Below, piece after piece: positions 1 to 64,000 of a DNA stretch of 64,000 bases. Each line of letters begins with the position of its first letter. The stretch's first letter is position 1. The notes under the pieces were generated by a model that saw only the letters and a list, made by a program, of their open reading frames with translations, ran no database searches and had not been told where the DNA came from. The DNA lies in the NCBI RefSeq assembly GCF_028607085.1, contig NZ_CP117411.1, forward strand, positions 1,116,001 through 1,180,000, given 5' to 3'. The position numbers and the translations under genes are program-made. This DNA is from Sphingomonas naphthae (GTDB taxonomy: Bacteria > Pseudomonadota > Alphaproteobacteria > Sphingomonadales > Sphingomonadaceae).

Positions 1-2
1 AC

Positions 3-464
3 CGGCGTGGCTTCGAGGAAGCGGCGATGCTGCTGCTCGACAGCGCGCGGCGTCAGGGCCGCCCTGTCACGCTGGTGCTGGCCGACATCGATCGCTTCAA
101 GCAGATCAACGATGCCCACGGCCATGCGGCGGGCGACCGCGCGCTGCAACTCTTCGCCGAGCGGGTCGGCGCCTCGATCCGCCGCCGCGACCTGTTTGGC
201 CGGATCGGCGGCGAGGAATTCGCCATCATCCTGCCCGACACCCCGATCGAGGACGCGCGCGTCGCCATCGACAAGCTGCGGCTGGAAGTGGCGGGCTACG
301 ACGCCGGCGAACTGGCAGAGCCTGTGCCGATCACCGCCAGCTTCGGCATCACCGCCTTCCGCCCCGGCGAGGATCGCACGCTCGCCAAGATGATGGCACG
401 CGCCGACAGCGCGCTCTATTCCTCGAAACGTGGCGGCCGGAACATGGTAACGCTGATCGCCTGA
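3..464 (+). CDS. GGDEF-domain diguanylate cyclase (C-terminal part only)
   Basis: The reading frame is open from the window edge, so the N-terminus lies outside. The visible part is the C-terminal GGDEF domain, which makes cyclic di-GMP from two GTP. The metal-binding segment ADIDRFKQIND and the active-site signature IGGEEF (a GGEEF variant of GGDEF, compatible with activity) are both present, and the usual C-terminal ADSALYSSKRGGRN segment closes the domain. No inhibitory RxxD motif is seen immediately upstream of GGEEF; the residues there are RRRDLFGRIGGEEF, where RRRD fits RxxD, so product inhibition is possible. The sensory part is not visible, so the input signal is unknown. Confidence 0.93.
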   Translation, partial: RRGFEEAAMLLLDSARRQGRPVTLVLADIDRFKQINDAHGHAAGDRALQLFAERVGASIRRRDLFGRIGGEEFAIILPDTPIEDARVAIDKLRLEVAGYDAGELAEPVPITASFGITAFRPGEDRTLAKMMARADSALYSSKRGGRNMVTLIA

Positions 465-488
465 TATCCCCGGCTTATCGACGCAGTC

Positions 489-1583
489 TCATGGCCTTCC
501 GTCGCCCAGCCCCAGCGCCTTCGCGATATCGCCCCAAGCCACCAGCTTGAAATTCTGCGCCCCGGCGGCGTTCTGGCCGTCCTGCGCCACGAAGAGCCCG
601 CCGGGATAGGCGGGGCCGAAATCGCCGAGGATCAGGTCGATGCCGTCGGTTTCCTCGGTCGATCCCACCTTGCCGGCGGCGATGCGGAAGCGGCCGATAT
701 AGCGGTCGTCGGCCAGGCCGTAGACGCTGTAGGCATTGTCGCCCTGGCTGGAGACCAGCACATAGCCGCCGCGCGCGCCGATCGGGGCGAGGGCGACGCC
801 CTCGGCATCGGCGACCAGATTCTTGCCGTCGGCCGCGCCGACCTTGGTCGCGGTGACGGGCGCGTCGGCGCGGGCGTCGAAGCGCCAGAGGCCGACGTCC
901 TCCTCGGCCACGTACAGCCGGCCGGTGCGGTTGTCGGCCGCGCAGCCTTCGGACTGGGTGGCGAGCTTCATGGTGCGCACGATCTGCGCGGTCGGCGCGG
1001 CGCCGGAGGCGTCGATGGCGACCTGGTTGATCGTGCCGTCCTTCAGCACGGCAAAGGCGTAGAGCCCGGCACCGTCGCGATAGAGGCAGACGCCATAGGC
1101 CTCGCCGCTGCCGGCGCTGACCGTGCCGAGCGCAGCCAGCTTCGTGGTGACGGGATCGAGCCGGAACAGGGCCAGCCTGGCGTTGGCGACGTCGTTGCGG
1201 TCGCTGGCGACCACGAGGATGCCGGCCTTGCCCGCGATCGTCACGCCGTCCGCCAGATCGACATTGTTGACCCGGCCCGCGTCGTGGAAATCGCGCACCT
1301 TGCCGTCGAGGCCGTAGACATAGAGCCCGGCCTTCTTGTCGGTGCCGACGATCAGGCTGGCGGCGGGATCGGCGGGGTTGCGCCAGATGGCGGGGTCGTC
1401 GGCGGCATCGGCGTTGGCGGTGCCGACCGGCTCGGTCTCGGCGCGCGCCGTAACCATGACGGCCGGGGCGGAGGCGGCGATGCGCTGGGCGACCGGCGTT
1501 TCCCGCGCCATGCAGCCCGTCAGGGTGAGCAGCATCACGGCAAATGTCAGCGGCGTCGCGGCCGCGCGAAAGGTGGTCGTCAT
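489..1583 (-). CDS. Phytase (beta-propeller type), lipoprotein
   Basis: Predicted 3-phytase that releases phosphate from phytate. The start chosen is the ATG followed by TTTFRAAATP, because it begins a lipoprotein signal peptide with a lipobox LTGC (Cys at about residue 24). The frame is open further upstream but that stretch is not signal-like. The mature part is about 340 residues, the usual size of a six-bladed beta-propeller phytase, with family-like segments DAADDPAIW near the N-terminus, SEGCAADNRTGRLYVAEED in the middle and STEETDGIDL near the end. It is divergent from a TonB-dependent receptor, a pairing seen in sphingomonads and caulobacters where receptor and phytase probably act together on phytate. 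A perfect PHO box sits 45 bases upstream, so phosphate-starvation control by PhoB is likely. Confidence 0.88.
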   Translation of the reverse strand: MTTTFRAAATPLTFAVMLLTLTGCMARETPVAQRIAASAPAVMVTARAETEPVGTANADAADDPAIWRNPADPAASLIVGTDKKAGLYVYGLDGKVRDFHDAGRVNNVDLADGVTIAGKAGILVVASDRNDVANARLALFRLDPVTTKLAALGTVSAGSGEAYGVCLYRDGAGLYAFAVLKDGTINQVAIDASGAAPTAQIVRTMKLATQSEGCAADNRTGRLYVAEEDVGLWRFDARADAPVTATKVGAADGKNLVADAEGVALAPIGARGGYVLVSSQGDNAYSVYGLADDRYIGRFRIAAGKVGSTEETDGIDLILGDFGPAYPGGLFVAQDGQNAAGAQNFKLVAWGDIAKALGLGDGRP

Positions 1584-1627
1584 GATCTGGATGTCCCCCG
1601 AAGTCGCGCCGGCCCTGTCGGCGCGAC

Positions 1628-1645
1628 ATGACAGGGTGATGACAG
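1628..1645 (-). promoter_or_regulatory. PHO box (PhoB-binding site) upstream of phytase
   Basis: On the minus strand two perfect 7-base repeats CTGTCAT are separated by exactly four bases (CACC), which is the canonical PHO box architecture. The site lies 45 bases before the phytase ATG, where a PhoB-activated promoter would have its -35 region. The receptor gene starts 118 bases away on the other side and could share the site. Confidence 0.82.
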
Positions 1646-1763
1646 CTGATCCCTGAATGGCCTTGTCACGATATCGTAACGCAGGCGTCACCGAACCTAC
1701 CCGCGCCGCCGGTAGGGGCCCTCGCATCGCCGCTGAAACCGGCTTGAATGGGGGATTACCGAC

Positions 1764-4580
1764 GTGAACAACTCATCCGCTCGGCGGAGCATCGCCGCGT
1801 GCCGTATCGGCGCGCTTCTCGCCTCGACCGCGCTCGTGGCGGGCACCGCTTATGCGGCGGCACCGGAGCCGGAACCCGTGGCCGCCGCGGCCGAGGAGCA
1901 GACGGACATCGTCGTCACCGGCACGCGCCCGATCGCGGAATCGGAGGCGGCGGCGCTTCAGGTGCAGCGCAATTCGGATTCGCTCGTCAGCGTCGCCGCT
2001 TCCGATGCGGTCGGCCGCCTGCCCGACCAGAATATCGCGCAGGCCACCAGCCGCCTGCCGGGCGTCAGCGTCGAGCGCGATCAGGGGCAGGCGCGCTACA
2101 TCAACCTGCGCGGCGCGCCCAAGACCTGGACGACGCTGTCGTTCGACGGGATCAACGTGGTGAGCCCCGAGGGCCGGGACGCGCGCTTCGATTCCATCCC
2201 CTCGGCGATCGCGGGCAAGATCATCGTGTCGAAGGCGGTGACCCCGGACATGCCGGGCGAGACCGTCGCCGGCAACGTCAACGTCGTCACCCGCTCGGCC
2301 TTCGACTATCGCGGCTTCCACATGGCCGGGAAGGGCGGGCTGGGCTTCGCCGAACTGGGCGATCGCAAGGAATATGAGGCCAACGGCGTCATCTCCGATC
2401 GCTTCCAGACCGGCATGGGCGAATTCGGTGTGCTGCTGTCGGGCAGCTATTACGAACGCAACATGATCACCGACAATTTCGAGACCGATTACGAGCCGGT
2501 CTCGCGCGATGCCCGCCCGGGCAACGCCACCCGCTTCTGGGCGCATGAGGCGGAGAACAAGCTTTACCGCCTGACCCGCAAGAACTGGTCGGTCTCGGGC
2601 CGGCTCGACTGGAAGCCGGACGACGCCAACACCATCTCGCTGCGCTCGATCTACACGATCTTCACCGATGACGAGGCGCGCGACAATTATCGCTTCGACC
2701 TCGACGACCGCGAGGCCGACCTCGTCGCCAACACCGCCGCCTGCACCGTCACGCCGAACGCGACGCCGACCACCTCGGGCTATGCCGACGTCTGCATCGG
2801 CAACACGCCGCAGAAGGGCACGGTCTATGGTATCGACATCCGCCAGCGTTCGACCCTGCGCGCCTTCCGCCAGTCGGTCTTCACCAACACGCTGGCGGGC
2901 GACCATCGCTTCGGCGACGGCGGCTGGAAACTGTCGTGGGTGGCCAATTACACCGAATCGAAGGACGATCGCTCGGTCGTCGGCGAGGCGACGTGGGACA
3001 GCCCGGGCACGCGCAACCTGCGCCCGACGGTGACCTATGATTTCTCCAATCCGAACCGGTCGAGCCTGAGCCTGTTCCGCACCATCCAGCTCGCCAGCCC
3101 GACCCGCTATCAGGCGGGCGACGCGGTCACCGCGATCGACAGCTTCACCAAGCCGCTTTCGTCCTTCACCGTGCTCGACGCGGTGGATACGACCAAGGCC
3201 TATACCGGCAAGGTCGTGCTGGCGCGCCAGGCCGAGATGTTCGGCGGCGACAGCGAGTTCAAGCTGGGCTTCCAGTTCGACCAGCGCACCAAGGTGGCCG
3301 ACGAGCGGAACATCGTGCTGAACACCGCCGCGCAATTCGCCACGGCGGGCTTGCCGACCGATTACAACCAATTCTCGCTCGACCGGTCGTTCCTCGGCGA
3401 GATCCCGATGGGCTACACCTTCCGCTACTTCGACATCGCCAAGATGCAGGCGGCGTCGGATGCGGCGACGAAGAATTTCGCCTTCACGCCGGTCACCGCC
3501 AACAATTACGACGTGCGCGAGCAGGTCTACGCCGGCTTCGCGATGGGCACGGTGCGCTATGACTGGGGTTCGGTGGTGGGCGGCGTGCGCGTCGAGCATC
3601 TGAAGAACCGGGGCACCGCGCTCGCCACGCTCGGCGCGGCGACGCCGGGGCTGGTGACGGCCGAGAGCGAGCAGACGCTCGTGTTCCCCAGCCTGCACGT
3701 CAATTACAATGTCGACGAGACCAAGAAGCTGCGCCTGTCGTTCAACAGCGGCGCGGCGCGGGCGGATTACGATCAGCTTCGCCCGAACGTCGTCATCAGC
3801 GATACCAACCAGACGATTTCGGGCGGCAATCCGGGCGTGAAGCCCGAGCGGGCCTATGGCGTCGACGCTTACTTCGAATGGTATATGCGGCCGCAGGGTT
3901 ATCTGATGGTCGGCGTCTTCTACAAGAAGGTGAAGGACGTCCTCTACAACCAATCGCGCACCTTCGGCTCGAACGCGCTGGATACCGGCGGGATCGATCG
4001 GTCTGGCTATGTCTTCTCGGGCATCACCAACGACGGCGACGGGCGGCTGTATGGCATGGAAGCGGCGGCGCAGCTCCAGCTCGAGCCGTGGACGGCCAAC
4101 CTCGGCCTGCCCGATTTCATGGGCGGCTTCGGCGTCTCGGCGAACGTGACGCTCAACGACAGCAAGGTGACCAAGCCGGCGTCCGGCGCGATCCCGGCGC
4201 GCAAGGTGCGGCTGCCGGGCGCCTCCGATTTCGTCTACAATATCGGGGCCTATTACGAGAAGTACGGCATCTCGCTGCGCCTGCAATATCAGAACCGGGG
4301 CAAGTGGCTGGATACGATCGCCGACAGCCTGGCGGACGCGGGTGATACTTATTGGGCGGCGGACGACGAACTCGATTTCTCGGCGCGCTATGCGATCACC
4401 AAGAATGTCGAAGTGTTCTTCGACGCCTCCAACCTGCTCAACCATCCGGGTCGCCGTTTCTCCGATCCCGGCAACCTGCTGACCGCGAGCGGCATCGCCT
4501 CGCCCAGCACGAGCAGCCAGACGATCGAATGGGAGCGGTTCGGCCGCCGCTACACGGGCGGCTTCCGCTTCAACTTCTGA
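1764..4580 (+). CDS. TonB-dependent receptor, phytase-associated
   Basis: A 938-residue outer-membrane TonB-dependent receptor. It starts at a GTG codon and has a signal peptide ending near AGTAYA (about residue 31). A TonB-box-like DIVVTGTR follows at about 48-55, then a plug domain with LPGVSVERDQGQARYINLRG and the DGINVVSPEGRDARFDSIP segment (about 85-150), and a long beta-barrel ending in the terminal aromatic residue expected for outer-membrane insertion (FRFNF). The divergent phytase and its PHO box suggest that the ligand is an organic phosphate such as phytate or its breakdown products. That is inferred from context, since substrate cannot be read from the barrel. A strong hairpin follows the stop codon. 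Confidence 0.93.
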   Translation: MNNSSARRSIAACRIGALLASTALVAGTAYAAAPEPEPVAAAAEEQTDIVVTGTRPIAESEAAALQVQRNSDSLVSVAASDAVGRLPDQNIAQATSRLPGVSVERDQGQARYINLRGAPKTWTTLSFDGINVVSPEGRDARFDSIPSAIAGKIIVSKAVTPDMPGETVAGNVNVVTRSAFDYRGFHMAGKGGLGFAELGDRKEYEANGVISDRFQTGMGEFGVLLSGSYYERNMITDNFETDYEPVSRDARPGNATRFWAHEAENKLYRLTRKNWSVSGRLDWKPDDANTISLRSIYTIFTDDEARDNYRFDLDDREADLVANTAACTVTPNATPTTSGYADVCIGNTPQKGTVYGIDIRQRSTLRAFRQSVFTNTLAGDHRFGDGGWKLSWVANYTESKDDRSVVGEATWDSPGTRNLRPTVTYDFSNPNRSSLSLFRTIQLASPTRYQAGDAVTAIDSFTKPLSSFTVLDAVDTTKAYTGKVVLARQAEMFGGDSEFKLGFQFDQRTKVADERNIVLNTAAQFATAGLPTDYNQFSLDRSFLGEIPMGYTFRYFDIAKMQAASDAATKNFAFTPVTANNYDVREQVYAGFAMGTVRYDWGSVVGGVRVEHLKNRGTALATLGAATPGLVTAESEQTLVFPSLHVNYNVDETKKLRLSFNSGAARADYDQLRPNVVISDTNQTISGGNPGVKPERAYGVDAYFEWYMRPQGYLMVGVFYKKVKDVLYNQSRTFGSNALDTGGIDRSGYVFSGITNDGDGRLYGMEAAAQLQLEPWTANLGLPDFMGGFGVSANVTLNDSKVTKPASGAIPARKVRLPGASDFVYNIGAYYEKYGISLRLQYQNRGKWLDTIADSLADAGDTYWAADDELDFSARYAITKNVEVFFDASNLLNHPGRRFSDPGNLLTASGIASPSTSSQTIEWERFGRRYTGGFRFNF

Positions 4581-4591
4581 CGAGGCCGTGT

Positions 4592-4621
4592 CCCGGCGCC
4601 CCTGATGCCAGGGGCGCCGGG
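4592..4621 (+). terminator. Hairpin after TonB-dependent receptor gene
   Basis: A 12-base-pair perfect GC-rich stem (CCCGGCGCCCCT pairing with AGGGGCGCCGGG) with a six-base loop starts 11 bases after the receptor stop codon. There is no T-tract, so it is either a weak intrinsic terminator or an mRNA 3' end stabiliser. Confidence 0.6.
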
Positions 4622-4675
4622 GCAGGGGAGCGACGACTCTGTCCTCCGCCTGGCGGGTAGGATAAGGATGAGGCC

Positions 4676-5491
4676 ATGATGATCCCGCTGCTCGCCGTGC
4701 TGTCGCTGGCCGCGACATCCCCATCCGCGACATCCCCATCCGCGCCGTCGCTCTCCGCCGAGGAGGTGCGCCGGCTGCCGGCGGCCGAGGCGCGGCAGGG
4801 TGTCGTCGCCGCCGCCGACGCGGTCTATGCGATCGGCAATCGGGAGATCGGGCGCTACGCCAAGGCGGACGGCAAGCTGCTGGCGCGCTTCGCGGGCGAT
4901 GCCGGCCACTTCCCGCACATGAACAGCTGCATCGTCCACCGCCGCGAACTGGTCTGCGCCGCCTCCAGTTTCCCGGCGGTGCCGATGTGGAGCCGGGTCG
5001 AGCGGTTCGACGCGCGCACGCTCGCCCATCTCGGCAGCCGCGAGATCGCCGACGCGCCGGGATCGCTCACCTGGCTCGACTGGCACGGCGGCGCCTGGTG
5101 GGCCGCCTTCGCCAATTACGACGGGCGCGGCGGCACCCCCGGCCGCGACCATCGCGAAACCGTCGTGGTCCGCTACGACCGCGCCTTCCACGAGATTGCG
5201 CGCTGGCACTTCCCCAACAGCATCCTCGATCGCTTCGCGCCGATGAGCGCGTCGGGCGGGGCGTGGGGGCCGGATGGCCTGCTCTACGTCAGCGGCCACG
5301 ACCGGCCGGAGCTTTACGCGATGCGCGCGCCCGCCGGCGGCGGCGTGCTGGAACTGGTCGCGACGATCGCGATGCCCACCAACGGCCAGGCGATCGGTTG
5401 GGATCCGAAGGACCGCCGCATCCTCTGGTCGATCACCCGCCAGGGCAGCGAACTGGTCGCGAGCCGCATCCCGGTGGTGGCGGGCCGCTGA
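4676..5491 (+). CDS. Secreted hypothetical protein with propeller-like repeats
   Basis: A 271-residue protein of unrecognised family. It opens with a signal-like hydrophobic stretch (MIPLLAVLSLAAT), followed by a short tandem repeat, TSPSATSPSAPS, encoded by an imperfect direct repeat of GCGACATCCCCATCC. The rest alternates short beta-strand-like segments with turns such as DGLLYVSGHDRPELYAM and IGWDPKDRRILWSI, as in beta-propeller proteins that store or follow a ligand. It lies 95 bases after the TonB-dependent receptor in the same direction and could belong to the same phosphate-linked group, but a hairpin separates the two. No catalytic residues can be assigned. Confidence 0.75.
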   Translation: MMIPLLAVLSLAATSPSATSPSAPSLSAEEVRRLPAAEARQGVVAAADAVYAIGNREIGRYAKADGKLLARFAGDAGHFPHMNSCIVHRRELVCAASSFPAVPMWSRVERFDARTLAHLGSREIADAPGSLTWLDWHGGAWWAAFANYDGRGGTPGRDHRETVVVRYDRAFHEIARWHFPNSILDRFAPMSASGGAWGPDGLLYVSGHDRPELYAMRAPAGGGVLELVATIAMPTNGQAIGWDPKDRRILWSITRQGSELVASRIPVVAGR

Positions 5492-5623
5492 ACGCCTTGC
5501 CGGGCCTCGTCGAAAGGCGATCGAAACGGATCTGGCCTTGTCGACATGTCCAGCATCGATACAGTCCGTCGCCGCCCGTCCGTTTGGTAGGCGTGGCCGC
5601 AGATGAGAAACGAAGGCGAGGAT

Positions 5624-6853
5624 ATGACGCGATACGATGTGGTGATCGTGGGTGGCGGGCATGGCGGTGCGCAGGCGGCGGTGGCACTGCGGCAGGCCAA
5701 GTTCGAGGGGACGATCGCGATCGTCGGCGACGAGCCGGAGCTGCCCTATGAGCGGCCCCCGCTGTCGAAGGACTATTTCTCCGGCGAGAAGGCGTTCGAG
5801 CGCATCCTGATCCGACAGCCCGCCTTCTGGGAGGAGCGGCAGGTGGCGATGCTGCTCGGCCGCAAGGTCGTGTCGGTCGATCCCGCGGCGCGGAGCATCA
5901 CGACGGCGGACGGCGAGACGATCGGCTATGGCGACCTGATCTGGGCCACCGGCGGCTCACCCCGCAAGCTGACCTGCTCGGGCCACGACCTGATCGGCGT
6001 CCACGGCGTGCGCACCCGCGCCGATGTCGATCGGATGACCGGAGAGCTGGCCGGCACCACCCGCGTCGTCGTGATCGGCGGCGGCTATATCGGGCTGGAG
6101 GCCGCCGCCGTGCTGGCCAAGTTCGGCAAGCAGGTGACGGTGCTGGAGGCGCTCGACCGGGTGCTGGCCCGCGTCGCCGGCGAGCCCTTGTCTCGCTTCT
6201 ACGAGGCCGAGCATCGCGCCCATGGCGTCGACGTGCGGCTGGGCGCGAAGGTCGAATGTATCGAGGAGGCCGAGGGCCGGGTCACCGGCGTGCGGCTGGC
6301 CGATGGCGAGATCCTGGCCTGCGAGATGGTGATCGTCGGCATCGGCATCATCCCCGCCGTCGAGCCGCTGCTGGCGGCGGGTGCCGAGGGCGGCAATGGC
6401 GTCGCGGTCGATGCGCAATGCCGCACCAGCCTGCCGCACATCTACGCCATCGGCGACTGCGCGCTCCACGCCAATCCCTTCGCCGGAGACATGCCGATCC
6501 GCCTGGAATCGGTCCAGAACGCCAACGATCAGGCGACCGTCGCGGCCAAGACCATTCTCGGGCAGGAGGTGGCCTATCACGCCGTGCCGTGGTTCTGGTC
6601 CAACCAATATGATCTGCGCCTCCAGACGGTGGGCCTGTCCACCGGCCACGAGCAGGCGGTGCTGCGTGGCGACCCCGCGACCCGCAGCTTCTCGATCGTC
6701 TATCTGAAGGACGGCAAGGTCATCGCGCTCGATTGCGTCAACGCCACCAAGGACTACGTCCAGGGAAAGGCGCTGGTCGTCGGCGCCGTAGCATTGCCGG
6801 CCGAGCGGCTCGCCGATGCCGCCGTGCCGCTCAAGGAGCTGGCGGCCGCCTGA
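5624..6853 (+). CDS. FAD-dependent ferredoxin reductase
   Basis: A 409-residue pyridine-nucleotide-disulphide oxidoreductase of the ferredoxin or putidaredoxin reductase type, passing electrons from NAD(P)H to a [2Fe-2S] ferredoxin. The visible motifs are an N-terminal FAD-binding [10 protein letters not shown], the segment [13 protein letters not shown] typical of this subgroup, a central NAD-binding [14 protein letters not shown], a second FAD motif IYAIGDCA, and a C-terminal reductase domain with YDLRLQTVG. The ATG at residue MTRYD was chosen because a GGCGAGG sequence precedes it; an ATG 21 bases upstream is in frame but has no ribosome-binding site. No ferredoxin or P450 partner lies next to it. 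Confidence 0.9.
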
Positions 6854-6918
6854 GGCTGTTTGCGCAAGACCGTCTGGCGAAGAAGGCGGCTATCGACATC
6901 GATCCCTCCCGATAGCCG

Positions 6919-7926
6919 TCATGCCTGTTCCGGCCTCGCGGACGGCACCATCGCCTGCGCCGCCGCGATCCGCTCGCGCATCGTCTCGCACAGCAGGACC
7001 GGCCCCTCGATCACCAGTTCGCCGCCCCAGCTGAACAGATGCTCGGCCAGTTCGCGCATTCCGCCCGACGAGAAACGGATGCGCATCCCGCCGTCGTCCA
7101 GCGGCTCGACCTGTTGGTGGCGATGGAAGCGCCAGCCCCGCGCCCGCGCGGCGGAACTGGCCGGCACGCGCAGCACGACATCCTGCTTCTCATCGCGCCA
7201 CACCGCGAAACTCTCGGCCAGCCACCCGTCGATATCCCAATCCTCGGGCGCACAGCCCAGCGTCTCGCTCAGCCGCGTATCGCTCATCCGGTCGAGCCGG
7301 AAATAGACCGGCTCCTCGTCGCGTCCCGGCATCTTGCCCAGCAGATAGGTCAGCGGGCCGTGCACCAGCCCATAGGGGATCACCCGACGCCAGCGCGGTT
7401 CGGGCCGATCCTCGGTCGCATAATCGAATTCGATGCAACAGCCGGCGAGGATCGCGCGCTGCACGATCGTCAGCGTTTCCGGCGCGACGGTCGCGATCGG
7501 CCCGGCGGCGACCATCGTGCGCTGCAACCGCGCGAGCGCGTCGAGATCGGGGTCGATCCGCCGCCTCTCCCGATCGTCGAGCGCACCCTTCACCTTGGCG
7601 AGCAGGCTGGCGAGCTGGTCGGCCCGCGCCGTCCGCCCGGCCGCGCGCTGGCCCTCGGCCTCGGCCTGGAGCGCCGCCACTTCGGCGGGCGTCGGGCGGG
7701 TATAGACGCGGCGCAGGCTGTCGCGGATCAGGAACCGCTTGCGGCGATCGTCGGCGATCTCCTCCAGATCGAAATGCGTCGCGATCACATCGCGCATCCG
7801 CTCCGCCGTCCGCCGGTTGACCCCCAGCCGCTCGGCCATCTCGCCCAGCGTCAGCCCCTCGCCGGTTTCGGACAGGGCATGGACCAGCGCCAGCAACCGA
7901 TCCAGCTTCGCCATCCGTTCGGTCAT
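6919..7926 (-). CDS. WYL-domain transcriptional regulator
   Basis: A 335-residue regulator. The N-terminal winged HTH (about residues 1-65) contains LTLGEMAERLGVNRRTAERM. A WYL ligand-sensing domain follows at about 145-230 (IEFDYATEDRPEPRWRRVIP, then YLLGKMPGRDEEPVYFRLDRM), with a WCX-type C-terminal extension. WYL proteins sense nucleotides or nucleic acids and often control DNA-damage or defence genes. The start was set at the ATG after a GGAGGGCGG ribosome-binding site; the frame stays open upstream but nothing there looks like protein. It faces away from the accessory region and is probably a chromosomal gene at its border. Confidence 0.88.
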   Translation of the reverse strand: MTERMAKLDRLLALVHALSETGEGLTLGEMAERLGVNRRTAERMRDVIATHFDLEEIADDRRKRFLIRDSLRRVYTRPTPAEVAALQAEAEGQRAAGRTARADQLASLLAKVKGALDDRERRRIDPDLDALARLQRTMVAAGPIATVAPETLTIVQRAILAGCCIEFDYATEDRPEPRWRRVIPYGLVHGPLTYLLGKMPGRDEEPVYFRLDRMSDTRLSETLGCAPEDWDIDGWLAESFAVWRDEKQDVVLRVPASSAARARGWRFHRHQQVEPLDDGGMRIRFSSGGMRELAEHLFSWGGELVIEGPVLLCETMRERIAAAQAMVPSARPEQA

Positions 7927-8339
7927 CGCTCCGCCCTCCACGTCCGTATCTGTCGCAGGTTGCGGCGGCGGGCGGCGTTTTTCAACCGCCATGACCCGGC
8001 CGGTTGGCTGCATGGCACACCGGTACGACACCGGAAGCGGATGGCAGGAACAGGCTGTAAGGAATGGCGCCCCGCGCCGGATAAACATAACGAATACATC
8101 TTGCCGTTTTCACTACTATAGAGCCGCCGCTGTGCGTCTGCAGCCGATGCGCGCCGAACTGCGCCGCCGCCATTGCTTTGAAGAGCACCGGTTGCCCACT
8201 CATCATTCGGCAGTCGGCGCCCAATGGGAAGCCGCCGGCGGCAGCCGGACCCACTTGCGGTTGTCGGTGGGCCCGGAGGGCTAAGCTTCCTGCGCACTGA
8301 TCCAACTGCTATCCTAAGCTCGGAGCCATGGAGGCAGAC
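7927..8339. other. Intergenic border of the accessory region
   Basis: No gene is convincing here, and base composition becomes more AT-rich from about 8085. Around 8061-8071 the sequence ATGGCGCCCCG resembles the 3' end of the tRNA-Arg gene at the other end of the element (ATGGCGCACCCG), apart from a missing base. This could be a decayed attachment site or chance. Confidence 0.3.
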
Positions 8340-8438
8340 ATGACGCATTTGGTGGGAGTAGCCATCGCGATCGGCGGTGGTATCGCAGTGGCGATCGTAA
8401 TGGCCTTCGCTGCGGTGTGGGTGAAGCCGCGTGCCTGA
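8340..8438 (+). CDS. 32-residue predicted single-pass membrane peptide
   Basis: A short open frame with a strong ribosome-binding site (GGAGG six bases before the ATG). It starts MTHLVG, continues with about 20 hydrophobic residues (AIAIGGGIAVAIVMAFAAVW) and ends with a basic tail VKPRA. Topology rules predict the tail to be cytoplasmic. The family is not recognised. The coding support is the ribosome-binding site plus a clean membrane segment. It stands alone between the WYL regulator and the arr gene. Confidence 0.5.
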   Translation: MTHLVGVAIAIGGGIAVAIVMAFAAVWVKPRA

Positions 8439-8610
8439 CCCTCTTCTGAATGGCAGCAAACGTCCCCATTTCGAAGCTTAGCCGGTGTGCGGCCCCAGCC
8501 GCCCGGCTGCAAACGACCGACAAGTAGGCATCCACGGTAGCTTGGGGCCGCCCGAAACGGGACGTTGGTTCAGGTGGCTAGCAGCGCTGGGATCGCACAA
8601 GCGAAGCTGA

Positions 8611-9024
8611 CTATTCTTCGATGGTATCCCTGCCGTCAGCCTTAAGTCGGGCAAGCCCTTCCTTCATCGCTCGTAGTTCCTCGGTTGTATGACCCTGCCA
8701 GTCCTCAAGCTCGCCCACAACGCGCAACGGAGCAGTCGAGCGATAAGAGGCGGTCACGTTTCCCGGGAACTTCTTATCGGTCAGGTTGGGATCGTCCTCA
8801 AAGGGGCCGGTCGGCTCGACGATATAGATGCGGCCCCGTCCCGCGCCCAAGGCTAGCTCAGCGCCCCAGGTCGCTGCCCCGAGCATCGCCGAGAAGTAAA
8901 TGTGCTTGAGTCGGCGCTCAATGAAGTTGCTGCGGTGGCCGGGCACAAGCAGCTCGCCGATCTTCAGGTCTGCCTTCGTGCCGTGATAGAAGGTTGTCCC
9001 TGGTGGAACTTCATGTGCCCGCAA
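8611..9024 (-). CDS. arr: NAD(+)-rifampin ADP-ribosyltransferase (Arr)
   Basis: A 137-residue Arr-family enzyme that transfers ADP-ribose from NAD+ to the rifamycin antibiotic, inactivating it. Family signatures are present in order: FYHGTKADLKIG with the NAD-site His, RRLKHIYFSAMLGAATWGAE, GRGRIYIVEPTGPFEDDPN, then DKKFPGN and a C-terminal VVGELEDWQGHT. Length matches known Arr proteins. The start was set at a TTG six bases after GGAGG; another TTG two codons upstream is too close to that site. It lies in the cargo region of a conjugative element next to a transposase remnant, which suggests acquisition by transfer. Confidence 0.93.
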   Translation of the reverse strand: MRAHEVPPGTTFYHGTKADLKIGELLVPGHRSNFIERRLKHIYFSAMLGAATWGAELALGAGRGRIYIVEPTGPFEDDPNLTDKKFPGNVTASYRSTAPLRVVGELEDWQGHTTEELRAMKEGLARLKADGRDTIEE

Positions 9025-9261
9025 TCTCAACCTCCGCGTTTATAACCGCCAGATAGCGGTGCTGTTGCTGCCCGGCGGGTCCGCCGAGAACCTAATCGAG
9101 GCGGGCGGACGGAGCCGCGCCAATGCTTTTCTTTGCGCGTCCGCCTCTACCCGCGAAGCGCACGCACCATGCGGCGGGAGGCCGGATCGATTTCAATGGT
9201 TAACGAATGGCGCGCAGGTCGTGAGTGTCGGGGTCATCCACGCATCGACGGTGTGCGTCCG

Positions 9262-9396
9262 CTAGTGCCACTTCTGCACGGTGGTCGGGCTGATCCCGTA
9301 GCAGCCGGCGAGCGCCCTTACGCTCTCTTCACTCCGCTGTATCGCTCGACGGACTGCCTCAGTCGTCCGGGCGCTGCCGTGTAGAAACTGGCCCAT
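9262..9396 (-). pseudogene. IS481-type transposase fragment (N-terminal 44 residues)
   Basis: A 44-residue minus-strand open frame beginning MGQFLHGSARTTEAVRRAIQ. This is the typical opening of IS481-family transposases, with a helix-turn-helix (SVRALAGCYGISPTTVQKW). It stops right after that helix, and no DDE catalytic domain follows in any frame up to the arr gene. It is a remnant of an insertion sequence, not a functional element. No terminal inverted repeats were found around it. Confidence 0.7.
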
Positions 9397-9519
9397 AGCT
9401 CCTCCCGCCGCGCATGCAGGTCAAGCGTACCACCACACTGCGAGATCAAACACCTAGTGGCAAACGGCGCGCAGGCCGCGTACAGCCATGCAAAGCGTTT
9501 GGCCGGGACTAGCTCAGGC

Positions 9520-10443
9520 ATGTCGAATGCGTCTTCAGGATCCTTGGCGGGCGGTCACGGCGGCCGAGTGCATTTGTTCGAGGACGTGGTGCGCGCTTCG
9601 CACCAGCTGCCAGGCAAGCTGACGCTTTGCAGTCTGGCCAACGGCTGGACCTCGTTGCTGCTGCGCCGTTACATCGAGCCGGCCCATGTCGAACCATTCG
9701 AGACGACGCCTATCCCCTATCAATCGACCGTGTTGGTGAAGTCGGGCGCCACCACTATCGAAAGCTTTGCCGCCGGGCGATGGCGCAAGGCAAACTACGT
9801 TCCAGGCGACCTTGGCATGGTGCCGCCAGGAGAAGGGGCCCGCCTGCGCTGGGGCGGGCGCCAGCGACATGAGACGCTGCAGGTGTTCCTGCCCGAGGCC
9901 CTGCTGGAGCAAGCCGTAGCCGATCTCCACGATCATCTGGGCGGCCGCCGTCCGAGTCTTGACAGCCTGTCCATGCGCGAGGGGCTGGTCGAGTCCGTGG
10001 TGCTGGCGCTCGAACATGGCGTCGAAGCCGGGTATCCCGCAATCTATGCCGATAGCGCGGCGCACTTTCTTGCCTTGCACCTCCTGGCGTTCGGTGCCGA
10101 TCGCGCCCGCAGTCACTCAGGTGGCGACCTCCAGATGCGGCGCGCGGAGGAGTACATGCGCACGCACCTGGCGCAGCCGATCACGCTGTCAGACATCGCC
10201 GAAGTCATCGGCTGCAGCACGTTTCAATTGATCCGGCTAACCAAGCGCCTCCGCGGCCAGACGCCCATCCGTTACCTCGGCGAGCTACGGATGGAATGCG
10301 CGGAGCGCCTGCTGCGCGAGAGCGGCATGAGCGCTGTCCAGGTCTCGCTCCGGTGCGGCTTCACCAATCCCTCGCACTTCGCGACCGCGTTCCGCCGACG
10401 CTTCGGCGTGTCTCCGCGGGAGTTTCGGTCGCAGACTACGTGA
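9520..10443 (+). CDS. AraC-family transcriptional regulator
   Basis: A 307-residue activator or repressor. The N-terminal part (about 1-190) is a cupin-like sensing domain, as in AraC proteins that respond to aromatic compounds. The C-terminal 100 residues hold two helix-turn-helix motifs, ITLSDIAEVIGCSTFQLIRL and the signature MSAVQVSLRCGFTNPSHFAT followed by AFRRRFGVSPREFR. An in-frame GTG lies 63 bases upstream; the ATG was preferred, although neither has a good ribosome-binding site. It overlaps the 3' end of the ABM-domain gene and is separated from the molybdenum hydroxylase operon only by that gene, so it may regulate either. Confidence 0.88.
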   Translation: MSNASSGSLAGGHGGRVHLFEDVVRASHQLPGKLTLCSLANGWTSLLLRRYIEPAHVEPFETTPIPYQSTVLVKSGATTIESFAAGRWRKANYVPGDLGMVPPGEGARLRWGGRQRHETLQVFLPEALLEQAVADLHDHLGGRRPSLDSLSMREGLVESVVLALEHGVEAGYPAIYADSAAHFLALHLLAFGADRARSHSGGDLQMRRAEEYMRTHLAQPITLSDIAEVIGCSTFQLIRLTKRLRGQTPIRYLGELRMECAERLLRESGMSAVQVSLRCGFTNPSHFATAFRRRFGVSPREFRSQTT

Positions 10444-11002
10444 CCCGATCGGCTTGCGCGGCGGGGTAGAGCCAGCCATGAAACAGGCGTGTCAGGGCCG
10501 GCATGATCAGCCAGGTCACCAGAGCCGACAAAATGCTCACAGATACAAGTGCGATTGCCCACTCCGGCGCTGATCGCTCCAGCGGGGCGAGCAGTTGGTT
10601 GAGCACAAGAGTTGTCGGGTAGATGCCGACAATGCTGAGCAGCGCCAACTTCCAACCGGGAGGTGGGTCGGCGTAAGCCGACGCCGGGCTGAACCAGATC
10701 TCCACACCCTTCCGGACCCGGATTAGCGGCTGTTCGCTCGCCACACCCTCAAGGCGTGCGCGCCATTTAGCTGCATCCGACGACCCGCGCCACCTGGCTA
10801 GCGCCTGCTCGCTTTCGAAAAGCACGTTAACGGACCAGCGCTCGTCCTCGCCGGTGCGGCCGGTCGCCGCGGCATCGACCCCCGTCGCCCCGTGTGCCCT
10901 GGTCGCGGCGGAGCCCATTCCCTCGACTAACCGCTGGAACTCCGCATGACGAGGGTGCGGCACAAGGAATTCCAGACGGAGCACTGCGGGGGCCGACGCC
11001 AT
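10436..11002 (-). CDS. ABM-domain protein with C-terminal membrane helices
   Basis: A 188-residue protein. The N-terminal half (about 1-100) looks like an antibiotic biosynthesis monooxygenase (ABM, dimeric ferredoxin-like) domain, with WSVNVLFESEQALARWRGS. The C-terminal half holds two predicted membrane segments (LALLSIVGIYPTTLVLNQLL and IALVSVSILSALVTWLIMPA). This architecture exists as a membrane-associated ABM family whose substrate is unknown. Its 3' end overlaps the AraC gene by eight bases on the opposite strand. It is divergent from the molybdenum hydroxylase operon across 261 bases. Confidence 0.75.
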   Translation of the reverse strand: MASAPAVLRLEFLVPHPRHAEFQRLVEGMGSAATRAHGATGVDAAATGRTGEDERWSVNVLFESEQALARWRGSSDAAKWRARLEGVASEQPLIRVRKGVEIWFSPASAYADPPPGWKLALLSIVGIYPTTLVLNQLLAPLERSAPEWAIALVSVSILSALVTWLIMPALTRLFHGWLYPAAQADRVT

Positions 11003-11263
11003 CGGTGACTTCCATTTAGTGAGGCGCTAGAAAGTAAATGCGTTTAGTCGTATTTACAAGAGTTTCAACCCGACGACATCACAAACCGAAATATCAACAC
11101 AGATTGTGGGCAACCAATTCTTCGTTCTCTCGCGAGATTGCGCTCCCCAGAGCTGTATTTCTGCGACTTTGTTTCTGAGAAGTAACCAGGACGCAATTTC
11201 GCGAGTGTCTTGCATTCAACCTTGTCACGACGCAGTATCTAAGCACCTGCTGGGAGGCATTGC

Positions 11264-11743
11264 ATGGCTGCAGAACTTTCGCTGACCGTAGTCGTCAATG
11301 GCAGCCCGTATACCGCGCAAGTGGCGCCGTGGACGACACTCCTCGACCTGTTGCGCGAGCAACTCGACCTCACCGGCACCAAGAAGGGTTGCGATCATGG
11401 CCAATGCGGTGCGTGCACGGTGCTGGTGGACGGCCGGCGGATCAACAGCTGCCTTGCGCTCGCGATAACGCGGCCGGGGGCGGAGGTCGTGACGATCGAG
11501 GGACTGGCCGATGGCGAGGCTCTCCATCCGATGCAGGCCGCTTTCCTCCAGCACGATGCGTTCCAGTGCGGCTATTGCACGCCCGGGCAGATCTGCTCGG
11601 CGGTGGCGCTGATCGCAGAAGGGCACGCGCGGACGCGGGAGGAGGTCGCCGAACTGATGAGCGGCAATCTCTGCCGGTGCGGCGCCTACGCGAACATAGC
11701 AGACGCCATCATGGATGTGATCGGGCAGGAGAAGGAGGCATGA
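11264..11743 (+). CDS. Aldehyde/xanthine oxidoreductase, [2Fe-2S] subunit (PaoA-like)
   Basis: A 159-residue iron-sulphur subunit of a molybdenum hydroxylase. It carries two [2Fe-2S] clusters: a plant-ferredoxin-type motif GCDHGQCGACTVLVDG with a further Cys in RINSCLA, and the C-terminal alpha-helical motif QCGYCTPGQICS with NLCRCGAY. A GGGAGG ribosome-binding site precedes the ATG. E. coli PaoA carries a Tat signal, but here the protein begins directly with the ferredoxin fold, so the complex is probably cytoplasmic. The next gene starts within its stop codon (ATGA overlap), indicating coupled translation of the three subunits. Confidence 0.93.
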   Translation: MAAELSLTVVVNGSPYTAQVAPWTTLLDLLREQLDLTGTKKGCDHGQCGACTVLVDGRRINSCLALAITRPGAEVVTIEGLADGEALHPMQAAFLQHDAFQCGYCTPGQICSAVALIAEGHARTREEVAELMSGNLCRCGAYANIADAIMDVIGQEKEA

Positions 11744-12750
11744 CGCCCTTCGCTTACGCGCGCGCCGGTGATCTGGCCGAGGCGGTGGCGTTAGGGGCCG
11801 AACCGGGGACGCGTTTCGTTGCGGGCGGCACCAACCTTGTCGACCTGATGAAGTATTTCGTTGAGGCGCCGCCGCGCGTGGTCGACATCAACGCGCTGTC
11901 GCTGCGAGCGATCGAGGACCTTGATGGCGGCGGGCTGCGCCTAGGCGGGCTCGCGACCAACGCGGACACGGCCCACGATCCGCGCGTGCAGGCGCGCTAT
12001 CCGGTGCTCGCCAGCGCGATCCTGGCGGGCGCCAGCGCACAGCTTCGCAATGCGGCGACCAACGGAGGCAATCTGAACCAGCGCACCCGCTGCTATTATT
12101 TCTACGCCATCGACACGCCCTGCAACAAGCGCGCGCCGGGGTCGGGCTGCGGCGCGATCGGCGGCTTCAACCGCATCCACGCGATCCAAGGCGCGAGCGA
12201 GCACTGCATCGCGACGCACCCGTCGGACATGTGTGTTGCGCTGCTGGCGCTCGACGCGACAGTGCGTGTGACCGGGCCGGGCGGCGAGCGCGTCATCGCG
12301 ATCGACGACTACCACCGGCTGCCGGGCGACGAGCCATGGCGCGATACCACCCTCCAGCCCGGCGAGATCGTCACCGCGATCGACCTGCCCGCAGAGGGGT
12401 ATGCCGCGCACCACAGCTACCTGAAGATGCGCGACCGCCAGTCCTATGCGTTCGCGCTAGTCTCGGTGGCGGCCGTGATGCGAGTGGAGGACGGCGTGAT
12501 CCGCGAGGGCAGGATCGCGATGGGCGGCATGGCGCACAAGCCGTGGCGCGTGGCGCAAGCCGACGCGCTGCTCGCCGGAAAGCCGGTCGATGACGACTTC
12601 GCCGACGTGGCCGACGCGCTGATGACCGGCGCCCGCGGCTATGGCGCCAACGACTTCAAGCTGGAACTCGCGCCGGCCACCATTCGCCGCGCCTGCAGGC
12701 AGGCTGCGGGTGGCACGCCCCAGATCCAATCCGACAAGCGCATCGTCTGA
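11740..12750 (+). CDS. Aldehyde/xanthine oxidoreductase, FAD subunit (PaoB-like)
   Basis: A 336-residue FAD-binding subunit of the molybdenum hydroxylase, carrying electrons from the iron-sulphur subunit to the final acceptor. FAD-contact segments are FVAGGTNLVDLMK (about 27-39) and ATNGGNLNQRTRC (about 106-118). The following Cys-rich stretch, with Cys residues in RTRCYYF, TPCNKR, GSGC, EHCIA and SDMCVA, matches the extra [4Fe-4S] site typical of PaoB-type subunits. That site separates this group from classical xanthine dehydrogenases. Its start overlaps the stop of the previous gene by four bases. Confidence 0.92.
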   Translation: MTPFAYARAGDLAEAVALGAEPGTRFVAGGTNLVDLMKYFVEAPPRVVDINALSLRAIEDLDGGGLRLGGLATNADTAHDPRVQARYPVLASAILAGASAQLRNAATNGGNLNQRTRCYYFYAIDTPCNKRAPGSGCGAIGGFNRIHAIQGASEHCIATHPSDMCVALLALDATVRVTGPGGERVIAIDDYHRLPGDEPWRDTTLQPGEIVTAIDLPAEGYAAHHSYLKMRDRQSYAFALVSVAAVMRVEDGVIREGRIAMGGMAHKPWRVAQADALLAGKPVDDDFADVADALMTGARGYGANDFKLELAPATIRRACRQAAGGTPQIQSDKRIV

Positions 12751-12762
12751 GGAGGCGCGCCC

Positions 12763-15105
12763 ATGGCCACGATGCCCGACCCACCACTTGCCGCGCCGCT
12801 CGGCCGCGATCGGCTCGATGCCGCGCCGCGCCGCATCGAGGGCCGCGACAAGATCACAGGTCGCCTGCGCTACGCCGGCGACATCAGCGCCGCCACGCTG
12901 GGGATCGCCGAGCGGGCGCTGCTGCACGCGGTGGCGATCGTCAGCACGCAGGCGAACGGCCGGGTGCTCGGCTTCGATGCGGACGAGGCGCTGGCCGCCC
13001 CCGGCGTCAAGCTCCTGATGACGCACGAGAACGCGCCGCGGCTCGGCAAGGTGGTGGCGCTGAACGGAGCGGAGATCGGCGAGTTGCGGCCGCTGCAGGA
13101 CGATGTGCTCCACTATGGCGGCCAGTGCGTGGCTGTGCTCGTCGCCGACACGCTCCAGCACGCGCTCGAGGCAAGCGTGCTGGTGCGCGTGCGCTACAGC
13201 GAGGCAACGGAAGACACCGCCTTCCGGCTAGCGGACGGGCGCGGGCGCGCGGTGGATGCCAAATCTCTTGGCTCCGGCACACCGGGCAAGGTCGAAACGG
13301 GCGATGCCGATGCCGCCTATGCGCAGGCGCCGTACAAGGTGGACGTGACGCTGACGACGTCCGCGCATCACCACAACGCGATGGAGCCGGGCGCGGCCGT
13401 GGCCATGTGGAACGGCGAGGACGGCCTCACCGTCTACTCGCCCACCCAGTTCAGCTACAACGAGGCGGTCATCCTGGGTGAGGCGTTCGGCTTCAGCCTC
13501 AAGGAACGCCTGCCGCGGATGATCGCGCAGGTCATCGCCAAGTACCAGTTCAGCAACAAGGTGCGGGTCGTCGCCCCTCCGGCAGGAGGCGCGTTCGGGG
13601 GGAAGAACTGCAACATTCACCTGCTGCTCGTCGCCATGGCCGCGAAACTCGCCGGAGCGCCGGTCAAGCTGGTGCTGTCCCGCGCGCAGACCTACACGTT
13701 GATGCCGCACCGCGGCGAGACGCATCAGCGCATCCGGCTGGCCGCCGACGCCGACGGGCAGCTCCAGTCGTTCCTGCGCGAGGCGGTTGTGGCGCAGGGC
13801 GCCAAGGGCAGCTTCGCCGAGCCGGTCAACGAGGTGGGTCCCAAGTCCTACGCCTGTCCGAACCTGCGGCTGCACACGCAGACGGCCCGGCTGGACACCA
13901 GCGCGTCCGGCTGGATGCGCGGACCCGGCGCGGGTCCGGACGCAGTTGGCCTGGAAATCGCGATGGACATGCTGGCGCACGAAGCCGGGATCGATCCCCT
14001 CGATTTCCGGCTGCGCAATCACGCCGATGTGGAACCGGATACCGGGCACGAGTGGTCGTCCAAGTCGCTCAAGGCCTGCTATCAGGCGGCGGCCGAGCGG
14101 ATCGGCTGGTTCGACCGTGACCCGGCGGTCGGGTCGATGCGGGAAGGACGGCACCTTGTCGGCTTCGGCATGACCACGTCTATGTATCCCGTCCTGCAAA
14201 TGCCCGCGCTGGCGCGGTGCGTCGTGCGCGCCGATGGCCTCGCGACCTTGCAGACGGCGCAGCACGAGATCGGCCAGGGCATGATCACCTCGCTCACACA
14301 ACTCGGCGCGGAGGCGCTCGGCCTGCCCGTTGACCAGGTGACGCTGGAATATGGCGACAGCGCCCTGCCTTATGGCGGCATGACCGTGGGCTCAATGACC
14401 ACGCTGACCAACGGCGCGGCCATCCACGAGGCCGCGACGCTGGTAAAAAAGGCGCTGTTGAAGCGCGCGGTCAGGGATCAGGGCTCACCGCTTCACGGGC
14501 TGCACCGGCACGATCTAGACGTGGTGGACGGGGTCATCGTCTCACCCGATGGTCCGCGCGAGACCGTCGCTGCGCTCATGTCGCGTCACCCCGAAGGTCT
14601 GATCGAAGAGGAGGCGGTCACCGGCCGGACGATGGGGCGCAGCAGCTACGGCCGCTTTGCCTTCGGCGCGCAATTCGCCAAGGTCCTGATCGATCCGGAG
14701 ACGGGGCACCTCCAGGTCGCCAAGCTGATCGGCGCGTTCGCCGGCGGGCGGGCGGTCAACCCGCTGCTCGTCCGCAGCCAGCTGATGGGCGGCATGGTAT
14801 GGGGTCTCGGCCAGGCGCTGCTGGAGGAAACGGTGATAGACCCGCGATCGGGCATGTGGATGAACCGCAGCCTGGGCGAAGCGCTTGTCCCCGCCCATGC
14901 CGACATTGCCGAGCTCGACGCGCTAATCATCGAGGAGGACGACACCCGCGCGCATCCGCTTGGGATCAAGGGCATGGGCGAGATCGGATCGATCGGCGGT
15001 CCCGCCGCGATCAGCAACGCAATCTTCCATGCAACCGGCGTGCGATTGACAGAGCTGCCTTTCCGCATCGACCGCCTGCTCGCAGCCATGCGGAGTAGGT
15101 CCTAA
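12763..15105 (+). CDS. Aldehyde/xanthine oxidoreductase, molybdopterin subunit (PaoC-like)
   Basis: A 780-residue catalytic subunit that binds the molybdenum cofactor and hydroxylates its substrate, probably an aldehyde by similarity to PaoABC. An N-terminal domain begins RIEGRDKITGRLRYAGDI. Cofactor-contact segments include APPAGGAFGGKN and GWMRGPGAGPDA, then QHEIGQGM. The catalytic Glu lies in IKGMGEIGSIGG near the C-terminus. A GAGGAGG ribosome-binding site precedes the ATG, 12 bases after the FAD subunit. No XdhC or PaoD-type maturation factor is encoded next to it, so cofactor insertion must rely on genes elsewhere. Confidence 0.93.
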   Translation: MATMPDPPLAAPLGRDRLDAAPRRIEGRDKITGRLRYAGDISAATLGIAERALLHAVAIVSTQANGRVLGFDADEALAAPGVKLLMTHENAPRLGKVVALNGAEIGELRPLQDDVLHYGGQCVAVLVADTLQHALEASVLVRVRYSEATEDTAFRLADGRGRAVDAKSLGSGTPGKVETGDADAAYAQAPYKVDVTLTTSAHHHNAMEPGAAVAMWNGEDGLTVYSPTQFSYNEAVILGEAFGFSLKERLPRMIAQVIAKYQFSNKVRVVAPPAGGAFGGKNCNIHLLLVAMAAKLAGAPVKLVLSRAQTYTLMPHRGETHQRIRLAADADGQLQSFLREAVVAQGAKGSFAEPVNEVGPKSYACPNLRLHTQTARLDTSASGWMRGPGAGPDAVGLEIAMDMLAHEAGIDPLDFRLRNHADVEPDTGHEWSSKSLKACYQAAAERIGWFDRDPAVGSMREGRHLVGFGMTTSMYPVLQMPALARCVVRADGLATLQTAQHEIGQGMITSLTQLGAEALGLPVDQVTLEYGDSALPYGGMTVGSMTTLTNGAAIHEAATLVKKALLKRAVRDQGSPLHGLHRHDLDVVDGVIVSPDGPRETVAALMSRHPEGLIEEEAVTGRTMGRSSYGRFAFGAQFAKVLIDPETGHLQVAKLIGAFAGGRAVNPLLVRSQLMGGMVWGLGQALLEETVIDPRSGMWMNRSLGEALVPAHADIAELDALIIEEDDTRAHPLGIKGMGEIGSIGGPAAISNAIFHATGVRLTELPFRIDRLLAAMRSRS

Positions 15106-15448
15106 GTTGGGCGGATCTCGTCTGAGTTCGGTTGACGCGCTGGTCTAAGGGAGCAAACTCGGGAGCACATTGCGCACCGCACAGCAAAGACCTGAGTCGG
15201 AATAGGCGCTCATTTTCGCTCATGTCGATGCATACCGGCAAAGCAGAGACAGAACGCCAATGTTCCAGGCAGGCTCTTCGCATGCTGCAAACCTTTGAAT
15301 TGCCGAGTGAGCCTGCCACAGCGACGGGGTGTCCACCGGCGTTCAAGCGGCGGCTTGCCTCCTCAGCAAACGCGATCATCGGATAGCAAGCAGACCGAAA
15401 GTGAACGGCGTCACCTGGACGCGAAGGGCCAGCCGCTATGATCGACCC
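15106..15448. other. Intergenic spacer between two cargo clusters
   Basis: This stretch separates the molybdenum hydroxylase operon from the LysR gene. Open frames exist on both strands (15132-15386 plus, 15011-15379 minus) but neither resembles a known protein or has a ribosome-binding site. No strong hairpin or repeat was seen. It may be a scar of earlier rearrangement. Confidence 0.35.
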
Positions 15449-16384
15449 TCATGCCGGCGCTCTAAAGGATGGGATCGCGTTGTTCTGCCAATGGAGGCCA
15501 GGCGGGTTCGACGCTTTCAGATAATCGACGAAGGCGCGAACGGAAGGGGTGAGTTCGCGTCGGCTAGGAAAAACGAGATTCACGACGACCGGAGACGAGG
15601 TCCATTCCGGCAGGAGATGGACGAGGCGCCCCTCTTCGATGTCGGGTGCGCAAAGATAGCAGGAGATTACGCCGATTCCGGCACCGTTGAGAACGAGGCG
15701 GTGGATCGTCAAAGCGTCGTTCACGCTCACGCGTGACTTCACGAAAATATCCCGCGTCATGTCTTCTTTGGAAAACGACCATCGCCGTAGTTGCCGGTCG
15801 CTCGCCGGCATCTCGATGACGTCATGATCCGTCAGTTCATCGACCGCCGTGGGCGGCGCGCGCGCTGCGAGGTATACAGGCGATGCGCAGAGCACACGCT
15901 TCATCTCGCCGAGACGGACGGCCACCATCGACGAGTCAGCGAGCTCGCCAAAGCGTATTGCGACGTCGACCCGATCCGCGACGAGATCGGCGACGCGACT
16001 CGTTAGGTCGAGATCGACATCGACGCGGGGAAATCGCCGGAGGAATGCCGGAAGCTGCTCGGCGAGCACGTTGATGCCAAAGCCGATGCCGGCGCTTACG
16101 CGAAGCAAGCCCTGAGCTTCGGTGCTCAGGCTGCCAACATAGGCCAGCGCATCGTTCAGGTCGCCGAGCGCCGAGGTGCACCGCTGCATCAGGCTCTCGC
16201 CGGCCGGCGTCAGCGTAACCTCGCGCGTCGTGCGCTGGACGAGGCGTAGACCGAGCGATGCTTCAAGCCGTGCAATGCTCCGGCTAACGTTCGAGCGGGG
16301 CTCGTCCAGCTCCCTTGACGCGGCGGCGAAGCTCCGCAGCGCGCCGACCCGTTCGAATATTCGAAGATCGTCGAGCATGGCCAT
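15449..16384 (-). CDS. LysR-family transcriptional regulator
   Basis: A 311-residue LysR regulator. The N-terminal winged helix-turn-helix (residues 1-65) shows FERVGALRSFAAASRELD and SNVSRSIARLEASLGLRLVQ, followed by TTREVTLTPAG. The remainder is the substrate-binding-like effector domain, with GFGINVLAEQLPAFLRRFPR near its start. It is divergent from the CocE-type hydrolase operon across 115 bases that contain two palindromes, the standard layout for a LysR protein controlling its neighbour. Two in-frame ATGs lie six bases apart; the upstream one was chosen. Confidence 0.92.
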   Translation of the reverse strand: MAMLDDLRIFERVGALRSFAAASRELDEPRSNVSRSIARLEASLGLRLVQRTTREVTLTPAGESLMQRCTSALGDLNDALAYVGSLSTEAQGLLRVSAGIGFGINVLAEQLPAFLRRFPRVDVDLDLTSRVADLVADRVDVAIRFGELADSSMVAVRLGEMKRVLCASPVYLAARAPPTAVDELTDHDVIEMPASDRQLRRWSFSKEDMTRDIFVKSRVSVNDALTIHRLVLNGAGIGVISCYLCAPDIEEGRLVHLLPEWTSSPVVVNLVFPSRRELTPSVRAFVDYLKASNPPGLHWQNNAIPSFRAPA

Positions 16385-16393
16385 GCTCTTATC

Positions 16394-16432
16394 ATGCCGT
16401 TTCCGGCATAGTGTGTCCAGCAATTGGACACA
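16394..16432. promoter_or_regulatory. Two adjacent palindromes in the LysR/hydrolase divergent promoter
   Basis: Two inverted repeats lie side by side. One is ATGCCG and CGGCAT separated by TTTC (16394-16409). The other is TGTGTCC and GGACACA separated by seven bases (16412-16432). They sit 10 to 48 bases upstream of the LysR start and 68 to 106 bases upstream of the hydrolase start, the position expected for LysR recognition and activation sites. Confidence 0.62.
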
Positions 16433-16499
16433 ACGGAATCAGCCCCTCCGGCGTTGAAGCGATGATGGCGAGAAAGGCTGTCCGATGAAGGGATAATCG

Positions 16500-18143
16500 A
16501 TGGTAGACGTGAACGTTCAGCCGTTCGAAATCGAGATGCGCACGCGCCACGGCGATCTCGTGCGCGCGGACGTCTATCTGCCACGGGACCATGCCGGTCC
16601 GTGCCCGGTTCTGCTTGGCGCCTCGCCTTACCAGAAGTCGCTGCGGCGGTTGCCACCACACTGGGTTTTCCCGTTCATCGAATACGGCCCGATGCAGCTC
16701 TATCTCGATGAGGGCTACGCCTATGTCGCAATGGACGTGCCCGGCACCGGGCGATCTGAAGGGACCTGGGATTTCGTCTCGCGCGCGGAGGGCGAGGCAA
16801 TCCACGACATGATCGAGCATGTCGCGGAACAGGATTGGTCGACCGGCGACGTGGGCATGATCGGAATGTCCTATTATTGCTGGAGTCAGTGGAACACCGC
16901 CAGGACGCGGCCCCCCAGCCTCAAGTGCCTCGGCGCTTATGATGGCGCGACCGACATGTATCGGGACTGGATGTATCACGGCGGCATGCCCACCGAGATG
17001 TTCCTCGACGCATGGCTGTTTGGTGCGGTTCTCACGCAGCATTTATGGGAGGGGCGCGACATTCGCGGCGGCGGTCGCGGCGAGCTCGTCTACGACATCC
17101 TTACCCATTCGCTCGACGACGAATGGCAGCGGCGGCGCTCACCGTTTTGGGAGCTCGACCAGATCGATATTCCTGTGCTGTCGATCGGGGTCTGGGGGAA
17201 AAGTTCGCTGCATCTGCGCGGCAACTTCACCGGGTTCGAGCGGGTGCGCGGGCCGCGGCAGCTCGTCGTCACCGAGCCGGACAGCTTTGCCGGCGCGCAG
17301 ACGCAATATTCCGACGCCGAGTTCCATCGCAGCGAGCTGCTGCCGTGGTATGACCACCACCTGAAGGGCGTCCGGAACGGGGTGATGGATCGTCCAGCGG
17401 TCCGCGTCTTCGTTCAAGGCGAGGGAAAATACCGCGAAGCGACCACATGGCCGCCGGATGACGTCAAGACCGCCACATTTTTCCTGAGCGGCGAGCAAAG
17501 CGGCGTCGTCAAGTCGCTTAACGACGGCTCGCTGTTCGACGCTCCACCCCAGGCCACCGATAGCGCGACGTCGTGGAGCTACCCCGATCCTCAGTGGATG
17601 GCGGGCGTCACGACGTTCGACGAGAAGGGCGTGCCCGATCACGTCGCCAGGGTGAACACTTTCACCTCCGCTCCGTTCGACCGCGACCGCGAGTTCACCG
17701 GGCAAGGGGTGCTGGTGCTCCATGCTTCAAGCGATCAAACCGACATGGACGTGATCGTGAAGCTGACCTTGCTCTCCGGAAAGGGCGAGGCGATCAAGCC
17801 GATCAAGGTCAGCCAGGGCTGGCTGCGCGCCTCGCACCGGGCCGAAGACGCCGACCTCACATCGGATATGCGTCCGTTTCACGCCCACGCCGAAGTAGAG
17901 CCGATCACGCCGGGGAAGGCCTACGAGCTTCGCATCGAGCTGATCCCGATGTCGTTTCTCGTCCGGAAGGGCGAGCGCATTCGGCTTGAGATCAGCAACA
18001 CGGACTCGATGATAACGGATGCGCCGATGACCCATTTCTACGGGCAGAAGGTCGGCACCGACACCTACCACCATGACGCGGTCCATCCCTCGTGCCTCCG
18101 GCTGCACGAGCGTCCGCGCGTGCAATTGGGAGACAGCCAATGA
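16500..18143 (+). CDS. CocE/NonD-family hydrolase (X-Pro dipeptidyl-peptidase fold)
   Basis: A 547-residue serine hydrolase of the CocE/NonD family, which includes cocaine esterase and glutaryl acylases and cleaves esters or amides. The N-terminal alpha/beta-hydrolase domain shows ADVYLPRD, then GYAYVAMDVPGTGRSEG (the oxyanion-region segment) and the nucleophile elbow GMIGMSYYCW with Ser at about residue 123. The C-terminal jelly-roll domain carries RLEISNTDSM and the final HPSCLRL segment. An AAGGGA ribosome-binding site precedes the ATG. It is the first gene of a compact run of oxidoreductase and hydrolase genes and probably releases an ester- or amide-linked substrate for them. Confidence 0.88.
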   Translation: MVDVNVQPFEIEMRTRHGDLVRADVYLPRDHAGPCPVLLGASPYQKSLRRLPPHWVFPFIEYGPMQLYLDEGYAYVAMDVPGTGRSEGTWDFVSRAEGEAIHDMIEHVAEQDWSTGDVGMIGMSYYCWSQWNTARTRPPSLKCLGAYDGATDMYRDWMYHGGMPTEMFLDAWLFGAVLTQHLWEGRDIRGGGRGELVYDILTHSLDDEWQRRRSPFWELDQIDIPVLSIGVWGKSSLHLRGNFTGFERVRGPRQLVVTEPDSFAGAQTQYSDAEFHRSELLPWYDHHLKGVRNGVMDRPAVRVFVQGEGKYREATTWPPDDVKTATFFLSGEQSGVVKSLNDGSLFDAPPQATDSATSWSYPDPQWMAGVTTFDEKGVPDHVARVNTFTSAPFDRDREFTGQGVLVLHASSDQTDMDVIVKLTLLSGKGEAIKPIKVSQGWLRASHRAEDADLTSDMRPFHAHAEVEPITPGKAYELRIELIPMSFLVRKGERIRLEISNTDSMITDAPMTHFYGQKVGTDTYHHDAVHPSCLRLHERPRVQLGDSQ

Positions 18144-18880
18144 ACACCGATCGCACGGTTCTGCTCACAGGCGCGGCTGGCGGCATGGGAGCGGTCTTCG
18201 TCCAGCGGTTCCTCGGCAATGGTGACACCGTCGTCGCGACCGATACCAGCGGCGAAGCGCTTGGCGCGCTCCTCGAAAAAATGGGCGAATCGGACAGACT
18301 GATAGTCGTCCAAGGCGACATTTCGGACGATGCGAGTTGCCGGGAGATCGCCGAGACCGCCCGGACGAAAACCGGGCGTATCGACGTGCTCGTCAACGTG
18401 GCCGGCTTTTTCCCGATCCAGCCCTTCCTCGACATCAGCGCCGACGACTGGCGCAAGATCATCGACATCAACCTGACGGGCACGGCCTTCATGACCAAGG
18501 CGGCACTGCCGCTTATGGTCGGGCGCGGATGGGGGCGGATCATCAACGTCGGGTCGGCGTCGGTCTATCCGGGCGTGCCCGGCCAGTCGCACTATGTCGC
18601 CGCGAAAGCGGGCGTTATCGGTCTGACCCGCAGCCTCGCACGCGAATTTGGGCGGGACGGCATCACCGTCAACCTCGTCGCGCCGGGGGTCACGGTCACC
18701 AAAGCGGTCAAGGAAAGCTTTCCCGAGGAACTGCTCAAGGAGCAGATCGAGCGACGCTGCATCAGGCGCGAAGAAAAGCCCGACGATCTCGTGGGCACCG
18801 TGTTCTTTCTCGCATCGCCCGATGCCGATTTCATAACCGGCCAGTCGATCATCATCGACGGCGGGTCATTGATGCTCTGA
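18140..18880 (+). CDS. Short-chain dehydrogenase/reductase
   Basis: A 246-residue classical SDR that reduces or oxidises a carbonyl or alcohol with NAD(P). It has the cofactor motif TGAAGGMG at residues 10-17, a NVAGFFP segment equivalent to NNAG, Ser in VGSASVY, the catalytic YVAAK, and FITGQSIIIDGG near the end. Its ATG overlaps the previous stop by four bases (ATGA), so translation is coupled to the hydrolase. An Asp (ATDTSGE) after the second beta-strand suggests NAD preference over NADP; this is inferred from SDR rules. Confidence 0.93.
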   Translation: MNTDRTVLLTGAAGGMGAVFVQRFLGNGDTVVATDTSGEALGALLEKMGESDRLIVVQGDISDDASCREIAETARTKTGRIDVLVNVAGFFPIQPFLDISADDWRKIIDINLTGTAFMTKAALPLMVGRGWGRIINVGSASVYPGVPGQSHYVAAKAGVIGLTRSLAREFGRDGITVNLVAPGVTVTKAVKESFPEELLKEQIERRCIRREEKPDDLVGTVFFLASPDADFITGQSIIIDGGSLML

Positions 18881-18894
18881 CCGGAAGACCCGCC

Positions 18895-19986
18895 ATGACC
18901 GATCTGTTTACGCCCTACGACCTTCACGGCCTCGAATTGCCGAACCGCATCGTTATGTCAGCGATGACGCGGACGCGCGCCTCGGATACCGGTGTGCCGA
19001 CCGACCTCATGCGCGACTACTACGTGCAGCGAGCTTCGGCGGGCCTCATCGTTACAGAATGCACGCAGGTCTCCGATCAGGGCCACGGCATCATCCGCTG
19101 CCCCGGCCTCCATCGCGCCGATCAGATCGAAGGCTGGCGCAAGGTGACCGATGCGGTCCACGCGGCCGGGGGCAGGATCTATGTCCAGCTCTGGCATTGC
19201 GGGCGCGTCGCGCATCCGGAGATGCGCGGCGGCGAACCTCCGGTCGCGCCCTCGCCGCTGCCCGCAGAAGGCGACTTCTTTCTGCCACGCGGCCGAGTCG
19301 AGTTTCCCACGCCCCGGCCGTTGCGCGTCGAGGAGATCGCGCCGATTGTCGAGGATTTCGCGCGAGCCACCCGCAACGCCCAGGAAGCGGGCTTCGACGG
19401 CGTCGAACTGCACGGCGCGAACGGCTATCTGCAGGACCAGTTTCTTCAAGATGGCAGCAACCATCGCACCGATGCCTATGGCGGCGGGGTCGCGAACCGC
19501 GCCCGGCTGATGATCGAGACCGCCGAGGCCATGATCGGCGCGTGGAGCGCGGACCGGGTCGGCCTCAGGCTGTCGCCCTCCAGCTATCTCTACGGGATGA
19601 AGGATAGCGATGCGCGCGAAACCTTCGGCCATCTCGTCACCGCCTTCGATCGCCTGGGGGTCGGCTATCTCACCTTCCTTGAGCCGAATGGCAAAGATGC
19701 CAAGAAGGGCGTCCAGATCGAGCATGTCGTCGAAGCGCTGGGGCCGCTCACGTCACGACCGATCATCGTCAACACGGGCTTCGACAAGGACAAGGGCAAT
19801 GAGGCGATAGCGAGCGGCGCTGTCGATCTCGTTGCCTATGGCGTGCCATATATCGCCAATCCTGACCTCGTGGAGCGATACCGGAGCGACGCACCGCTCA
19901 ACAAGCCGGACCCGGAGACCTTCTACGGGGAAGGCCAGAAGGGCTATACCGACTATCCTGCGATGGCCGGCGGGACGACACCGTGA
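18895..19986 (+). CDS. Old Yellow Enzyme family alkene reductase (NemA/XenB type)
   Basis: A 363-residue FMN-dependent ene-reductase. It reduces activated C=C bonds, and in this family also nitro compounds, using NAD(P)H. Visible signatures are the N-terminal FTPYDLHGLELPNRIVMSAM, the segment VQLWHCGRVAHPE, and the substrate-binding pair HGANGYLQDQFLQDGSN (His and Asn of the NEM-reductase type) followed by RTDAYGG. The FMN-phosphate region is VNTGFDKDKGNEA. It lies 14 bases after the SDR gene. With a hydrolase, an SDR and a glutathione S-transferase alongside, it points to breakdown of an unsaturated or nitro-substituted xenobiotic or natural product. Confidence 0.93.
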   Translation: MTDLFTPYDLHGLELPNRIVMSAMTRTRASDTGVPTDLMRDYYVQRASAGLIVTECTQVSDQGHGIIRCPGLHRADQIEGWRKVTDAVHAAGGRIYVQLWHCGRVAHPEMRGGEPPVAPSPLPAEGDFFLPRGRVEFPTPRPLRVEEIAPIVEDFARATRNAQEAGFDGVELHGANGYLQDQFLQDGSNHRTDAYGGGVANRARLMIETAEAMIGAWSADRVGLRLSPSSYLYGMKDSDARETFGHLVTAFDRLGVGYLTFLEPNGKDAKKGVQIEHVVEALGPLTSRPIIVNTGFDKDKGNEAIASGAVDLVAYGVPYIANPDLVERYRSDAPLNKPDPETFYGEGQKGYTDYPAMAGGTTP

Positions 19987-20849
19987 CCTGGGATGAGTTC
20001 GCCACGATCCGGGCGGATGTGGGCGAAGCGAAGCTCGCGGTGCGCGTCGGAGGTTCTGGACCGCCGGTCGTGCTCCTGCACGGCTTCCCACAGCATTCGC
20101 TGATGTGGCATGCGATCGCGCCGATTCTTGCCGAGCAGTTCACGGTGATCGCGCCCGACCAGCGCGGCATGGGTGCCTCGACGATAGCGGAGGGTAACTA
20201 CAGCAAGACGGCTCTCGCGGGCGACCTCGCCAAGGTGCTTGACACGCTTGGTCACAGCCAGGCGCACATCGCCGGCTACGATCTCGGCGCGGGCGTCGCG
20301 GCCGCCTTCGCCCGTGACTATCCGCGCAGGGTCAGACGGCTCGCCGTTATGGAGTTCGTCCTCGCGGGCTTCGGTCTTGAGCAGGCGATGGCACCGCAAC
20401 CGGGCTGGGGCGCGGACTCCAACTGGCACTTCAGCGTTTTCGCCGCGCCCGACGTTGCCGTCTGGCTCTTCGCGGGACGCGAGCGCGAGCTGCTGGAATG
20501 GTTCTTCTGGCACGAAACCCATGCCGGTTCGCTCGCCGTGAGCGAAGCACATATGGCGGCTTACGCGCGCAGCCTGTCGCGTCCGGGGGTGCTGCGGGCC
20601 GGCGCCAGCTATTACGCAGCGATCTTCCAGGACGCCGACGACAATGCTCCTCTGAAGAAGAAGCCGCTGGCGATGCCAGTGCTCGCGGTGGGTGGCGCGT
20701 CGCACGCCGGACCGATGCTGGAGCGCTTCTGGAGCGACGTCGCCTCCGATCTCACGACCGCGGTCATCCCCGCCGCCGGCCACTGGCTCGGCGATGAAAA
20801 TCCGCGGGCCACAGCGAAAGCGCTCGCAGACTTTTTTTCACAGCCTTGA
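19983..20849 (+). CDS. Alpha/beta hydrolase, epoxide-hydrolase/dehalogenase-like
   Basis: A 288-residue alpha/beta hydrolase that starts at a GTG overlapping the previous stop. The HGFPQH oxyanion motif is near residue 34 and DQRGMGAS follows. The nucleophile elbow reads GYDLGAG, with Asp instead of Ser. Asp nucleophiles mark epoxide hydrolases and haloalkane or fluoroacetate dehalogenases. A late His in PAAGHWLGDE supplies the base. The usual HDRG element is altered to YDLG, so the substrate cannot be assigned from the sequence alone. Confidence 0.88.
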   Translation: MTWDEFATIRADVGEAKLAVRVGGSGPPVVLLHGFPQHSLMWHAIAPILAEQFTVIAPDQRGMGASTIAEGNYSKTALAGDLAKVLDTLGHSQAHIAGYDLGAGVAAAFARDYPRRVRRLAVMEFVLAGFGLEQAMAPQPGWGADSNWHFSVFAAPDVAVWLFAGRERELLEWFFWHETHAGSLAVSEAHMAAYARSLSRPGVLRAGASYYAAIFQDADDNAPLKKKPLAMPVLAVGGASHAGPMLERFWSDVASDLTTAVIPAAGHWLGDENPRATAKALADFFSQP

Positions 20850-20866
20850 AGCAGCAGGAGACAGAC

Positions 20867-21262
20867 ATGGCCGAGCAGAAAAGCATCCTCATCGTTGGCG
20901 AAACCCCCGAGAACATGGATTTTTCGGACCCGGCGATCCCGAAGGGCCTCACGCCCGACAAGATCCGCGACGGACTGGAATCGTCGCTGAACGAACTTCG
21001 CGGCAAGGGTCACATCGCCCGCCTCGTTTATCTCGACACCAGGGAGACAGCCCCTGAGCAAATGGCGGAAGCGCTCGGCTGGAATGTGTTCGATGTCATC
21101 GTCGTAGGCGCTGGCCTCCGGATCGTGCCCAAGCAGACGGAGATGTTCGAGGTCGTCATGAACACCATCCGCACCGCAGCGCCTCAGGCGAAGCTCGCGT
21201 TCAATCTCAGTCCCGACGACTCCGCGGATGCGGCGAATCGGCAGCTCTCCGGCGATGACTGA
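20867..21262 (+). CDS. Conserved-looking hypothetical protein in catabolic operon
   Basis: A 131-residue protein of unrecognised family. It starts at an ATG after a good AGGAG site. An in-frame TTG seven codons upstream overlaps the previous gene but lacks that site. The pattern of beta-strands and helices (KSILIVGETP, then GLTPDKIRDGLESSLNEL, IARLVYLD, FDVIVVGAGLRIVPKQTEMF, TAAPQAKLAFN) looks like a small Rossmann-like or response-regulator-like alpha/beta fold without a phosphate-binding loop. No catalytic residue is evident. Its place inside the operon, overlapping the glutathione S-transferase start, suggests an accessory role in the same pathway. Confidence 0.78.
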   Translation: MAEQKSILIVGETPENMDFSDPAIPKGLTPDKIRDGLESSLNELRGKGHIARLVYLDTRETAPEQMAEALGWNVFDVIVVGAGLRIVPKQTEMFEVVMNTIRTAAPQAKLAFNLSPDDSADAANRQLSGDD

Positions 21263-21956
21263 GCCACTCGAAGCCGACCCTGGCGGACGCTTGCCCGATC
21301 CAGGGCAAGATGGCGTGCCGGCGCTCTACTGGGGTCCGGGCACCTGCGCGATCGGCATTCAGGTATTGCTCGAGGAATCGGGTCGCCCCTACCGGACGAT
21401 AAAGGTCGACGTCCACGGCGGCGGCACTCGCACGCCCGAGTTCCTGGCGATCAACCCCAAGGGTAAGGTGCCGACGCTTGTCCGAGAGGACGGGACCGTC
21501 CTGACGGAGTTCGGTGCGATCGCCACTTGGCTCGGACTGACTGACAAGAGCGCCGGCTTGCTACCGCGCGATCCGGAAAGTGGCGCGCGCGTCGCCGAAA
21601 TGATCGCTTACGTTGAAGGCACGATTCACGGTCAGGGCTATGGCCGCCTCATGCGTCCCGACCTGTTCGAGCCTCAGGACGCGTTGCACACGAGCCTAGG
21701 GATTGGCCAAGCGGCCGTCAGACGCCAAGGTCGAGAGATCGTGGAGCAGGGCTTCGCTGTGCTCGATGCCGACTTGGCCGGACATGCATACGCCATCGGC
21801 GATTCCTTCACGATCGCGGACGCCGCGCTGTTCTACGTCGAAAGATGGGCACCGCAACACGATGTCGATCTGCCGCGCCATGTCGCCAGCCATTTCGCAA
21901 GACTCAAAGAGCGCCCTGCTATTCAATGCGTCATGCAACAGTGGAAGAATTTGTGA
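21255..21956 (+). CDS. Glutathione S-transferase family protein
   Basis: A 233-residue glutathione S-transferase. The N-terminal thioredoxin-like domain has YWGPGTCAIGIQVLLEESG, with a possible catalytic Cys or Ser region, and the cis-Pro segment NPKGKVPTLVREDG followed by LTEFGAIATWL (the Glu-Ser/Phe glutathione contact). The C-terminal domain is all-helical, with AYAIGDSFTIADAALFYVERW carrying the N-capping box. The start codon lies within the 3' end of the preceding gene. It probably conjugates or isomerises an intermediate of this operon. Confidence 0.88.
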   Translation: MTEPLEADPGGRLPDPGQDGVPALYWGPGTCAIGIQVLLEESGRPYRTIKVDVHGGGTRTPEFLAINPKGKVPTLVREDGTVLTEFGAIATWLGLTDKSAGLLPRDPESGARVAEMIAYVEGTIHGQGYGRLMRPDLFEPQDALHTSLGIGQAAVRRQGREIVEQGFAVLDADLAGHAYAIGDSFTIADAALFYVERWAPQHDVDLPRHVASHFARLKERPAIQCVMQQWKNL

Positions 21957-22040
21957 CCGGCGGGCCTTTGGTCCTCACGGCACACGACGCAGACCGCTGC
22001 GACGGTCTCAATCCGTTCCTTCTGTCGGTAACCGAAAGCT

Positions 22041-22964
22041 ATGTGCTTTGAGATCCGCCAACTTCATTATGCTATCACTGCAGCAGACCACGGAAGCTTC
22101 TACAAAGCTGCGCGAGTTCTCGATATCGAGCAATCAACACTAAGCCGCAGCATTCTCAAGTTGGAACGCGCGATTGGAACACCAATCTTCGAGCGGTCGC
22201 GTTCTGGTGTGACGGCGACATTGGCTGGCTCTGCGTTCATTCGGGGCGCGAGGCCGATGGTCGCGAGTGCGGAAGCTTTAGTCAAGATGATGCGAGCGGC
22301 CGGCCAAGGCCGAGCGGGTGGACTCGCCGTCGGGCATAATAGTTCAGTATCGGCGGGTAATCTTCGCGCTATTTTGATGAGTTGGCACGATACTCACCCC
22401 GACGTGATTTTCGAATGTGTTGAGGCTGATCGCAGTGTCCTGCTCGCTGGACTGGACTCTGGCGAGATTGACATAGCTATACTGATGGGCGCAGCCAGCC
22501 ATAAAGGCTTCCACTGTGAGCCGTTATGGAGCGAGCGCATGCTCGTGGCGTTGTCCTCGGCTCATGCATTGGCCGGACGCAACGCAGTTTTGTGGACAGA
22601 CCTACGTGGCGAGCGCATCTTATTGCCTGCCGCTGATCCGGGGCCGGAAATACACGATATGCTGCTCGGCAGGTTATCGGCGGCGGGCATGAAACCGGAC
22701 ATACGGATGCATCGATCCAGCCGAGAAATGATCCTGAGCATCCTTGGGGGCGGCTCCAGCGTGAGCATCGTTTGCGAAGGCTCTACGGGTGCGAGCTATC
22801 CTGATGTGGTCTATCGTCCAATACACGGCGAGCAAGGTCCGGCACTTACTGGCTATTCGGGGTACTGGCGCGACGACAATGGCAATCCGGCGCTACGGCG
22901 CTTCCTTGAATTCATCAAGGCACGTTACGCACTGTCTTTTGATGTATCTTCGGAATTGCAGTAG
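22041..22964 (+). CDS. LysR-family transcriptional regulator (AT-richer)
   Basis: A 307-residue LysR regulator. Its N-terminal DNA-binding domain (LHYAITAADHGSFYKAARVL, then EQSTLSRSILKLERAIG and FERSRSGVTAT) is followed by an effector domain. Codon choice is visibly more AT-rich than in the preceding operon, which suggests a different origin. It lies 84 bases after the glutathione S-transferase gene in the same direction. Its target is unclear. Confidence 0.9.
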   Translation: MCFEIRQLHYAITAADHGSFYKAARVLDIEQSTLSRSILKLERAIGTPIFERSRSGVTATLAGSAFIRGARPMVASAEALVKMMRAAGQGRAGGLAVGHNSSVSAGNLRAILMSWHDTHPDVIFECVEADRSVLLAGLDSGEIDIAILMGAASHKGFHCEPLWSERMLVALSSAHALAGRNAVLWTDLRGERILLPAADPGPEIHDMLLGRLSAAGMKPDIRMHRSSREMILSILGGGSSVSIVCEGSTGASYPDVVYRPIHGEQGPALTGYSGYWRDDNGNPALRRFLEFIKARYALSFDVSSELQ

Positions 22965-22993
22965 ATTAGCTGACCGATTGCGGAGTTGTAGCG

Positions 22994-23302
22994 ATGTGGC
23001 AAAGCAAGATATTTATCAGCGTGCTTGTTGCTTTGGCCATCGGCTTTGCAGGCGGTTTCGCCTTGCGGCCCGTCATCGCACCCGCGCCACAGGCTGTTGC
23101 CGTCTCCAGCCCGGCGCCAATCGCTATGACCTCGCCCGAAGCGCGCGGCACCCAGTATTTCGTGGCGCATATCGACGAGGCCCGTCAGGTTGTGGCCGGA
23201 TGCCGGGACGGCTCGGTGCGTGGCGGCGAATGTGCCACCGCCGAGGAAGCGATCATAAAGGTCGATGCCGCAGAACGCCGGAGAAAGTTCCTGGGCAATT
23301 GA
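22994..23302 (+). CDS. Putative entry-exclusion protein (EexN-like)
   Basis: A 102-residue protein with one N-terminal membrane segment (FISVLVALAIGFAGGFAL) and a periplasmic tail. The tail pattern TQYFVAHIDEARQVVAGCRDG, then GGECATAEEAI, with two Cys about ten residues apart, resembles the EexN family of entry-exclusion proteins. These proteins block conjugation into a cell that already carries the element. GGAG precedes the ATG. It is convergent with the end of the trb operon, where exclusion genes often sit. The assignment rests on size, topology and this motif only. Confidence 0.5.
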   Translation: MWQSKIFISVLVALAIGFAGGFALRPVIAPAPQAVAVSSPAPIAMTSPEARGTQYFVAHIDEARQVVAGCRDGSVRGGECATAEEAIIKVDAAERRRKFLGN

Positions 23303-23312
23303 CTCCGAATGC

Positions 23313-23537
23313 TCAGTTCTTTCCGATGTCCCGACGACGTGAAAACCCTCGGTCGCTGGCCATAAACTTTGCTAGCATCGGCGAGACGAGCTTTTCGGGC
23401 GGGATGGCTTCCGCGCCCGTTTCAGCCGCGAGTGCGGCGGCGTAAGCGGCGAGATCACGGTGGACGGTGGCTGGTAGTTCGACCGTTAACTTGACGGGTC
23501 GGTCGTCGGCAAGCGGCCCCAGCTTCAACTTTGTCAT
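23313..23537 (-). CDS. DUF2274 family protein, last gene of trb operon
   Basis: A 74-residue protein with the DUF2274 pattern: KLKLGPLADDRPVKLTVELP at the N-terminus and a helix YAAALAAETG near the middle. The family is small, cytoplasmic and typically found right after trbI in alphaproteobacterial conjugative elements. Its function is not established, though the fold may be ribbon-helix-helix-like. The start overlaps the trbI stop by four bases. Confidence 0.85.
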   Translation of the reverse strand: MTKLKLGPLADDRPVKLTVELPATVHRDLAAYAAALAAETGAEAIPPEKLVSPMLAKFMASDRGFSRRRDIGKN

Positions 23538-24760
23538 CGTGCGGCTCCCATTGGTTCGAGCACAAGGTCGCGGGTGAGGACCACGCGCAGCGGATGGCCT
23601 GGCCGGATGGTGAGCGTCGGCTGCACGTTGAGCTGCCGCCGCACGATCTGCTGGCCGGTCTGGTTGATGGTGTCCTGCGAGCCCCGCCGCAGCGCGCGGG
23701 TCAGCTCGTCCTCGCTGTCCGCGCCCAGCTCGGTGCCGACGCCGAGCAGCGTGGAGACGGCGGCTGCCCTGAGCAGACTGCCCCAATGCTGATTCACGCG
23801 GTCCTGTAGGCCCGCGAAGCCCGCGCCGTCCGCGCCGGGCTGGCGCTCGAGAACGATCGAGCGGCCGTCCGGCATGATGAGCCGATCCCAGGCGAGCAAT
23901 ACGCGGGTCTGCCCGGCGGCGATCTCGCTGTCATACTCGCCGATGAGCCGCGCGCCCTGCGGGATGAGCAGGATGCGCCCCGTGAGGCTGTCATAGACGT
24001 TCGCCGTCACCTGCGCGGTGATCTGGCCGGGCAGGTCCGAACGGACGCCGGTGATGAGCGCAGCCGGGATGGTGCTGCCGGCTTGCACGATGTTGGGCGA
24101 CGCCGGCGCGGCCAGCCGCTCGACGCTGACGGTGCGCTGGTTGGCCGCCTGCGCCATGAAGGCGCGCTTGCCGGCCTGGTCGCCTTGCGCCGCCTGCTGC
24201 GCTGGTTCCTGCGCGGAAGGTGCCGGCAAGCCCGGCGTCGAAACCGGCTCCGCACCCGCACCCGCACGCCCGCCGCCGCTGCCGAGAAAGACCGAGCTGG
24301 TGCGGGCCGCATCGCGTTCCTGCGCCGCTCGCTGCCGGGCGGCCTCCGCCGCCTGCGCGCGCGGATCGGGCGGGCCGGGCTGCGCGCCGACCGGCGGCAC
24401 CGGCACGTCTTCGCCACGCTGCTGCGCCGATACGATCGGGCGGCCGAGGTCGCCGGGAAGCGGTGGGCCGAGCCGGGGCGCCTGGGCGTAGTCTCGCGGC
24501 CCGGATGTGATCGCCTCGGAGGTGGCGCGGCTGTCGGTGTTATAGAGTTCTTGGCGCACCTCGTCGCCCGGCGGTCGCAGAGCGTAGATCAGCGAACCAC
24601 CTATACCGAGTCCGGCGGCGACGCCAACGAGGGCGAGCGCTTTACGGGACAACCGCATGACGCGGGGTGGATCGCCGCGAAGCTGGAACGCGGCCGGATC
24701 GGGCCGTGGCGACTGCGGGGTGGGCCGATCCTCGACGGACGGATCGTGGCTATCGGTCAC
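23534..24760 (-). CDS. trbI: Conjugal transfer protein TrbI (VirB10-like)
   Basis: A 408-residue VirB10-type protein that spans from the inner to the outer membrane and forms the core of the type IV secretion channel. It starts at GTG. It has a short cytoplasmic N-terminus, one membrane segment (ALALVGVAAGLGIGGSLIYA, about 41-60), a Pro/Gln/Ala-rich periplasmic linker, then the conserved C-terminal beta-barrel domain with GSTIPAALITGVRSDLPGQ and LLIPQGARLIGEYDS. It overlaps trbG by four bases at the start and DUF2274 at the end. Confidence 0.95.
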   Translation of the reverse strand: MTDSHDPSVEDRPTPQSPRPDPAAFQLRGDPPRVMRLSRKALALVGVAAGLGIGGSLIYALRPPGDEVRQELYNTDSRATSEAITSGPRDYAQAPRLGPPLPGDLGRPIVSAQQRGEDVPVPPVGAQPGPPDPRAQAAEAARQRAAQERDAARTSSVFLGSGGGRAGAGAEPVSTPGLPAPSAQEPAQQAAQGDQAGKRAFMAQAANQRTVSVERLAAPASPNIVQAGSTIPAALITGVRSDLPGQITAQVTANVYDSLTGRILLIPQGARLIGEYDSEIAAGQTRVLLAWDRLIMPDGRSIVLERQPGADGAGFAGLQDRVNQHWGSLLRAAAVSTLLGVGTELGADSEDELTRALRRGSQDTINQTGQQIVRRQLNVQPTLTIRPGHPLRVVLTRDLVLEPMGAAR

Positions 24761-25773
24761 GGCCGCCCCCTCCGTCCGTCGTCGCGAACGATGCGGACGC
24801 GCTGCTCGGTGCGCCGATCGCCCAGGCGCAGCTCGGCGGCGGCGAACAGGCGATCGACCACCATGTAGCGACCTTGGACTCGATAGTTGACCAGCTCGGC
24901 GTCACCACGCGGGCCCGTCACGAACAGCGGCGGCATCTCGCCCTGCGAGATCCCGGCCGGAAATTCGATGAACACCTGTCGCCCGTCGTCGAAAGCGCGG
25001 GCCGGACGCCACGGCGCGCGGTCGCCCTCGATCCGGTAGCGGAAATTGAGCGCCGTTACGTCCACGCCGGTCGCGGCCGGCGCAGCGGCAGCAGCCGCCG
25101 CGTTGCGGCCTTGTAAGGCGATGAGCTGGTCCTGCGGATAGGTCCAGGACACAGACGCCATGTAGGTGGCGGGCGTTGCGCGCAGCTCCAGATGGTAAGT
25201 GCGGCGGTCGGTATTGATGACCAGATTGGTGGTGAGGTCGGGCCGGGTGGGCTTCACGAGGATATGCACGCGCGCGGTCGGCCCGCTGCCGCTCACCGTG
25301 TCGCCAATGATCCACCGCACCGTATCGCCGGCCGCGACCGGCCCCGGCCCCACGAGCTGCTCGCCTTCCTGCAAGGCGATGTCCGTCACCTGACCGGGCG
25401 CGGTATAGACTTGATAGAGCGCGCCTTCGGTCCACGGATATTGCTGGATGGCGTTGAGAAAGCCGTCACGCACCGGCTGGATGCGCGCGGCGTCGTTGGC
25501 GTCGCCGACACGGCGGCGCGGATCAGCGGGCTCTGGCGGTCGCGCGCGCTCCGTCATCGGCTCCAATTGGCCGGGCAGCGGCAACGGCTCGGGGATCGTG
25601 ACAATCTCGACCGCGCGGGGCGGCTCGGCCGCGGGCGTCGCGACGATCGCAGGGGGCGGATCGTCGAAAGCGATCACGGGCGGCCTGGCCGACGTGGTGG
25701 CACAGCCGGCGAGCGCGGACGCGGAGACGAGCAACGCGGCCGTGGCCGCGCGGCGGATGGGTATGCCGGTCAT
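24757..25773 (-). CDS. trbG: Conjugal transfer protein TrbG (VirB9-like)
   Basis: A 338-residue VirB9-type outer-membrane-complex protein. The signal peptide has a lipobox LAGC at about residue 23, so it is probably a lipoprotein. The middle and C-terminal parts show the VirB9/CagX features YQVYTAPGQVTDIALQEGE and the C-terminal strand region FVTGPRGDAELVNYRVQGRY. The ATG chosen overlaps the trbF stop by four bases. The frame is open far upstream, but that part is an out-of-frame shadow of trbF and trbL. Confidence 0.93.
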   Translation of the reverse strand: MTGIPIRRAATAALLVSASALAGCATTSARPPVIAFDDPPPAIVATPAAEPPRAVEIVTIPEPLPLPGQLEPMTERARPPEPADPRRRVGDANDAARIQPVRDGFLNAIQQYPWTEGALYQVYTAPGQVTDIALQEGEQLVGPGPVAAGDTVRWIIGDTVSGSGPTARVHILVKPTRPDLTTNLVINTDRRTYHLELRATPATYMASVSWTYPQDQLIALQGRNAAAAAAAPAATGVDVTALNFRYRIEGDRAPWRPARAFDDGRQVFIEFPAGISQGEMPPLFVTGPRGDAELVNYRVQGRYMVVDRLFAAAELRLGDRRTEQRVRIVRDDGRRGRP

Positions 25774-26453
25774 TGCGACAGCTCCTTCGACCAGTTGAGG
25801 GCTTTGACGAAGACGCCAAGCGGATTCTTGCGCAGGGCGTCGGGGGTACGCGGTGGCTGCACGACGATGGTGAGGATCGCCGACCAGCGTTCGGTGGCGG
25901 CAAGGCTGCCGTCCTGATAACGGCGCTCGATCCAGGCGACGCGGAAGCTGTCGGGTGAGGCGCGGATGACGCTCGAGACTTCCACCGCGACCTGCACCCG
26001 CCCGACATTGGCGAACGGGTCGTTGGCTCGCGCATGATCGTTGAGTGCCATCGCGCCGCGATCGGTCGTGAAATCGTAGGCCCGCAGCCAGTTCTGACGG
26101 ACAATGACCGGATCGGCCGGGATCGCGCGGACCTGCTCGATGAAGCGGGCGAGGTGGAACGCGATCTGCGGATCGGTCGGTCGGTAGCCGGCTTCGGCCG
26201 GCGCAACCGCTTGGGCCTCGCCCAACCGATCGACTTGAACGACCCACGGGACGATATGGCCGCGCGTCGATTGCCAGACGAGGCCGCCGGCCAAGCCGCC
26301 CGAAAGCGCGAGCGTCCCGAAGAAGGCGAGCCGCCAGTTCTTCGCCTGCACGCGCGCCGAGCCGATGCGGTCGTCCCATGCCTGCGCCGCGCGCTGATAG
26401 GGTGTGGCCGGCTCGGTCGTCTGGCCGTAGCGGATGCTCGGTCGCTTGAACAT
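25770..26453 (-). CDS. trbF: Conjugal transfer protein TrbF (VirB8-like)
   Basis: A 227-residue VirB8-type assembly factor. A short cytoplasmic N-terminus (FKRPSIRYGQTTEPATPYQR) leads to one membrane segment near residues 36-56 and a periplasmic domain of NTF2-like type, with VVQVDRLGEAQAVAPAEAGY and VAWIERRYQDG. It organises the core complex of the mating channel. It is separated from trbL by three bases and overlaps trbG by four. Confidence 0.94.
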   Translation of the reverse strand: MFKRPSIRYGQTTEPATPYQRAAQAWDDRIGSARVQAKNWRLAFFGTLALSGGLAGGLVWQSTRGHIVPWVVQVDRLGEAQAVAPAEAGYRPTDPQIAFHLARFIEQVRAIPADPVIVRQNWLRAYDFTTDRGAMALNDHARANDPFANVGRVQVAVEVSSVIRASPDSFRVAWIERRYQDGSLAATERWSAILTIVVQPPRTPDALRKNPLGVFVKALNWSKELSQ

Positions 26454-26456
26454 GGA

Positions 26457-27767
26457 TCAATCCTTCTGGCTGGTGTCGACGGACGCGCCGCTGCCGCCGC
26501 CGTCGCCGGAGCGCAGCGTGTGGGCGGCGATGGTCGCGCCGTGGGTCATGGTCTGGCGGTTCTTCATCGCGGACGCCCAGGCGGGCGCTCCGGCCGGCGC
26601 GTCCGGCGACGGCGCGGAGCCGCCGCCTGAAACGGTCCCGCCCGTTGCGGTGACGGCGGCGCGGCCGCCCGAGCGATAGCTGCCCTTGAGCGAGGCGGCC
26701 GCCTTGCGAAGCGGCGACATGGCTGCGCCGACGGCGGCCTGGCCGACGCCAGCAGCGCCGCCGGCAACGGCGGCAGCGCCGGTCTTGCCGGCCGAACCGA
26801 GTGCATAGGCGCTGTTGGCGGCGCCCGAAGTGAAGGCGGCGCCGCGCGCTGCGCCGCCTACTGCACCCGCCGCCGCGCCGACGCCGAGGCGGGCGGCAGC
26901 GGCGCCACCGGCAAGCGCGCCGCCGGCTGCGAGCACGGTTCCCGCCGCAGCCCCTGCGCCAAGCGCCGGGCCGCCGGAGACGATGCCATTGGCGATCGAC
27001 GGGCCGAAGATACCAAGGCCGAGAAGACACAGCGAGGCAAGCGCGACGGCCATCGCGTCCTCGATGCTCGGCTGCGCGCCGCCGAAACCGGCGCGGAACT
27101 CATCGAACAAGGTCGAGCCGATGCCGACGATGACGGCGAGCACCAGCACCTTGATGCCCGACGAGATCACCAGCCCCAGCACGCGCTCGGCCATGAAGGC
27201 GGTCTTGCCGAACAGGCCGAACGGAATAAGGACGAAGCCGGCGAGCGTCGCCAGCTTGAACTCGATCAGCGTCACGAAAAGCTGGATCGCCAGAATGAAG
27301 AAGGCGAGGATGACCAGCACCCAGGCGATCAGCAGCACCGCGATCTGGATGAAGTTCTCGAAGAATGCGACCCAGCCCATCAAGTCTGAAATGGATTCTA
27401 GGATCGGCTGACCAGCCTCCAGCCCAACTTGGGCGACGCGGCCCGGCTGGAGCAGTTCGGCGGCCGTAAAGCCGGTGCCCGACGCTTTGAGGCCGAGCCC
27501 GGCGAAGCTCTCGAAGACGATGCGTGCCAGGCTGTTCCAGTTGCCAATGATGTAGGCGAAGACGCCGATGAACAGCGTCTTCTTGACGAGGCGGGCGATG
27601 ATGTCGTCGCCCTCACCCCACGTCCAGAACAGCGCGGCCAGGGTCACGTCGATGACGATCAGGGTGGTGGCGATGAACGCCACCTCGCCGCCGAGAAGGC
27701 CGAACCCGCTGTCGATGTAGCGGGTGAAGACATCCAGAAAGCGATCGACGACGCCGGTGCCGCCCAT
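26457..27767 (-). CDS. trbL: P-type conjugative transfer protein TrbL (VirB6-like)
   Basis: A 436-residue polytopic inner-membrane protein. The N-terminal 250 residues contain about six hydrophobic segments, for example IATTLIVIDVTLAALFWTW and LLIAWVLVILAFFILAIQLF. The C-terminal tail is Ala/Gly-rich and cytoplasmic. This matches the VirB6/TrbL subunit that passes DNA across the inner membrane. An AGGAG site precedes the ATG. Confidence 0.94.
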   Translation of the reverse strand: MGGTGVVDRFLDVFTRYIDSGFGLLGGEVAFIATTLIVIDVTLAALFWTWGEGDDIIARLVKKTLFIGVFAYIIGNWNSLARIVFESFAGLGLKASGTGFTAAELLQPGRVAQVGLEAGQPILESISDLMGWVAFFENFIQIAVLLIAWVLVILAFFILAIQLFVTLIEFKLATLAGFVLIPFGLFGKTAFMAERVLGLVISSGIKVLVLAVIVGIGSTLFDEFRAGFGGAQPSIEDAMAVALASLCLLGLGIFGPSIANGIVSGGPALGAGAAAGTVLAAGGALAGGAAAARLGVGAAAGAVGGAARGAAFTSGAANSAYALGSAGKTGAAAVAGGAAGVGQAAVGAAMSPLRKAAASLKGSYRSGGRAAVTATGGTVSGGGSAPSPDAPAGAPAWASAMKNRQTMTHGATIAAHTLRSGDGGGSGASVDTSQKD

Positions 27768-27768
27768 G

Positions 27769-28071
27769 TCAGTTCTCCTGTGCCGAAGCGTCTTCGGCGA
27801 TGCGGGCGGCGGGGCGCGCGCCGGGCGCGAGGAATCGGCGACGGTTCTCGGCCCAGGCGCGCAGGCAGTCGGAGTCGCTTGCCCCGGCCGCGCCGATCGA
27901 CTGGCAGCGGCGCAGCTCGATCAGCAGCGGGTCCGTCGCCGAGGTGTCGGCGACGGCCGCCGGCGCCGCGCGCGGGGGTTCGGGTGCGCGGCTCATCTCG
28001 ATCGCCGTCATCGTGATGGCGATGGCGATGAAGATGACGGCGCCGATGCGCGCGAGGAGCTTGCTGTCCAC
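27769..28071 (-). CDS. TrbK-alt, putative entry-exclusion protein
   Basis: A 100-residue protein with one N-terminal membrane helix (IGAVIFIAIAITMTAIEM) and the C-terminal pattern LIELRRCQSIG, then DSDCLRAWAENRRRFLAP. That pattern is characteristic of the TrbK-alt family found between trbJ and trbL in alphaproteobacterial elements. It starts at GTG. Together with the EexN-like protein at the operon end, the element may carry two exclusion proteins. Confidence 0.85.
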   Translation of the reverse strand: MDSKLLARIGAVIFIAIAITMTAIEMSRAPEPPRAAPAAVADTSATDPLLIELRRCQSIGAAGASDSDCLRAWAENRRRFLAPGARPAARIAEDASAQEN

Positions 28072-28076
28072 GGGCG

Positions 28077-28835
28077 TCAGTCGTGGAACATGCGGGCGTT
28101 GCCCGGCTGATAGCCGGTGGACCGCGTGAGGAAGCGGCGGAGCCGTTCGCGGCTCTCGGCTTCGACGGCAGCGTTGCGCGCGGAATCCAGCGCCTGCGCC
28201 CGGCCCTGCGCGGCGAGCAGCGCCGTCAGGTCCGCAAGCTGCTGTGATTGCAGCGCGAGAAGCTGGTTGCCCGCCTGCGCCGCCTGAAGCGCGCCCGTCG
28301 CCGACTGGCTGGACGTGACCAGGCCGTCCATCGTGGTGCGCGCGCCGTCGATGTTGCCGACGACGCCGGCCTGAACGCGCAGCGCGTCCTCGAACGCCCC
28401 GACGCTATCCGCCCAACGCGCATTGGCATTGGCGACCATCTGCGCGTGGGTGCCGGTGAGCGCCGCGCCCTTGTAGCGGCCGTTGAACACCTGCTGGACG
28501 TTCTGCACATCGTAGGCGATGCGCTGCGCCTCGCCGAGAAGCTGCTGGGTGCGCTGCACCTGCTGCTGCAACTGCTGGAGCGAGCTGAACGGCAGCGAAG
28601 CCAGGTTGCGCGCCTCGTTGACGAGGCTGGTCGCCTGCTGCTGGATTTGCTGGATCTGGTTGTTGACCTGCTGGAGCGACCGCGCGGCCGTCAGCACGTT
28701 CTGCGCATAGTTGGTCGGGTCATAGACGATCCCGCCGAACTGAGCGTGCGCCGGCGTGGCGGCGGTGATGCCGATCATGCTCGACGTGGCGATGGCGCCG
28801 GCCAGCATGGCGCGGCGCAGGATATTGGGTTTCAT
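28077..28835 (-). CDS. trbJ: P-type conjugative transfer protein TrbJ (VirB5-like)
   Basis: A 252-residue secreted protein. A signal peptide ends at AHAQ (about residue 31). The mature part is almost entirely helical and Gln-rich (VNNQIQQIQQQATSLVNE, SSLQQLQQQVQRTQQLLGE), typical of TrbJ/VirB5 minor pilus components. The chosen ATG gives a proper signal peptide, and the open frame upstream overlaps trbE and is not real. Its start overlaps the trbE stop by four bases. Confidence 0.93.
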   Translation of the reverse strand: MKPNILRRAMLAGAIATSSMIGITAATPAHAQFGGIVYDPTNYAQNVLTAARSLQQVNNQIQQIQQQATSLVNEARNLASLPFSSLQQLQQQVQRTQQLLGEAQRIAYDVQNVQQVFNGRYKGAALTGTHAQMVANANARWADSVGAFEDALRVQAGVVGNIDGARTTMDGLVTSSQSATGALQAAQAGNQLLALQSQQLADLTALLAAQGRAQALDSARNAAVEAESRERLRRFLTRSTGYQPGNARMFHD

Positions 28836-31321
28836 GGGGTCGTGTCCTTCAAGGCAAGGTGGAGCTGGCCGGCATCTTCCCGGCGACCGGCCAGCGGATC
28901 GGGTTGGGGTTCGGGAAGAAGATCGACCGCCCAGGCCAGGCCGCGATGGCGCAGCCATTCGGCGGCGAAGCGCTCGCGGCCGTGGGTCTCGACCAGCTCG
29001 GCGATGCGGAGCTGATCGGTCTTGGAAGAAGCGGCGGCGAAGGCCAGCGCGATCTCGCCCAGCCCCAGCTCGAACAGCCGGTTGCCGCGCCGCGACTGGC
29101 AGTAATAGTCGCGCTTGGGAGTCGCCCGGCTGAGGATTTCGATCTGGCGGGCGTTGAGGCCGAACCGCTCATAGATCGCGGCGATCTGCGGCTCGGCCGC
29201 GCGTTCGTTCGGTAGGAAGATGCGCGTCGGGCAGCTCTCGATGATGGCCGGCGCGATGCTCGACGTCTCGATGTCGGCGAGGCTCTGCGTGGCGAAAACG
29301 ACGCTGGCGTTCTTCTTGCGCAGGGTCTTCAGCCATTCGCGGAGCTGCGCGGCGAAGTCGGGGCTGTCGAGAACCAGCCAGCCCTCGTCGATGATGATGA
29401 GCGTGGGCGAGCCGTCCAGTCGGCCCTCGATCCGGTGGAACAGGTAGGACAGCACCGCGGCGGCCGATCCGGCGCCGACCAAACCCTCGGTCTCGAACGC
29501 CTGCACCGACGCTTCGCCGAGCCGTTCGGCCTCGGCATCGAGCAGCCGGCCCCACGGCCCGCCAAGGCAATAGGAGGCGAGCGCCTGCTTGAGCTGCTGG
29601 CTCTGGAGCAACACGGCGAGCCCGGTCAGCGTGCGTTCCGTGACGGGCGCACTGGCAAGCGAGCCGAGCGCCGACCACAAATGCTCTTTCGCCTGCGGAT
29701 CGACCGCGACGCCTTCCGAGGCGAGGATCGCCGCGAGCCAATCCGCCGCCCATGCGCGCTCGGCCGGATCATCAATACGGGCGAGCGGCTGGAGCTGCAC
29801 GCCGTCGCCGGCCTCGTCGGCGAGCATCCCGCCGAGATCCTGCCAGTCGCCGCCCATGCCGATCGCAGCGGCGCGAATGCTGCCGCCGAAATCGAAGGCG
29901 AAGACCTGGCCGTTCTCGTAGCGGCGGAACTGCATCGCCATGAGGGCGAGCAGCACCGACTTGCCGGCGCCGGTCGGCCCGACGATCAGCGTGTGGCCGA
30001 CGTCGCCGACGTGAAGGGAAAACCGGAACGGGGTCGAGCCTTCGGTCTTGCCATAGAGCAAGGGGGGCGCGCCGAAATGCTCATCCCGTTCCGGCCCCGC
30101 CCATACTGCTGACAGGGGGATCAGGTGGGCGAGATTGATGGTGGAGATGGGAGGTTGGCGGACATTGGCGTAGGTGTGGCCGGGCAGGCTCCCCAGCCAT
30201 GCCTCGATCGCGTTCATGCCCTCGGGGATGACGTTGAAGTCGCGGCCTTGGATGACCTTTTCGACCAGCCGCAGCTTCTCGGCGGCGACGGCGGGATCGC
30301 GGTCCCATACCGTCACCGTCGCGGTGACATAGGCCATGCCGGCATAGTCGGCGCCCAACTCCTGCAGGGCGGTGTCGGCGTCGGCGGCCTTGTTGGAGGC
30401 GTCGCTGTCCACGAGGACCGACGCCTCGTTGGTCATCACCTCCTTCAAGATCGCGACCACGCTCTTGCGCTTGGCGAACCACTGGCGGCGGATGCGGCTC
30501 AGCAGCTTGGTCGCATCGGTCTTGTCGAGCATGATCGCGCGGGTCGACCAGCGATACTCGAAGGCGAGCCGGTTCAGCTCGTCGAGCAGACCGGGGAAGG
30601 TCACGCTCGGGAAGCCGACGATGGTGAGCGTGCGAAGATGTTGGTCGCCGAGCTTCGGTTCGAGCCCGCCGGTCAGCGGCTCGTCGGCGAGCAGCGCGTC
30701 GAGGTGCATCGGCGTCTCGGGGACGCGCACGCGCTGGCGGCGGGTCGAGACGGTCGAGTGGAGGTATGTCAGCGTCTCGGCGTCATCGAGCCAGCGAACC
30801 TCGGGCACGAAGCCGTCGACCAGGTTGAGCACACGGTCGCTGCGATCGGTGAAGCCCTTGAGCAGCTCCCACGGATCGACGCCGGATGTGGAGCGGCCCT
30901 CGTAGAGCCAGCCTTCGGCGCGCGCCGCTTCCTCGGCCGGCGGCATCCACAGCAGCGTCAGGAAGTAGCGGCTCTCAAAATGCGCGCCCTCCTCGCGGAA
31001 CTGTTCGCGGCGCTCGAACTCGACCAGCGACGACACGGGATCGGGAAAGTCGGACTGCGGATAGTCGAGCGCCGGGGTGCGCTGCGCCTCGACGAAGATC
31101 GCCCAGCCGGAGCCGAGACGGCGCAGCGAGTTGTTCAGCCGCGCTGTCGTGGCGACCAGCTCAGCCGGCGTCGCGCTGTCGAGATCAGGGCCGCGGAACC
31201 GGGCGGTGCGCTGGAACGAGCCGTCCTTGTTCAGCACGACGCCTTCGCCGACCAGCGCCGCCCAGGGCAGGAAGTCAGGAAGGTTTGCAGCTTTGCTGCG
31301 ATATTCGCGCAAGCTCATCAT
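28832..31321 (-). CDS. trbE: Conjugal transfer ATPase TrbE (VirB4-like)
   Basis: An 829-residue VirB4-type ATPase that powers pilus assembly and DNA transfer. The N-terminal CagE/VirB4 domain begins LREYRSKAANLPDFLPW. The Walker A motif GPTGAGKSVLL is at about residue 447 and Walker B LIIIDEGWLVLDSP at about residue 642, followed by the FATQSLADIE segment. The start was set at the ATG overlapping the trbD stop; an alternative ATG lies four codons upstream. Confidence 0.96.
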   Translation of the reverse strand: MMSLREYRSKAANLPDFLPWAALVGEGVVLNKDGSFQRTARFRGPDLDSATPAELVATTARLNNSLRRLGSGWAIFVEAQRTPALDYPQSDFPDPVSSLVEFERREQFREEGAHFESRYFLTLLWMPPAEEAARAEGWLYEGRSTSGVDPWELLKGFTDRSDRVLNLVDGFVPEVRWLDDAETLTYLHSTVSTRRQRVRVPETPMHLDALLADEPLTGGLEPKLGDQHLRTLTIVGFPSVTFPGLLDELNRLAFEYRWSTRAIMLDKTDATKLLSRIRRQWFAKRKSVVAILKEVMTNEASVLVDSDASNKAADADTALQELGADYAGMAYVTATVTVWDRDPAVAAEKLRLVEKVIQGRDFNVIPEGMNAIEAWLGSLPGHTYANVRQPPISTINLAHLIPLSAVWAGPERDEHFGAPPLLYGKTEGSTPFRFSLHVGDVGHTLIVGPTGAGKSVLLALMAMQFRRYENGQVFAFDFGGSIRAAAIGMGGDWQDLGGMLADEAGDGVQLQPLARIDDPAERAWAADWLAAILASEGVAVDPQAKEHLWSALGSLASAPVTERTLTGLAVLLQSQQLKQALASYCLGGPWGRLLDAEAERLGEASVQAFETEGLVGAGSAAAVLSYLFHRIEGRLDGSPTLIIIDEGWLVLDSPDFAAQLREWLKTLRKKNASVVFATQSLADIETSSIAPAIIESCPTRIFLPNERAAEPQIAAIYERFGLNARQIEILSRATPKRDYYCQSRRGNRLFELGLGEIALAFAAASSKTDQLRIAELVETHGRERFAAEWLRHRGLAWAVDLLPEPQPDPLAGRREDAGQLHLALKDTTP

Positions 31322-31599
31322 GGCCGCATCCATGTCGGGTAGCGGAGGTGGCGTCGGGCCACGTCCACGAATTGCGGGTCGCGGCGAGCGGCCCACACGG
31401 ACAGCCCGTGGCCGACCGCCCAGATGACCAGGCCGGCGATCCACAGGCGCAGGCCGAGGCCGATCGCGCCCGCCAGCGTCCCGTTGACGATGGCGATCGA
31501 GCGTGGGGCGCCGCCGAGCAATATCTGCTCGGTCAGCGCCCGGTGGACCGGGGCGAAATAGCCCGCGATCGGTTCGCCATGATCGGCCGCCCCGTTCAT
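31318..31599 (-). CDS. trbD: Conjugal transfer protein TrbD (VirB3-like)
   Basis: A 93-residue inner-membrane protein with the TrbD/VirB3 layout. The N-terminal segment VHRALTEQILLGGAPRSIAI is followed by two hydrophobic helices (LAGAIGLGLRLWIAGLVIWA) and a C-terminal RRDPQFVDVARRHLRY, which is strongly conserved in the family. It overlaps trbC and trbE by four bases each. Confidence 0.93.
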   Translation of the reverse strand: MNGAADHGEPIAGYFAPVHRALTEQILLGGAPRSIAIVNGTLAGAIGLGLRLWIAGLVIWAVGHGLSVWAARRDPQFVDVARRHLRYPTWMRP

Positions 31600-31931
31600 G
31601 CGATCAGCGCTCCGCCGCCGAACGAGAAGAACGACAGGAAGAAGCTCGACGCGGCGAACGCGATCGACAGGCCGAACACGATCTGGATCAGCCGGCGCGA
31701 GCCGCCCGATGTGTCTCCGAACGCCAGCGTCAGGCCGGTCACGATGATGATGATGACGGCGATAATCTTCGCCACTGGCCCCTCGATGCTTTCGAGGATC
31801 GACTGGAGCGGCGCTTCCCACGGCATCGACGAGCCGCCGGCGTGGGCCGGAACGGCAAAGGTCAGCGCGATCACGCTGGCGGTGGCGGTAAGCATGGCGC
31901 GGCGTGCGCCATGCCGAAGGGCATGGATCAT
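31596..31931 (-). CDS. trbC: Conjugal pilin TrbC (VirB2-like)
   Basis: A 111-residue pre-pilin. A long signal peptide ends at PAHAGG (about residue 31). Two hydrophobic helices follow (VAKIIAVIIIIVTGLTLAFG and LIQIVFGLSIAFAASSFFLS), joined by a short polar loop. This is the TrbC/VirB2 arrangement. In IncP elements the TraF peptidase matures and cyclises TrbC, and a TraF homologue is encoded in this element. Confidence 0.93.
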   Translation of the reverse strand: MIHALRHGARRAMLTATASVIALTFAVPAHAGGSSMPWEAPLQSILESIEGPVAKIIAVIIIIVTGLTLAFGDTSGGSRRLIQIVFGLSIAFAASSFFLSFFSFGGGALIA

Positions 31932-32914
31932 GGCAGGTCTCCGGCTTGGTGGTTGGTGAGGGGTGCGAGGCGGTAGTCGCCGGTTGCGAGGTCGAGCCCT
32001 TCGACGCGGGCCAGCTCGGTCAGCCGGCGCCCGTGCGCGTCGCGGACCAGCACGGCGATCAGGTCGATCGTCTCGGCGATCAGCGCGCGCGGGACCGTCA
32101 CGACGGCCTCCTGGATGAGCTGTTCCATGCGGCGCAGCGCGCCGAGCGCAGTGCCGGCGTGGATAGTGCCGACTCCGCCGGGATGACCGGTGCCCCAAGC
32201 TTTGATGAGGTCGAGGGCCTCGGCACCGCGAACCTCGCCGATGGGGATGCGGTCGGGGCGCAGGCGCAGCGACGAGCGGACCAGCTCGGACAGCGACACC
32301 ACGCCGTCCTTGGTCCGCATGGCGACGAGGTTAGGCGCGGCGCATTGCAGTTCGCGCGTATCTTCGATCAGGACGACGCGGTCGGTGGTCTTGGCGACTT
32401 CCGCCAATAGCGCGTTGACCAACGTGGTCTTGCCCGCGCCGGTGCCGCCCGCGACGAGGATGTTGGCGCGGCTCTCGACGCCGTGGCGCAATGCCTCAGC
32501 TTCAGCCGCCGACATGATCCCCGCAGCCACGTAGTCGTCGAGCGTGAACACGGCGACGGCGGGCTTACGGATCGCGAAGGCCGGCGCGGCGACGACGGGC
32601 GGCAGCAACCCCTCGAACCGCTCACCTCCTTCCGGCAGCTCGGCCGAGACGCGCGGGGATCGGGCGTGAACCTCTACGCCGACATGGTGCGCGACCAGGC
32701 GGACGATTCGCTCGCCATCGGCAGCGCTCAGCAGCTCGCCAGTATCGCTGATCCCCTCGCCGAGTCTATCGAGCCAAAGCCGGCCATCCGGGTTCAGCAT
32801 CACTTCGATGACGGCGGGATCGTCCAGCCATCCCGCGATCGACGGTCCGAGCGCCGTGCGCAGCATTCGCGCGCCGCGTGTCTTGGTCTCGGATCGGATC
32901 GGCTGGACGGTCAA
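31928..32914 (-). CDS. trbB: Conjugal transfer ATPase TrbB (VirB11-like)
   Basis: A 328-residue VirB11-type traffic ATPase. Walker [13 protein letters not shown] lies at about residue 155, followed by [12 protein letters not shown], the Asp/His-box [20 protein letters not shown], and a C-terminal [10 protein letters not shown]. The start used is a TTG, which gives the N-terminus normally expected for this family ([14 protein letters not shown]); the first ATG is 16 codons later. Just upstream lies a foreign two-gene insert on the opposite strand, so the operon is split between copG and trbB, and trbB probably needs its own promoter in 32915-33139. Confidence 0.94.
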
Positions 32915-33139
32915 GGATCGGCCCCTGGATTGGGCCGGGCGAACCGCCGCCTGACCTCAGGAGCACATCAAGAGACGCAGAAATATTCGCCCTGCAACAG
33001 CTACTTATCGGCGTAGTAAAAGCGGCGGCATATACGGTGCCGGCGGCGGATTTGTTTGGGCTGACACTCGGCCTCCGCGGTTCGCACCATTATCGACCAG
33101 GAATGATGACGGGCGAATCGGCGAGGCGATAACGGACGG

Positions 33140-33961
33140 ATGATGGCAAGCAATTCAGAGACAAACGACGCGGAAGAGACTGGGGCATCGCTTTCAGTCG
33201 AAGCCCGCCCACGATGGTCGATCTGGATCGACATCGAGGGCTTTAGCAAACTTTGGGAGGACGGCGGGTTAGCCTTGGCAGGATTGCGCGCGCTGATGAG
33301 CGGAATCTACGCGATCGGTAACAAGGTCTATACCGACGATGGCGATCGGCTCTTCGCCCACCAGTTCGGGGATGGCTTTGTCATCGTCGGCGATTTCCAC
33401 GAGGAAGCGCTGGACCGCTGCGTCGCAATCGCTGTTGCGCTCATGCGCCACATCGCGACGTCGGGTTGCCTCGCCCGCGCCGCTGTCGCCGAGGGTGATT
33501 TCGCCGATTACTCGGGTTGCTGGCCCAAGGAAATCCGTCAGGAGATAGCGAACCTTCAGTCCAACGATACCGTGTCGCTGGGGAGCGGGAGCATGACCCT
33601 ATTGCCCGTGATGGGAACGGCTCTCATCAACGCGAACAAACTCGACAGCAGCAATTGCGTAAAGGGCGCTGTGCTGACCATCGCATCGAAGGATGCGGGG
33701 CGGATCGCCAGCGGCTTTCCCCGCCGCGTGTCGGCAGCGGACGGCAGGTTCACGATGATCGATTGGGTGCATGCCGCCTCCCCCTTTATCGATGAGATTG
33801 TCGCCCGATCGGGCGTCGGCGGTTTATCCGCTGCCGACATCGAGGCAGCCATTACCCGCTATGTCGGAGGGATGCCCGCGCCGCCATCGGCATGGATCAC
33901 CGGCACCCGCGACTATGGCAGCCTTTCCATGCCGCTCGCGGGGGACGAAGCGGCGACATGA
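33140..33961 (+). CDS. Class III nucleotidyl-cyclase-like protein, candidate defence signal synthase
   Basis: A 273-residue protein that I read as a class III nucleotidyl cyclase domain. The first metal-binding Asp lies in WIDIEGFSKL (D31) and the second in HQFGDGFVIV (D78), 47 residues apart, as in known cyclases. The segment ARAAVAEGDF (about 112-121) matches the strand and Gly after the second Asp, and LLPVMGTALINANKLD (154-169) matches the usual GxxVNxAxRL helix. The Lys that selects adenine in adenylate cyclases (KTIGD) is His74 here, so the base used may be unusual. There is no membrane segment or sensor domain. The gene is coupled by an ATGA overlap to an HNH-like gene. Inference: it makes a cyclic nucleotide that activates that nuclease, as in Pycsar-type defence. 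No member of this exact pair is known to me. Confidence 0.68.
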   Translation: MMASNSETNDAEETGASLSVEARPRWSIWIDIEGFSKLWEDGGLALAGLRALMSGIYAIGNKVYTDDGDRLFAHQFGDGFVIVGDFHEEALDRCVAIAVALMRHIATSGCLARAAVAEGDFADYSGCWPKEIRQEIANLQSNDTVSLGSGSMTLLPVMGTALINANKLDSSNCVKGAVLTIASKDAGRIASGFPRRVSAADGRFTMIDWVHAASPFIDEIVARSGVGGLSAADIEAAITRYVGGMPAPPSAWITGTRDYGSLSMPLAGDEAAT

Positions 33962-34419
33962 AGCGAGAGAAGACGCCGAGGATTCCGACAGCGGAAGAAT
34001 TTTCAGCTTACAGGGGCGCGCACTGCCACCAGCTATGGGCGCGGGTTGGTCCCGACTGGACTTGCCCGTGTTGCAAGCGGTCGAAATTCCAGATTCTCCG
34101 TTGGACTATGCGCTTCCCGCGCACGGCAGAACGCTTCGAAGACTGGATGGCTGGACTGCATGAGCATCACGATCATGCACGCAGTTGGGACGGCATCGGC
34201 GTTGCTCGGTTTCATCCAACGGTGCTGTGCGATCAGTGCAACGCAGCAGACGGTGCGGCAAAACGGCGGCTGAAATTGCCTGAATACTTTTCATTCTCAC
34301 CTATGGAAATCGCACAGTTCGTCACGGCAACACCGCACGGAAAGCATGTGATCGATCTGGCATCGGCAGAACGCATTTACAGATCCCTTCGAGGTGCCGA
34401 CCTAGTCGCTTTCAGGTGA
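33958..34419 (+). CDS. HNH-nuclease-like protein, candidate effector of the cyclase
   Basis: A 153-residue protein with an HNH (beta-beta-alpha-metal) layout: CPCC (C36 and C39) as the first zinc knuckle, LHEHHDH (68-73) as the His pair, and LCDQCNAADGAAK (90-102) giving the second CxxC and the catalytic-type Asn, then LPEYFSFSPMEIAQFV. It has no SAVED, TIR or membrane domain, so if it binds a cyclic nucleotide the site must lie in the short flanks (1-30 or 105-153). Its ATG overlaps the cyclase stop, so both are made from one message. Its 3' end overlaps copG by 18 bases in the opposite direction. The HNH reading is well supported by motif order; the effector role is inferred from coupling. 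Confidence 0.68.
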   Translation: MKREKTPRIPTAEEFSAYRGAHCHQLWARVGPDWTCPCCKRSKFQILRWTMRFPRTAERFEDWMAGLHEHHDHARSWDGIGVARFHPTVLCDQCNAADGAAKRRLKLPEYFSFSPMEIAQFVTATPHGKHVIDLASAERIYRSLRGADLVAFR

Positions 34420-34827
34420 CGGTCTCGGAGCGACATCTTCGGGTATCTCGTCCAGCAGGCTCTTGCCGCTGGCATAGCGACGACCGAGCGTTTCGATGAA
34501 GCCCTCATAGCGCTTGCGCCCCTTCACCTGCGCAGCAGCCTGGTCCTCGTCGGACAGCGGCGGTGTCACCGACAGCCAGAAGCGGACGAACAGCGCCAGC
34601 GCTTCGGTCGAGAGTCCCGTGTTGCGCTCAAGCCGCTGCACCTGACGCGACAGGCGGTCGAGCCGGCGAGCGAACGCCGCCTCCATCCGGTCGGCGCCAT
34701 CCGGCGAAAGATAGGACGCCACTGCCGCCTCCACGATCGCCGAGCGCGAGATGCGGCGGCGGATCGCCAGCTCGTCCACCTGCTTAGCAAGTGCGGGCGG
34801 GAAATAGACGTTGAGCCGGGTCCGCAT
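34402..34827 (-). CDS. CopG/ribbon-helix-helix DNA-binding protein of the transfer operon
   Basis: A 141-residue protein. The N-terminal ribbon-helix-helix reads RLNVYFPPALAKQVDELAIR followed by RRISRSAIVEAAVASYLS. A helical region, FARRLDRLSRQVQRLERN, probably dimerises. It follows traG by nine bases and has an AGGAGG site. In related elements this CopG gene is directly followed by trbB; here the two are separated by the cyclase-HNH insert. It is likely a local regulator of the transfer genes. Confidence 0.88.
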   Translation of the reverse strand: MRTRLNVYFPPALAKQVDELAIRRRISRSAIVEAAVASYLSPDGADRMEAAFARRLDRLSRQVQRLERNTGLSTEALALFVRFWLSVTPPLSDEDQAAAQVKGRKRYEGFIETLGRRYASGKSLLDEIPEDVAPRPSPESD

Positions 34828-34836
34828 GACGGCCTC

Positions 34837-36810
34837 CTACAAGTCGATGCCGTCGGCCGGATCGAGCGAGGCTTGCCGTGCGAGCCCCTGCATCCGGCGG
34901 CGCACGGCTGCCTGCCGGGCCGCGTCGTCCTGCTCGTCCTCCACGATCGCGAACTCCTGCGCGGGCGGGGCCGTCGTTTCCGGCGCAATGGCGACATGCT
35001 CGGGCAGCTCGGGCTCTCGGCGCAGCCCTCCATTGGCAGCGTCCTCGGCATCGCGGACGATGCGTGCGACCTGCTTCGGATCAGCGGATGCCTGCCGCCC
35101 GGTCCAGTCATCGGACCTGACACTGGCCGCCTCCGGCGCCGGCGCCGACGCGATCCGCTCGGACAGGCGGCGATCTTGATAGTAGCGCGCCTTCTTCGCG
35201 CGGATCGGATGAACGCCCGCGACCATGACGATCTCGTCGTCCGGTGGGAGCTGCATCACCTCGCCGGGGGTGAGGAGCTGGCGGGCGGTCTCGGACCGCG
35301 ACACCATCAAATGCCCGAGCCACGGTGACAAGCGATGCCCGGCATAGTTCTTCATCGCCCGCATCTCGGTGGCGGTGCCGAGCGCGTCCGACACGCGCTT
35401 GGCCGTGCGTTCGTCGTTGGTGGCGAAGCTCACGCGGACATGGCAGTTGTCGAGGATCGCGTTGTTGGGGCCGTAAGCCTTCTCGATCTGATTGAGCGAC
35501 TGCGCGATCAGGAACGCCTTGAGCCCGTAGCCCGCCATGAACGCCAGGGCAGACTCGAAGAAGTCGAGTCGGCCGAGCGCGGGAAACTCGTCGAGCATCA
35601 GCAGCACGCGATGGCGGTTGCCCTTCGGGGTCAACTCCTCGGTCAGCCGGCGCCCGATCTGGTTGAGGATGAGGCGGATCAGCGGCTTGGTGCGGGATAT
35701 GTCGCTGGGCGGCACGACCAGATAGAGCGTCACCGGCCGCTCGCCCTCGACCAGATCCGATATGCGCCAGTGACAGGCCCGCGTGACTTGCGCGACGACA
35801 GGATCGCGGTAGAGGCCGAGAAACGACATGGCCGTGCTGAGCACGCCCGACCGCTCGTTGTCCGACTTGTTCAGCAGCTCGCGCGCGGCGCTAGCGACGA
35901 CGGGATGCACGCCGGCTTCGCCCAGGTGCGGCGTCGCCATCATCGCGGCCAGCGTCTGTTCGATCGTGCGCGCCGGGTCCGAGAGGAATCCGGCGACGCC
36001 GGCCAAGGTCTTGTCCGTCTCGGCATATAGGACGTGGAGGATCGCGCCGACCAGCAGCGAGTGGGAGGTTTTCTCCCAATGATTCCGGCGCTCCAGCGAC
36101 CCTTCGGGATCGACCAGCACGTCGGCGACATTCTGCACGTCGCGAACCTCCCACTGGCCGCGCCGCACCTCCAGCAACGGATTGTAGGCGGCCGACGCGG
36201 CGTTGGTCGGATCGAACAGCAGCACGCGGCCGTGCCGCGCCCGAAAGCCGGCGGTCAGCGTCCAGTTCTCGCCCTTGATATCGTGGACGATTGCCGACGC
36301 CGGCCAGGTCAGCAGCGACGGCACGACCAGGCCGACGCCCTTGCCTGAACGGGTCGGGGCGAAGCACAGCACATGCTCAGGGCCATCGTGGCGCAGATAG
36401 TCGCGGGCGAGCCTGCCGAGCACGACGCCGTTCGGCCCGAGCAGCCCGGCCGCATGAACCTCGCGCTCGGTCGCCCAGCGGGCTGAGCCATAGGTCTCGG
36501 CGTTCTTCAATTCACGCGCGCGCCACACCGACATGCCGATGGCGACGGCGATCGACGCGAACCCGCCCGACGCGGCGATGAACGCGCCCGTCTTGAAGAT
36601 GTCGGGCGCGTAGGCGTCGAACGAAAACCACCACCAAAAGAAGGCCGGCGGCGGATAGATGCGCCAGCCGAAGGCAACGACCCACGGCGGGCCAAGCTCG
36701 GGCTGATAGGCGAGCGCGGCGGCTGTCCACTGCGTCGCGCCCCACACCCCGGCGAGCACGATCAGGAACACGATGATGATCTGGCCCCAGAGTATCTTGG
36801 TCGCGGACAT
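34837..36810 (-). CDS. traG: Type IV coupling protein TraG/VirD4
   Basis: A 657-residue coupling protein that brings the relaxase-DNA complex to the mating channel. N-terminal membrane segments (LWGQIIIVFLIVLAGVWGAT, and one near residue 75) precede the conserved TraG core with GSARWATEREV. The Walker A motif PTRSGKGVGLV is at about residue 150 and Walker B LLMLDEFPALGRLDFFESAL at about residue 400, followed by AFLIAQSLNQIEKAYG. A GGAG site precedes the ATG. It is encoded between rlxS and copG. Confidence 0.95.
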   Translation of the reverse strand: MSATKILWGQIIIVFLIVLAGVWGATQWTAAALAYQPELGPPWVVAFGWRIYPPPAFFWWWFSFDAYAPDIFKTGAFIAASGGFASIAVAIGMSVWRARELKNAETYGSARWATEREVHAAGLLGPNGVVLGRLARDYLRHDGPEHVLCFAPTRSGKGVGLVVPSLLTWPASAIVHDIKGENWTLTAGFRARHGRVLLFDPTNAASAAYNPLLEVRRGQWEVRDVQNVADVLVDPEGSLERRNHWEKTSHSLLVGAILHVLYAETDKTLAGVAGFLSDPARTIEQTLAAMMATPHLGEAGVHPVVASAARELLNKSDNERSGVLSTAMSFLGLYRDPVVAQVTRACHWRISDLVEGERPVTLYLVVPPSDISRTKPLIRLILNQIGRRLTEELTPKGNRHRVLLMLDEFPALGRLDFFESALAFMAGYGLKAFLIAQSLNQIEKAYGPNNAILDNCHVRVSFATNDERTAKRVSDALGTATEMRAMKNYAGHRLSPWLGHLMVSRSETARQLLTPGEVMQLPPDDEIVMVAGVHPIRAKKARYYQDRRLSERIASAPAPEAASVRSDDWTGRQASADPKQVARIVRDAEDAANGGLRREPELPEHVAIAPETTAPPAQEFAIVEDEQDDAARQAAVRRRMQGLARQASLDPADGIDL

Positions 36811-36824
36811 GGAGGTCTCCTGAT

Positions 36825-38576
36825 TCAGATGCCGAGGCCGCGCTTGCGGCCGAGCGTCCAGTCGATGCCGCCGCCGGCGCGGACGACGCCGGACACCTGA
36901 CGGCCGAGTTGCTGTTCGAGGGTGCTGGCCCACGGCACGAGCCGGAAGCCGAGCCCGTCGTCGACCATGGCGAAGCGGCCTGACGCGAGCGCGAGGCGCT
37001 GGCGCACAACACCTGCGATCTTCTCGCCGGAGCCAGCGGGCCGGTAGGCAAGCCCGGTCTCGCACGCGATCTTCGCGCCAACCGCGTCCAGCTCGCGCTT
37101 GCGGAGCGTGTCGAGCATTCCGCGCTCGAACACCGTCCGCTCGCCGAAGCGACGCGCCAGCCCTTCCTTGACGAGATGGTCGGTGCGCGCGTCCATCGCG
37201 CGCCGCACCTCGGCGCCGAACCCGCCGTCCGCAACGCTGGCGCCACGCTCGATCAGGCGATGGTCAAGCCAGGTCGCGCCGGGCGCTTTCACCTGCGCGG
37301 CAAGGTCAATGTCCGACCGCGTGGCGAGCACCAGCGTCGGCGTTTTCTCGCCGGGCCGGCCGACGCCGCGCAACTCGACGATGCCGCCGAGCTTGGGGCT
37401 ATGCTCCAGCGCCTCGATGCCCGGCAGGCGAACATGGTGGGTGCGCCCGTCCGTGCCGTCGATGACGGCATAGGCGGTGCCGGTCAGCTCGTCGTGCAAG
37501 CCCTTGTCGATCAGCCGGCCGGCGATCGGCTTCGCGGGCGCGCTGGTGACGACGGCGTAGCTGTCGAGCGGCCGGTCCTGCCCCCGATCCTTGAGCGCCG
37601 CGCCGATCGTGCGGATGATGTCGCCGCGCACGCCCAGCTCGCGCAGCTTCGCCGCCGCACCTTCCGCGACCGCCCATTGGCCGGTATCCCCTTCGGCCGC
37701 GAGCCCCATCGTCTTTAGGTGTTGCAAGCGCCCGACCATCAGACGGCGGAGCCGCGGATCGTCAGGGCCGGGCCGCTCGGGGCGCAAGTCGATCACGCCC
37801 AGCTCGTCGGACGCGCGCTTGATATCGGTATCGAGCCGGGTCCAGCGTTCCGCCGTCACCTCACGGTCGAGCGCGCGCTGCACCTCATGTTCGGGCTTTG
37901 GCCCAAGCTCGGCGAAGGCCAGGTCTTGCGCGCGCGAGCGGAGATTGTGGCTGATGTAGTCGCGGGAGATAACGAGATCGGCGCCCTGATCGGTAACGCC
38001 GCGCACGAGCAAGTGGACGTGCGGGTTGTCGGTGTTCCAGTGATCGACCGCGACCCAATCGAGCTGCGTCCCGAAATCCGCCTCCATCTGACGCATGAGG
38101 TCGCGCGTGTATTCGCGCAGGTCGGTCAGGTCGGCGGCATCCTCCGGCGACACGATCACCCTGAAATGATGCCGGTCATCCTTGCACCGCTCGGTGAAAC
38201 CGCGATCGTCTGCATTGTCTCCGGCCGCGTCGAACATCCGAGTAGGCGAGCCGTCGCGGGTGACGCCTTCGCGCTTCAAATATGCGACGTGCGCGGACAG
38301 CGGAGCCGAGCGCCGGCCGCCCCGGCTGCGGGTGGTCACGGGGAGCATCTTGACCATGACGCGGCGGCCCGAGCCGAACAGGCGGCTGCGGGCAAAGGCA
38401 GTGCGTCCCCGCCCGAAGGTCGATTGCGCGCCACGGCGCGCGCCGCCACGCCGGCCGCCGCTGTGGATCGCGGCGACGCGCAGCACCTCGGCGACTAGGC
38501 CGCGGCCATTGCGGCCCTGCGTCGTGCTGCGCTTGGCTTTGCCGGGACGAACGCGGAACTCGCTGTCCTCGCTCAC
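36825..38576 (-). CDS. rlxS: Relaxase RlxS (MOBP, DUF3363)
   Basis: A 583-residue relaxase that nicks oriT and leads the strand into the recipient. The metal-binding His motif NPHVHLLVRG is near residue 185, after HHFRVIVSPEDAADLTDL, and the C-terminal half is the DUF3363 region with TAYAVIDGTDGRTHHVRLPG and ERTVFERGMLDTLRKRELD. The annotated start is a GTG without a clear ribosome-binding site; an internal ATG at about codon 74 is possible. A candidate oriT lies immediately upstream. Confidence 0.93.
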   Translation of the reverse strand: MSEDSEFRVRPGKAKRSTTQGRNGRGLVAEVLRVAAIHSGGRRGGARRGAQSTFGRGRTAFARSRLFGSGRRVMVKMLPVTTRSRGGRRSAPLSAHVAYLKREGVTRDGSPTRMFDAAGDNADDRGFTERCKDDRHHFRVIVSPEDAADLTDLREYTRDLMRQMEADFGTQLDWVAVDHWNTDNPHVHLLVRGVTDQGADLVISRDYISHNLRSRAQDLAFAELGPKPEHEVQRALDREVTAERWTRLDTDIKRASDELGVIDLRPERPGPDDPRLRRLMVGRLQHLKTMGLAAEGDTGQWAVAEGAAAKLRELGVRGDIIRTIGAALKDRGQDRPLDSYAVVTSAPAKPIAGRLIDKGLHDELTGTAYAVIDGTDGRTHHVRLPGIEALEHSPKLGGIVELRGVGRPGEKTPTLVLATRSDIDLAAQVKAPGATWLDHRLIERGASVADGGFGAEVRRAMDARTDHLVKEGLARRFGERTVFERGMLDTLRKRELDAVGAKIACETGLAYRPAGSGEKIAGVVRQRLALASGRFAMVDDGLGFRLVPWASTLEQQLGRQVSGVVRAGGGIDWTLGRKRGLGI

Positions 38577-38581
38577 GGCCG

Positions 38582-38740
38582 GGCCGCTTTCGGCCGAAAG
38601 TGGCCTGTGGTGCCATTCGAGGCTTTGTTATTGCTGGATTTTCCCTTCCGCGCGGCACGCGCGCCGACCGACGCCCCCGTGTGAAGCCACGGAAAAGCCT
38701 CGGCTTTTCGGCTGAACGGGGCGCTGCTTATATCTTGCCC
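38582..38740 (+). other. Candidate origin of transfer (oriT)
   Basis: Noncoding DNA directly upstream of rlxS. It holds a 10-base-pair hairpin at 38582-38605 (one G-T pair), a second perfect inverted repeat GAAAAGCC/GGCTTTTC at 38692-38709, and 21 bases further TATCTTGCCC at 38731-38740. This last sequence differs by one base from the RP4 nick region TATCCTG|CCC. By analogy the nick would fall between 38737 and 38738. Inverted repeat followed by nic is the usual MOBP layout. Confidence 0.5.
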
Positions 38741-38814
38741 TCGTCTGTCCCTGCCGTTTTCTCCCTCCCCAGGCACAATCCTGCTCGGGACGGATGATGG
38801 GGATGAAGCGCAGA

Positions 38815-39726
38815 TCATTGCGGTCGGCCGGCGCGGGCGCGGGGCACGAACAGCGTGTCCGCCGGCTCGTTGGCAGACGGGGCGGCGGCGCGAAAGTCGC
38901 CGGATGTCGGCCCATCCGCCGGCAGTTCGGGCGCGGGTTCTGCGCCGCCCGACCGCTCGGAGACGCCCTCGGACGCGGCGCTCGCGGTGCGGACGAACAG
39001 CGCCGCACGACGCCACGCGAAGCGGTCCGGCGGCGCACTCACCGCCGTTTCAACCACATCCGGTGCGCCGGCTACGGTTGTAAGCTGGGCGAGGTAGCCG
39101 ACCGTCTCGGCGGGCAGCGGACGGCCGCGCGACAGGTAATCGTCGTAGCGCCCCGGTCCCGCATTATAGGCCGCCAGCATCGCGGTCGCGTTGCCGTAGC
39201 GGTCGTGCATCTCGCGCAGGTAGGCCGCACCCGCCATGATGTTGTCGCTCACGTCGAACGGGTCGGGGCCGAGACCGTAACGGGCGCGCAGCCCCGCCCA
39301 GGTCGCGGGCATGATCTGCATCAGTCCCATCGCGCCAGCCCGAGAGACGGCGCGCGAATTGCCCCGGCTTTCGACGCGCATGACCGCCCATATCCACGCT
39401 TCGGGAATCCCGAACCGGCGCGCGGCGTCGGCGACATGACCGGCGAAGGAATGTGCTGCGGCGGGGACGGCAACGGGCGCTTCTTGCGCCCAAACCGTTC
39501 CCGGCGCAGCGCCACCGGACAACAGGACGGCGGCAATCAATTTGGCCGATCCGACTCCGCTTCGACGCCAGCCTGCCAGCGTGCTCGCTGCGGTAAAGGG
39601 TTCGCGCGAAGCGCCGGCCGTCGGCCGCCCTTGACCTTCGCTGCGCGCGCCGGCCGGCCTTGGGCCGAGCGGGACGAAGGGATGAGACGGCTTTCCCGCG
39701 AACAAAGGGATGAGCAGGGATCGCAC
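38815..39726 (-). CDS. Lytic transglycosylase (SLT domain), conjugation-associated
   Basis: A 303-residue protein that opens peptidoglycan for the mating channel (VirB1-like role). The SLT domain carries the catalytic Glu in MRVESRGNSRAVSRAGAMGL and the following MQIMPATWAGL, DNIMAGAAYL and MLAAYNAGPG. The start used is a GTG with AGGA upstream, five bases after the DUF736 stop. The N-terminus has a hydrophobic stretch ending at VWAQEAP that may act as a signal. The exact start is uncertain. Confidence 0.85.
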   Translation of the reverse strand: MRSLLIPLFAGKPSHPFVPLGPRPAGARSEGQGRPTAGASREPFTAASTLAGWRRSGVGSAKLIAAVLLSGGAAPGTVWAQEAPVAVPAAAHSFAGHVADAARRFGIPEAWIWAVMRVESRGNSRAVSRAGAMGLMQIMPATWAGLRARYGLGPDPFDVSDNIMAGAAYLREMHDRYGNATAMLAAYNAGPGRYDDYLSRGRPLPAETVGYLAQLTTVAGAPDVVETAVSAPPDRFAWRRAALFVRTASAASEGVSERSGGAEPAPELPADGPTSGDFRAAAPSANEPADTLFVPRARAGRPQ

Positions 39727-39730
39727 CGGG

Positions 39731-40063
39731 TCAGTCCTGCTCGCGTGATTTCGGCTGACGATTCCAGCGCAGCGACCAGGCCGATTTGTCGCCCGTGTTC
39801 TGGAACAGTGCGGCGCGGATCGGCTGCGCAAACGCGGGGTCGTCGATGCGCAGCGAGACGTAATCCCCGGCGCGCTCGCCGGTCTTGTTCCAGCCCGCGC
39901 CGATCTCCGGGCCTTCGCTGTCGCCGCGGTGGACGCGCCAGTCCGGCGCCTTTTCGGCGTCGATCGGGTCGGAGGGAACGATCGAAATGCGGATGTCGAG
40001 CGTCGCCGTCTCGATGATCCCTTCATAGCCGTTGGCGGTGCGGAAAAAGCTGCCGATCTGCAT
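39731..40063 (-). CDS. DUF736 family protein (first copy)
   Basis: A 110-residue DUF736 protein: IGSFFRTANGYEGIIETATL at the N-terminus, then DAEKAPDWRVHRG and IGAGWNKTGERAGDYVSLRI. The family is common in alphaproteobacterial plasmids and conjugative elements and its function is unknown. A second, more distant copy is encoded at 44439-44738. An AGGA site precedes the ATG. Confidence 0.9.
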   Translation of the reverse strand: MQIGSFFRTANGYEGIIETATLDIRISIVPSDPIDAEKAPDWRVHRGDSEGPEIGAGWNKTGERAGDYVSLRIDDPAFAQPIRAALFQNTGDKSAWSLRWNRQPKSREQD

Positions 40064-40099
40064 GGGAATGTCCTTTCGTTTGGCGGGGTGAATGCGGAG

Positions 40100-40657
40100 T
40101 CAGGACCGGGCGGCACGCCACGTCAGCGGCGCTTCGGGCGTGTCGCGGGTGAGGATCGGGATCGCGCGGCCGAGCACGGTCGAAGCCGGCAGCGGCCCGA
40201 AATAGCGCCCGTCCAGGCTGTCGGGATGTCCGGGATTGAGGAGAAGCAGCTCGCCTGCCGCGAGCGTGCGGCAACCTTGCCACCCGGGCAGCGGACGGCC
40301 GATCCGGTCACGGATCAGGGCGACGGCAACCACCCGTCCATCAACGCTGATCGTCACGCCGATCCGGCAAACGCGCTGCCCCGTCTTGGCGGTGACATGC
40401 TTCAACAGCGGCACGTCGCGGCCGAGATAGCCGCGCTCGGCCAACCAGCGCCCAAGCCGCTCGGGCGGCGCGACGGCGACAAGCGCGCCAACCGGCGGAT
40501 CGCTGTCGGGCCGTATGCGATAGAGGCCGAGCGGTGCGCTCGCGCTGGCGTTCCAGATGACGCGCGGGAGCGGATCGGTGAGGGCGATCGCAGCGAACGA
40601 TAGGACGAACGCTGATGCGGCGAAGGCTGTCGCGCGGAAATAGAGGCGGCGCGTCAT
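40100..40657 (-). CDS. traF: TraF-like S26 peptidase (conjugative pilin processing)
   Basis: A 185-residue S26-family peptidase with one N-terminal membrane segment (FAASAFVLSFAAIALTDP). The Ser region is NASASAPLGLYRI and the Lys region is LLKHVTAKTGQRVCR. A late GHPDSLDGRYFGPLP segment is characteristic of TraF. In IncP plasmids TraF cuts and cyclises the TrbC pilin, and a TrbC is present here. Its ATG overlaps the DUF2840 stop. Confidence 0.92.
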   Translation of the reverse strand: MTRRLYFRATAFAASAFVLSFAAIALTDPLPRVIWNASASAPLGLYRIRPDSDPPVGALVAVAPPERLGRWLAERGYLGRDVPLLKHVTAKTGQRVCRIGVTISVDGRVVAVALIRDRIGRPLPGWQGCRTLAAGELLLLNPGHPDSLDGRYFGPLPASTVLGRAIPILTRDTPEAPLTWRAARS

Positions 40658-41160
40658 CCCTCGATCTCCCGGCGCTTGAGCCAGGCGCGATGACGCTCCA
40701 GCGTGTAGGGGCGCGGGACTTGTCCGGCGGCGATGCGGTTGTGAACGTGCCGCCAATGGTCGGGCGCGGCTTCACACGGATCGACGCCGGCCGCTTCGGT
40801 TGCGTCAATCGCCGCGAGAACCTGACTGACCTTGGGCCAGCCCTCGATCTTGAGCAGGATGTCGCCACCCGGCCGCACGAACGGCAGCGTCGTGAACGGC
40901 TCAGCCGCGCCGACCGCGCGCACGATGTCGATGCGCGAGCTGACCGTGCCGTAGTCGTTCGCCGCCCAGCGGACGAAGGCGAAGATCGCGCCCGGCTTGA
41001 AGCGGACGATGCGGCGGCGGCGATCGACGATTTCGTCCACGGCAACGCGGCCGAACCTGATCCAGTGCTCGATCCGCTTCTCGATCCAGGTCAGTTCAAC
41101 GCGAGTCATGCCGTCGTCGGATGGCTGGCGGTGACGCATGGGTGGCGGCGGGACGGTCAT
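40654..41160 (-). CDS. DUF2840 family protein
   Basis: A 168-residue protein of the DUF2840 family, with TRVELTWIEKRIEHWIRFGR, RFKPGAIFAFVRWAANDYGT and the C-terminal HNRIAAGQVPRPYTLERHRA. It is found between the rdfS-like gene and traF in this type of element. Its function is not known. The ATG used overlaps the upstream stop codon; an internal ATG 17 codons later is an alternative. Confidence 0.88.
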   Translation of the reverse strand: MTVPPPPMRHRQPSDDGMTRVELTWIEKRIEHWIRFGRVAVDEIVDRRRRIVRFKPGAIFAFVRWAANDYGTVSSRIDIVRAVGAAEPFTTLPFVRPGGDILLKIEGWPKVSQVLAAIDATEAAGVDPCEAAPDHWRHVHNRIAAGQVPRPYTLERHRAWLKRREIEG

Positions 41161-41423
41161 CGCCGGCTCCGGGCGATGGCCGAATCCGCGCGCGGCATGA
41201 GGTCGTCCTGACCCGGATCGGAGGTCGAATGTTTGATGCCGATGTCGGCCCAGGCCCGCAGGTCATCGACCGAATAGACGACTCGGCCCCCGATCCGGCG
41301 GTAGGCGGGGCCGGTGCCGAAATAGCGGTGCTTCTCCAGCGTGCGGCCGGAGAGGCCGAGAAAGCGCGCGGCTTCCGGCGTGCGCAGGAAGCGGGGCGGC
41401 AGGTTCGTGGGCGTATCGGACAA
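41157..41423 (-). CDS. AlpA-type HTH protein, RdfS-like excisionase
   Basis: An 88-residue MerR/AlpA-like winged-helix protein: PPRFLRTPEAARFLGLSGRT, then LEKHRYFGTGPAYRRIGGRV and VYSVDDLRAWA. This fold is used by recombination directionality factors, and in ICEMlSym the gene at the same place is rdfS, the excision factor. The start was set at a TTG because AGGAG lies seven bases before it; the longer frame from a GTG at 41522 has no ribosome-binding site. Pairing with a serine recombinase would be unusual if RdfS normally serves tyrosine integrases, so the partner is uncertain. Confidence 0.75.
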   Translation of the reverse strand: MSDTPTNLPPRFLRTPEAARFLGLSGRTLEKHRYFGTGPAYRRIGGRVVYSVDDLRAWADIGIKHSTSDPGQDDLMPRADSAIARSRR

Positions 41424-41551
41424 GTGACGGCTCCTGCGGGCGGTGGCGGCAGGAGGCGTAATTGTCAGAATGGAGGCGGCCGGGTGGGGTATGAAGATGT
41501 GCGGCTGCGCGGATGTGACCACCCCCGCGTCAGCGGGCCAGGATAGGCGTT

Positions 41552-42220
41552 TCAGCGGATGCGGAGCAGCTTGCGGTAATCGCCTTTCATCATGGCGATG
41601 CCATCACGGACCAGCCGAACCACAAACGACCGGGACGCTGACATTTTCCAGTCGCTCGCGGAGAGCTTGGCCGCGTCCTCGCGCCCCAGCTCGACCGCGA
41701 TCTGGCGATAGGTTGCACCGCCATCACGCAAATCAAGGGCGCGGAGGATCAGGCTTAGGCGGGCTAAGCGATAGGGTGTGAGCGGCCAACCGCGCGGCAA
41801 CGGTCCGGCCTCCCGGCCGAGCAGCCGGCGATGGAAGCGCAATAAGGTGGCGATCCGGGTAACGAAGTCCCGGTCGAGCGGGATGATGGCGGCGAGCGGT
41901 CGGCCGGGGGTCGGGTCACGCAGCCATAGCCGATGCTCGCCGGCTGCGTCGGCGACGATGACGTGGCGCCCGTCGATCCCCGCCAGGTCCGCGAGCAGCG
42001 TGCCGAGCAAGTGCGGATCGACCGGCTGAGCGCTCGCGAATCCGTCCGGCGCCGCGTCGAGAATGACCGTGACGGCGGTCAGTTCCGGCCGCCAAACGAC
42101 GGGCTGGGTCAGGTCATCGGGCGCCGTGGCGAAAGGACAACCCCCAGCGCCGCGCGAACGCCGACTCGGCGGCGTTCTTTGCGACGGCGCCGCTCGCGAT
42201 GCGTTGCTGCATCTGCGCAT
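41552..42220 (-). CDS. DUF2285 domain, C-terminal half of an FseA-like activator (+1 frameshift)
   Basis: The conserved part starts at about base 42130 with ATAPDDLTQPVVWRPE and continues through LDRDFVTRIATLLRFHRRLL and GWPLTPYRLARLSLILRALD to the end. This is a DUF2285 domain. The frame is open to 42220, but the extra N-terminal stretch is Arg-rich, is a shadow of the upstream gene and has no ribosome-binding site. The domain appears to be translated by a +1 shift from the DUF6499 frame. In ICEMlSymR7A the equivalent fused protein, FseA, activates rdfS and excision. Confidence 0.75.
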   Translation of the reverse strand: MRRCSNASRAAPSQRTPPSRRSRGAGGCPFATAPDDLTQPVVWRPELTAVTVILDAAPDGFASAQPVDPHLLGTLLADLAGIDGRHVIVADAAGEHRLWLRDPTPGRPLAAIIPLDRDFVTRIATLLRFHRRLLGREAGPLPRGWPLTPYRLARLSLILRALDLRDGGATYRQIAVELGREDAAKLSASDWKMSASRSFVVRLVRDGIAMMKGDYRKLLRIR

Positions 42221-42335
42221 GTTCGGCGCGATAGGTGAGGTTACGGCGTAGAAACTCGGCGGCTATGTCGGCGCGCCCGATCGCGTTGGACAGACCGCCG
42301 TCGCGTCGCTGGCGCCGGCGCTGTGGCGTCGGCAT
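42114..42335 (-). CDS. DUF6499 domain, N-terminal half of an FseA-like activator
   Basis: A 73-residue protein: an ATG after GGGAGG, an Arg-rich start, then IAAEFLRRNLTYRAEHAQM and ESAFARRWGLSF, the DUF6499 signature, ending five codons later at a TGA. In fused relatives the text after RRWGLxF continues directly into the DUF2285 part, which lies here in the +1 frame. The stop would therefore yield a short product most of the time and a fused activator when the ribosome shifts. Confidence 0.72.
   Translation of the reverse strand: MPTPQRRRQRRDGGLSNAIGRADIAAEFLRRNLTYRAEHAQMQQRIASGAVAKNAAESAFARRWGLSFRHGAR
42131..42137 (-). other. Candidate +1 ribosomal frameshift site
   Basis: On the minus strand the codons read TCC TTT C followed by GCC. 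Skipping the C after TTT joins the DUF6499 frame (WGLSF) to the DUF2285 frame (ATAPDDL) without loss of any conserved residue. An inactivating indel would give the same picture, but a short C/T-rich run like this is a plausible slip site. Confidence 0.5.
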
Positions 42336-42482
42336 TGCATCCTCCCAACCGCGCTTCGCGCGGATTTCAGGCAGTGCAGCGTCACCTGTCGAGTATCGCG
42401 CGAATAGCGCGAAGACTGCGCTCAACCATGCCGCGAAAGCCGTGCTGGAGCCGAGCGAATGGGACCGAATTGGAGTTAAATC

Positions 42483-42755
42483 TTAACGCCTTGCTGGCCT
42501 CTGGCAGCCGAGCAGATGGGCATAGCCAACCTCGGTCATCCATCGTGCTCGCGCAAGATGACTGTCGTGCATTGTCTTCGCTCTGTGCGGTTCGGCGGCA
42601 GCGTCGATGCCGAGAATACAGGCGGCGACCTCGCGCCAGTCTGCGCCTTCGTCGTCGGCGTCGAGCAAGCGCAGATAATCGCCGAGATGGCCTTCATCGT
42701 AGGCGGTGAGCTGTGATACGTCCGGCGCACGATCCGCGAATGGGCTGGTGCTCAT
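42483..42755 (-). CDS. Short DUF2285 protein, QseM-like antiactivator
   Basis: A 90-residue single-domain DUF2285 protein: YDEGHLGDYLRLLDADDEGA, WREVAACILGIDAA, RARWMTEVGYAHLL. In ICEMlSymR7A the equivalent protein QseM binds and blocks FseA (and TraR), keeping the element quiet. A GAGGG site precedes the ATG. It is divergent from a small XRE-type repressor gene, exactly as qseM is from qseC. Confidence 0.78.
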   Translation of the reverse strand: MSTSPFADRAPDVSQLTAYDEGHLGDYLRLLDADDEGADWREVAACILGIDAAAEPHRAKTMHDSHLARARWMTEVGYAHLLGCQRPARR

Positions 42756-42867
42756 GGCGCCCTCGTCATGTCTTCCGTTAACCAACTTAGACCAAATACA
42801 GAGGCCAGCTACGCGCAAGTCTCGCATCGTTCGTCGCACCTGTTGCAGCGATAAGCGGGGTGAGGCT

Positions 42868-42911
42868 GACGATACACCTTATAGGAGATAAACCGCATAA
42901 TGTGTATCGTC
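42868..42911. promoter_or_regulatory. Inverted repeat in the QseM/QseC-like divergent promoter
   Basis: A perfect 10-base inverted repeat, GACGATACAC at 42868-42877 and GTGTATCGTC at 42902-42911, separated by 24 AT-rich bases that include CATAAT. It ends 13 bases before the repressor ATG. It is the natural candidate for the operator of the XRE repressor encoded next to it. Confidence 0.65.
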
Positions 42912-42924
42912 CAGTTTGCCGCGC

Positions 42925-43152
42925 ATGGACATGCGCCGCCTCGTGGGATTGAACTTTGCCCGGCTGAGGAAGGAAAAGGGCTTTACCCAGGAGCGCTTTG
43001 CCGAAACATCAGGATTCACGCAGCAATATGTGAGTGATTTGGAGCGAGGCCGCCGTAATCCTACAGTCGTGACCTTGTTTCATTTGGCTTCCGCACTTGG
43101 CGTCACGCCGGCTGATCTTCTTGCTGAAGCCGATCAGACCGAGACTGACTAA
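42925..43152 (+). CDS. XRE-family repressor, QseC-like
   Basis: A 75-residue single helix-turn-helix protein: VGLNFARLRKEKGFTQERFA, ETSGFTQQYVSDLERGRRNP, LASALGVTPADLLAEADQ. This is the compact Cro/C1 fold of QseC and of controller proteins. A TTG three codons upstream is in frame, but the ATG was preferred. Neither has a strong ribosome-binding site, so the message may be leaderless. It likely represses its own and the qseM-like promoter through the adjacent inverted repeat. Confidence 0.85.
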   Translation: MDMRRLVGLNFARLRKEKGFTQERFAETSGFTQQYVSDLERGRRNPTVVTLFHLASALGVTPADLLAEADQTETD

Positions 43153-43272
43153 CCGAAACCCTTTCTCGCGAGCCGGGCGCCAGCCCGGCGAGCGCGCCAT
43201 ATGCGGCCGCGCGAACCATCGGGACGCGCGGCCGCCGACGATGCAAGCGGGTGGCTCGCGTGAATGCGCAGA

Positions 43273-43302
43273 GCCGTAGAGCCGGAAAACCGGCCCTACG
43301 GC
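43273..43302. terminator. Hairpin between convergent QseC-like and DUF932 genes
   Basis: A GCCGTAG/CTACGGC outer stem and a GCCGG/CCGGC inner stem with one mismatch and an AAAA loop. It stands between two convergent genes and can serve both as a terminator. There is no T-tract on either side. Confidence 0.55.
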
Positions 43303-43311
43303 TTCGGACGG

Positions 43312-44154
43312 TCAGGCTGCTTTCAGTCGCTGCATCCCCTCGGCCAGCGTCCACAGCGCGCGATTAAGCGTCACATTCTGGTCGATGCCGTTGATGGCGC
43401 GGGTCTGACTGCGACGGATGCGGCCTTCGGCGTTGCGCTTGCGGCCCTGCAACCCACCCCGAATGACGTTCTCCTGAATGACGTTGAACGTGGTCCAGAG
43501 GCTGTCGCCCCTATCTTCGCGGCGACGCGGCTCGATGATTTGCTCGGGGCGCAGCGGGCTTTCGTCGTCGCCGTAGCGGGCAACCAAGCTGACCTCGGCT
43601 AGCAAGCGGCGCTCGTCGTCGGAAAGCCGAACCTCCTTCATCGTTTCGCTGGCGTCGATCAGCCGGGGAAAATCCTCGGCGACGGTGTAAACGCCCTCGA
43701 TGATGTCGTGCTCGATATTCCCCTTGTGCGGCACACGGACTTCCTCGAACCGCTCGCCAGCGATCATGGAATTGGTGCAGACGAAGCGCAGCATCCCGGC
43801 GAACATCTGATAGGCGCTGGTCCCGTCATGGCTGTTCACGATGATGACCTCGGCGGCTTCGGGCTTGCCGATGCCCTCATCACGGCGCAGGCGCAGCATA
43901 TGCTTGGCGTGGCCGTGGCGGCTCCCATCGCGCGGAACCGACTGGACGGCAAAGAACGGGAACCATCCCTCCCGGCGCAATCCCTCCACGATGTCGATGG
44001 TCGGGACATAGACATACCGCTCCGAACGGCTGTCGTGCGCCTCGCGGGCGAAGATGGACGGGACATGAGCGTAGAGCGCCTCGTTGTCGAGCGGCTCCCG
44101 TCCGCTGATCTGATGGGCGTTCCGGCCGAACCGGGTGGCAAGTTGATGATACAT
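43312..44154 (-). CDS. DUF932 family protein
   Basis: A 280-residue DUF932 protein, with YVYVPTIDIVEGLRREGWFP near residue 48, IIVNSHDGTSAYQMFAGMLR and FVCTNSMIAGERFEEVRVPH in the middle, and LWTLAEGMQRLKAA at the end. The family is widespread on plasmids and conjugative elements and resembles phage/plasmid-like proteins of unknown role. The start is an ATG after AAGGAG. A large hairpin lies 20 bases upstream in the leader. Confidence 0.9.
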   Translation of the reverse strand: MYHQLATRFGRNAHQISGREPLDNEALYAHVPSIFAREAHDSRSERYVYVPTIDIVEGLRREGWFPFFAVQSVPRDGSRHGHAKHMLRLRRDEGIGKPEAAEVIIVNSHDGTSAYQMFAGMLRFVCTNSMIAGERFEEVRVPHKGNIEHDIIEGVYTVAEDFPRLIDASETMKEVRLSDDERRLLAEVSLVARYGDDESPLRPEQIIEPRRREDRGDSLWTTFNVIQENVIRGGLQGRKRNAEGRIRRSQTRAINGIDQNVTLNRALWTLAEGMQRLKAA

Positions 44155-44173
44155 GGCTGAACTCCTTGGGCTT

Positions 44174-44208
44174 GGGTTTCCGCGCAGCGGAGCGCCGCGC
44201 TGAAACCC
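44174..44208 (-). other. Leader hairpin upstream of the DUF932 gene
   Basis: GGGTTTC and GAAACCC enclose a further GC-rich inner stem, 20 bases before the DUF932 start codon. A second perfect hairpin (GGGCGCTG/CAGCGCCC) lies further upstream at 44314-44333. Both would be part of the 5' leader of this message. Confidence 0.45.
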
Positions 44209-44400
44209 TGCCCGTCGGCGAGACCGGGGGTGCAACCGGAGCGGGCGGCTTCGCGGGGAACCGGCTGCACGGAACGCGAAGCGTGGAGGAAGCTGGGCGG
44301 AAGCCGCTCCGAAGGGCGCTGGGGGCAGCGCCCCAAGCACCTCACAACATGCCGGGCCACTGGCCCGTCCATATTATGAACCGGCGGACCAGCACACGAA

Positions 44401-44429
44401 GGCGCCCCGCTTCGAGGGAGCGGGGCGCC
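44401..44429 (-). terminator. Terminator-like hairpin after the second DUF736 gene
   Basis: A perfect 10-base-pair stem, GGCGCCCCGC with GCGGGGCGCC, and a nine-base loop, ending 10 bases after the DUF736 stop on the minus strand. It is followed by TTCGTG, so the T-tract is poor. Confidence 0.55.
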
Positions 44430-44438
44430 GTGTGGAGA

Positions 44439-44738
44439 TCAGCGCGACCAGATGAGGGCGTATTCGCCAGGGGTCTCGGTTTCGACCAGAGTGGCGTAGA
44501 TCGGAGCCGCGAAGGTCGGGTCGTCCAGCTTGACCGAGATGTAGTCGCGGTTCTCGCGGCTGGTCTTCTTCCATCCCGCGCCGCACTCGACCGTGCCGAC
44601 CGCGAGGCGGAAATCGGGAGCCTTCTCGCTCTCCTTGTCGATCGGACGGAGGGTGGCCTTGGCGTTGAGGGTGAGCGTCTTGATGGTTCCGGTGAAGGAG
44701 CCGTTGCCCGCCTGGGTGAAGGTGCCGATGGTAGCCAT
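44439..44738 (-). CDS. DUF736 family protein (second copy)
   Basis: A 99-residue DUF736 protein: [20 protein letters not shown], then [32 protein letters not shown] and a C-terminal YALIWSR. It is clearly related to the copy near traF, but the two differ at many positions, so they are old paralogues rather than a recent duplication. An AGGAA site precedes the ATG. Confidence 0.9.
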
Positions 44739-45374
44739 GTCGAAGTTCCTTTCGCTTCGGGCCACGACCGCCGCGGCCTCGATGGCGATCGGTGAAGCGG
44801 GGATGATCGGACGCGCACCGCTTGCGGCCGGAGCGCAGCGAAGGATGGCGACGCGCGGCTTTTTTGTTTCGCGATGCAAAGCCGAAGGCGGCGGAAAAAA
44901 GCCGCGCGTCGCCGTTGCGCCAGGCCGATCAAGGCGAAGCCGGCCCCGGTTAGATCAAGCCAATCGAGAGGCCGCGCGGTTGTCGCCGAGCCGGAAATTC
45001 TACGCCGGGGCTATCAGGGGCATTGTCAGTCGGAGGCATTCGCTTCTTTGCTGGCCCGCGCTGGGATCACCTCGCAAGCAATCCTTCGCAGAGATGTCGG
45101 GAGAGCGGGCGTCGCCGACTCTCTGCCTATGTGTTCGCCGAGATCCAAACGTGAGGCTCGAGTAGACCGTCGCTCACCGCCCCCATCATCTTCGCCAAGC
45201 GCTTCCGCCGTGCGGGTCTGCAATATCACTCGGCGAACCGAGCCCCAGAAACGCAACGGTCGATCCGCCATCAGCACGCCGCCCCGCGCCCTCGGAGCGG
45301 GGCGCCTTTGCAATGGGAAAGCGGCCGCGCCCCAACGGGCGCGGCCGCGATTTTCCGCCGGTCGTTAGAGAAAA
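44739..45374. other. Noncoding stretch with hairpins between DUF736 and ParB genes
   Basis: No convincing gene in any frame. It contains hairpins GCCCCGC/GCGGGGC at 45281-45303 and a perfect 12-base-pair stem at 45322-45333 with 45338-45349 (loop CAAC). It probably carries the promoter for the DUF736 gene at its left side. Confidence 0.45.
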
Positions 45375-45400
45375 GTCGGGACCGCTCCCGCGGTCCCGAC
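45375..45400 (-). terminator. Rho-independent terminator of the ParB-like gene
   Basis: A perfect 11-base-pair stem, GTCGGGACCGC with GCGGTCCCGAC, and a four-base loop. On the minus strand it is followed by TTTTCTCT, 10 bases after the parB stop codon. Confidence 0.85.
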
Positions 45401-45409
45401 CCCATGCCG

Positions 45410-47464
45410 CTATTCGGCGGCGACAGCATAGGACGCTTCGCTATCCTCCACTTCGGGCGGCTGCTCCACGCTATCCGCGTCCTCCGGCTCCACAGGCGCG
45501 CCGTCCGCTCCCTCCGGTTCGGGCGTCCGCAACACGGCGGGAAGCCAGCCGGTCCCGGAAAGAAGCTGCTCGGCGGCCTGCGCCATGTCCGGCTTCTTCA
45601 TGTCCGCGATGCGGCGGGCGGCGTCCTCGGACACGCCTTCGGTCACGGCCTCCACGATATGCGCCTTGGTGACACGGCCAAGATAGCTGTCCACGGTCGG
45701 CGTCCAGTCCTTCGTCACATCCAGCGCCAGCGCGCCCGCCAGCCTGTCCGCCGTTTGCAACGACCGGGGCTTGCGGTCCCACGGCAATCGCAGGGCGTTG
45801 ACGGTGCGAGCCGCGCAATGCGCCAGCAGCGCAATCCGCTTCGCCTCGTCCAGCCCGACGATGAAGCCCCATAGGTCTGCCACGTCGCGCGGCATCCGCT
45901 CGGCCCATGCCTCGTGCTGCTCGTTCGCCCGCGCGGCCAGCGGCGTATCCTCGATTCCGTCCGCATGGCTCCCCAAGGGAGTCACGGTCGGACGAACCTC
46001 AAGGCAACCGGCCTCCGCATAGCTGTAGAACAGTTGTGCGGTGAGCGTGTGGGTCAGCGCGATCAACGCCGTATCCGGCTGATCGGCCAACGCCACGCGG
46101 AGCGCCAGCGTCCGATGGGCGGACAGGTCGCGGGTGAGGCTGTCGGAAATCGGCTTGCCCGGTTCCTCGTCCTCGTCGACATCCTGCACGCCCTCGTCGC
46201 CGTCCTCCGGCTGCTCGTCGTCGCCCATCTGCGGCTCGGTCGCATCGCCTTCTTCCGGCTCCGACTGCGGCTCCGCCAGCGCCTCGTCCTCGGCCCGCAC
46301 GAAACCGCGCTCGATCCTGACCGTGCCGTCATGATGAAGCACCACGAACGCGCCGCCGTTGGCGATCACGTTGGGGTCATAGGCGGAGCGCTTCGCCGAA
46401 TAGGCGTCGATCTCATCCGACACCGCATCCAGCTTCGCGGCAATGTCCTCCGGCATTTCCTCGAAGGACTCATAGCCCTCCGCCAGCGCGTCATACTCCG
46501 CCGACAGAGCGTCCAGCCGCGCCTCATCCTCGTCGGAGAGGGTGACGGTCTGCGGATAGAAACGCCGCATCCCATGGGCGTGGGGATAGTCGATGTGCGC
46601 TTCGGCCCATTTCCAGCCCTCGGCCTGAACGCGCTCGGCAATCTCGCGCAGCTTCTCGATAGCGAGCGTATCGAGCAAGCCCGCATCCTCGAAGAACCCG
46701 CCACGGTCCTCGCTGAACAGGTCGCGGATGATGTTGCCGCCCGCTTCCGCATAGGCTTTGGCTCCGACGAACACCGCGCGGCGGTCCTCTGCCGACACAT
46801 TGCTTGCGGTCATGTCACGCCGGATGATCCACGGCTCACGGTTGTGATGCAGGTTGGCGAACACCTGTTCCTGCCGGTCATGGTCCTCGGTGATGGCGAA
46901 GGCCATAAGCTGGTCGAGCGTAAGGCCGTCCTCACGATAGACCTGCAACAGCTTGGGCGAGACAGCGCCAAGGCGAAGGCGCTGCTTCACCACGGAAGCC
47001 GACACGCCGAACCGCGCACCGATTTCCTCGGCGCCATAGCCCTTGCTCTCGGACAGTTCGCGGAACCGCTCGAACTGGTCAGCGGGGTGCATCGGCGTCC
47101 GGGTCACGTTCTCGTCCAGACTGATTTCCGATGGGTCGTTCGCCGTATCGAGCCAGCAGCGCACCGGCTCGGAATTCTTGATCTGCTTGCGCTTGGCGCG
47201 CAGCAGCATCGCCAGCCTGCGGCCCTCGCCAGCAGTGACGAAATAATTGCCGGTGGGTGTCCCGTCCTCCTTGGTTTCCGGCTCCACGACAAGATTCTGG
47301 ATCAGCCCCTTGTGCTGGATCGAAGCGGCCAGCGCCTCGATTGCGGCTTCCCCATGCGGCACCTTACGGGCATTGCGCGGCGACTTTTTCAGCCTGGCGA
47401 GCGGCACGAAGATTTCGACGCCCGACACAGGCTCGGCGGCTACGGTTTCGGTAACAGCGTTCAT
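45410..47464 (-). CDS. ParB/RepB/Spo0J-type DNA-binding protein (large ICE form)
   Basis: A 684-residue protein. The N-terminal ParB domain (about 15-120) has IFVPLARLKKSPRNARKVP, ALAASIQHKGLIQNLVVEP and TAGEGRRLAMLL. The HTH follows, GYGAEEIGARFGVSASVVKQ and RLRLGAVSP. The rest is helical with a strongly acidic stretch (about 410-460). Proteins of this length with ParB N-termini are standard in plasmids and conjugative elements of alphaproteobacteria. No ParA is encoded near, so it may be a regulator rather than a partition protein. An AGGAG site precedes the ATG. Confidence 0.9.
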   Translation of the reverse strand: MNAVTETVAAEPVSGVEIFVPLARLKKSPRNARKVPHGEAAIEALAASIQHKGLIQNLVVEPETKEDGTPTGNYFVTAGEGRRLAMLLRAKRKQIKNSEPVRCWLDTANDPSEISLDENVTRTPMHPADQFERFRELSESKGYGAEEIGARFGVSASVVKQRLRLGAVSPKLLQVYREDGLTLDQLMAFAITEDHDRQEQVFANLHHNREPWIIRRDMTASNVSAEDRRAVFVGAKAYAEAGGNIIRDLFSEDRGGFFEDAGLLDTLAIEKLREIAERVQAEGWKWAEAHIDYPHAHGMRRFYPQTVTLSDEDEARLDALSAEYDALAEGYESFEEMPEDIAAKLDAVSDEIDAYSAKRSAYDPNVIANGGAFVVLHHDGTVRIERGFVRAEDEALAEPQSEPEEGDATEPQMGDDEQPEDGDEGVQDVDEDEEPGKPISDSLTRDLSAHRTLALRVALADQPDTALIALTHTLTAQLFYSYAEAGCLEVRPTVTPLGSHADGIEDTPLAARANEQHEAWAERMPRDVADLWGFIVGLDEAKRIALLAHCAARTVNALRLPWDRKPRSLQTADRLAGALALDVTKDWTPTVDSYLGRVTKAHIVEAVTEGVSEDAARRIADMKKPDMAQAAEQLLSGTGWLPAVLRTPEPEGADGAPVEPEDADSVEQPPEVEDSEASYAVAAE

Positions 47465-48176
47465 CACACTTCTCCTAAAAACCGCACTCACCCCGGAATG
47501 GGGTGGGCGGCGAAGAAGCGACCGGCTGGCCCGCCAGCGGAGCCGGGCAGCATCCGCAGGACCGGAACGCAGTGGAGGACGCGCCAATAGCGCGTTGCGG
47601 CCCGGCGGGGCGGGCCTAGAGGGAAGCGACGCCCACCCCATCAACGGGGAGAGAAACGACCAGATGCGATCGGGGCGGCGCAGCCCTGGCCCGATCTCCG
47701 CAGCTTCAAGAAAAAAGGAACCCGCGTTGGCGGGTTTCACCGTCTCAGCGCGCCAGCGGCGCCTCAACGAAAACGGCGCCCTCGCAACGGCGCGACGCAG
47801 CGGACCGCGTGGCGGCGAGCCGAGCAGAGACCAAGGTCGTTGCGCCGCAGGCGCAGCCCCGCCGGTCGCCGCGAGCGCGAGACCGCCGCCCGTCCGGCAA
47901 GGAGAGAGGCGAGAGCGCCAGCGGGTCAGCAACAGAACGCCGCGCCCTTAGGAGCGCGCAGCGCGGGACAGAGCGCGTCCTTAGAAGCTCCCGCTCATTT
48001 GGCGGCCTTTCGTCTTCCGCCATGCTGATCGTCACCCGGCAGGGACGAGACCCGCCAGGGGCTCGGTCGAAGCGCAGCGGAGATAGAGCGGCGGTCCCGC
48101 AGGGAGGCGTCAACTCCCTCGTTGCTCTTTTCAGCCTCATCGACTAATATGCAGTCAATGACTTATGGAGGTGCGT
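47465..48176. other. Long noncoding region upstream of the ParB-like gene
   Basis: About 700 bases without a convincing gene. It holds a stem CACCCC/GGGGTG at 47489-47505 with TTTTT seven bases beyond it on the minus strand, close to the parB ribosome-binding site, which could be an attenuator. A second hairpin, AACCCGC/GCGGGTT at 47719-47736, is followed on the minus strand by a T-rich run and looks like a true terminator for an unseen minus-strand transcript starting within 47740-48170. The words CCCACCCCAT recur at about 47500 and 47631. The plus-strand frame 47809-48147 is Arg/Ser-rich and is not accepted as a gene. Confidence 0.4.
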
Positions 48177-48422
48177 ATGGCAGTCATGACGATCCGAAAC
48201 ATCGACGATGCGATCAAAAATCGTCTGCGCCTGCGCGCTGCGATGCACGGTCGGTCGATGGAAGATGAGGCCCGCGACATCCTGCGTTCGGCGCTCTCGA
48301 CCGAAATCCCGCGGCCTCGCAATCTGGGCCAGGCCATCCATGAAAGGTTCGGCGCGCTGGGCGGCGTGGATCTGCCTGAGCTGTCCCGCGAGCCGATCCG
48401 GGCGGTGGACTTCGGCGAATGA
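48177..48422 (+). CDS. FitA-type antitoxin (Arc/ribbon-helix-helix)
   Basis: An 81-residue antitoxin. The N-terminal ribbon-helix-helix reads MTIRNIDDAIKNRLRLRAAM, then HGRSMEDEARDILRSAL, the FitA/VapB signature. The C-terminal tail wraps the toxin. The start was set at the ATG four bases after GGAGGT; an ATG further upstream overlaps that site. It is coupled to the PIN toxin by an ATGA overlap. The complex would repress its own promoter. Confidence 0.92.
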   Translation: MAVMTIRNIDDAIKNRLRLRAAMHGRSMEDEARDILRSALSTEIPRPRNLGQAIHERFGALGGVDLPELSREPIRAVDFGE

Positions 48423-48841
48423 TCGTCCTCGACACAAACGTCATTTCCGAGCTGATGCGGCGCGAGCCTGACCCGAGGGTGATGGCGTGGATCGCCGAGC
48501 AGCCGATGGCGGGCGTATTCACGACGACGCTGACGCAGGCGGAAATCTTCTACGGACTGGCATTGCTTCCCGAGGGACGCCGCCGCGATGATCTGCTGGC
48601 CGCCGCGCGTCCCATGTTCGACGTCGATCTGGCTGGCCGCGTCTTGCCGTTCGATACCGAAGCGGCGCTTGCCTATCCCGAGATCGCCGCCGGGCGGAAA
48701 CAGGGCGGCAAGCCGATCAGCCAGATCGACGCGCAGATTGCCGCCATCGTGCGCTCGCGCGGCGCAAGGCTGGCGACTCGCAATGTGCGCGACTTCGCCG
48801 AGTGCGGGATAACGGTCGTCGATCCGTGGAGCGAAGCATGA
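48419..48841 (+). CDS. FitB/VapC-type PIN-domain toxin
   Basis: A 140-residue PIN-domain ribonuclease toxin. Metal-binding acids lie in MIVLDTNVISELMR (Asp5), LTQAEIFYG (Glu) and the DAQIAAIVRSRGARLATRNVR region (Asp), with a final Asp in NVRDF. It cuts RNA when the antitoxin is lost and so stabilises the element. It is adjacent to the integration module. Confidence 0.93.
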   Translation: MIVLDTNVISELMRREPDPRVMAWIAEQPMAGVFTTTLTQAEIFYGLALLPEGRRRDDLLAAARPMFDVDLAGRVLPFDTEAALAYPEIAAGRKQGGKPISQIDAQIAAIVRSRGARLATRNVRDFAECGITVVDPWSEA

Positions 48842-48890
48842 CGCCCGCCGCCGCGCGTCCCTATCTGCGCTACGCCGCGATGGAGCCTTT

Positions 48891-49169
48891 GTGCAAGGCG
48901 CGGACACGCGGCAGCGTATCGAGATGGCCATTCCTCGCAAAGTCCGTCGCCGCACGCCTCGTCGCTGGGCCGAGTGCCCGGATGACCTGCATGACTATGC
49001 CAATCCCGTCACACCGCGGCGGGTGGCGCGCCGGTCGCGCGACGATGACGGGCCGATCGTCGTCACCGACGACTGGCCGGAGCAAGTTCCGATCGGCGAC
49101 GCCGAGTTGCGCGCGATCGAAGGCCACATGCGGCGAGAGCTGGACAAGCTGTTTGGACCGCTGCCGTGA
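48891..49169 (+). CDS. Hypothetical protein between PIN toxin and recombinase
   Basis: A 92-residue product starting at GTG. It is basic at the N-terminus (IPRKVRRRTPRRWAEC) and has a more regular acidic C-terminus, GDAELRAIEGHMRRELDKLF, that looks like a real helix. The alternative frame 48838-49191 also spans the gap and overlaps the recombinase start, but its composition looks like noise. The family is unknown; it could be an accessory factor of the recombinase. Confidence 0.5.
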   Translation: MQGADTRQRIEMAIPRKVRRRTPRRWAECPDDLHDYANPVTPRRVARRSRDDDGPIVVTDDWPEQVPIGDAELRAIEGHMRRELDKLFGPLP

Positions 49170-49187
49170 AGTGAGGAGTGAAGCGTT

Positions 49188-50920
<1,733 letters not shown>

Positions 50921-51002
50921 GTTGCGAGCGCGACTAGCAGAGGGTGGGGCGGGCCGCCAGAGGCAAATGGCGGCCCGTCCACAGATCGCGCCGCCCGGCC
51001 GG

Positions 51003-51407
51003 TCACTTGGCGGGCTTCGGCGCCTTGGCGATCGTCACCGGCTGGAACGGGCCCAGGCCACAGGTCGGGCCGGGGATGCCGGAGGGGGCGGTTTGCAGCA
51101 CGGTGATCGTGTCGATCGAGCAGAGCTGGCCGATCGTCGTGCGATAGCCGAACCGCTCCTCGAACCCCAGCCGCGAGCAGGCGTAGGGCAGGGTGTTGCG
51201 ATACACTTTCCGGTTGTTCATGAAGAAATCGATCGTGCTGTCGTCACGCACGCGGGTCTCGCGGATGTTACGGGTCAGGATGCAGTCGATCGGCTTGCCG
51301 GCGGGCGTGGCGGTGACCGGCGCTTCCTTGGCGAGCGCGGGCGAGGGGGCCAGCGCGGCGGCGGCCAGCGCGGGAAGAAAAGCGGCGGCGAACGATATAC
51401 GGGCCAT
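51003..51407 (-). CDS. Hypothetical secreted protein
   Basis: A 134-residue protein with a signal peptide ([21 protein letters not shown], cleaved near residue 26). The mature domain has four Cys, in [34 protein letters not shown] and GPTCGLG, probably two disulphides. The family looks like a small periplasmic protein common in sphingomonads. Its function is unknown. It follows nth closely on the same strand. Confidence 0.8.
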
Positions 51408-51409
51408 GG

Positions 51410-52078
51410 TCAATGCTCCATCGACCGGGCGGCCTTCCGGGCCGGCGCCGGCGTCTTCGGTTTGAACGCGCAGAGATCGGCAACGATGCATCGCCAGCAC
51501 TCCGGCTTGCGCGCCTTGCACACATAGCGACCGTGCAGGATCAGCCAATGATGCGCGTGGCGACGAAAGGGAGACGGAGTCACCTTCTCGAGACCTTGCT
51601 CCACCTTGTCGACCGTCTTGCCCTTGGCGAGGCCGGTGCGGTTGGAAACGCGGAAGATGTGCGTGTCCACCGCGATCGTCTCCGCTCCGAAGGCGACGTT
51701 CATCACGACGTTGGCGGTCTTGCGGCCGACGCCGGGCAGCGTCTCCAGCGCGTCGCGATCGGCCGGCACCTCCCCGCCATAGACGTCCACCAGTCGCTGC
51801 GAGAGGGCGATGACGTTCTTCGCCTTGGTGTTGAACAGGCCGATCGTCTTGATATGCTCCTTCAGCCCGGCCTCGCCCAGCGCCAGCATGGCTTGCGGGG
51901 TCTGGACATCCTGAAACAGCCGCCTAGTCGCCTTGTTGACCCCCACGTCGGTCGCCTGCGCCGACAGCGCTACCGCGACGACCAGCGTATAGGGGTTCAC
52001 ATATTCGAGTTCGGTCTGGGGCGAGGGGTCCTCCTCGGCCAGCCGGCGGTAGAATTCGAAGACGTCGGCCTTCTTCAT
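51410..52078 (-). CDS. nth: Endonuclease III
   Basis: A 222-residue DNA glycosylase/AP lyase that removes oxidised pyrimidines. The helix-hairpin-helix reads LETLPGVGRKTANVVMNVAF, with the catalytic Lys just before it in the family, then AVDTHIFRVSNRTGLAKG with the catalytic Asp. The C-terminal iron-sulphur cluster ligands are CKARKPECWRCIVADLC (C-x6-C-x2-C-x5-C). It lies between dapB and the secreted protein gene on the same strand. Confidence 0.97.
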   Translation of the reverse strand: MKKADVFEFYRRLAEEDPSPQTELEYVNPYTLVVAVALSAQATDVGVNKATRRLFQDVQTPQAMLALGEAGLKEHIKTIGLFNTKAKNVIALSQRLVDVYGGEVPADRDALETLPGVGRKTANVVMNVAFGAETIAVDTHIFRVSNRTGLAKGKTVDKVEQGLEKVTPSPFRRHAHHWLILHGRYVCKARKPECWRCIVADLCAFKPKTPAPARKAARSMEH

Positions 52079-52087
52079 CGCGCGCCC

Positions 52088-52828
52088 TCAGAGCCCCAGC
52101 ACGTCCGCCATGGAATAGCGGCCGGCGGGCTTGCTGGCGAGCCACAGCGCCGCCTTCACCGCGCCGCGCGCGAAGATGGCGCGGGTTTCGGCGCGGTGGC
52201 CGATCTCGATCCGCTCGCCCTCGGCCGCCAGGATCACCTGATGGTCGCCGGCGACCGATCCGCCGCGCAGCGAGGCATAGCCGATCGTCCCCTCCTCGCG
52301 CGCCGCCAGTACGCCCATCCGCTCGGTCACGCTCTTCGCGCCGCCGCGCCCGCGCGCCGCCGCCTCGCCCAGCAGCAGAGCGGTGCCGGAAGGCGCGTCG
52401 AGCTTGTGGCGGTGGTGCATCTCCAGCACCTCGATATCCCAATCGGTGCCCAGCCGCCGCGCCGCCTCCTCGACCAGATGGGTCAGCAGGTTCACGCCGA
52501 GCGAGGTGTTGGCCGCCTGCAACACCGCCACGCTGCCCGCCGCCACGTCGATCGCGGCATGATGCTCGGCCCCGAGCCCCGTGGTGCCGATCACGATCGG
52601 CGTGCCCGCCGCCACCGCCGCGTTGAGATTCGCCTGCAGCGCGGAGGGGGAGGAGAAATCCACCAGAACGTCGCTTCCGCCGGCCAGATCGGTGATGCTT
52701 TCATAGGGGCCGGTGAGGGGGCCGTCGCGGTCGATCCCGCCGGCGACCAGCGCGCCCGCCGCGCCCGTCTCGGCCGCGATCGCCTGGCCCATCCGTCCGC
52801 CCGCGCCGAGGATGCCGATGCTGGTCAT
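52088..52828 (-). CDS. dapB: 4-hydroxy-tetrahydrodipicolinate reductase
   Basis: A 246-residue DapB enzyme of lysine and peptidoglycan biosynthesis. The NAD(P)-binding motif GILGAGGRMGQAI is at the N-terminus, VLVDFSSPSALQANL and PIVIGTTGLG follow, and the catalytic EMHHRHKLDAPSGTAL carries the His and Lys. The start was set at the ATG before TSIGILGAGG. It is nine bases upstream of nth. Confidence 0.97.
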   Translation of the reverse strand: MTSIGILGAGGRMGQAIAAETGAAGALVAGGIDRDGPLTGPYESITDLAGGSDVLVDFSSPSALQANLNAAVAAGTPIVIGTTGLGAEHHAAIDVAAGSVAVLQAANTSLGVNLLTHLVEEAARRLGTDWDIEVLEMHHRHKLDAPSGTALLLGEAAARGRGGAKSVTERMGVLAAREEGTIGYASLRGGSVAGDHQVILAAEGERIEIGHRAETRAIFARGAVKAALWLASKPAGRYSMADVLGL

Positions 52829-52912
52829 GTCGCTGGTCCTTCCGAAAGCTGCGGCCGAAATCTTGGGGGCGGCACCCCATGGCAAATTTGGTGCGTGTAG
52901 GACAGCGCCGGA

Positions 52913-53572
52913 TTATTCCGGCTCGCCACCCCGATAGGGCGGCAGCCGCCAGCCGCGCGCGATGGCGATGCCGCGCAGCGCGAAGCCCGCGACGGTCGCG
53001 ATGCCGGCGGCGGCCACCGGCGACACGCCGATCGCGGTGAGCGCCACATAGAGCCCGGCGGCCAGCGCGGCCGGGGTGACATAGAGTTCGGGCCGGATCA
53101 GGATCGACGGCACCCCCGCCAGCACGTCGCGGATGATGCCGCCGACGCAGGCCGTCACCACGCCCATCCCCGCCGCCGGCACCACGGGGATGCCCCACGC
53201 CTGCGCCTTGGCCGCGCCATAGACGGCATAGGCGGCGAGGCCGGCGGCGTCGAACCAGTCGAGCGCCTTGCCCTGCCACAGCCGCTGCGGCGTGAACCAC
53301 ACGATCAGCGCCATGACGAGGCAGATGCCGAGCGCGACGCTGTCGTGCATCCAGAATACCGGCGCCCCGATCAGCAGATCGCGCACCGTGCCGCCGCCCG
53401 TGCCGGTGATCGCCGCGAAGAAACAGAAGGTGACGAACGTCAACCGCGCCCGCGCCGCCGCCACCGCGCCCGATGCCGCGAACAGCGCGATGCCGCCCAT
53501 GTCGAGCCACGGCAGCGCCGAGGCCGAGAAGGCACGCACGGTGGCGGGCACGGCAAGGGTCACGTCGAGCAT
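52913..53572 (-). CDS. Trimeric intracellular cation channel family protein (UPF0126)
   Basis: A 219-residue inner-membrane protein with seven predicted helices. The two conserved UPF0126/TRIC signatures are GTGGGTVRDLLIGA and VGGIIRDVLAG, the Gly-Gly-x-x-Arg-Asp elements that line the pore in bacterial TRIC channels. It probably conducts K+ or other cations. The chosen ATG is the first one before a membrane helix. Confidence 0.9.
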   Translation of the reverse strand: MLDVTLAVPATVRAFSASALPWLDMGGIALFAASGAVAAARARLTFVTFCFFAAITGTGGGTVRDLLIGAPVFWMHDSVALGICLVMALIVWFTPQRLWQGKALDWFDAAGLAAYAVYGAAKAQAWGIPVVPAAGMGVVTACVGGIIRDVLAGVPSILIRPELYVTPAALAAGLYVALTAIGVSPVAAAGIATVAGFALRGIAIARGWRLPPYRGGEPE

Positions 53573-54001
53573 GGCGCGCTTATAGCGGCGGGTGAGGGAG
53601 GGGGCAGGGGGGATTCGCGGGCAACCCGGCCGCCCACGTAACCACCGTCCATCCCCACCCGCCCATCCCCACCCATTCACCCCACCCAACCCAACCCGTT
53701 CATCCCGAGCGAAGTCGAGGGATCGCCCGGCATTGAGCGCAGCCGAGATGCGGATGGGCCGGAGACCGGTCCTCGACTTCGTTCGGGATTACAATTTCGA
53801 GGATCCGCGAAATCCCAGGATCATCGCCGGCCGCCTTCCGGGCAGCCTCGTCGAACACTCGGGTTCGTCTATGGTTGCGATCGGCCTTCCTCTCGCGAGA
53901 TGTGCATCGGCTTTATGCATCACGGAAGCACCCGGAACTGCGTTACTTTCCAGCGATGCAGAACTTGTGAGTTTTGCATCACGGCTGCGGCAAATTGGTC
54001 G
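53573..54001. repeat. Intergenic inverted repeat and low-complexity C-rich tract
   Basis: No gene is seen. It contains a C-rich tract with CCCATCCCCACC-like words at 53648-53697 and an inverted repeat, ATCCCGAGCGAAGTCGAGGG at 53702-53721 against TCCTCGACTTCGTTCGGGAT at 53770-53789. The arm sequence matches the repeats at 60714-60745 and 63628-63712, so this is a dispersed family. Confidence 0.6.
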
Positions 54002-54505
54002 TCAGCTACCATTCGCCGTCTGCAACGGCATTGCCTCTGCCACCTTTAGGATTGGACCACCTGTGTAGTGGCAGTAGCCAAGGACCATCATTGCATCGGG
54101 CCATTCCGTTTCACATTGGCCGATCACACCGACCATCATGTATCGTGCTGATCGTTGCGGGGCATCTTTAAGAACCTCACCCCGTGCATAGATACCGATC
54201 CGACGATTGCGGAGTGAGCGCGCGACATTTGACCGAGCCGCGTTGCCTTGCCCCTCGCGTTTGAACAATGCGCGGCCCGCCCAGAAACCTTCGATTGCTA
54301 CGCAAGTCCCGTTCAGCTTTTCACCGCGTGCGAGGACTTCATCAAACGTCAGACGTGCCGCGTTCGCCCGATTGCACTTTACAGGATCAGACCAAGCCCC
54401 GAGGATTACGTCCTCCGAACCGGTAGTCGGTTTGTTGGAGGTTTGGGCAGGCGCGGAGGTTGCGATCAATCCAGTAGCGACTGTTAGGATCACGCGAGCG
54501 AGCAT
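54002..54505 (-). CDS. Hypothetical secreted protein
   Basis: A 167-residue protein with a signal peptide (VILTVATGLIATSAPAQ). The mature region has GTCVAIEGFWAGRALF, RRIGIYARGEV, MMVGVIGQCETEW and VLGYCHYTGGPIL, with three Cys. The beta-strand-rich pattern resembles small OB-like periplasmic proteins, but I do not recognise the family. It stands alone between repeats. Confidence 0.75.
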   Translation of the reverse strand: MLARVILTVATGLIATSAPAQTSNKPTTGSEDVILGAWSDPVKCNRANAARLTFDEVLARGEKLNGTCVAIEGFWAGRALFKREGQGNAARSNVARSLRNRRIGIYARGEVLKDAPQRSARYMMVGVIGQCETEWPDAMMVLGYCHYTGGPILKVAEAMPLQTANGS

Positions 54506-54740
54506 GGCTCACACTAGCACATCCAAAAATGTCGGCTAGTGGACGCCCCGATCAGTTGCTTTCAGCCCCGAGCCTGATGCAAAACTTTCAGGTTTCGCAT
54601 CAGGGCCGAAACCGGCCAACCTGCCATCCCATACCCCAAACACCATCGGCGGAGCCACCTGCCCGTGACCCCGCCGACACGAACCTCCCTGGTTCGTTTA
54701 TCGTTGCGGGCCGGCCGCCCTCGTCAGGCGGCCGGCGGCA

Positions 54741-55577
54741 TCAGAAAGCGGCCGTGATGGAGAAGACCACCTGCGCGCTCGAGATCGCGCTGCCGTCCTT
54801 CGTCGAGGCGAAGTTCGGGAACAGATAGGCGCGATCGTTGCGCTTGATGCTGGTATCGACATAGGCGACGCCCAGCACGACCGGGCCGAGCGCGTAATCG
54901 GCGCCGAGCATCCAGTCGACATACTGGCCGGTCGGGGCGACCGAGGTGCCGTTCGGGCCAAGGCCGGAATTGCCCTTCGAATAGCCGACGTGGGCCTTGG
55001 CGGTCAGGCCGGTCTCGGCGACGGGCATGTTGTAGTCGCCCCAGACGTAGAGGTTGTCGTTCTTCTTGCCGGGGTTGTTCGGCACGCCCGTCGCGTAGGT
55101 GGCGGCGTTCCAATACCATTTGCCGAGTGCCTGCTGCTTGGGGGCATAAGCGACGCCGACGAGGGCATTGACCGGGCCGAGCACGCCCGACAGCTTCACA
55201 TAAGGCTCGGCGAAGTCGGTCTCGGAGGCGCCGCCCGGATACATGTACCAGAGCAGGCCGGCATCGAGCGCGAGGCCGTTGCCGAGATCGGCCTTGTAGC
55301 CGCCGAACAGGTCGAGTTCCATGCTCGAGCCACCGAAGGTGCCCCAGCCGGCCAGGTTGGAGCCCCAGGTGCCGACGTAGAAGCCGCTTTCGTGGCTGAC
55401 GGTGATGCCGGCCTGAACCGCCATATGCTCGTCGGTCTGCGAGACGCCACGGAAGCGATAGTCGGAAACGAGGCCGGCGCTGCCCGACACGGTGAACGGC
55501 TTGGCAGGTTCGTCCTGCGCGAGAGCCGGGGTCGCGGCGGCGCACAGCAGGGCTGCGGCGGCGAGACGATTGAACAT
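54741..55577 (-). CDS. TorF-family putative porin
   Basis: A 278-residue outer-membrane protein. The signal peptide ends at PALAQ (about residue 20). The mature part begins with VSGSAGLVSDYRFRGVSQTD, the TorF (TIGR02001) signature, and continues as alternating beta-strands to a C-terminal Phe (FSITAAF). It has an AAGGGGAA ribosome-binding site. The family is thought to form channels; its substrate is not known. It stands upstream of the SulP/carbonic anhydrase group but is separated by 177 bases. Confidence 0.9.
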   Translation of the reverse strand: MFNRLAAAALLCAAATPALAQDEPAKPFTVSGSAGLVSDYRFRGVSQTDEHMAVQAGITVSHESGFYVGTWGSNLAGWGTFGGSSMELDLFGGYKADLGNGLALDAGLLWYMYPGGASETDFAEPYVKLSGVLGPVNALVGVAYAPKQQALGKWYWNAATYATGVPNNPGKKNDNLYVWGDYNMPVAETGLTAKAHVGYSKGNSGLGPNGTSVAPTGQYVDWMLGADYALGPVVLGVAYVDTSIKRNDRAYLFPNFASTKDGSAISSAQVVFSITAAF

Positions 55578-55754
55578 GGAACATTCCCCTTTGAAGAGTG
55601 AACGTTCCTCCTGCACCCGCCGGTCGCTACCTCTCGCGTCGCCATCTGGCGATCACCGGGCCACGTGTCCTGCGGGTGCCTTGGTCCTATTGGCCGGTGG
55701 GTGTCCCGGCGTTGCTAGACTGTTTCAAAAGATGTCCGTGTCACGCTGTGACCT

Positions 55755-57266
55755 TCAGGCCACAGCGAGCTTGGACAGATTGCCCTTGGCGCCCATCAGC
55801 TCGATCGACATGCCGCGCGCGCGCTTGCGCTGGAGCCAGTCGGTCAGCATCTCGGCACAGGTGTGATCGACCGCGTCGCAGCGATGCAGGTCGAGCTGGA
55901 GCGCGCGATCCTCTGAAACCGAGTCCAGCACCCGGTTCAGCTTGGGCAGCGTCACGAAAGTCGCGGCGCCGACCAGGCCGATGCGATCGACCGTCTCGCC
56001 CTGCTCGGCATCGACGCGCAGCTTGAGCTTGCGGACATGCGGCAGCAGTTCGAGCAGCGAGAGGCCGAGACCCACCAGCACGCCGGTCAGCAGATCGGTC
56101 GCGATCACCATCACGAAGGTCGCCGCCCAGATCAGCGCGGGCAACAGGCCATATTGGTGGAACAGGTGGCGCACATGGCTGAGGCTCACGAGGCGCCAGC
56201 CGGTGATGACGAGGATGCCGCCCAGCGCCGCCATCGGGATCTGTTGCAGCACGAACGGCAGCAGCGCCACGAAGCCGAGGATCCAGGTGCCGTGGAGGAT
56301 GGTGGACAGGCGGGTCTGCGCGCCGGCCTGCACGTTGGCCGAGGAACGGACGATCACGCCCGTCATCGGCAGCGCGCCGGCGAAGCCGCAGAGCAGGTTG
56401 CCCACGCCCTGCGCGCGCAATTCCTTGTCGTAATTGGTGCGGACGCCGTCATGCATGCGATCGACCGCCGCCGCCGAGAGCAGGGTCTCGGCCGAGGCGA
56501 TGAAGGCGATGGCGAGCGCCGTCGTCAGCACCGCCGGGGTCATCATCGCGCTCAGGAAGCTCTGGTCGGGCGTTTCGACAGCGGCCCAGATCGAGGCCGG
56601 CACGGTGACGCGCGCCACGTCCAGCCCGCCCGCTATCGCCACGATCGTCGCGGCGACCACGCCGACGAGCGCGCCCGGCACCAGCTTCATCGAGGCCGGG
56701 CGGAACTTCTCCCACGCCAGCATCGATCCGATGGTGACGAGGCCCAGCACGAAGGCCAGCTCGGTCGCGGCGATATTGTTGGGGTCCAGGCCCAGCAGGC
56801 GGCCCGGCATGGCGGAAAGGTTGGCCAGGCCGCTCGACAACGGCTTCTCGTCGAACAGCACATGAAACTGGCCGATCACGATCAGCGCGCCGATGCCGGC
56901 GAGCATGCCATGCACCACCGCCGGGGAGATGGCGCGGAACCAGCCGCCGAGGCGGAAGATGCCGGCGGTCACCTGGAGGAGCCCCGCCAGCACGAGGATC
57001 GGCCCCAGCGCCGAAAGACCCTGCTCGCGCACGATCTCGAACACGATCACGGCCAGGCCGGCGGCCGGGCCGCTGACCTGGAGCGGGGAGCCCGCCAGCA
57101 GGCCGACGACGAGGCCGCCGATGATGCCGGTGATGAGGCCCTTTTCGGCCGGCACGCCGGAGGCGACGGCAATGCCCATGCAGAGCGGCATCGCCACGAG
57201 GAAGACGACGATGGACGCGGTGAAATCCCGCGCGAGATGCTTGGTGTTCAGCATGGGCAGTTGCAT
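55755..57266 (-). CDS. SulP-family anion transporter, probable bicarbonate uptake
   Basis: A 503-residue SulP transporter with about 12 membrane helices and a short C-terminal STAS domain (LQLDLHRCDAVDHTCAEML). The N-terminal HLARDFTASIVVFLVAMPLC and the GIIGGLVVGLLAGSPLQVSG segment are typical. It is preceded by a beta-carbonic anhydrase gene five bases away, the same pairing found in bicarbonate-importing SulP systems such as BicA-like transporters. Sulphate or other anions remain possible. Confidence 0.9.
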   Translation of the reverse strand: MQLPMLNTKHLARDFTASIVVFLVAMPLCMGIAVASGVPAEKGLITGIIGGLVVGLLAGSPLQVSGPAAGLAVIVFEIVREQGLSALGPILVLAGLLQVTAGIFRLGGWFRAISPAVVHGMLAGIGALIVIGQFHVLFDEKPLSSGLANLSAMPGRLLGLDPNNIAATELAFVLGLVTIGSMLAWEKFRPASMKLVPGALVGVVAATIVAIAGGLDVARVTVPASIWAAVETPDQSFLSAMMTPAVLTTALAIAFIASAETLLSAAAVDRMHDGVRTNYDKELRAQGVGNLLCGFAGALPMTGVIVRSSANVQAGAQTRLSTILHGTWILGFVALLPFVLQQIPMAALGGILVITGWRLVSLSHVRHLFHQYGLLPALIWAATFVMVIATDLLTGVLVGLGLSLLELLPHVRKLKLRVDAEQGETVDRIGLVGAATFVTLPKLNRVLDSVSEDRALQLDLHRCDAVDHTCAEMLTDWLQRKRARGMSIELMGAKGNLSKLAVA

Positions 57267-57271
57267 CGGAT

Positions 57272-57967
57272 TTACTCGGCCGCCTGGAGGAAGGGGACTT
57301 CCGCTGCGGTGCGCTTGCCGGCGGGCAGGGCCACGGGCAGCGGTGCGTCTTCGCGCAGCGCGGTGAAGCGGCCGGTCTCGCCATCGAGGCCGAGCACCTG
57401 ACCGCCGTGGATGTCGACGAACCAGCCGTGCAGCGAAATCTCGCCGCGCGCGATGCCCGACGCGACCGACGGATGGGTGCGCAGATGCTGCAACTGGCTG
57501 ACGACATTCTCCAGCGCCATCACGCGGGCGCGCTCGCCGCCGGTCATCTCCGGATAGCAATGCTTCACCACCTCGTTGGCGGCGTTGCTGTGGCGCAGCC
57601 AGGCCGCGACGTTCGGCATCGAGCCGAGCTTCTCCGGGGCTTCCATCGCCTTCATCGCGCCGCAGTCCGAATGGCCGCACACGATGATGTCGCGCACGCC
57701 CAGCACCATCACGGCATATTCCACCGTGGAGGTCACACCGCCGTTGGCGCTGGAATAAGGGGGCACGATGTTGCCGGCGTTGCGGCAGACAAAGAGGTCG
57801 CCGGGCGCCGCCTGAAGGATCTGCTCGGGCACGACGCGGCTGTCCGCGCAGGAGATGATGAGCGCCTTCGGGCTCTGCCCTTCAGCCACCAGCTTGGAAA
57901 AGAGGGCGCTCTGGTCCGGGAAGGTCTTCTTCTCGAAACTGAAAACGCGACCGATCAGCTCGTTCAC
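57272..57967 (-). CDS. Beta-carbonic anhydrase
   Basis: A 231-residue carbonic anhydrase interconverting CO2 and bicarbonate. Zinc ligands Cys40 (ISCADSRVVPE), His99 and Cys102 (IIVCGHSDCGAMKA), with the Asp42-Arg44 pair, are all present, and so is the GDLFVCRNAGNIVPP motif. It starts at GTG. The SulP gene five bases downstream suggests a bicarbonate supply operon. Confidence 0.95.
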   Translation of the reverse strand: MNELIGRVFSFEKKTFPDQSALFSKLVAEGQSPKALIISCADSRVVPEQILQAAPGDLFVCRNAGNIVPPYSSANGGVTSTVEYAVMVLGVRDIIVCGHSDCGAMKAMEAPEKLGSMPNVAAWLRHSNAANEVVKHCYPEMTGGERARVMALENVVSQLQHLRTHPSVASGIARGEISLHGWFVDIHGGQVLGLDGETGRFTALREDAPLPVALPAGKRTAAEVPFLQAAE

Positions 57968-58105
57968 CGATTTGCTCCACTTGAATCACTGGTCCACCAA
58001 GGTGGACGGATCGGGTAGAGTTAGGGCGGCGATCTTGCTGTGTCGCAGCACGGATGTAAGGAAATATTTCCGGCGGATAAGCGCCAAAAAAATCGGGACG
58101 AACCG

Positions 58106-59419
58106 TTACGCCGGCAGCCGGATTTCCGCGCGCAGCCCGCCCTCGGCGCGGTTCGCCAGATGCAGCGTGCCGCCTTCGCCCTCCACCGCCTTGACGACGA
58201 TGGCGAGGCCCAGGCCGAGGCCGCCGGTGTAACGCCCGCGGGCCGCGTCCAGCCGGATGAAGGGCTGCAACACCGCCTCCAGCTGGTCCTCGGGGATACC
58301 CGGCCCCTTGTCCTCGACGCAGATCACGATCGTGTCGTCGCGGCGAAACAGGGTGACGTGCGCGCTGCCGCCATAATGGATGGCGTTGGCGATCAGATTG
58401 CCGAGCGCGCGGCGCAGGCTGAGCTTGCGCACCACCGCGTCGAGATGCTCCGGCCCGTCATAGGCCGCGTCCAGATCGCGATCGGTGGCATTGTCCACCA
58501 TCGTCTGCACCAGCACGGCGAGATCGATCTTGACCGGCTTCTCGGGCTCGCCCTCGCCGCCGAGGTAGGCGAGCAGCGAGGCGACCATCGCCTCCATCTC
58601 GGCGACATCCTCACCCAGCGCCTCGCGCGCCTCGCGGTCGTCCACCCCGTCCAGCCGCAATTGCAGCCGGGCGAGCGGGGTGCGCAGATCGTGGCCGACC
58701 GCCGCCAGCGCCTGGGTGCGATCGTCGATCAGCTTGTGGATCCGCTCCTGCATCACGTTGAAGGCGCGGATCAGGCGGCGCACCTCGAACGTGCCGGCCT
58801 CGGGAATATGCACTTCCTCGCCGAAGCCGATCCGCTCGGTCGCCTGCGCCAGCCGCCGCAGTGGGCTCAGCGTCTGGCGGATCATCAGCGCGCCGATGAT
58901 GAGCAGGCCGAGCGCCGGCACCAGCGCCAGCAGGATGCGATTGAGCGCCAGATCCCAGCCGCCATGGACGATCTCGCGCGTGCCGAATTGCAGCCAGCTG
59001 CCGTCGGGCAGGCGCAGATAGCCCGTCACCGCCGATCGCCGGCCGGGCGAATCGAGCCGCAGGCGCAGGTTCGCCTGCGTCAGCGACGGCTCCCACGCCA
59101 CGATCTGGCGGCGCATCTCGTCGAGCTGCGGGGTCAACGGGGCCGGGGGCGGCTTGGTCGGCGTCCAGTGGACGTCGTAGCGATCGGTGGTGAGTTCGTC
59201 GGCCAGTTCGGGCCGCTCGTAGCGCGGCCGCTCCACCACCAGCTTGCGCGCGATGACCAGATGCTCGGCCAGCCGGCGCGCCTCATCCTCCTGGATCAGC
59301 AGCCGGCTCGCCCGTTCGTAGAGAAGCGTCGAAACGCCGAATTCGATCGCGACCGTCAGCAGCAGGATCGCGACGATCCGCCCCAGCAGGCCCAGCGACC
59401 GGCGGAGCGGGTTGTTCAA
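58106..59419 (-). CDS. Sensor histidine kinase
   Basis: A 437-residue membrane histidine kinase. An N-terminal helix (GRIVAILLLTVAIEFGVSTL), a periplasmic domain of about 130 residues, a second helix (ILLALVPALGLLIIGALMI), a HAMP domain, the H-box AVGHDLRTPLARL (His at about 242), the N-box LGNLIANAIHYGG, and G-boxes VEDKGPGIPED and GGLGLGLAIV are visible. It begins with a TTG that overlaps the response regulator stop (TTGA). Related kinases sense envelope or ion changes. The signal is unknown. Confidence 0.92.
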   Translation of the reverse strand: MNNPLRRSLGLLGRIVAILLLTVAIEFGVSTLLYERASRLLIQEDEARRLAEHLVIARKLVVERPRYERPELADELTTDRYDVHWTPTKPPPAPLTPQLDEMRRQIVAWEPSLTQANLRLRLDSPGRRSAVTGYLRLPDGSWLQFGTREIVHGGWDLALNRILLALVPALGLLIIGALMIRQTLSPLRRLAQATERIGFGEEVHIPEAGTFEVRRLIRAFNVMQERIHKLIDDRTQALAAVGHDLRTPLARLQLRLDGVDDREAREALGEDVAEMEAMVASLLAYLGGEGEPEKPVKIDLAVLVQTMVDNATDRDLDAAYDGPEHLDAVVRKLSLRRALGNLIANAIHYGGSAHVTLFRRDDTIVICVEDKGPGIPEDQLEAVLQPFIRLDAARGRYTGGLGLGLAIVVKAVEGEGGTLHLANRAEGGLRAEIRLPA

Positions 59420-60126
59420 GCGCGCGTGACCTCGGCCTTCAGCATGTAGCCGACGCCGCGCACCGTCAGGATCGGCGCGACCTTGCCGGCCTCGGTCAGC
59501 TTGCGGCGCAGGCGGCTGATGAGCACGTCGATGCTGCGATCGGAGGCGTCGCCCAGCCGGGTGCGCGATAGTTCGATCAGCCGGTCGCGCGCGATCACGC
59601 GCTGCGGCTGGCCGAGGAAGCTGGCGAGCAGATCGAATTCCGCGCCGGTCAGCTCCACCATCGCCCCGCTGGGCGAGCGCAGCTCGCGCCGGGGGAAATT
59701 GGCGACCCAGCCGTCGAAATGCGCCTCGGTCTCGCGCACCTCGCCATGCTGGCGCTCCAGCCCGCCCCGGCGCAGCACCGCGCGGACGCGGGCGATCAGC
59801 TCGCGCGTGCCGAACGGCTTGGCGATATAATCGTCGGCGCCCAGTTCCAGCCCGAGGACGCGATCCTCCTCGCTGCCCTTGGCGCTGATGAAGATGATCG
59901 GCACCTCGCTCTTCTTGCGCAGCTGGCGGCACAGATCGATGCCGTTGGTGCCGGGCAGCATGATATCGAGCAGGATCAGGTCGACCGGGCCGTTCTCCAT
60001 CGCGATCCACATTTCGGGCGCGGAGGCGGCGGGGCGAACGAGATAGCCGTTTTCCTGCAGCGCGCGCGCCGTCAGGGTGCGGAGGGGGGGATCGTCCTCG
60101 ACGAGGATGATGGACGGGGGGGTCAC
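59416..60126 (-). CDS. OmpR-family response regulator
   Basis: A 236-residue response regulator. The receiver domain has the acidic pair VEDD, the phosphorylated Asp54 in LILLDIMLPG, Thr/Ser and Lys in FISAKGS. The C-terminal winged helix ends RSIDVLISRLRRKL and RGVGYMLKAE. The start is a GTG after GAAGAG; the frame is open upstream but not protein-like. It is encoded just before its kinase. Confidence 0.94.
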   Translation of the reverse strand: MTPPSIILVEDDPPLRTLTARALQENGYLVRPAASAPEMWIAMENGPVDLILLDIMLPGTNGIDLCRQLRKKSEVPIIFISAKGSEEDRVLGLELGADDYIAKPFGTRELIARVRAVLRRGGLERQHGEVRETEAHFDGWVANFPRRELRSPSGAMVELTGAEFDLLASFLGQPQRVIARDRLIELSRTRLGDASDRSIDVLISRLRRKLTEAGKVAPILTVRGVGYMLKAEVTRA

Positions 60127-60362
60127 TGGCTCTTCGCCTGGATCATCGGGGTCATTACGGCCAGAGGTAGGAATGGCGGGGTCGCCGGTCAACCGCCGCA
60201 AGGGGTCGGCGGCCGCCGGCAATGCGCCAGCAACACTTTGTAAGTCGGCGGAAATCCCATCGTCTGACACGCGACACGCTTCCTTACGAACCGGTGCTTC
60301 CGCCGCAATGTGGGAAATCTACCTGTCACCATACAGCAATGATAGCCCCCAAGGAGACCCCT

Positions 60363-60629
60363 ATGATCCGCTTCGCCCTCGCCGCCGGCCTGGCCCTCTC
60401 GCTCGCCGCCCCGGCCGCCGCGCAGAACCTGCACGAAACGCATGAGGAAGTCCGCATGCCCGCCGGCAAGACGGTCAAGCTCTACCGTCCGATCGCCCGC
60501 GCCGAGGCGTGCGGCGTCTCCTTCCACCACCGCCCCGCCGGCAAGCTGCCGACGATCGCGGCCGACACCAAGGACAGCTGCGCCACCGAATATGCCCTGA
60601 ACGAGAAGAAGGGCGAAGCGCGCCGCTGA
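60363..60629 (+). CDS. Small secreted hypothetical protein
   Basis: An 88-residue protein with a signal peptide (FALAAGLALSLAAPAAAQN) and a short mature part that contains two Cys (EACGVSFHHRP and KDSCATEYAL). An AAGGAG site precedes the ATG by six bases. The family is not recognised. It is divergent from the response regulator gene, possibly under its control, and is followed by a strong terminator. Confidence 0.8.
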   Translation: MIRFALAAGLALSLAAPAAAQNLHETHEEVRMPAGKTVKLYRPIARAEACGVSFHHRPAGKLPTIAADTKDSCATEYALNEKKGEARR

Positions 60630-60657
60630 TCGGCCCGCTTCTTCGCGACATCCGGAA

Positions 60658-60692
60658 CGCCCGCAGGCCCTCGTCTGCGGGCGTTTTCTTTT
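60658..60692 (+). terminator. Rho-independent terminator
   Basis: CGCCCGCAG pairs with CTGCGGGCG around an eight-base loop and is followed by TTTTCTTTT. It ends the small secreted protein message. Confidence 0.93.
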
Positions 60693-60713
60693 AAGGACTG
60701 CAATGTCTCTCCA

Positions 60714-60745
60714 CCGTTCGTCCTGAGCGAAGTCGAAGGACGTGC
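60714..60745. repeat. Dispersed intergenic repeat (GTTCGTCCTGAGCGAAGTCG type)
   Basis: A single arm of the repeat also found at 63628-63712 and, in variant form, at 53702-53789. It lies between a terminator and the next gene. No inverted partner is seen within 100 bases here. Confidence 0.6.
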
Positions 60746-60844
60746 CCCGGCGCGCCGGCGTCTCGAATTGGGCGAGCCGATGCCCGCTTGCGCACCCCCG
60801 ACCAATCCGGCACCATCCCGCCATCCGCTGCCGGGAGAAGACGC

Positions 60845-61408
60845 ATGATCCGTCTCGCTGTCGCCGCCGTCCTGTCACTCGCGCTTCCCGCCGCCACGCT
60901 CGCCCAGCCGCCCGACCGCGCCGCCATCGCCGCGCAGGTCGAAGCGCTCAAGGCCACCGCCTGGATGGACGGCACATGGCGTGGTCCTGCAACCTTCCAG
61001 ACCCCCGGCGGGCCGCTCACCATCACCCAGACCGAACGGGTTGGCCCCATGCTCGGCGGCGCGATCCGATTGGTCGAGGGCAAGGGCTACATGGCCAACG
61101 GCATGGCGGGCTTCAACGCCTTCGGCGTGATCGCCTTTGATCCGCAGACCAGGGCCTACATCTTCCAGACACACGCGCAGGGCCACGCCGGCAATTTCCC
61201 GCTGACCGTCACCCCCACGGGCTGGGCCTGGTCGCTGCCGATGGGCGAGGCGAGCCTGCGCTACACGACCACCCTGGTCGATGGGAAATGGCACGAGATC
61301 GGCGAGCGCATCGTCCCCGGCCAGAAACCCGTCACGATCTTCGAGATGACGCTGGTCCGCATCGGCGACACCGACTGGCCGGGGGCAGGGGCCGTGCCGG
61401 CGAAATAG
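60845..61408 (+). CDS. Secreted hypothetical protein (DUF1579-like)
   Basis: A 187-residue protein with a signal peptide (LAVAAVLSLALPAATLAQ). The mature part follows a lipocalin-like beta-barrel layout, with WMDGTWRGPATFQTPGGPLT, GFNAFGVIAFDPQTRAYIFQ and the final FEMTLVRIGDTDWPG. This resembles the DUF1579 or nitrobindin-like group. The start was set at the ATG that opens the signal peptide. Its function is unknown. Confidence 0.8.
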   Translation: MIRLAVAAVLSLALPAATLAQPPDRAAIAAQVEALKATAWMDGTWRGPATFQTPGGPLTITQTERVGPMLGGAIRLVEGKGYMANGMAGFNAFGVIAFDPQTRAYIFQTHAQGHAGNFPLTVTPTGWAWSLPMGEASLRYTTTLVDGKWHEIGERIVPGQKPVTIFEMTLVRIGDTDWPGAGAVPAK

Positions 61409-62039
61409 CCCGCAGGATACACGGGAGCATGCCGGTCACGCAAAGAGCATTCGTGACCGATGCCGCAAAAGTACCTTGACAAATAGGAACATTACGTAAA
61501 CATACACCATCGCTCGATTCCCAGAGGCCATGGGCGAAGAGCAAGCATCCGGGGCGGGCGACCACCCCGGAACGACCGGCGCGAAGCCATCCGGTTCACA
61601 CCGACGATGCATCGCGACCGGCTCGGGGGATTATACGCAGGCGGCCCAGCCAAACCGGCCAGTAGCCCTGCCAAGGGGCGAAAACCCAAGGGGCCACCGT
61701 CCACCGGGCCAAACCCAGCGCGGGCCTGCGGCGGCCCGCACCATTGCTGTAAAAGTCCGCCCGGATGCCCGTGGCAGGACGCGCCGGTCGAAACGCTTTT
61801 TCCACCACGAGAGCGGAGGTGCGCCCGATGCGATCCTATTTTTTCGCCCACCACTGAAATCCGTCCGTCATTCGCGCGAAGGCGGGAATCCATGTCTCCC
61901 TCGCCGCAAGCCGCGATCGAATATGGAGAGAGCCATGGACCCCTGCCTTCGCAGGGGTGACGTCACGCTGACGTCGAGGCGGTTGATGGCCTCCACAGCT
62001 CCTCTATCGTGGCGTCGCAGTTTCGGTATTCTTTGCCAT
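61409..62039. repeat. Intergenic region with a dispersed palindromic repeat
   Basis: No gene is accepted. It contains a repeat pair at 61867-61894 (GTCATTCGCGCGAAGGCGGG...) and 61934-61962 (CATGGACCCCTGCCTTCGCA...). The arms are inverted around GAAGGCGGG/CCTGCCTTC, a very common sphingomonad-type intergenic element. The remaining sequence to its left has Arg/Pro-rich open frames only. Confidence 0.5.
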
Positions 62040-62309
62040 ATGAGAAAGGCCCACGACCCGGATCGCTTTCACCGCATCGTCGGCTGGGTATCCGCCATCA
62101 TATTGTTATTGTTCATTGGCTTACCAATATTTGCGGTCAGCGCCATCGGCGAATGCTTGCCACGAGGAACGCCTGAGACGGCAGCCTGCGATGCCCGCAA
62201 GCGCATGGAGTTGCTTTTCCTGCTTTTCGCCATCCCCATAACTTCGGCTGTCGCTGGCTGGCTGATGTTTCGGCTTAGCAAGTTTTTTGACGGACCCTAC
62301 GGCAGCTAA
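62040..62309 (+). CDS. Small membrane hypothetical protein
   Basis: An 89-residue protein with two membrane segments (IVGWVSAIILLLFIGLPIFA and LLFLLFAIPITSAVAGWLMF) and a Cys-containing loop between them (GECLPRG, AACDARKR). The frame is open upstream, but the ATG chosen is the only one near the first helix. No good ribosome-binding site is visible. Codon use is less GC-rich than in the neighbours. Confidence 0.65.
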   Translation: MRKAHDPDRFHRIVGWVSAIILLLFIGLPIFAVSAIGECLPRGTPETAACDARKRMELLFLLFAIPITSAVAGWLMFRLSKFFDGPYGS

Positions 62310-62327
62310 CGACCGACAACCGCCACC

Positions 62328-63602
62328 TCACTCCCCCTGCATCGTCCCATGATCCCGCGTATCCTTCATCCTCAGATACACCACCAGCGACACCCCGATC
62401 AGCGCGGTGACATACCAGTAGAAGGCGGCCTCCACCCCCTCGTTCTTCAGCCATAAGGCGACATATTCCGCCGTGCCGCCGAAGGCGGTGTTGGCGATGG
62501 CGTAGGGCAGGGCGACGCCCAGCGCGCGGATTTCGGGGGGGAACAGCTCGGCCTTCACCACGGCGTTGATCGATGTGTAGCCGGTCACGATCAGCAGCGC
62601 GGCCATCACCAGCGCGAAGGCGGCGAGCGGGCTCTGCACCGTGCCGAGCAAAGTGAAGATCGGCACCGTTCCCAGCATTCCGGCGATGCCGAAGCCCACC
62701 ATCAGCGGCTTGCGCCCGATCCGGTCGGAAAGCGCGCCCGCCGCCGGCTGGACGAGCATGAACAGGAACAGCGCGGCCGTCATCACGAGTGTGGCGGTCT
62801 CGCGGGGGAAGCCGGCGGTCTTCTCCAGGAATTTCTGCATGTAGATGGAGTAGGCATAGAAAGCGACGGTGCCGCCCGCCGTCAGCGCGATCACGGTGAA
62901 GGCGGCGCGCGGGTGGAGGCGGAAGAGGGCGCTGCCGCTCGACTTGGGCGCCTCGCCAGCCTTGGCGGTCTCGTAGGCCTTGGTCTCGTCGATGCCGCGG
63001 CGGATGAAGAACACCGCGATAGCCAGCGCGCCGCCGATCAGGAAAGGGATGCGCCAGCCCCACGCCTCCAGCTGCGGCCGATCGAGCAAAGCCTGCAACA
63101 GCAGCAGCACGCACAAGGCGATCAGCTGCCCCGAAATCAGCGTCACATATTGGAAGCTGGAGAAGAAACCGCGATGTCTTCTGCCCGCCATCTCGGACAG
63201 ATAGACCGCGCTCGCGCCATATTCCCCGCCGACCGACAGCCCCTGCATCATCCGCGCCGCGACCAGCAGCACCGGCGCAAGCGTGCCGATCGTGGCATAG
63301 CCCGGCGTCAGCGCGATCATCAGCGATCCGGCGCACATCAGCGTCACGGACAGCGCCAGCCCCGCCTTGCGCCCGCGCCGATCGGCATAGATGCCCATCA
63401 CCCACGCCCCCACCGGCCGCATCACGAACCCCACCGCGAAGATCGCGGCGGTATTCAGCAACTGCGCGATATCGTCGCTCTGCGGGAAGAACACCGGCGC
63501 GAAATAGAGGGTGAAGGCCGAGTAAGCGTACCAATCATACCATTCGACGAGATTGCCCGCCGATCCGCCGAGGATGGATTTGAGGCGCTGGCGCTCGATC
63601 AT
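62328..63602 (-). CDS. MFS metabolite:H+ symporter (KgtP/ProP-type)
   Basis: A 424-residue 12-helix transporter of the metabolite:H+ symporter group, which takes up dicarboxylates such as 2-oxoglutarate, or betaine/proline. Signatures are GNLVEWYDWYAYSAF at the N-terminus, ADRRGRKAGLALSV after helix 2, SVGGEYGASAVYL in helix 4-5, and DRIGRKPLMVGFG after helix 8. The substrate cannot be fixed; KgtP is the closest resemblance I recognise. Confidence 0.9.
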   Translation of the reverse strand: MIERQRLKSILGGSAGNLVEWYDWYAYSAFTLYFAPVFFPQSDDIAQLLNTAAIFAVGFVMRPVGAWVMGIYADRRGRKAGLALSVTLMCAGSLMIALTPGYATIGTLAPVLLVAARMMQGLSVGGEYGASAVYLSEMAGRRHRGFFSSFQYVTLISGQLIALCVLLLLQALLDRPQLEAWGWRIPFLIGGALAIAVFFIRRGIDETKAYETAKAGEAPKSSGSALFRLHPRAAFTVIALTAGGTVAFYAYSIYMQKFLEKTAGFPRETATLVMTAALFLFMLVQPAAGALSDRIGRKPLMVGFGIAGMLGTVPIFTLLGTVQSPLAAFALVMAALLIVTGYTSINAVVKAELFPPEIRALGVALPYAIANTAFGGTAEYVALWLKNEGVEAAFYWYVTALIGVSLVVYLRMKDTRDHGTMQGE

Positions 63603-63627
63603 CGGCTGCTATCTCCGCAACAAGAGA

Positions 63628-63712
63628 CCCGTTCGTCCTGAGCGTAGTCGAAGGACGTGCGACCGGACGCGGCGCCTGTTGCACGCCCTTCGACTTCGCT
63701 CAGGGTGAACGG
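63628..63712. repeat. Dispersed intergenic palindrome
   Basis: An inverted repeat with arms GTTCGTCCTGAGCGTAGTCG (63631-63650) and GACTTCGCTCAGGGTGAACG (63692-63711), separated by about 40 bases. The arm matches the copies at 60714 and 53702. Confidence 0.75.
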
Positions 63713-63738
63713 AATGGAGTGTTGCGGGCGGAAATCGC

Positions 63739-64000
63739 TCACAACCGCATCCCGTGCCGCCCGGCCAGCTCCACCACATATTGCCACGCCACCCGGCCCG
63801 ATCGGCTGCCCCGCGTCGTCGCCCAGGCGATCGCGTCCTGCGGGTCGAGCGGCAGGCCGAGCGCCCGCGTATAGCCCTCGATCATCGCCACATAGGTCGG
63901 CTGGTCGCAGACGTGGAAGCCGAGGCTCAGCCCGAAGCGATCGGACAGCGCCAATTTGTCGTCCACCACGTCGCGCGGGTTGATCGCGCTGGATTGTTCG
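63739..64000 (-). CDS. DUF815 family AAA+ ATPase (C-terminal end only)
   Basis: The 3' end of a gene that continues beyond the window. The visible part (SSAINPRDVVDDKLALSDRF, GLSLGFHVCDQPTYVAMIEG, AIAWATTRGSRSGRVAWQYV) matches the C-terminal region of DUF815 ATPases, a conserved AAA+ family of unclear role. The Walker motifs lie outside the window. Confidence 0.88.
   Translation of the reverse strand, partial: EQSSAINPRDVVDDKLALSDRFGLSLGFHVCDQPTYVAMIEGYTRALGLPLDPQDAIAWATTRGSRSGRVAWQYVVELAGRHGMRL

Follow-up and report, generated by a model that had tools for sequence, protein, structure and literature searches.

A split fseA homologue in a sphingomonad mobile element, very probably expressed by programmed +1 ribosomal frameshifting

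Organization of the split fseA gene

The stretch of Sphingomonas naphthae DNA analyzed here (64,000 nucleotides, hereafter the window) contains a split gene that, judging from its sequence and from those of its relatives, is very probably an intact homologue of fseA, whose 260-amino-acid product would be made by a programmed +1 ribosomal frameshift at UUU-C. On the minus strand, the zero frame starts with an ATG at 42335, preceded by the ribosome-binding site GGGAGG (42346-42341), and reads MPTPQRRR...AAEFLRRN...RRWGLSF, i.e., 68 amino acids up to the phenylalanine of the slip codon, followed by RHGAR and a TGA stop (42116-42114). The +1 frame reads ATAPDDLTQPVVWRPE... from 42130 until the stop at 41552 (Table 1).

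The first frame carries DUF6499 (PF20109, 60 bits for a cut-off of 23.8), and the second carries DUF7012 (PF22792, E = 5e-32) and DUF2285/RovC_DNA-bd (PF10074, 117 bits for a cut-off of 26.4, E = 8e-34), the latter also matching RovC (6xz5) in a profile comparison (E = 5e-6). All three Pfam scores lie well over their cut-offs. The zero frame includes an AWEFLRRN-like helix, in which the tryptophan is replaced by alanine (AAEFLRRN) in this fseA clade. The DUF2285 part of FseA is basic (pI 10.9), and the predicted tryptic peptide spanning the junction has 60 amino acids (WGLSFATAPDDL...GIDGR). Translations and Pfam matches agree with the preliminary description, which had placed DUF6499 and DUF2285 in these two frames at these coordinates, the second in +1 and joined at TTT-C. 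The analogy that it drew with FseA also holds, both by domain content and by the neighboring QseM and RdfS genes.

Table 1. Features of the fseA module and of the downstream transfer genes (positions in the window)
Feature	Position	Strand	Evidence
fseA, zero-frame ORF: DUF6499 with AAEFLRRN helix	42114..42335	-	PF20109, E = 2.9e-16
fseA, +1-frame ORF: DUF7012 middle and DUF2285 DNA-binding domain, 192 aa	41552..42130	-	Pfam, RovC profile
+1 slip site TTT-C	42131..42134	-	TTT in 44/44 dereplicated relatives; TTT genomic share 10.6%
SD-like TGGGGG (codons W-G) upstream of slip site	42141..42146	-	GGG in 44/44 dereplicated relatives
qseM-like antiactivator, 90 aa, lone DUF2285 domain	42483..42755	-	QseM (7uqt), E = 3.3e-15
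Inverted repeat between qseM and xre, candidate operator	42868..42911	.	15 nt, 93%, 14-nt gap
Gene for an XRE-family regulator, oriented divergently to qseM and placed like qseC	42916..43152	+	HTH_3, E = 2e-16
Conserved block upstream of rdfS, candidate FseA-binding/promoter region	41483..41524	-	42 nt, 60-101 nt upstream
rdfS-like wHTH gene, 88 aa	41157..41423	-	RdfS (8dgl), E = 1.9e-10
DUF2840 gene of the rdfS operon	40654..41160	-	Pfam
traF-like S26 signal peptidase	40100..40756	-	
rlxS-like relaxase	36825..38576	-	Relaxase and DUF3363

Conservation of the split

A GTDB-wide genome scan returned 67 related loci from many genera (Sphingobium, Sphingomonas, Novosphingobium, Nitrobacter, Enterovirga, Prosthecomicrobium, Mesorhizobium, and others), and the junction was readable in 66 of them, locus L091 ending before it. 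The same +1 break occurs at the same phenylalanine codon in all 66. The slip tetranucleotide is TTT-C in 65 and TTT-T in the remaining one, a natural variant from Qipengyuania qiaonensis with the same +1 break (L076, positions 4984-5000). The conservation of TCC TTT C GCC predicted by the preliminary description was borne out in the closest group of relatives as TCC/TCT/TCG-TTT-C-GCN.

Frame breaks in mobile-element genes are commonly caused by decay, and single-frame homologues do exist (see below), so that a pseudogene or a sequencing error, where a lone one-base indel broke a once-intact gene, had to be considered. The identical break in 66/66 readable near relatives, from independent assemblies, leads us to reject a lone indel or assembly error, which is made extremely unlikely also by the domain scores and the high amino acid identity that both halves retain. 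The outcome that would have spoken against the preliminary description, namely, single-frame homologues around an isolated indel in this gene, is thus clearly not the one found.

A similar gene order is found on alphaproteobacterial plasmids, and the slip site could be read on pMLb (M. japonicum), pMC4, pMpar-1, and a Paracoccus plasmid. Annotation pipelines call DUF6499 and DUF2285 as separate proteins on such alphaproteobacterial plasmids, or miss the first one. Such two-CDS annotations would fit a two-subunit regulator whose halves are translated independently or by stop-start coupling, and the ORF finder does offer an ATG for the second frame (at 42220). However, this codon is not conserved among relatives and is almost certainly not a true start. 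No conserved start codon was found in the second frame near the junction among the related loci, many of which lack any such codon within 60 codons past the junction, and reinitiation at the ATGA of the zero-frame stop would not yield the second frame. An internal start for the second frame was rejected on the grounds of its lack of conservation. The existence of fused homologues and the location of synonymous constraint at the slip site (see below) further argue against two proteins, a reading that we regard as highly unlikely.

Codon constraint at the slip site

Programmed frameshifting is further supported by the codons of the site, which were analyzed in a dereplicated set of 44 close relatives that diverge by 21.5% on average at the nucleotide level. 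Within the W-G-L-S-F codons, glycine, leucine, and phenylalanine are encoded by GGG, TTR, and TTT, respectively, in 44/44 relatives, with zero synonymous variation for GGG and TTT. These codons are infrequent in the genome, as sampled from ten 20-kb stretches: TTT accounts for 10.6% of phenylalanine, TTG and TTA together for 6.7% of leucine, and GGG for 17% of glycine codons. The joint chance of GGG-TTR-TTT under this usage is ca. 0.0012 per gene. Since the loci are related, the 44 are not independent draws, and kinship was controlled for by contrasting the site with the remaining conserved codons in these genes. In this contrast, which covers 144 conserved codons, the greatest excess of codon rarity relative to the genome is that of the leucine of the site, followed by that of its phenylalanine.

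In a separate family-wide sample, 22 of 28 readable homologues were split at the motif and 6, from related genomes, were FseA-like proteins encoded in a single frame (L007, L008, L009, L023, L028, and L030). The existence of the latter implies that the shift is not required for a working protein, and they represent natural unbraked controls.

Proposed slip mechanism

The zero frame runs TGG GGG TTG TCC TTT into the slip codon (42134-42132), and the A-site codon at the slip is CGC in the zero frame and GCC in the +1 frame. Pairing of the upstream UGGGGGU with the 16S tail is predicted at -9.6 kcal/mol (-10.7 for a prfB-type sequence), which beats 98.8% of the synonymous encodings, only 1.2% doing equally well. 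The motif TGGGGNYTNNNNTTTC has one occurrence in the 4.3-Mb genome. We found no conserved RNA structure downstream of the site that could act as a stimulator (z = -0.8).

These features suggest that a ribosome on UGGGGG UUG UCC UUU CGC would pause while its 16S tail pairs with the SD-like UGGGGG, and that the P-site tRNA-Phe (GAA) could re-pair from UUU to UUC, which is the simplest slip. GCC would then be decoded as alanine, giving ...RRWGLSF-ATAPDD.... A slip one codon earlier (UCC-U-UUC) yields the same peptide and is indistinguishable from it by protein sequence. Most ribosomes would presumably not shift and would stop five codons on, leaving a DUF6499-only peptide, and the shifted product would join DUF6499 and DUF2285 in one FseA.

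The run of five Gs just upstream of the slip site raises the alternative of transcriptional slippage, in which RNA polymerase drops a base in the run and the frame is restored without any shift by the ribosome. Yet GGGGG is short for slippage, and homologues that read TGGGGCCT or TGGGGTTT have an even shorter run. Moreover, the amino acid constraint on the zero frame persists past the run, through L-S-F, and the TTG/TTA and TCC/TCT variation is synonymous in the zero frame only. Slippage can therefore be given almost no weight compared with a shift by the ribosome.

The putative antiactivator gene, the xre switch, and the transfer operon

The qseM-like gene sits between the XRE gene and fseA. 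It immediately precedes fseA and shares its strand, and the protein encoded by qseM is acidic (pI 5.4), in contrast with the basic DUF2285 part of FseA. Nothing convincing was found when looking for a promoter in the qseM-fseA gap, for which 18 sequences were extractable. The 15-nt inverted repeat between qseM and xre (GACGATACACCTTAT/ATAATGTGTATCGTC) is partly conserved in relatives and is probably the operator of the switch. Immediately downstream of fseA, rdfS probably starts with a TTG served by an AGGAG ribosome-binding site. It is followed by genes encoding the DUF2840 protein, the S26 peptidase, the DUF3363 relaxase, a TraG-type coupling protein, and by trb genes. Searches by tblastn with the window proteins in the 67 loci, some of which are cut by contig ends, revealed qseM in 65, rdfS in 65, DUF2840 in 63, and xre in 45, and the QseM, XRE, and RdfS neighbors keep their order across relatives.

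The conserved block upstream of rdfS matches the published FseA box in position, and its outer arms (GGGTGG and CCACCC) are ca. 31 nt apart, unlike the 16-bp spacing published for that box. A search upstream of rdfS for the FseA box itself, two inverted hexamers 15 to 16 bp apart, recovered no clean hexamer pair.

Once made, FseA would activate the downstream rdfS-DUF2840-traF transfer operon. If FseA is made only by the +1 shift, the level of activator would therefore be low, and the frameshift would act as a brake on transfer. The QseM homologue encoded upstream should bind to the helix of DUF6499 and inhibit FseA, and qseM itself would be under the control of the divergent xre gene. One could speculate that in this clade the tandem qseM-fseA, placed below the XRE switch, forms a quorum-independent brake where the unshifted DUF6499 peptide, presumably abundant and with its probable QseM-binding helix, soaks up QseM. 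We consider this decoy function rather unlikely; if true, the efficiency of the frameshift would set both the level of the activator and that of the free antiactivator.

Recombinase and possible edge of the element

A single recombinase was found in the window, a large serine recombinase with Resolvase, Recombinase, and Zn-ribbon domains (49188-50909, plus strand), which is also the only match to PF07508 in the genome. Its 3' end overlaps a tRNA-Arg(CCG) encoded on the opposite strand (50844-50920, minus strand), and it is possible that the integrase and the right edge of the element are found here. No match of at least 13 nt that could be an att repeat was found between the tRNA-Arg region and the rest of the window. 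There was no match to PF00589 (tyrosine integrase) within the window, and no left end could be placed for the element. A gene encoding a PIN-domain (VapC-like) protein (48419-48841, plus strand) is also found near the right end. As the recombinase found in the window is of the serine type, RdfS can be connected with excision less confidently here than in R7A. The term excision activator, used in the preliminary description, is accordingly supported as regards the FseA identity (domains and QseM/RdfS neighbors), and the excision role itself stays conjectural. The window has no LuxR/LuxI genes, which the genome carries on contig C3 only, separate from the contig of the window.

Novelty and implications

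Control of this transfer activator by frameshifting is not new and was already described between 2015 and 2023. A 2015 study by Ramsay and colleagues reportedly describes a +1 programmed frameshift site in FseA genes across proteobacteria. Approximately 61% of 4709 FseA homologues are split, with the +1 site present across proteobacteria (Ramsay and colleagues 2023, PMC10359603), and the frameshift, the domains, the antagonism by QseM, and the wide proteobacterial occurrence have all been published (PMC10359603, PMC5882170, PMC5009743). The preliminary description had proposed that the same brake exists in a sphingomonad element: the conserved split and the codon constraint support the programmed +1 shift, but its occurrence in sphingomonads is not a novelty, since earlier work had established such frameshifting as a general trait of FseA genes in proteobacteria (PMC10359603).

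The gene is instead a clean example of a widespread and systematically misannotated frameshift gene, with the constraint quantified at the level of codons. The whole switch (xre, qseM, fseA, and rdfS) forms one compact module conserved in sphingomonads and other alphaproteobacteria. Together with the quantified site, this makes the module a handy system for testing how the brake is released without a nearby LuxR/LuxI pair.

Comparison with known systems

The +1 frameshift of prfB likewise combines a P-site codon able to slip +1 with an SD-like element shortly before it. It differs from the site described here in that our A site has no stop codon and in the spacing between the SD-like element and the slip codon, which is 2 nt in prfB and 5 nt here (from GGGGGU). 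RovC of Yersinia (6xz5) shares the DUF2285-type DNA-binding domain, its fold being published as similar to FseA, but it activates a type VI secretion locus, as indicated by the name of the Pfam family.

The closest comparison is with ICEMlSymR7A of Mesorhizobium japonicum R7A. There are several differences: fseA is here flanked directly by qseM (upstream) and rdfS (downstream), a DUF2840 gene is placed between rdfS and traF, the helix reads AAEFLRRN instead of AWEFLRRN, and the window lacks the LuxR/LuxI (TraR/TraI) quorum sensing genes. The RdfS of R7A partners IntS, a tyrosine recombinase, whereas the recombinase found in the window is a serine recombinase. In R7A, FseA (msi172-msi171) is likewise encoded as DUF6499 and DUF2285 in two frames, with a +1 junction beside WGL codons and an SD-like UGGGGG, with a qseM-qseC locus nearby, and with the rdfS-traF operon and the relaxase as targets. 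Homologues of its QseM (7uqt) and RdfS (8dgl) are found here in the same module (E = 3e-15 and 2e-10, respectively), the divergent xre/qseM pair matches the qseM-qseC arrangement of the R7A family, and the acidic QseM and basic DUF2285 part of FseA resemble the pair described in R7A.
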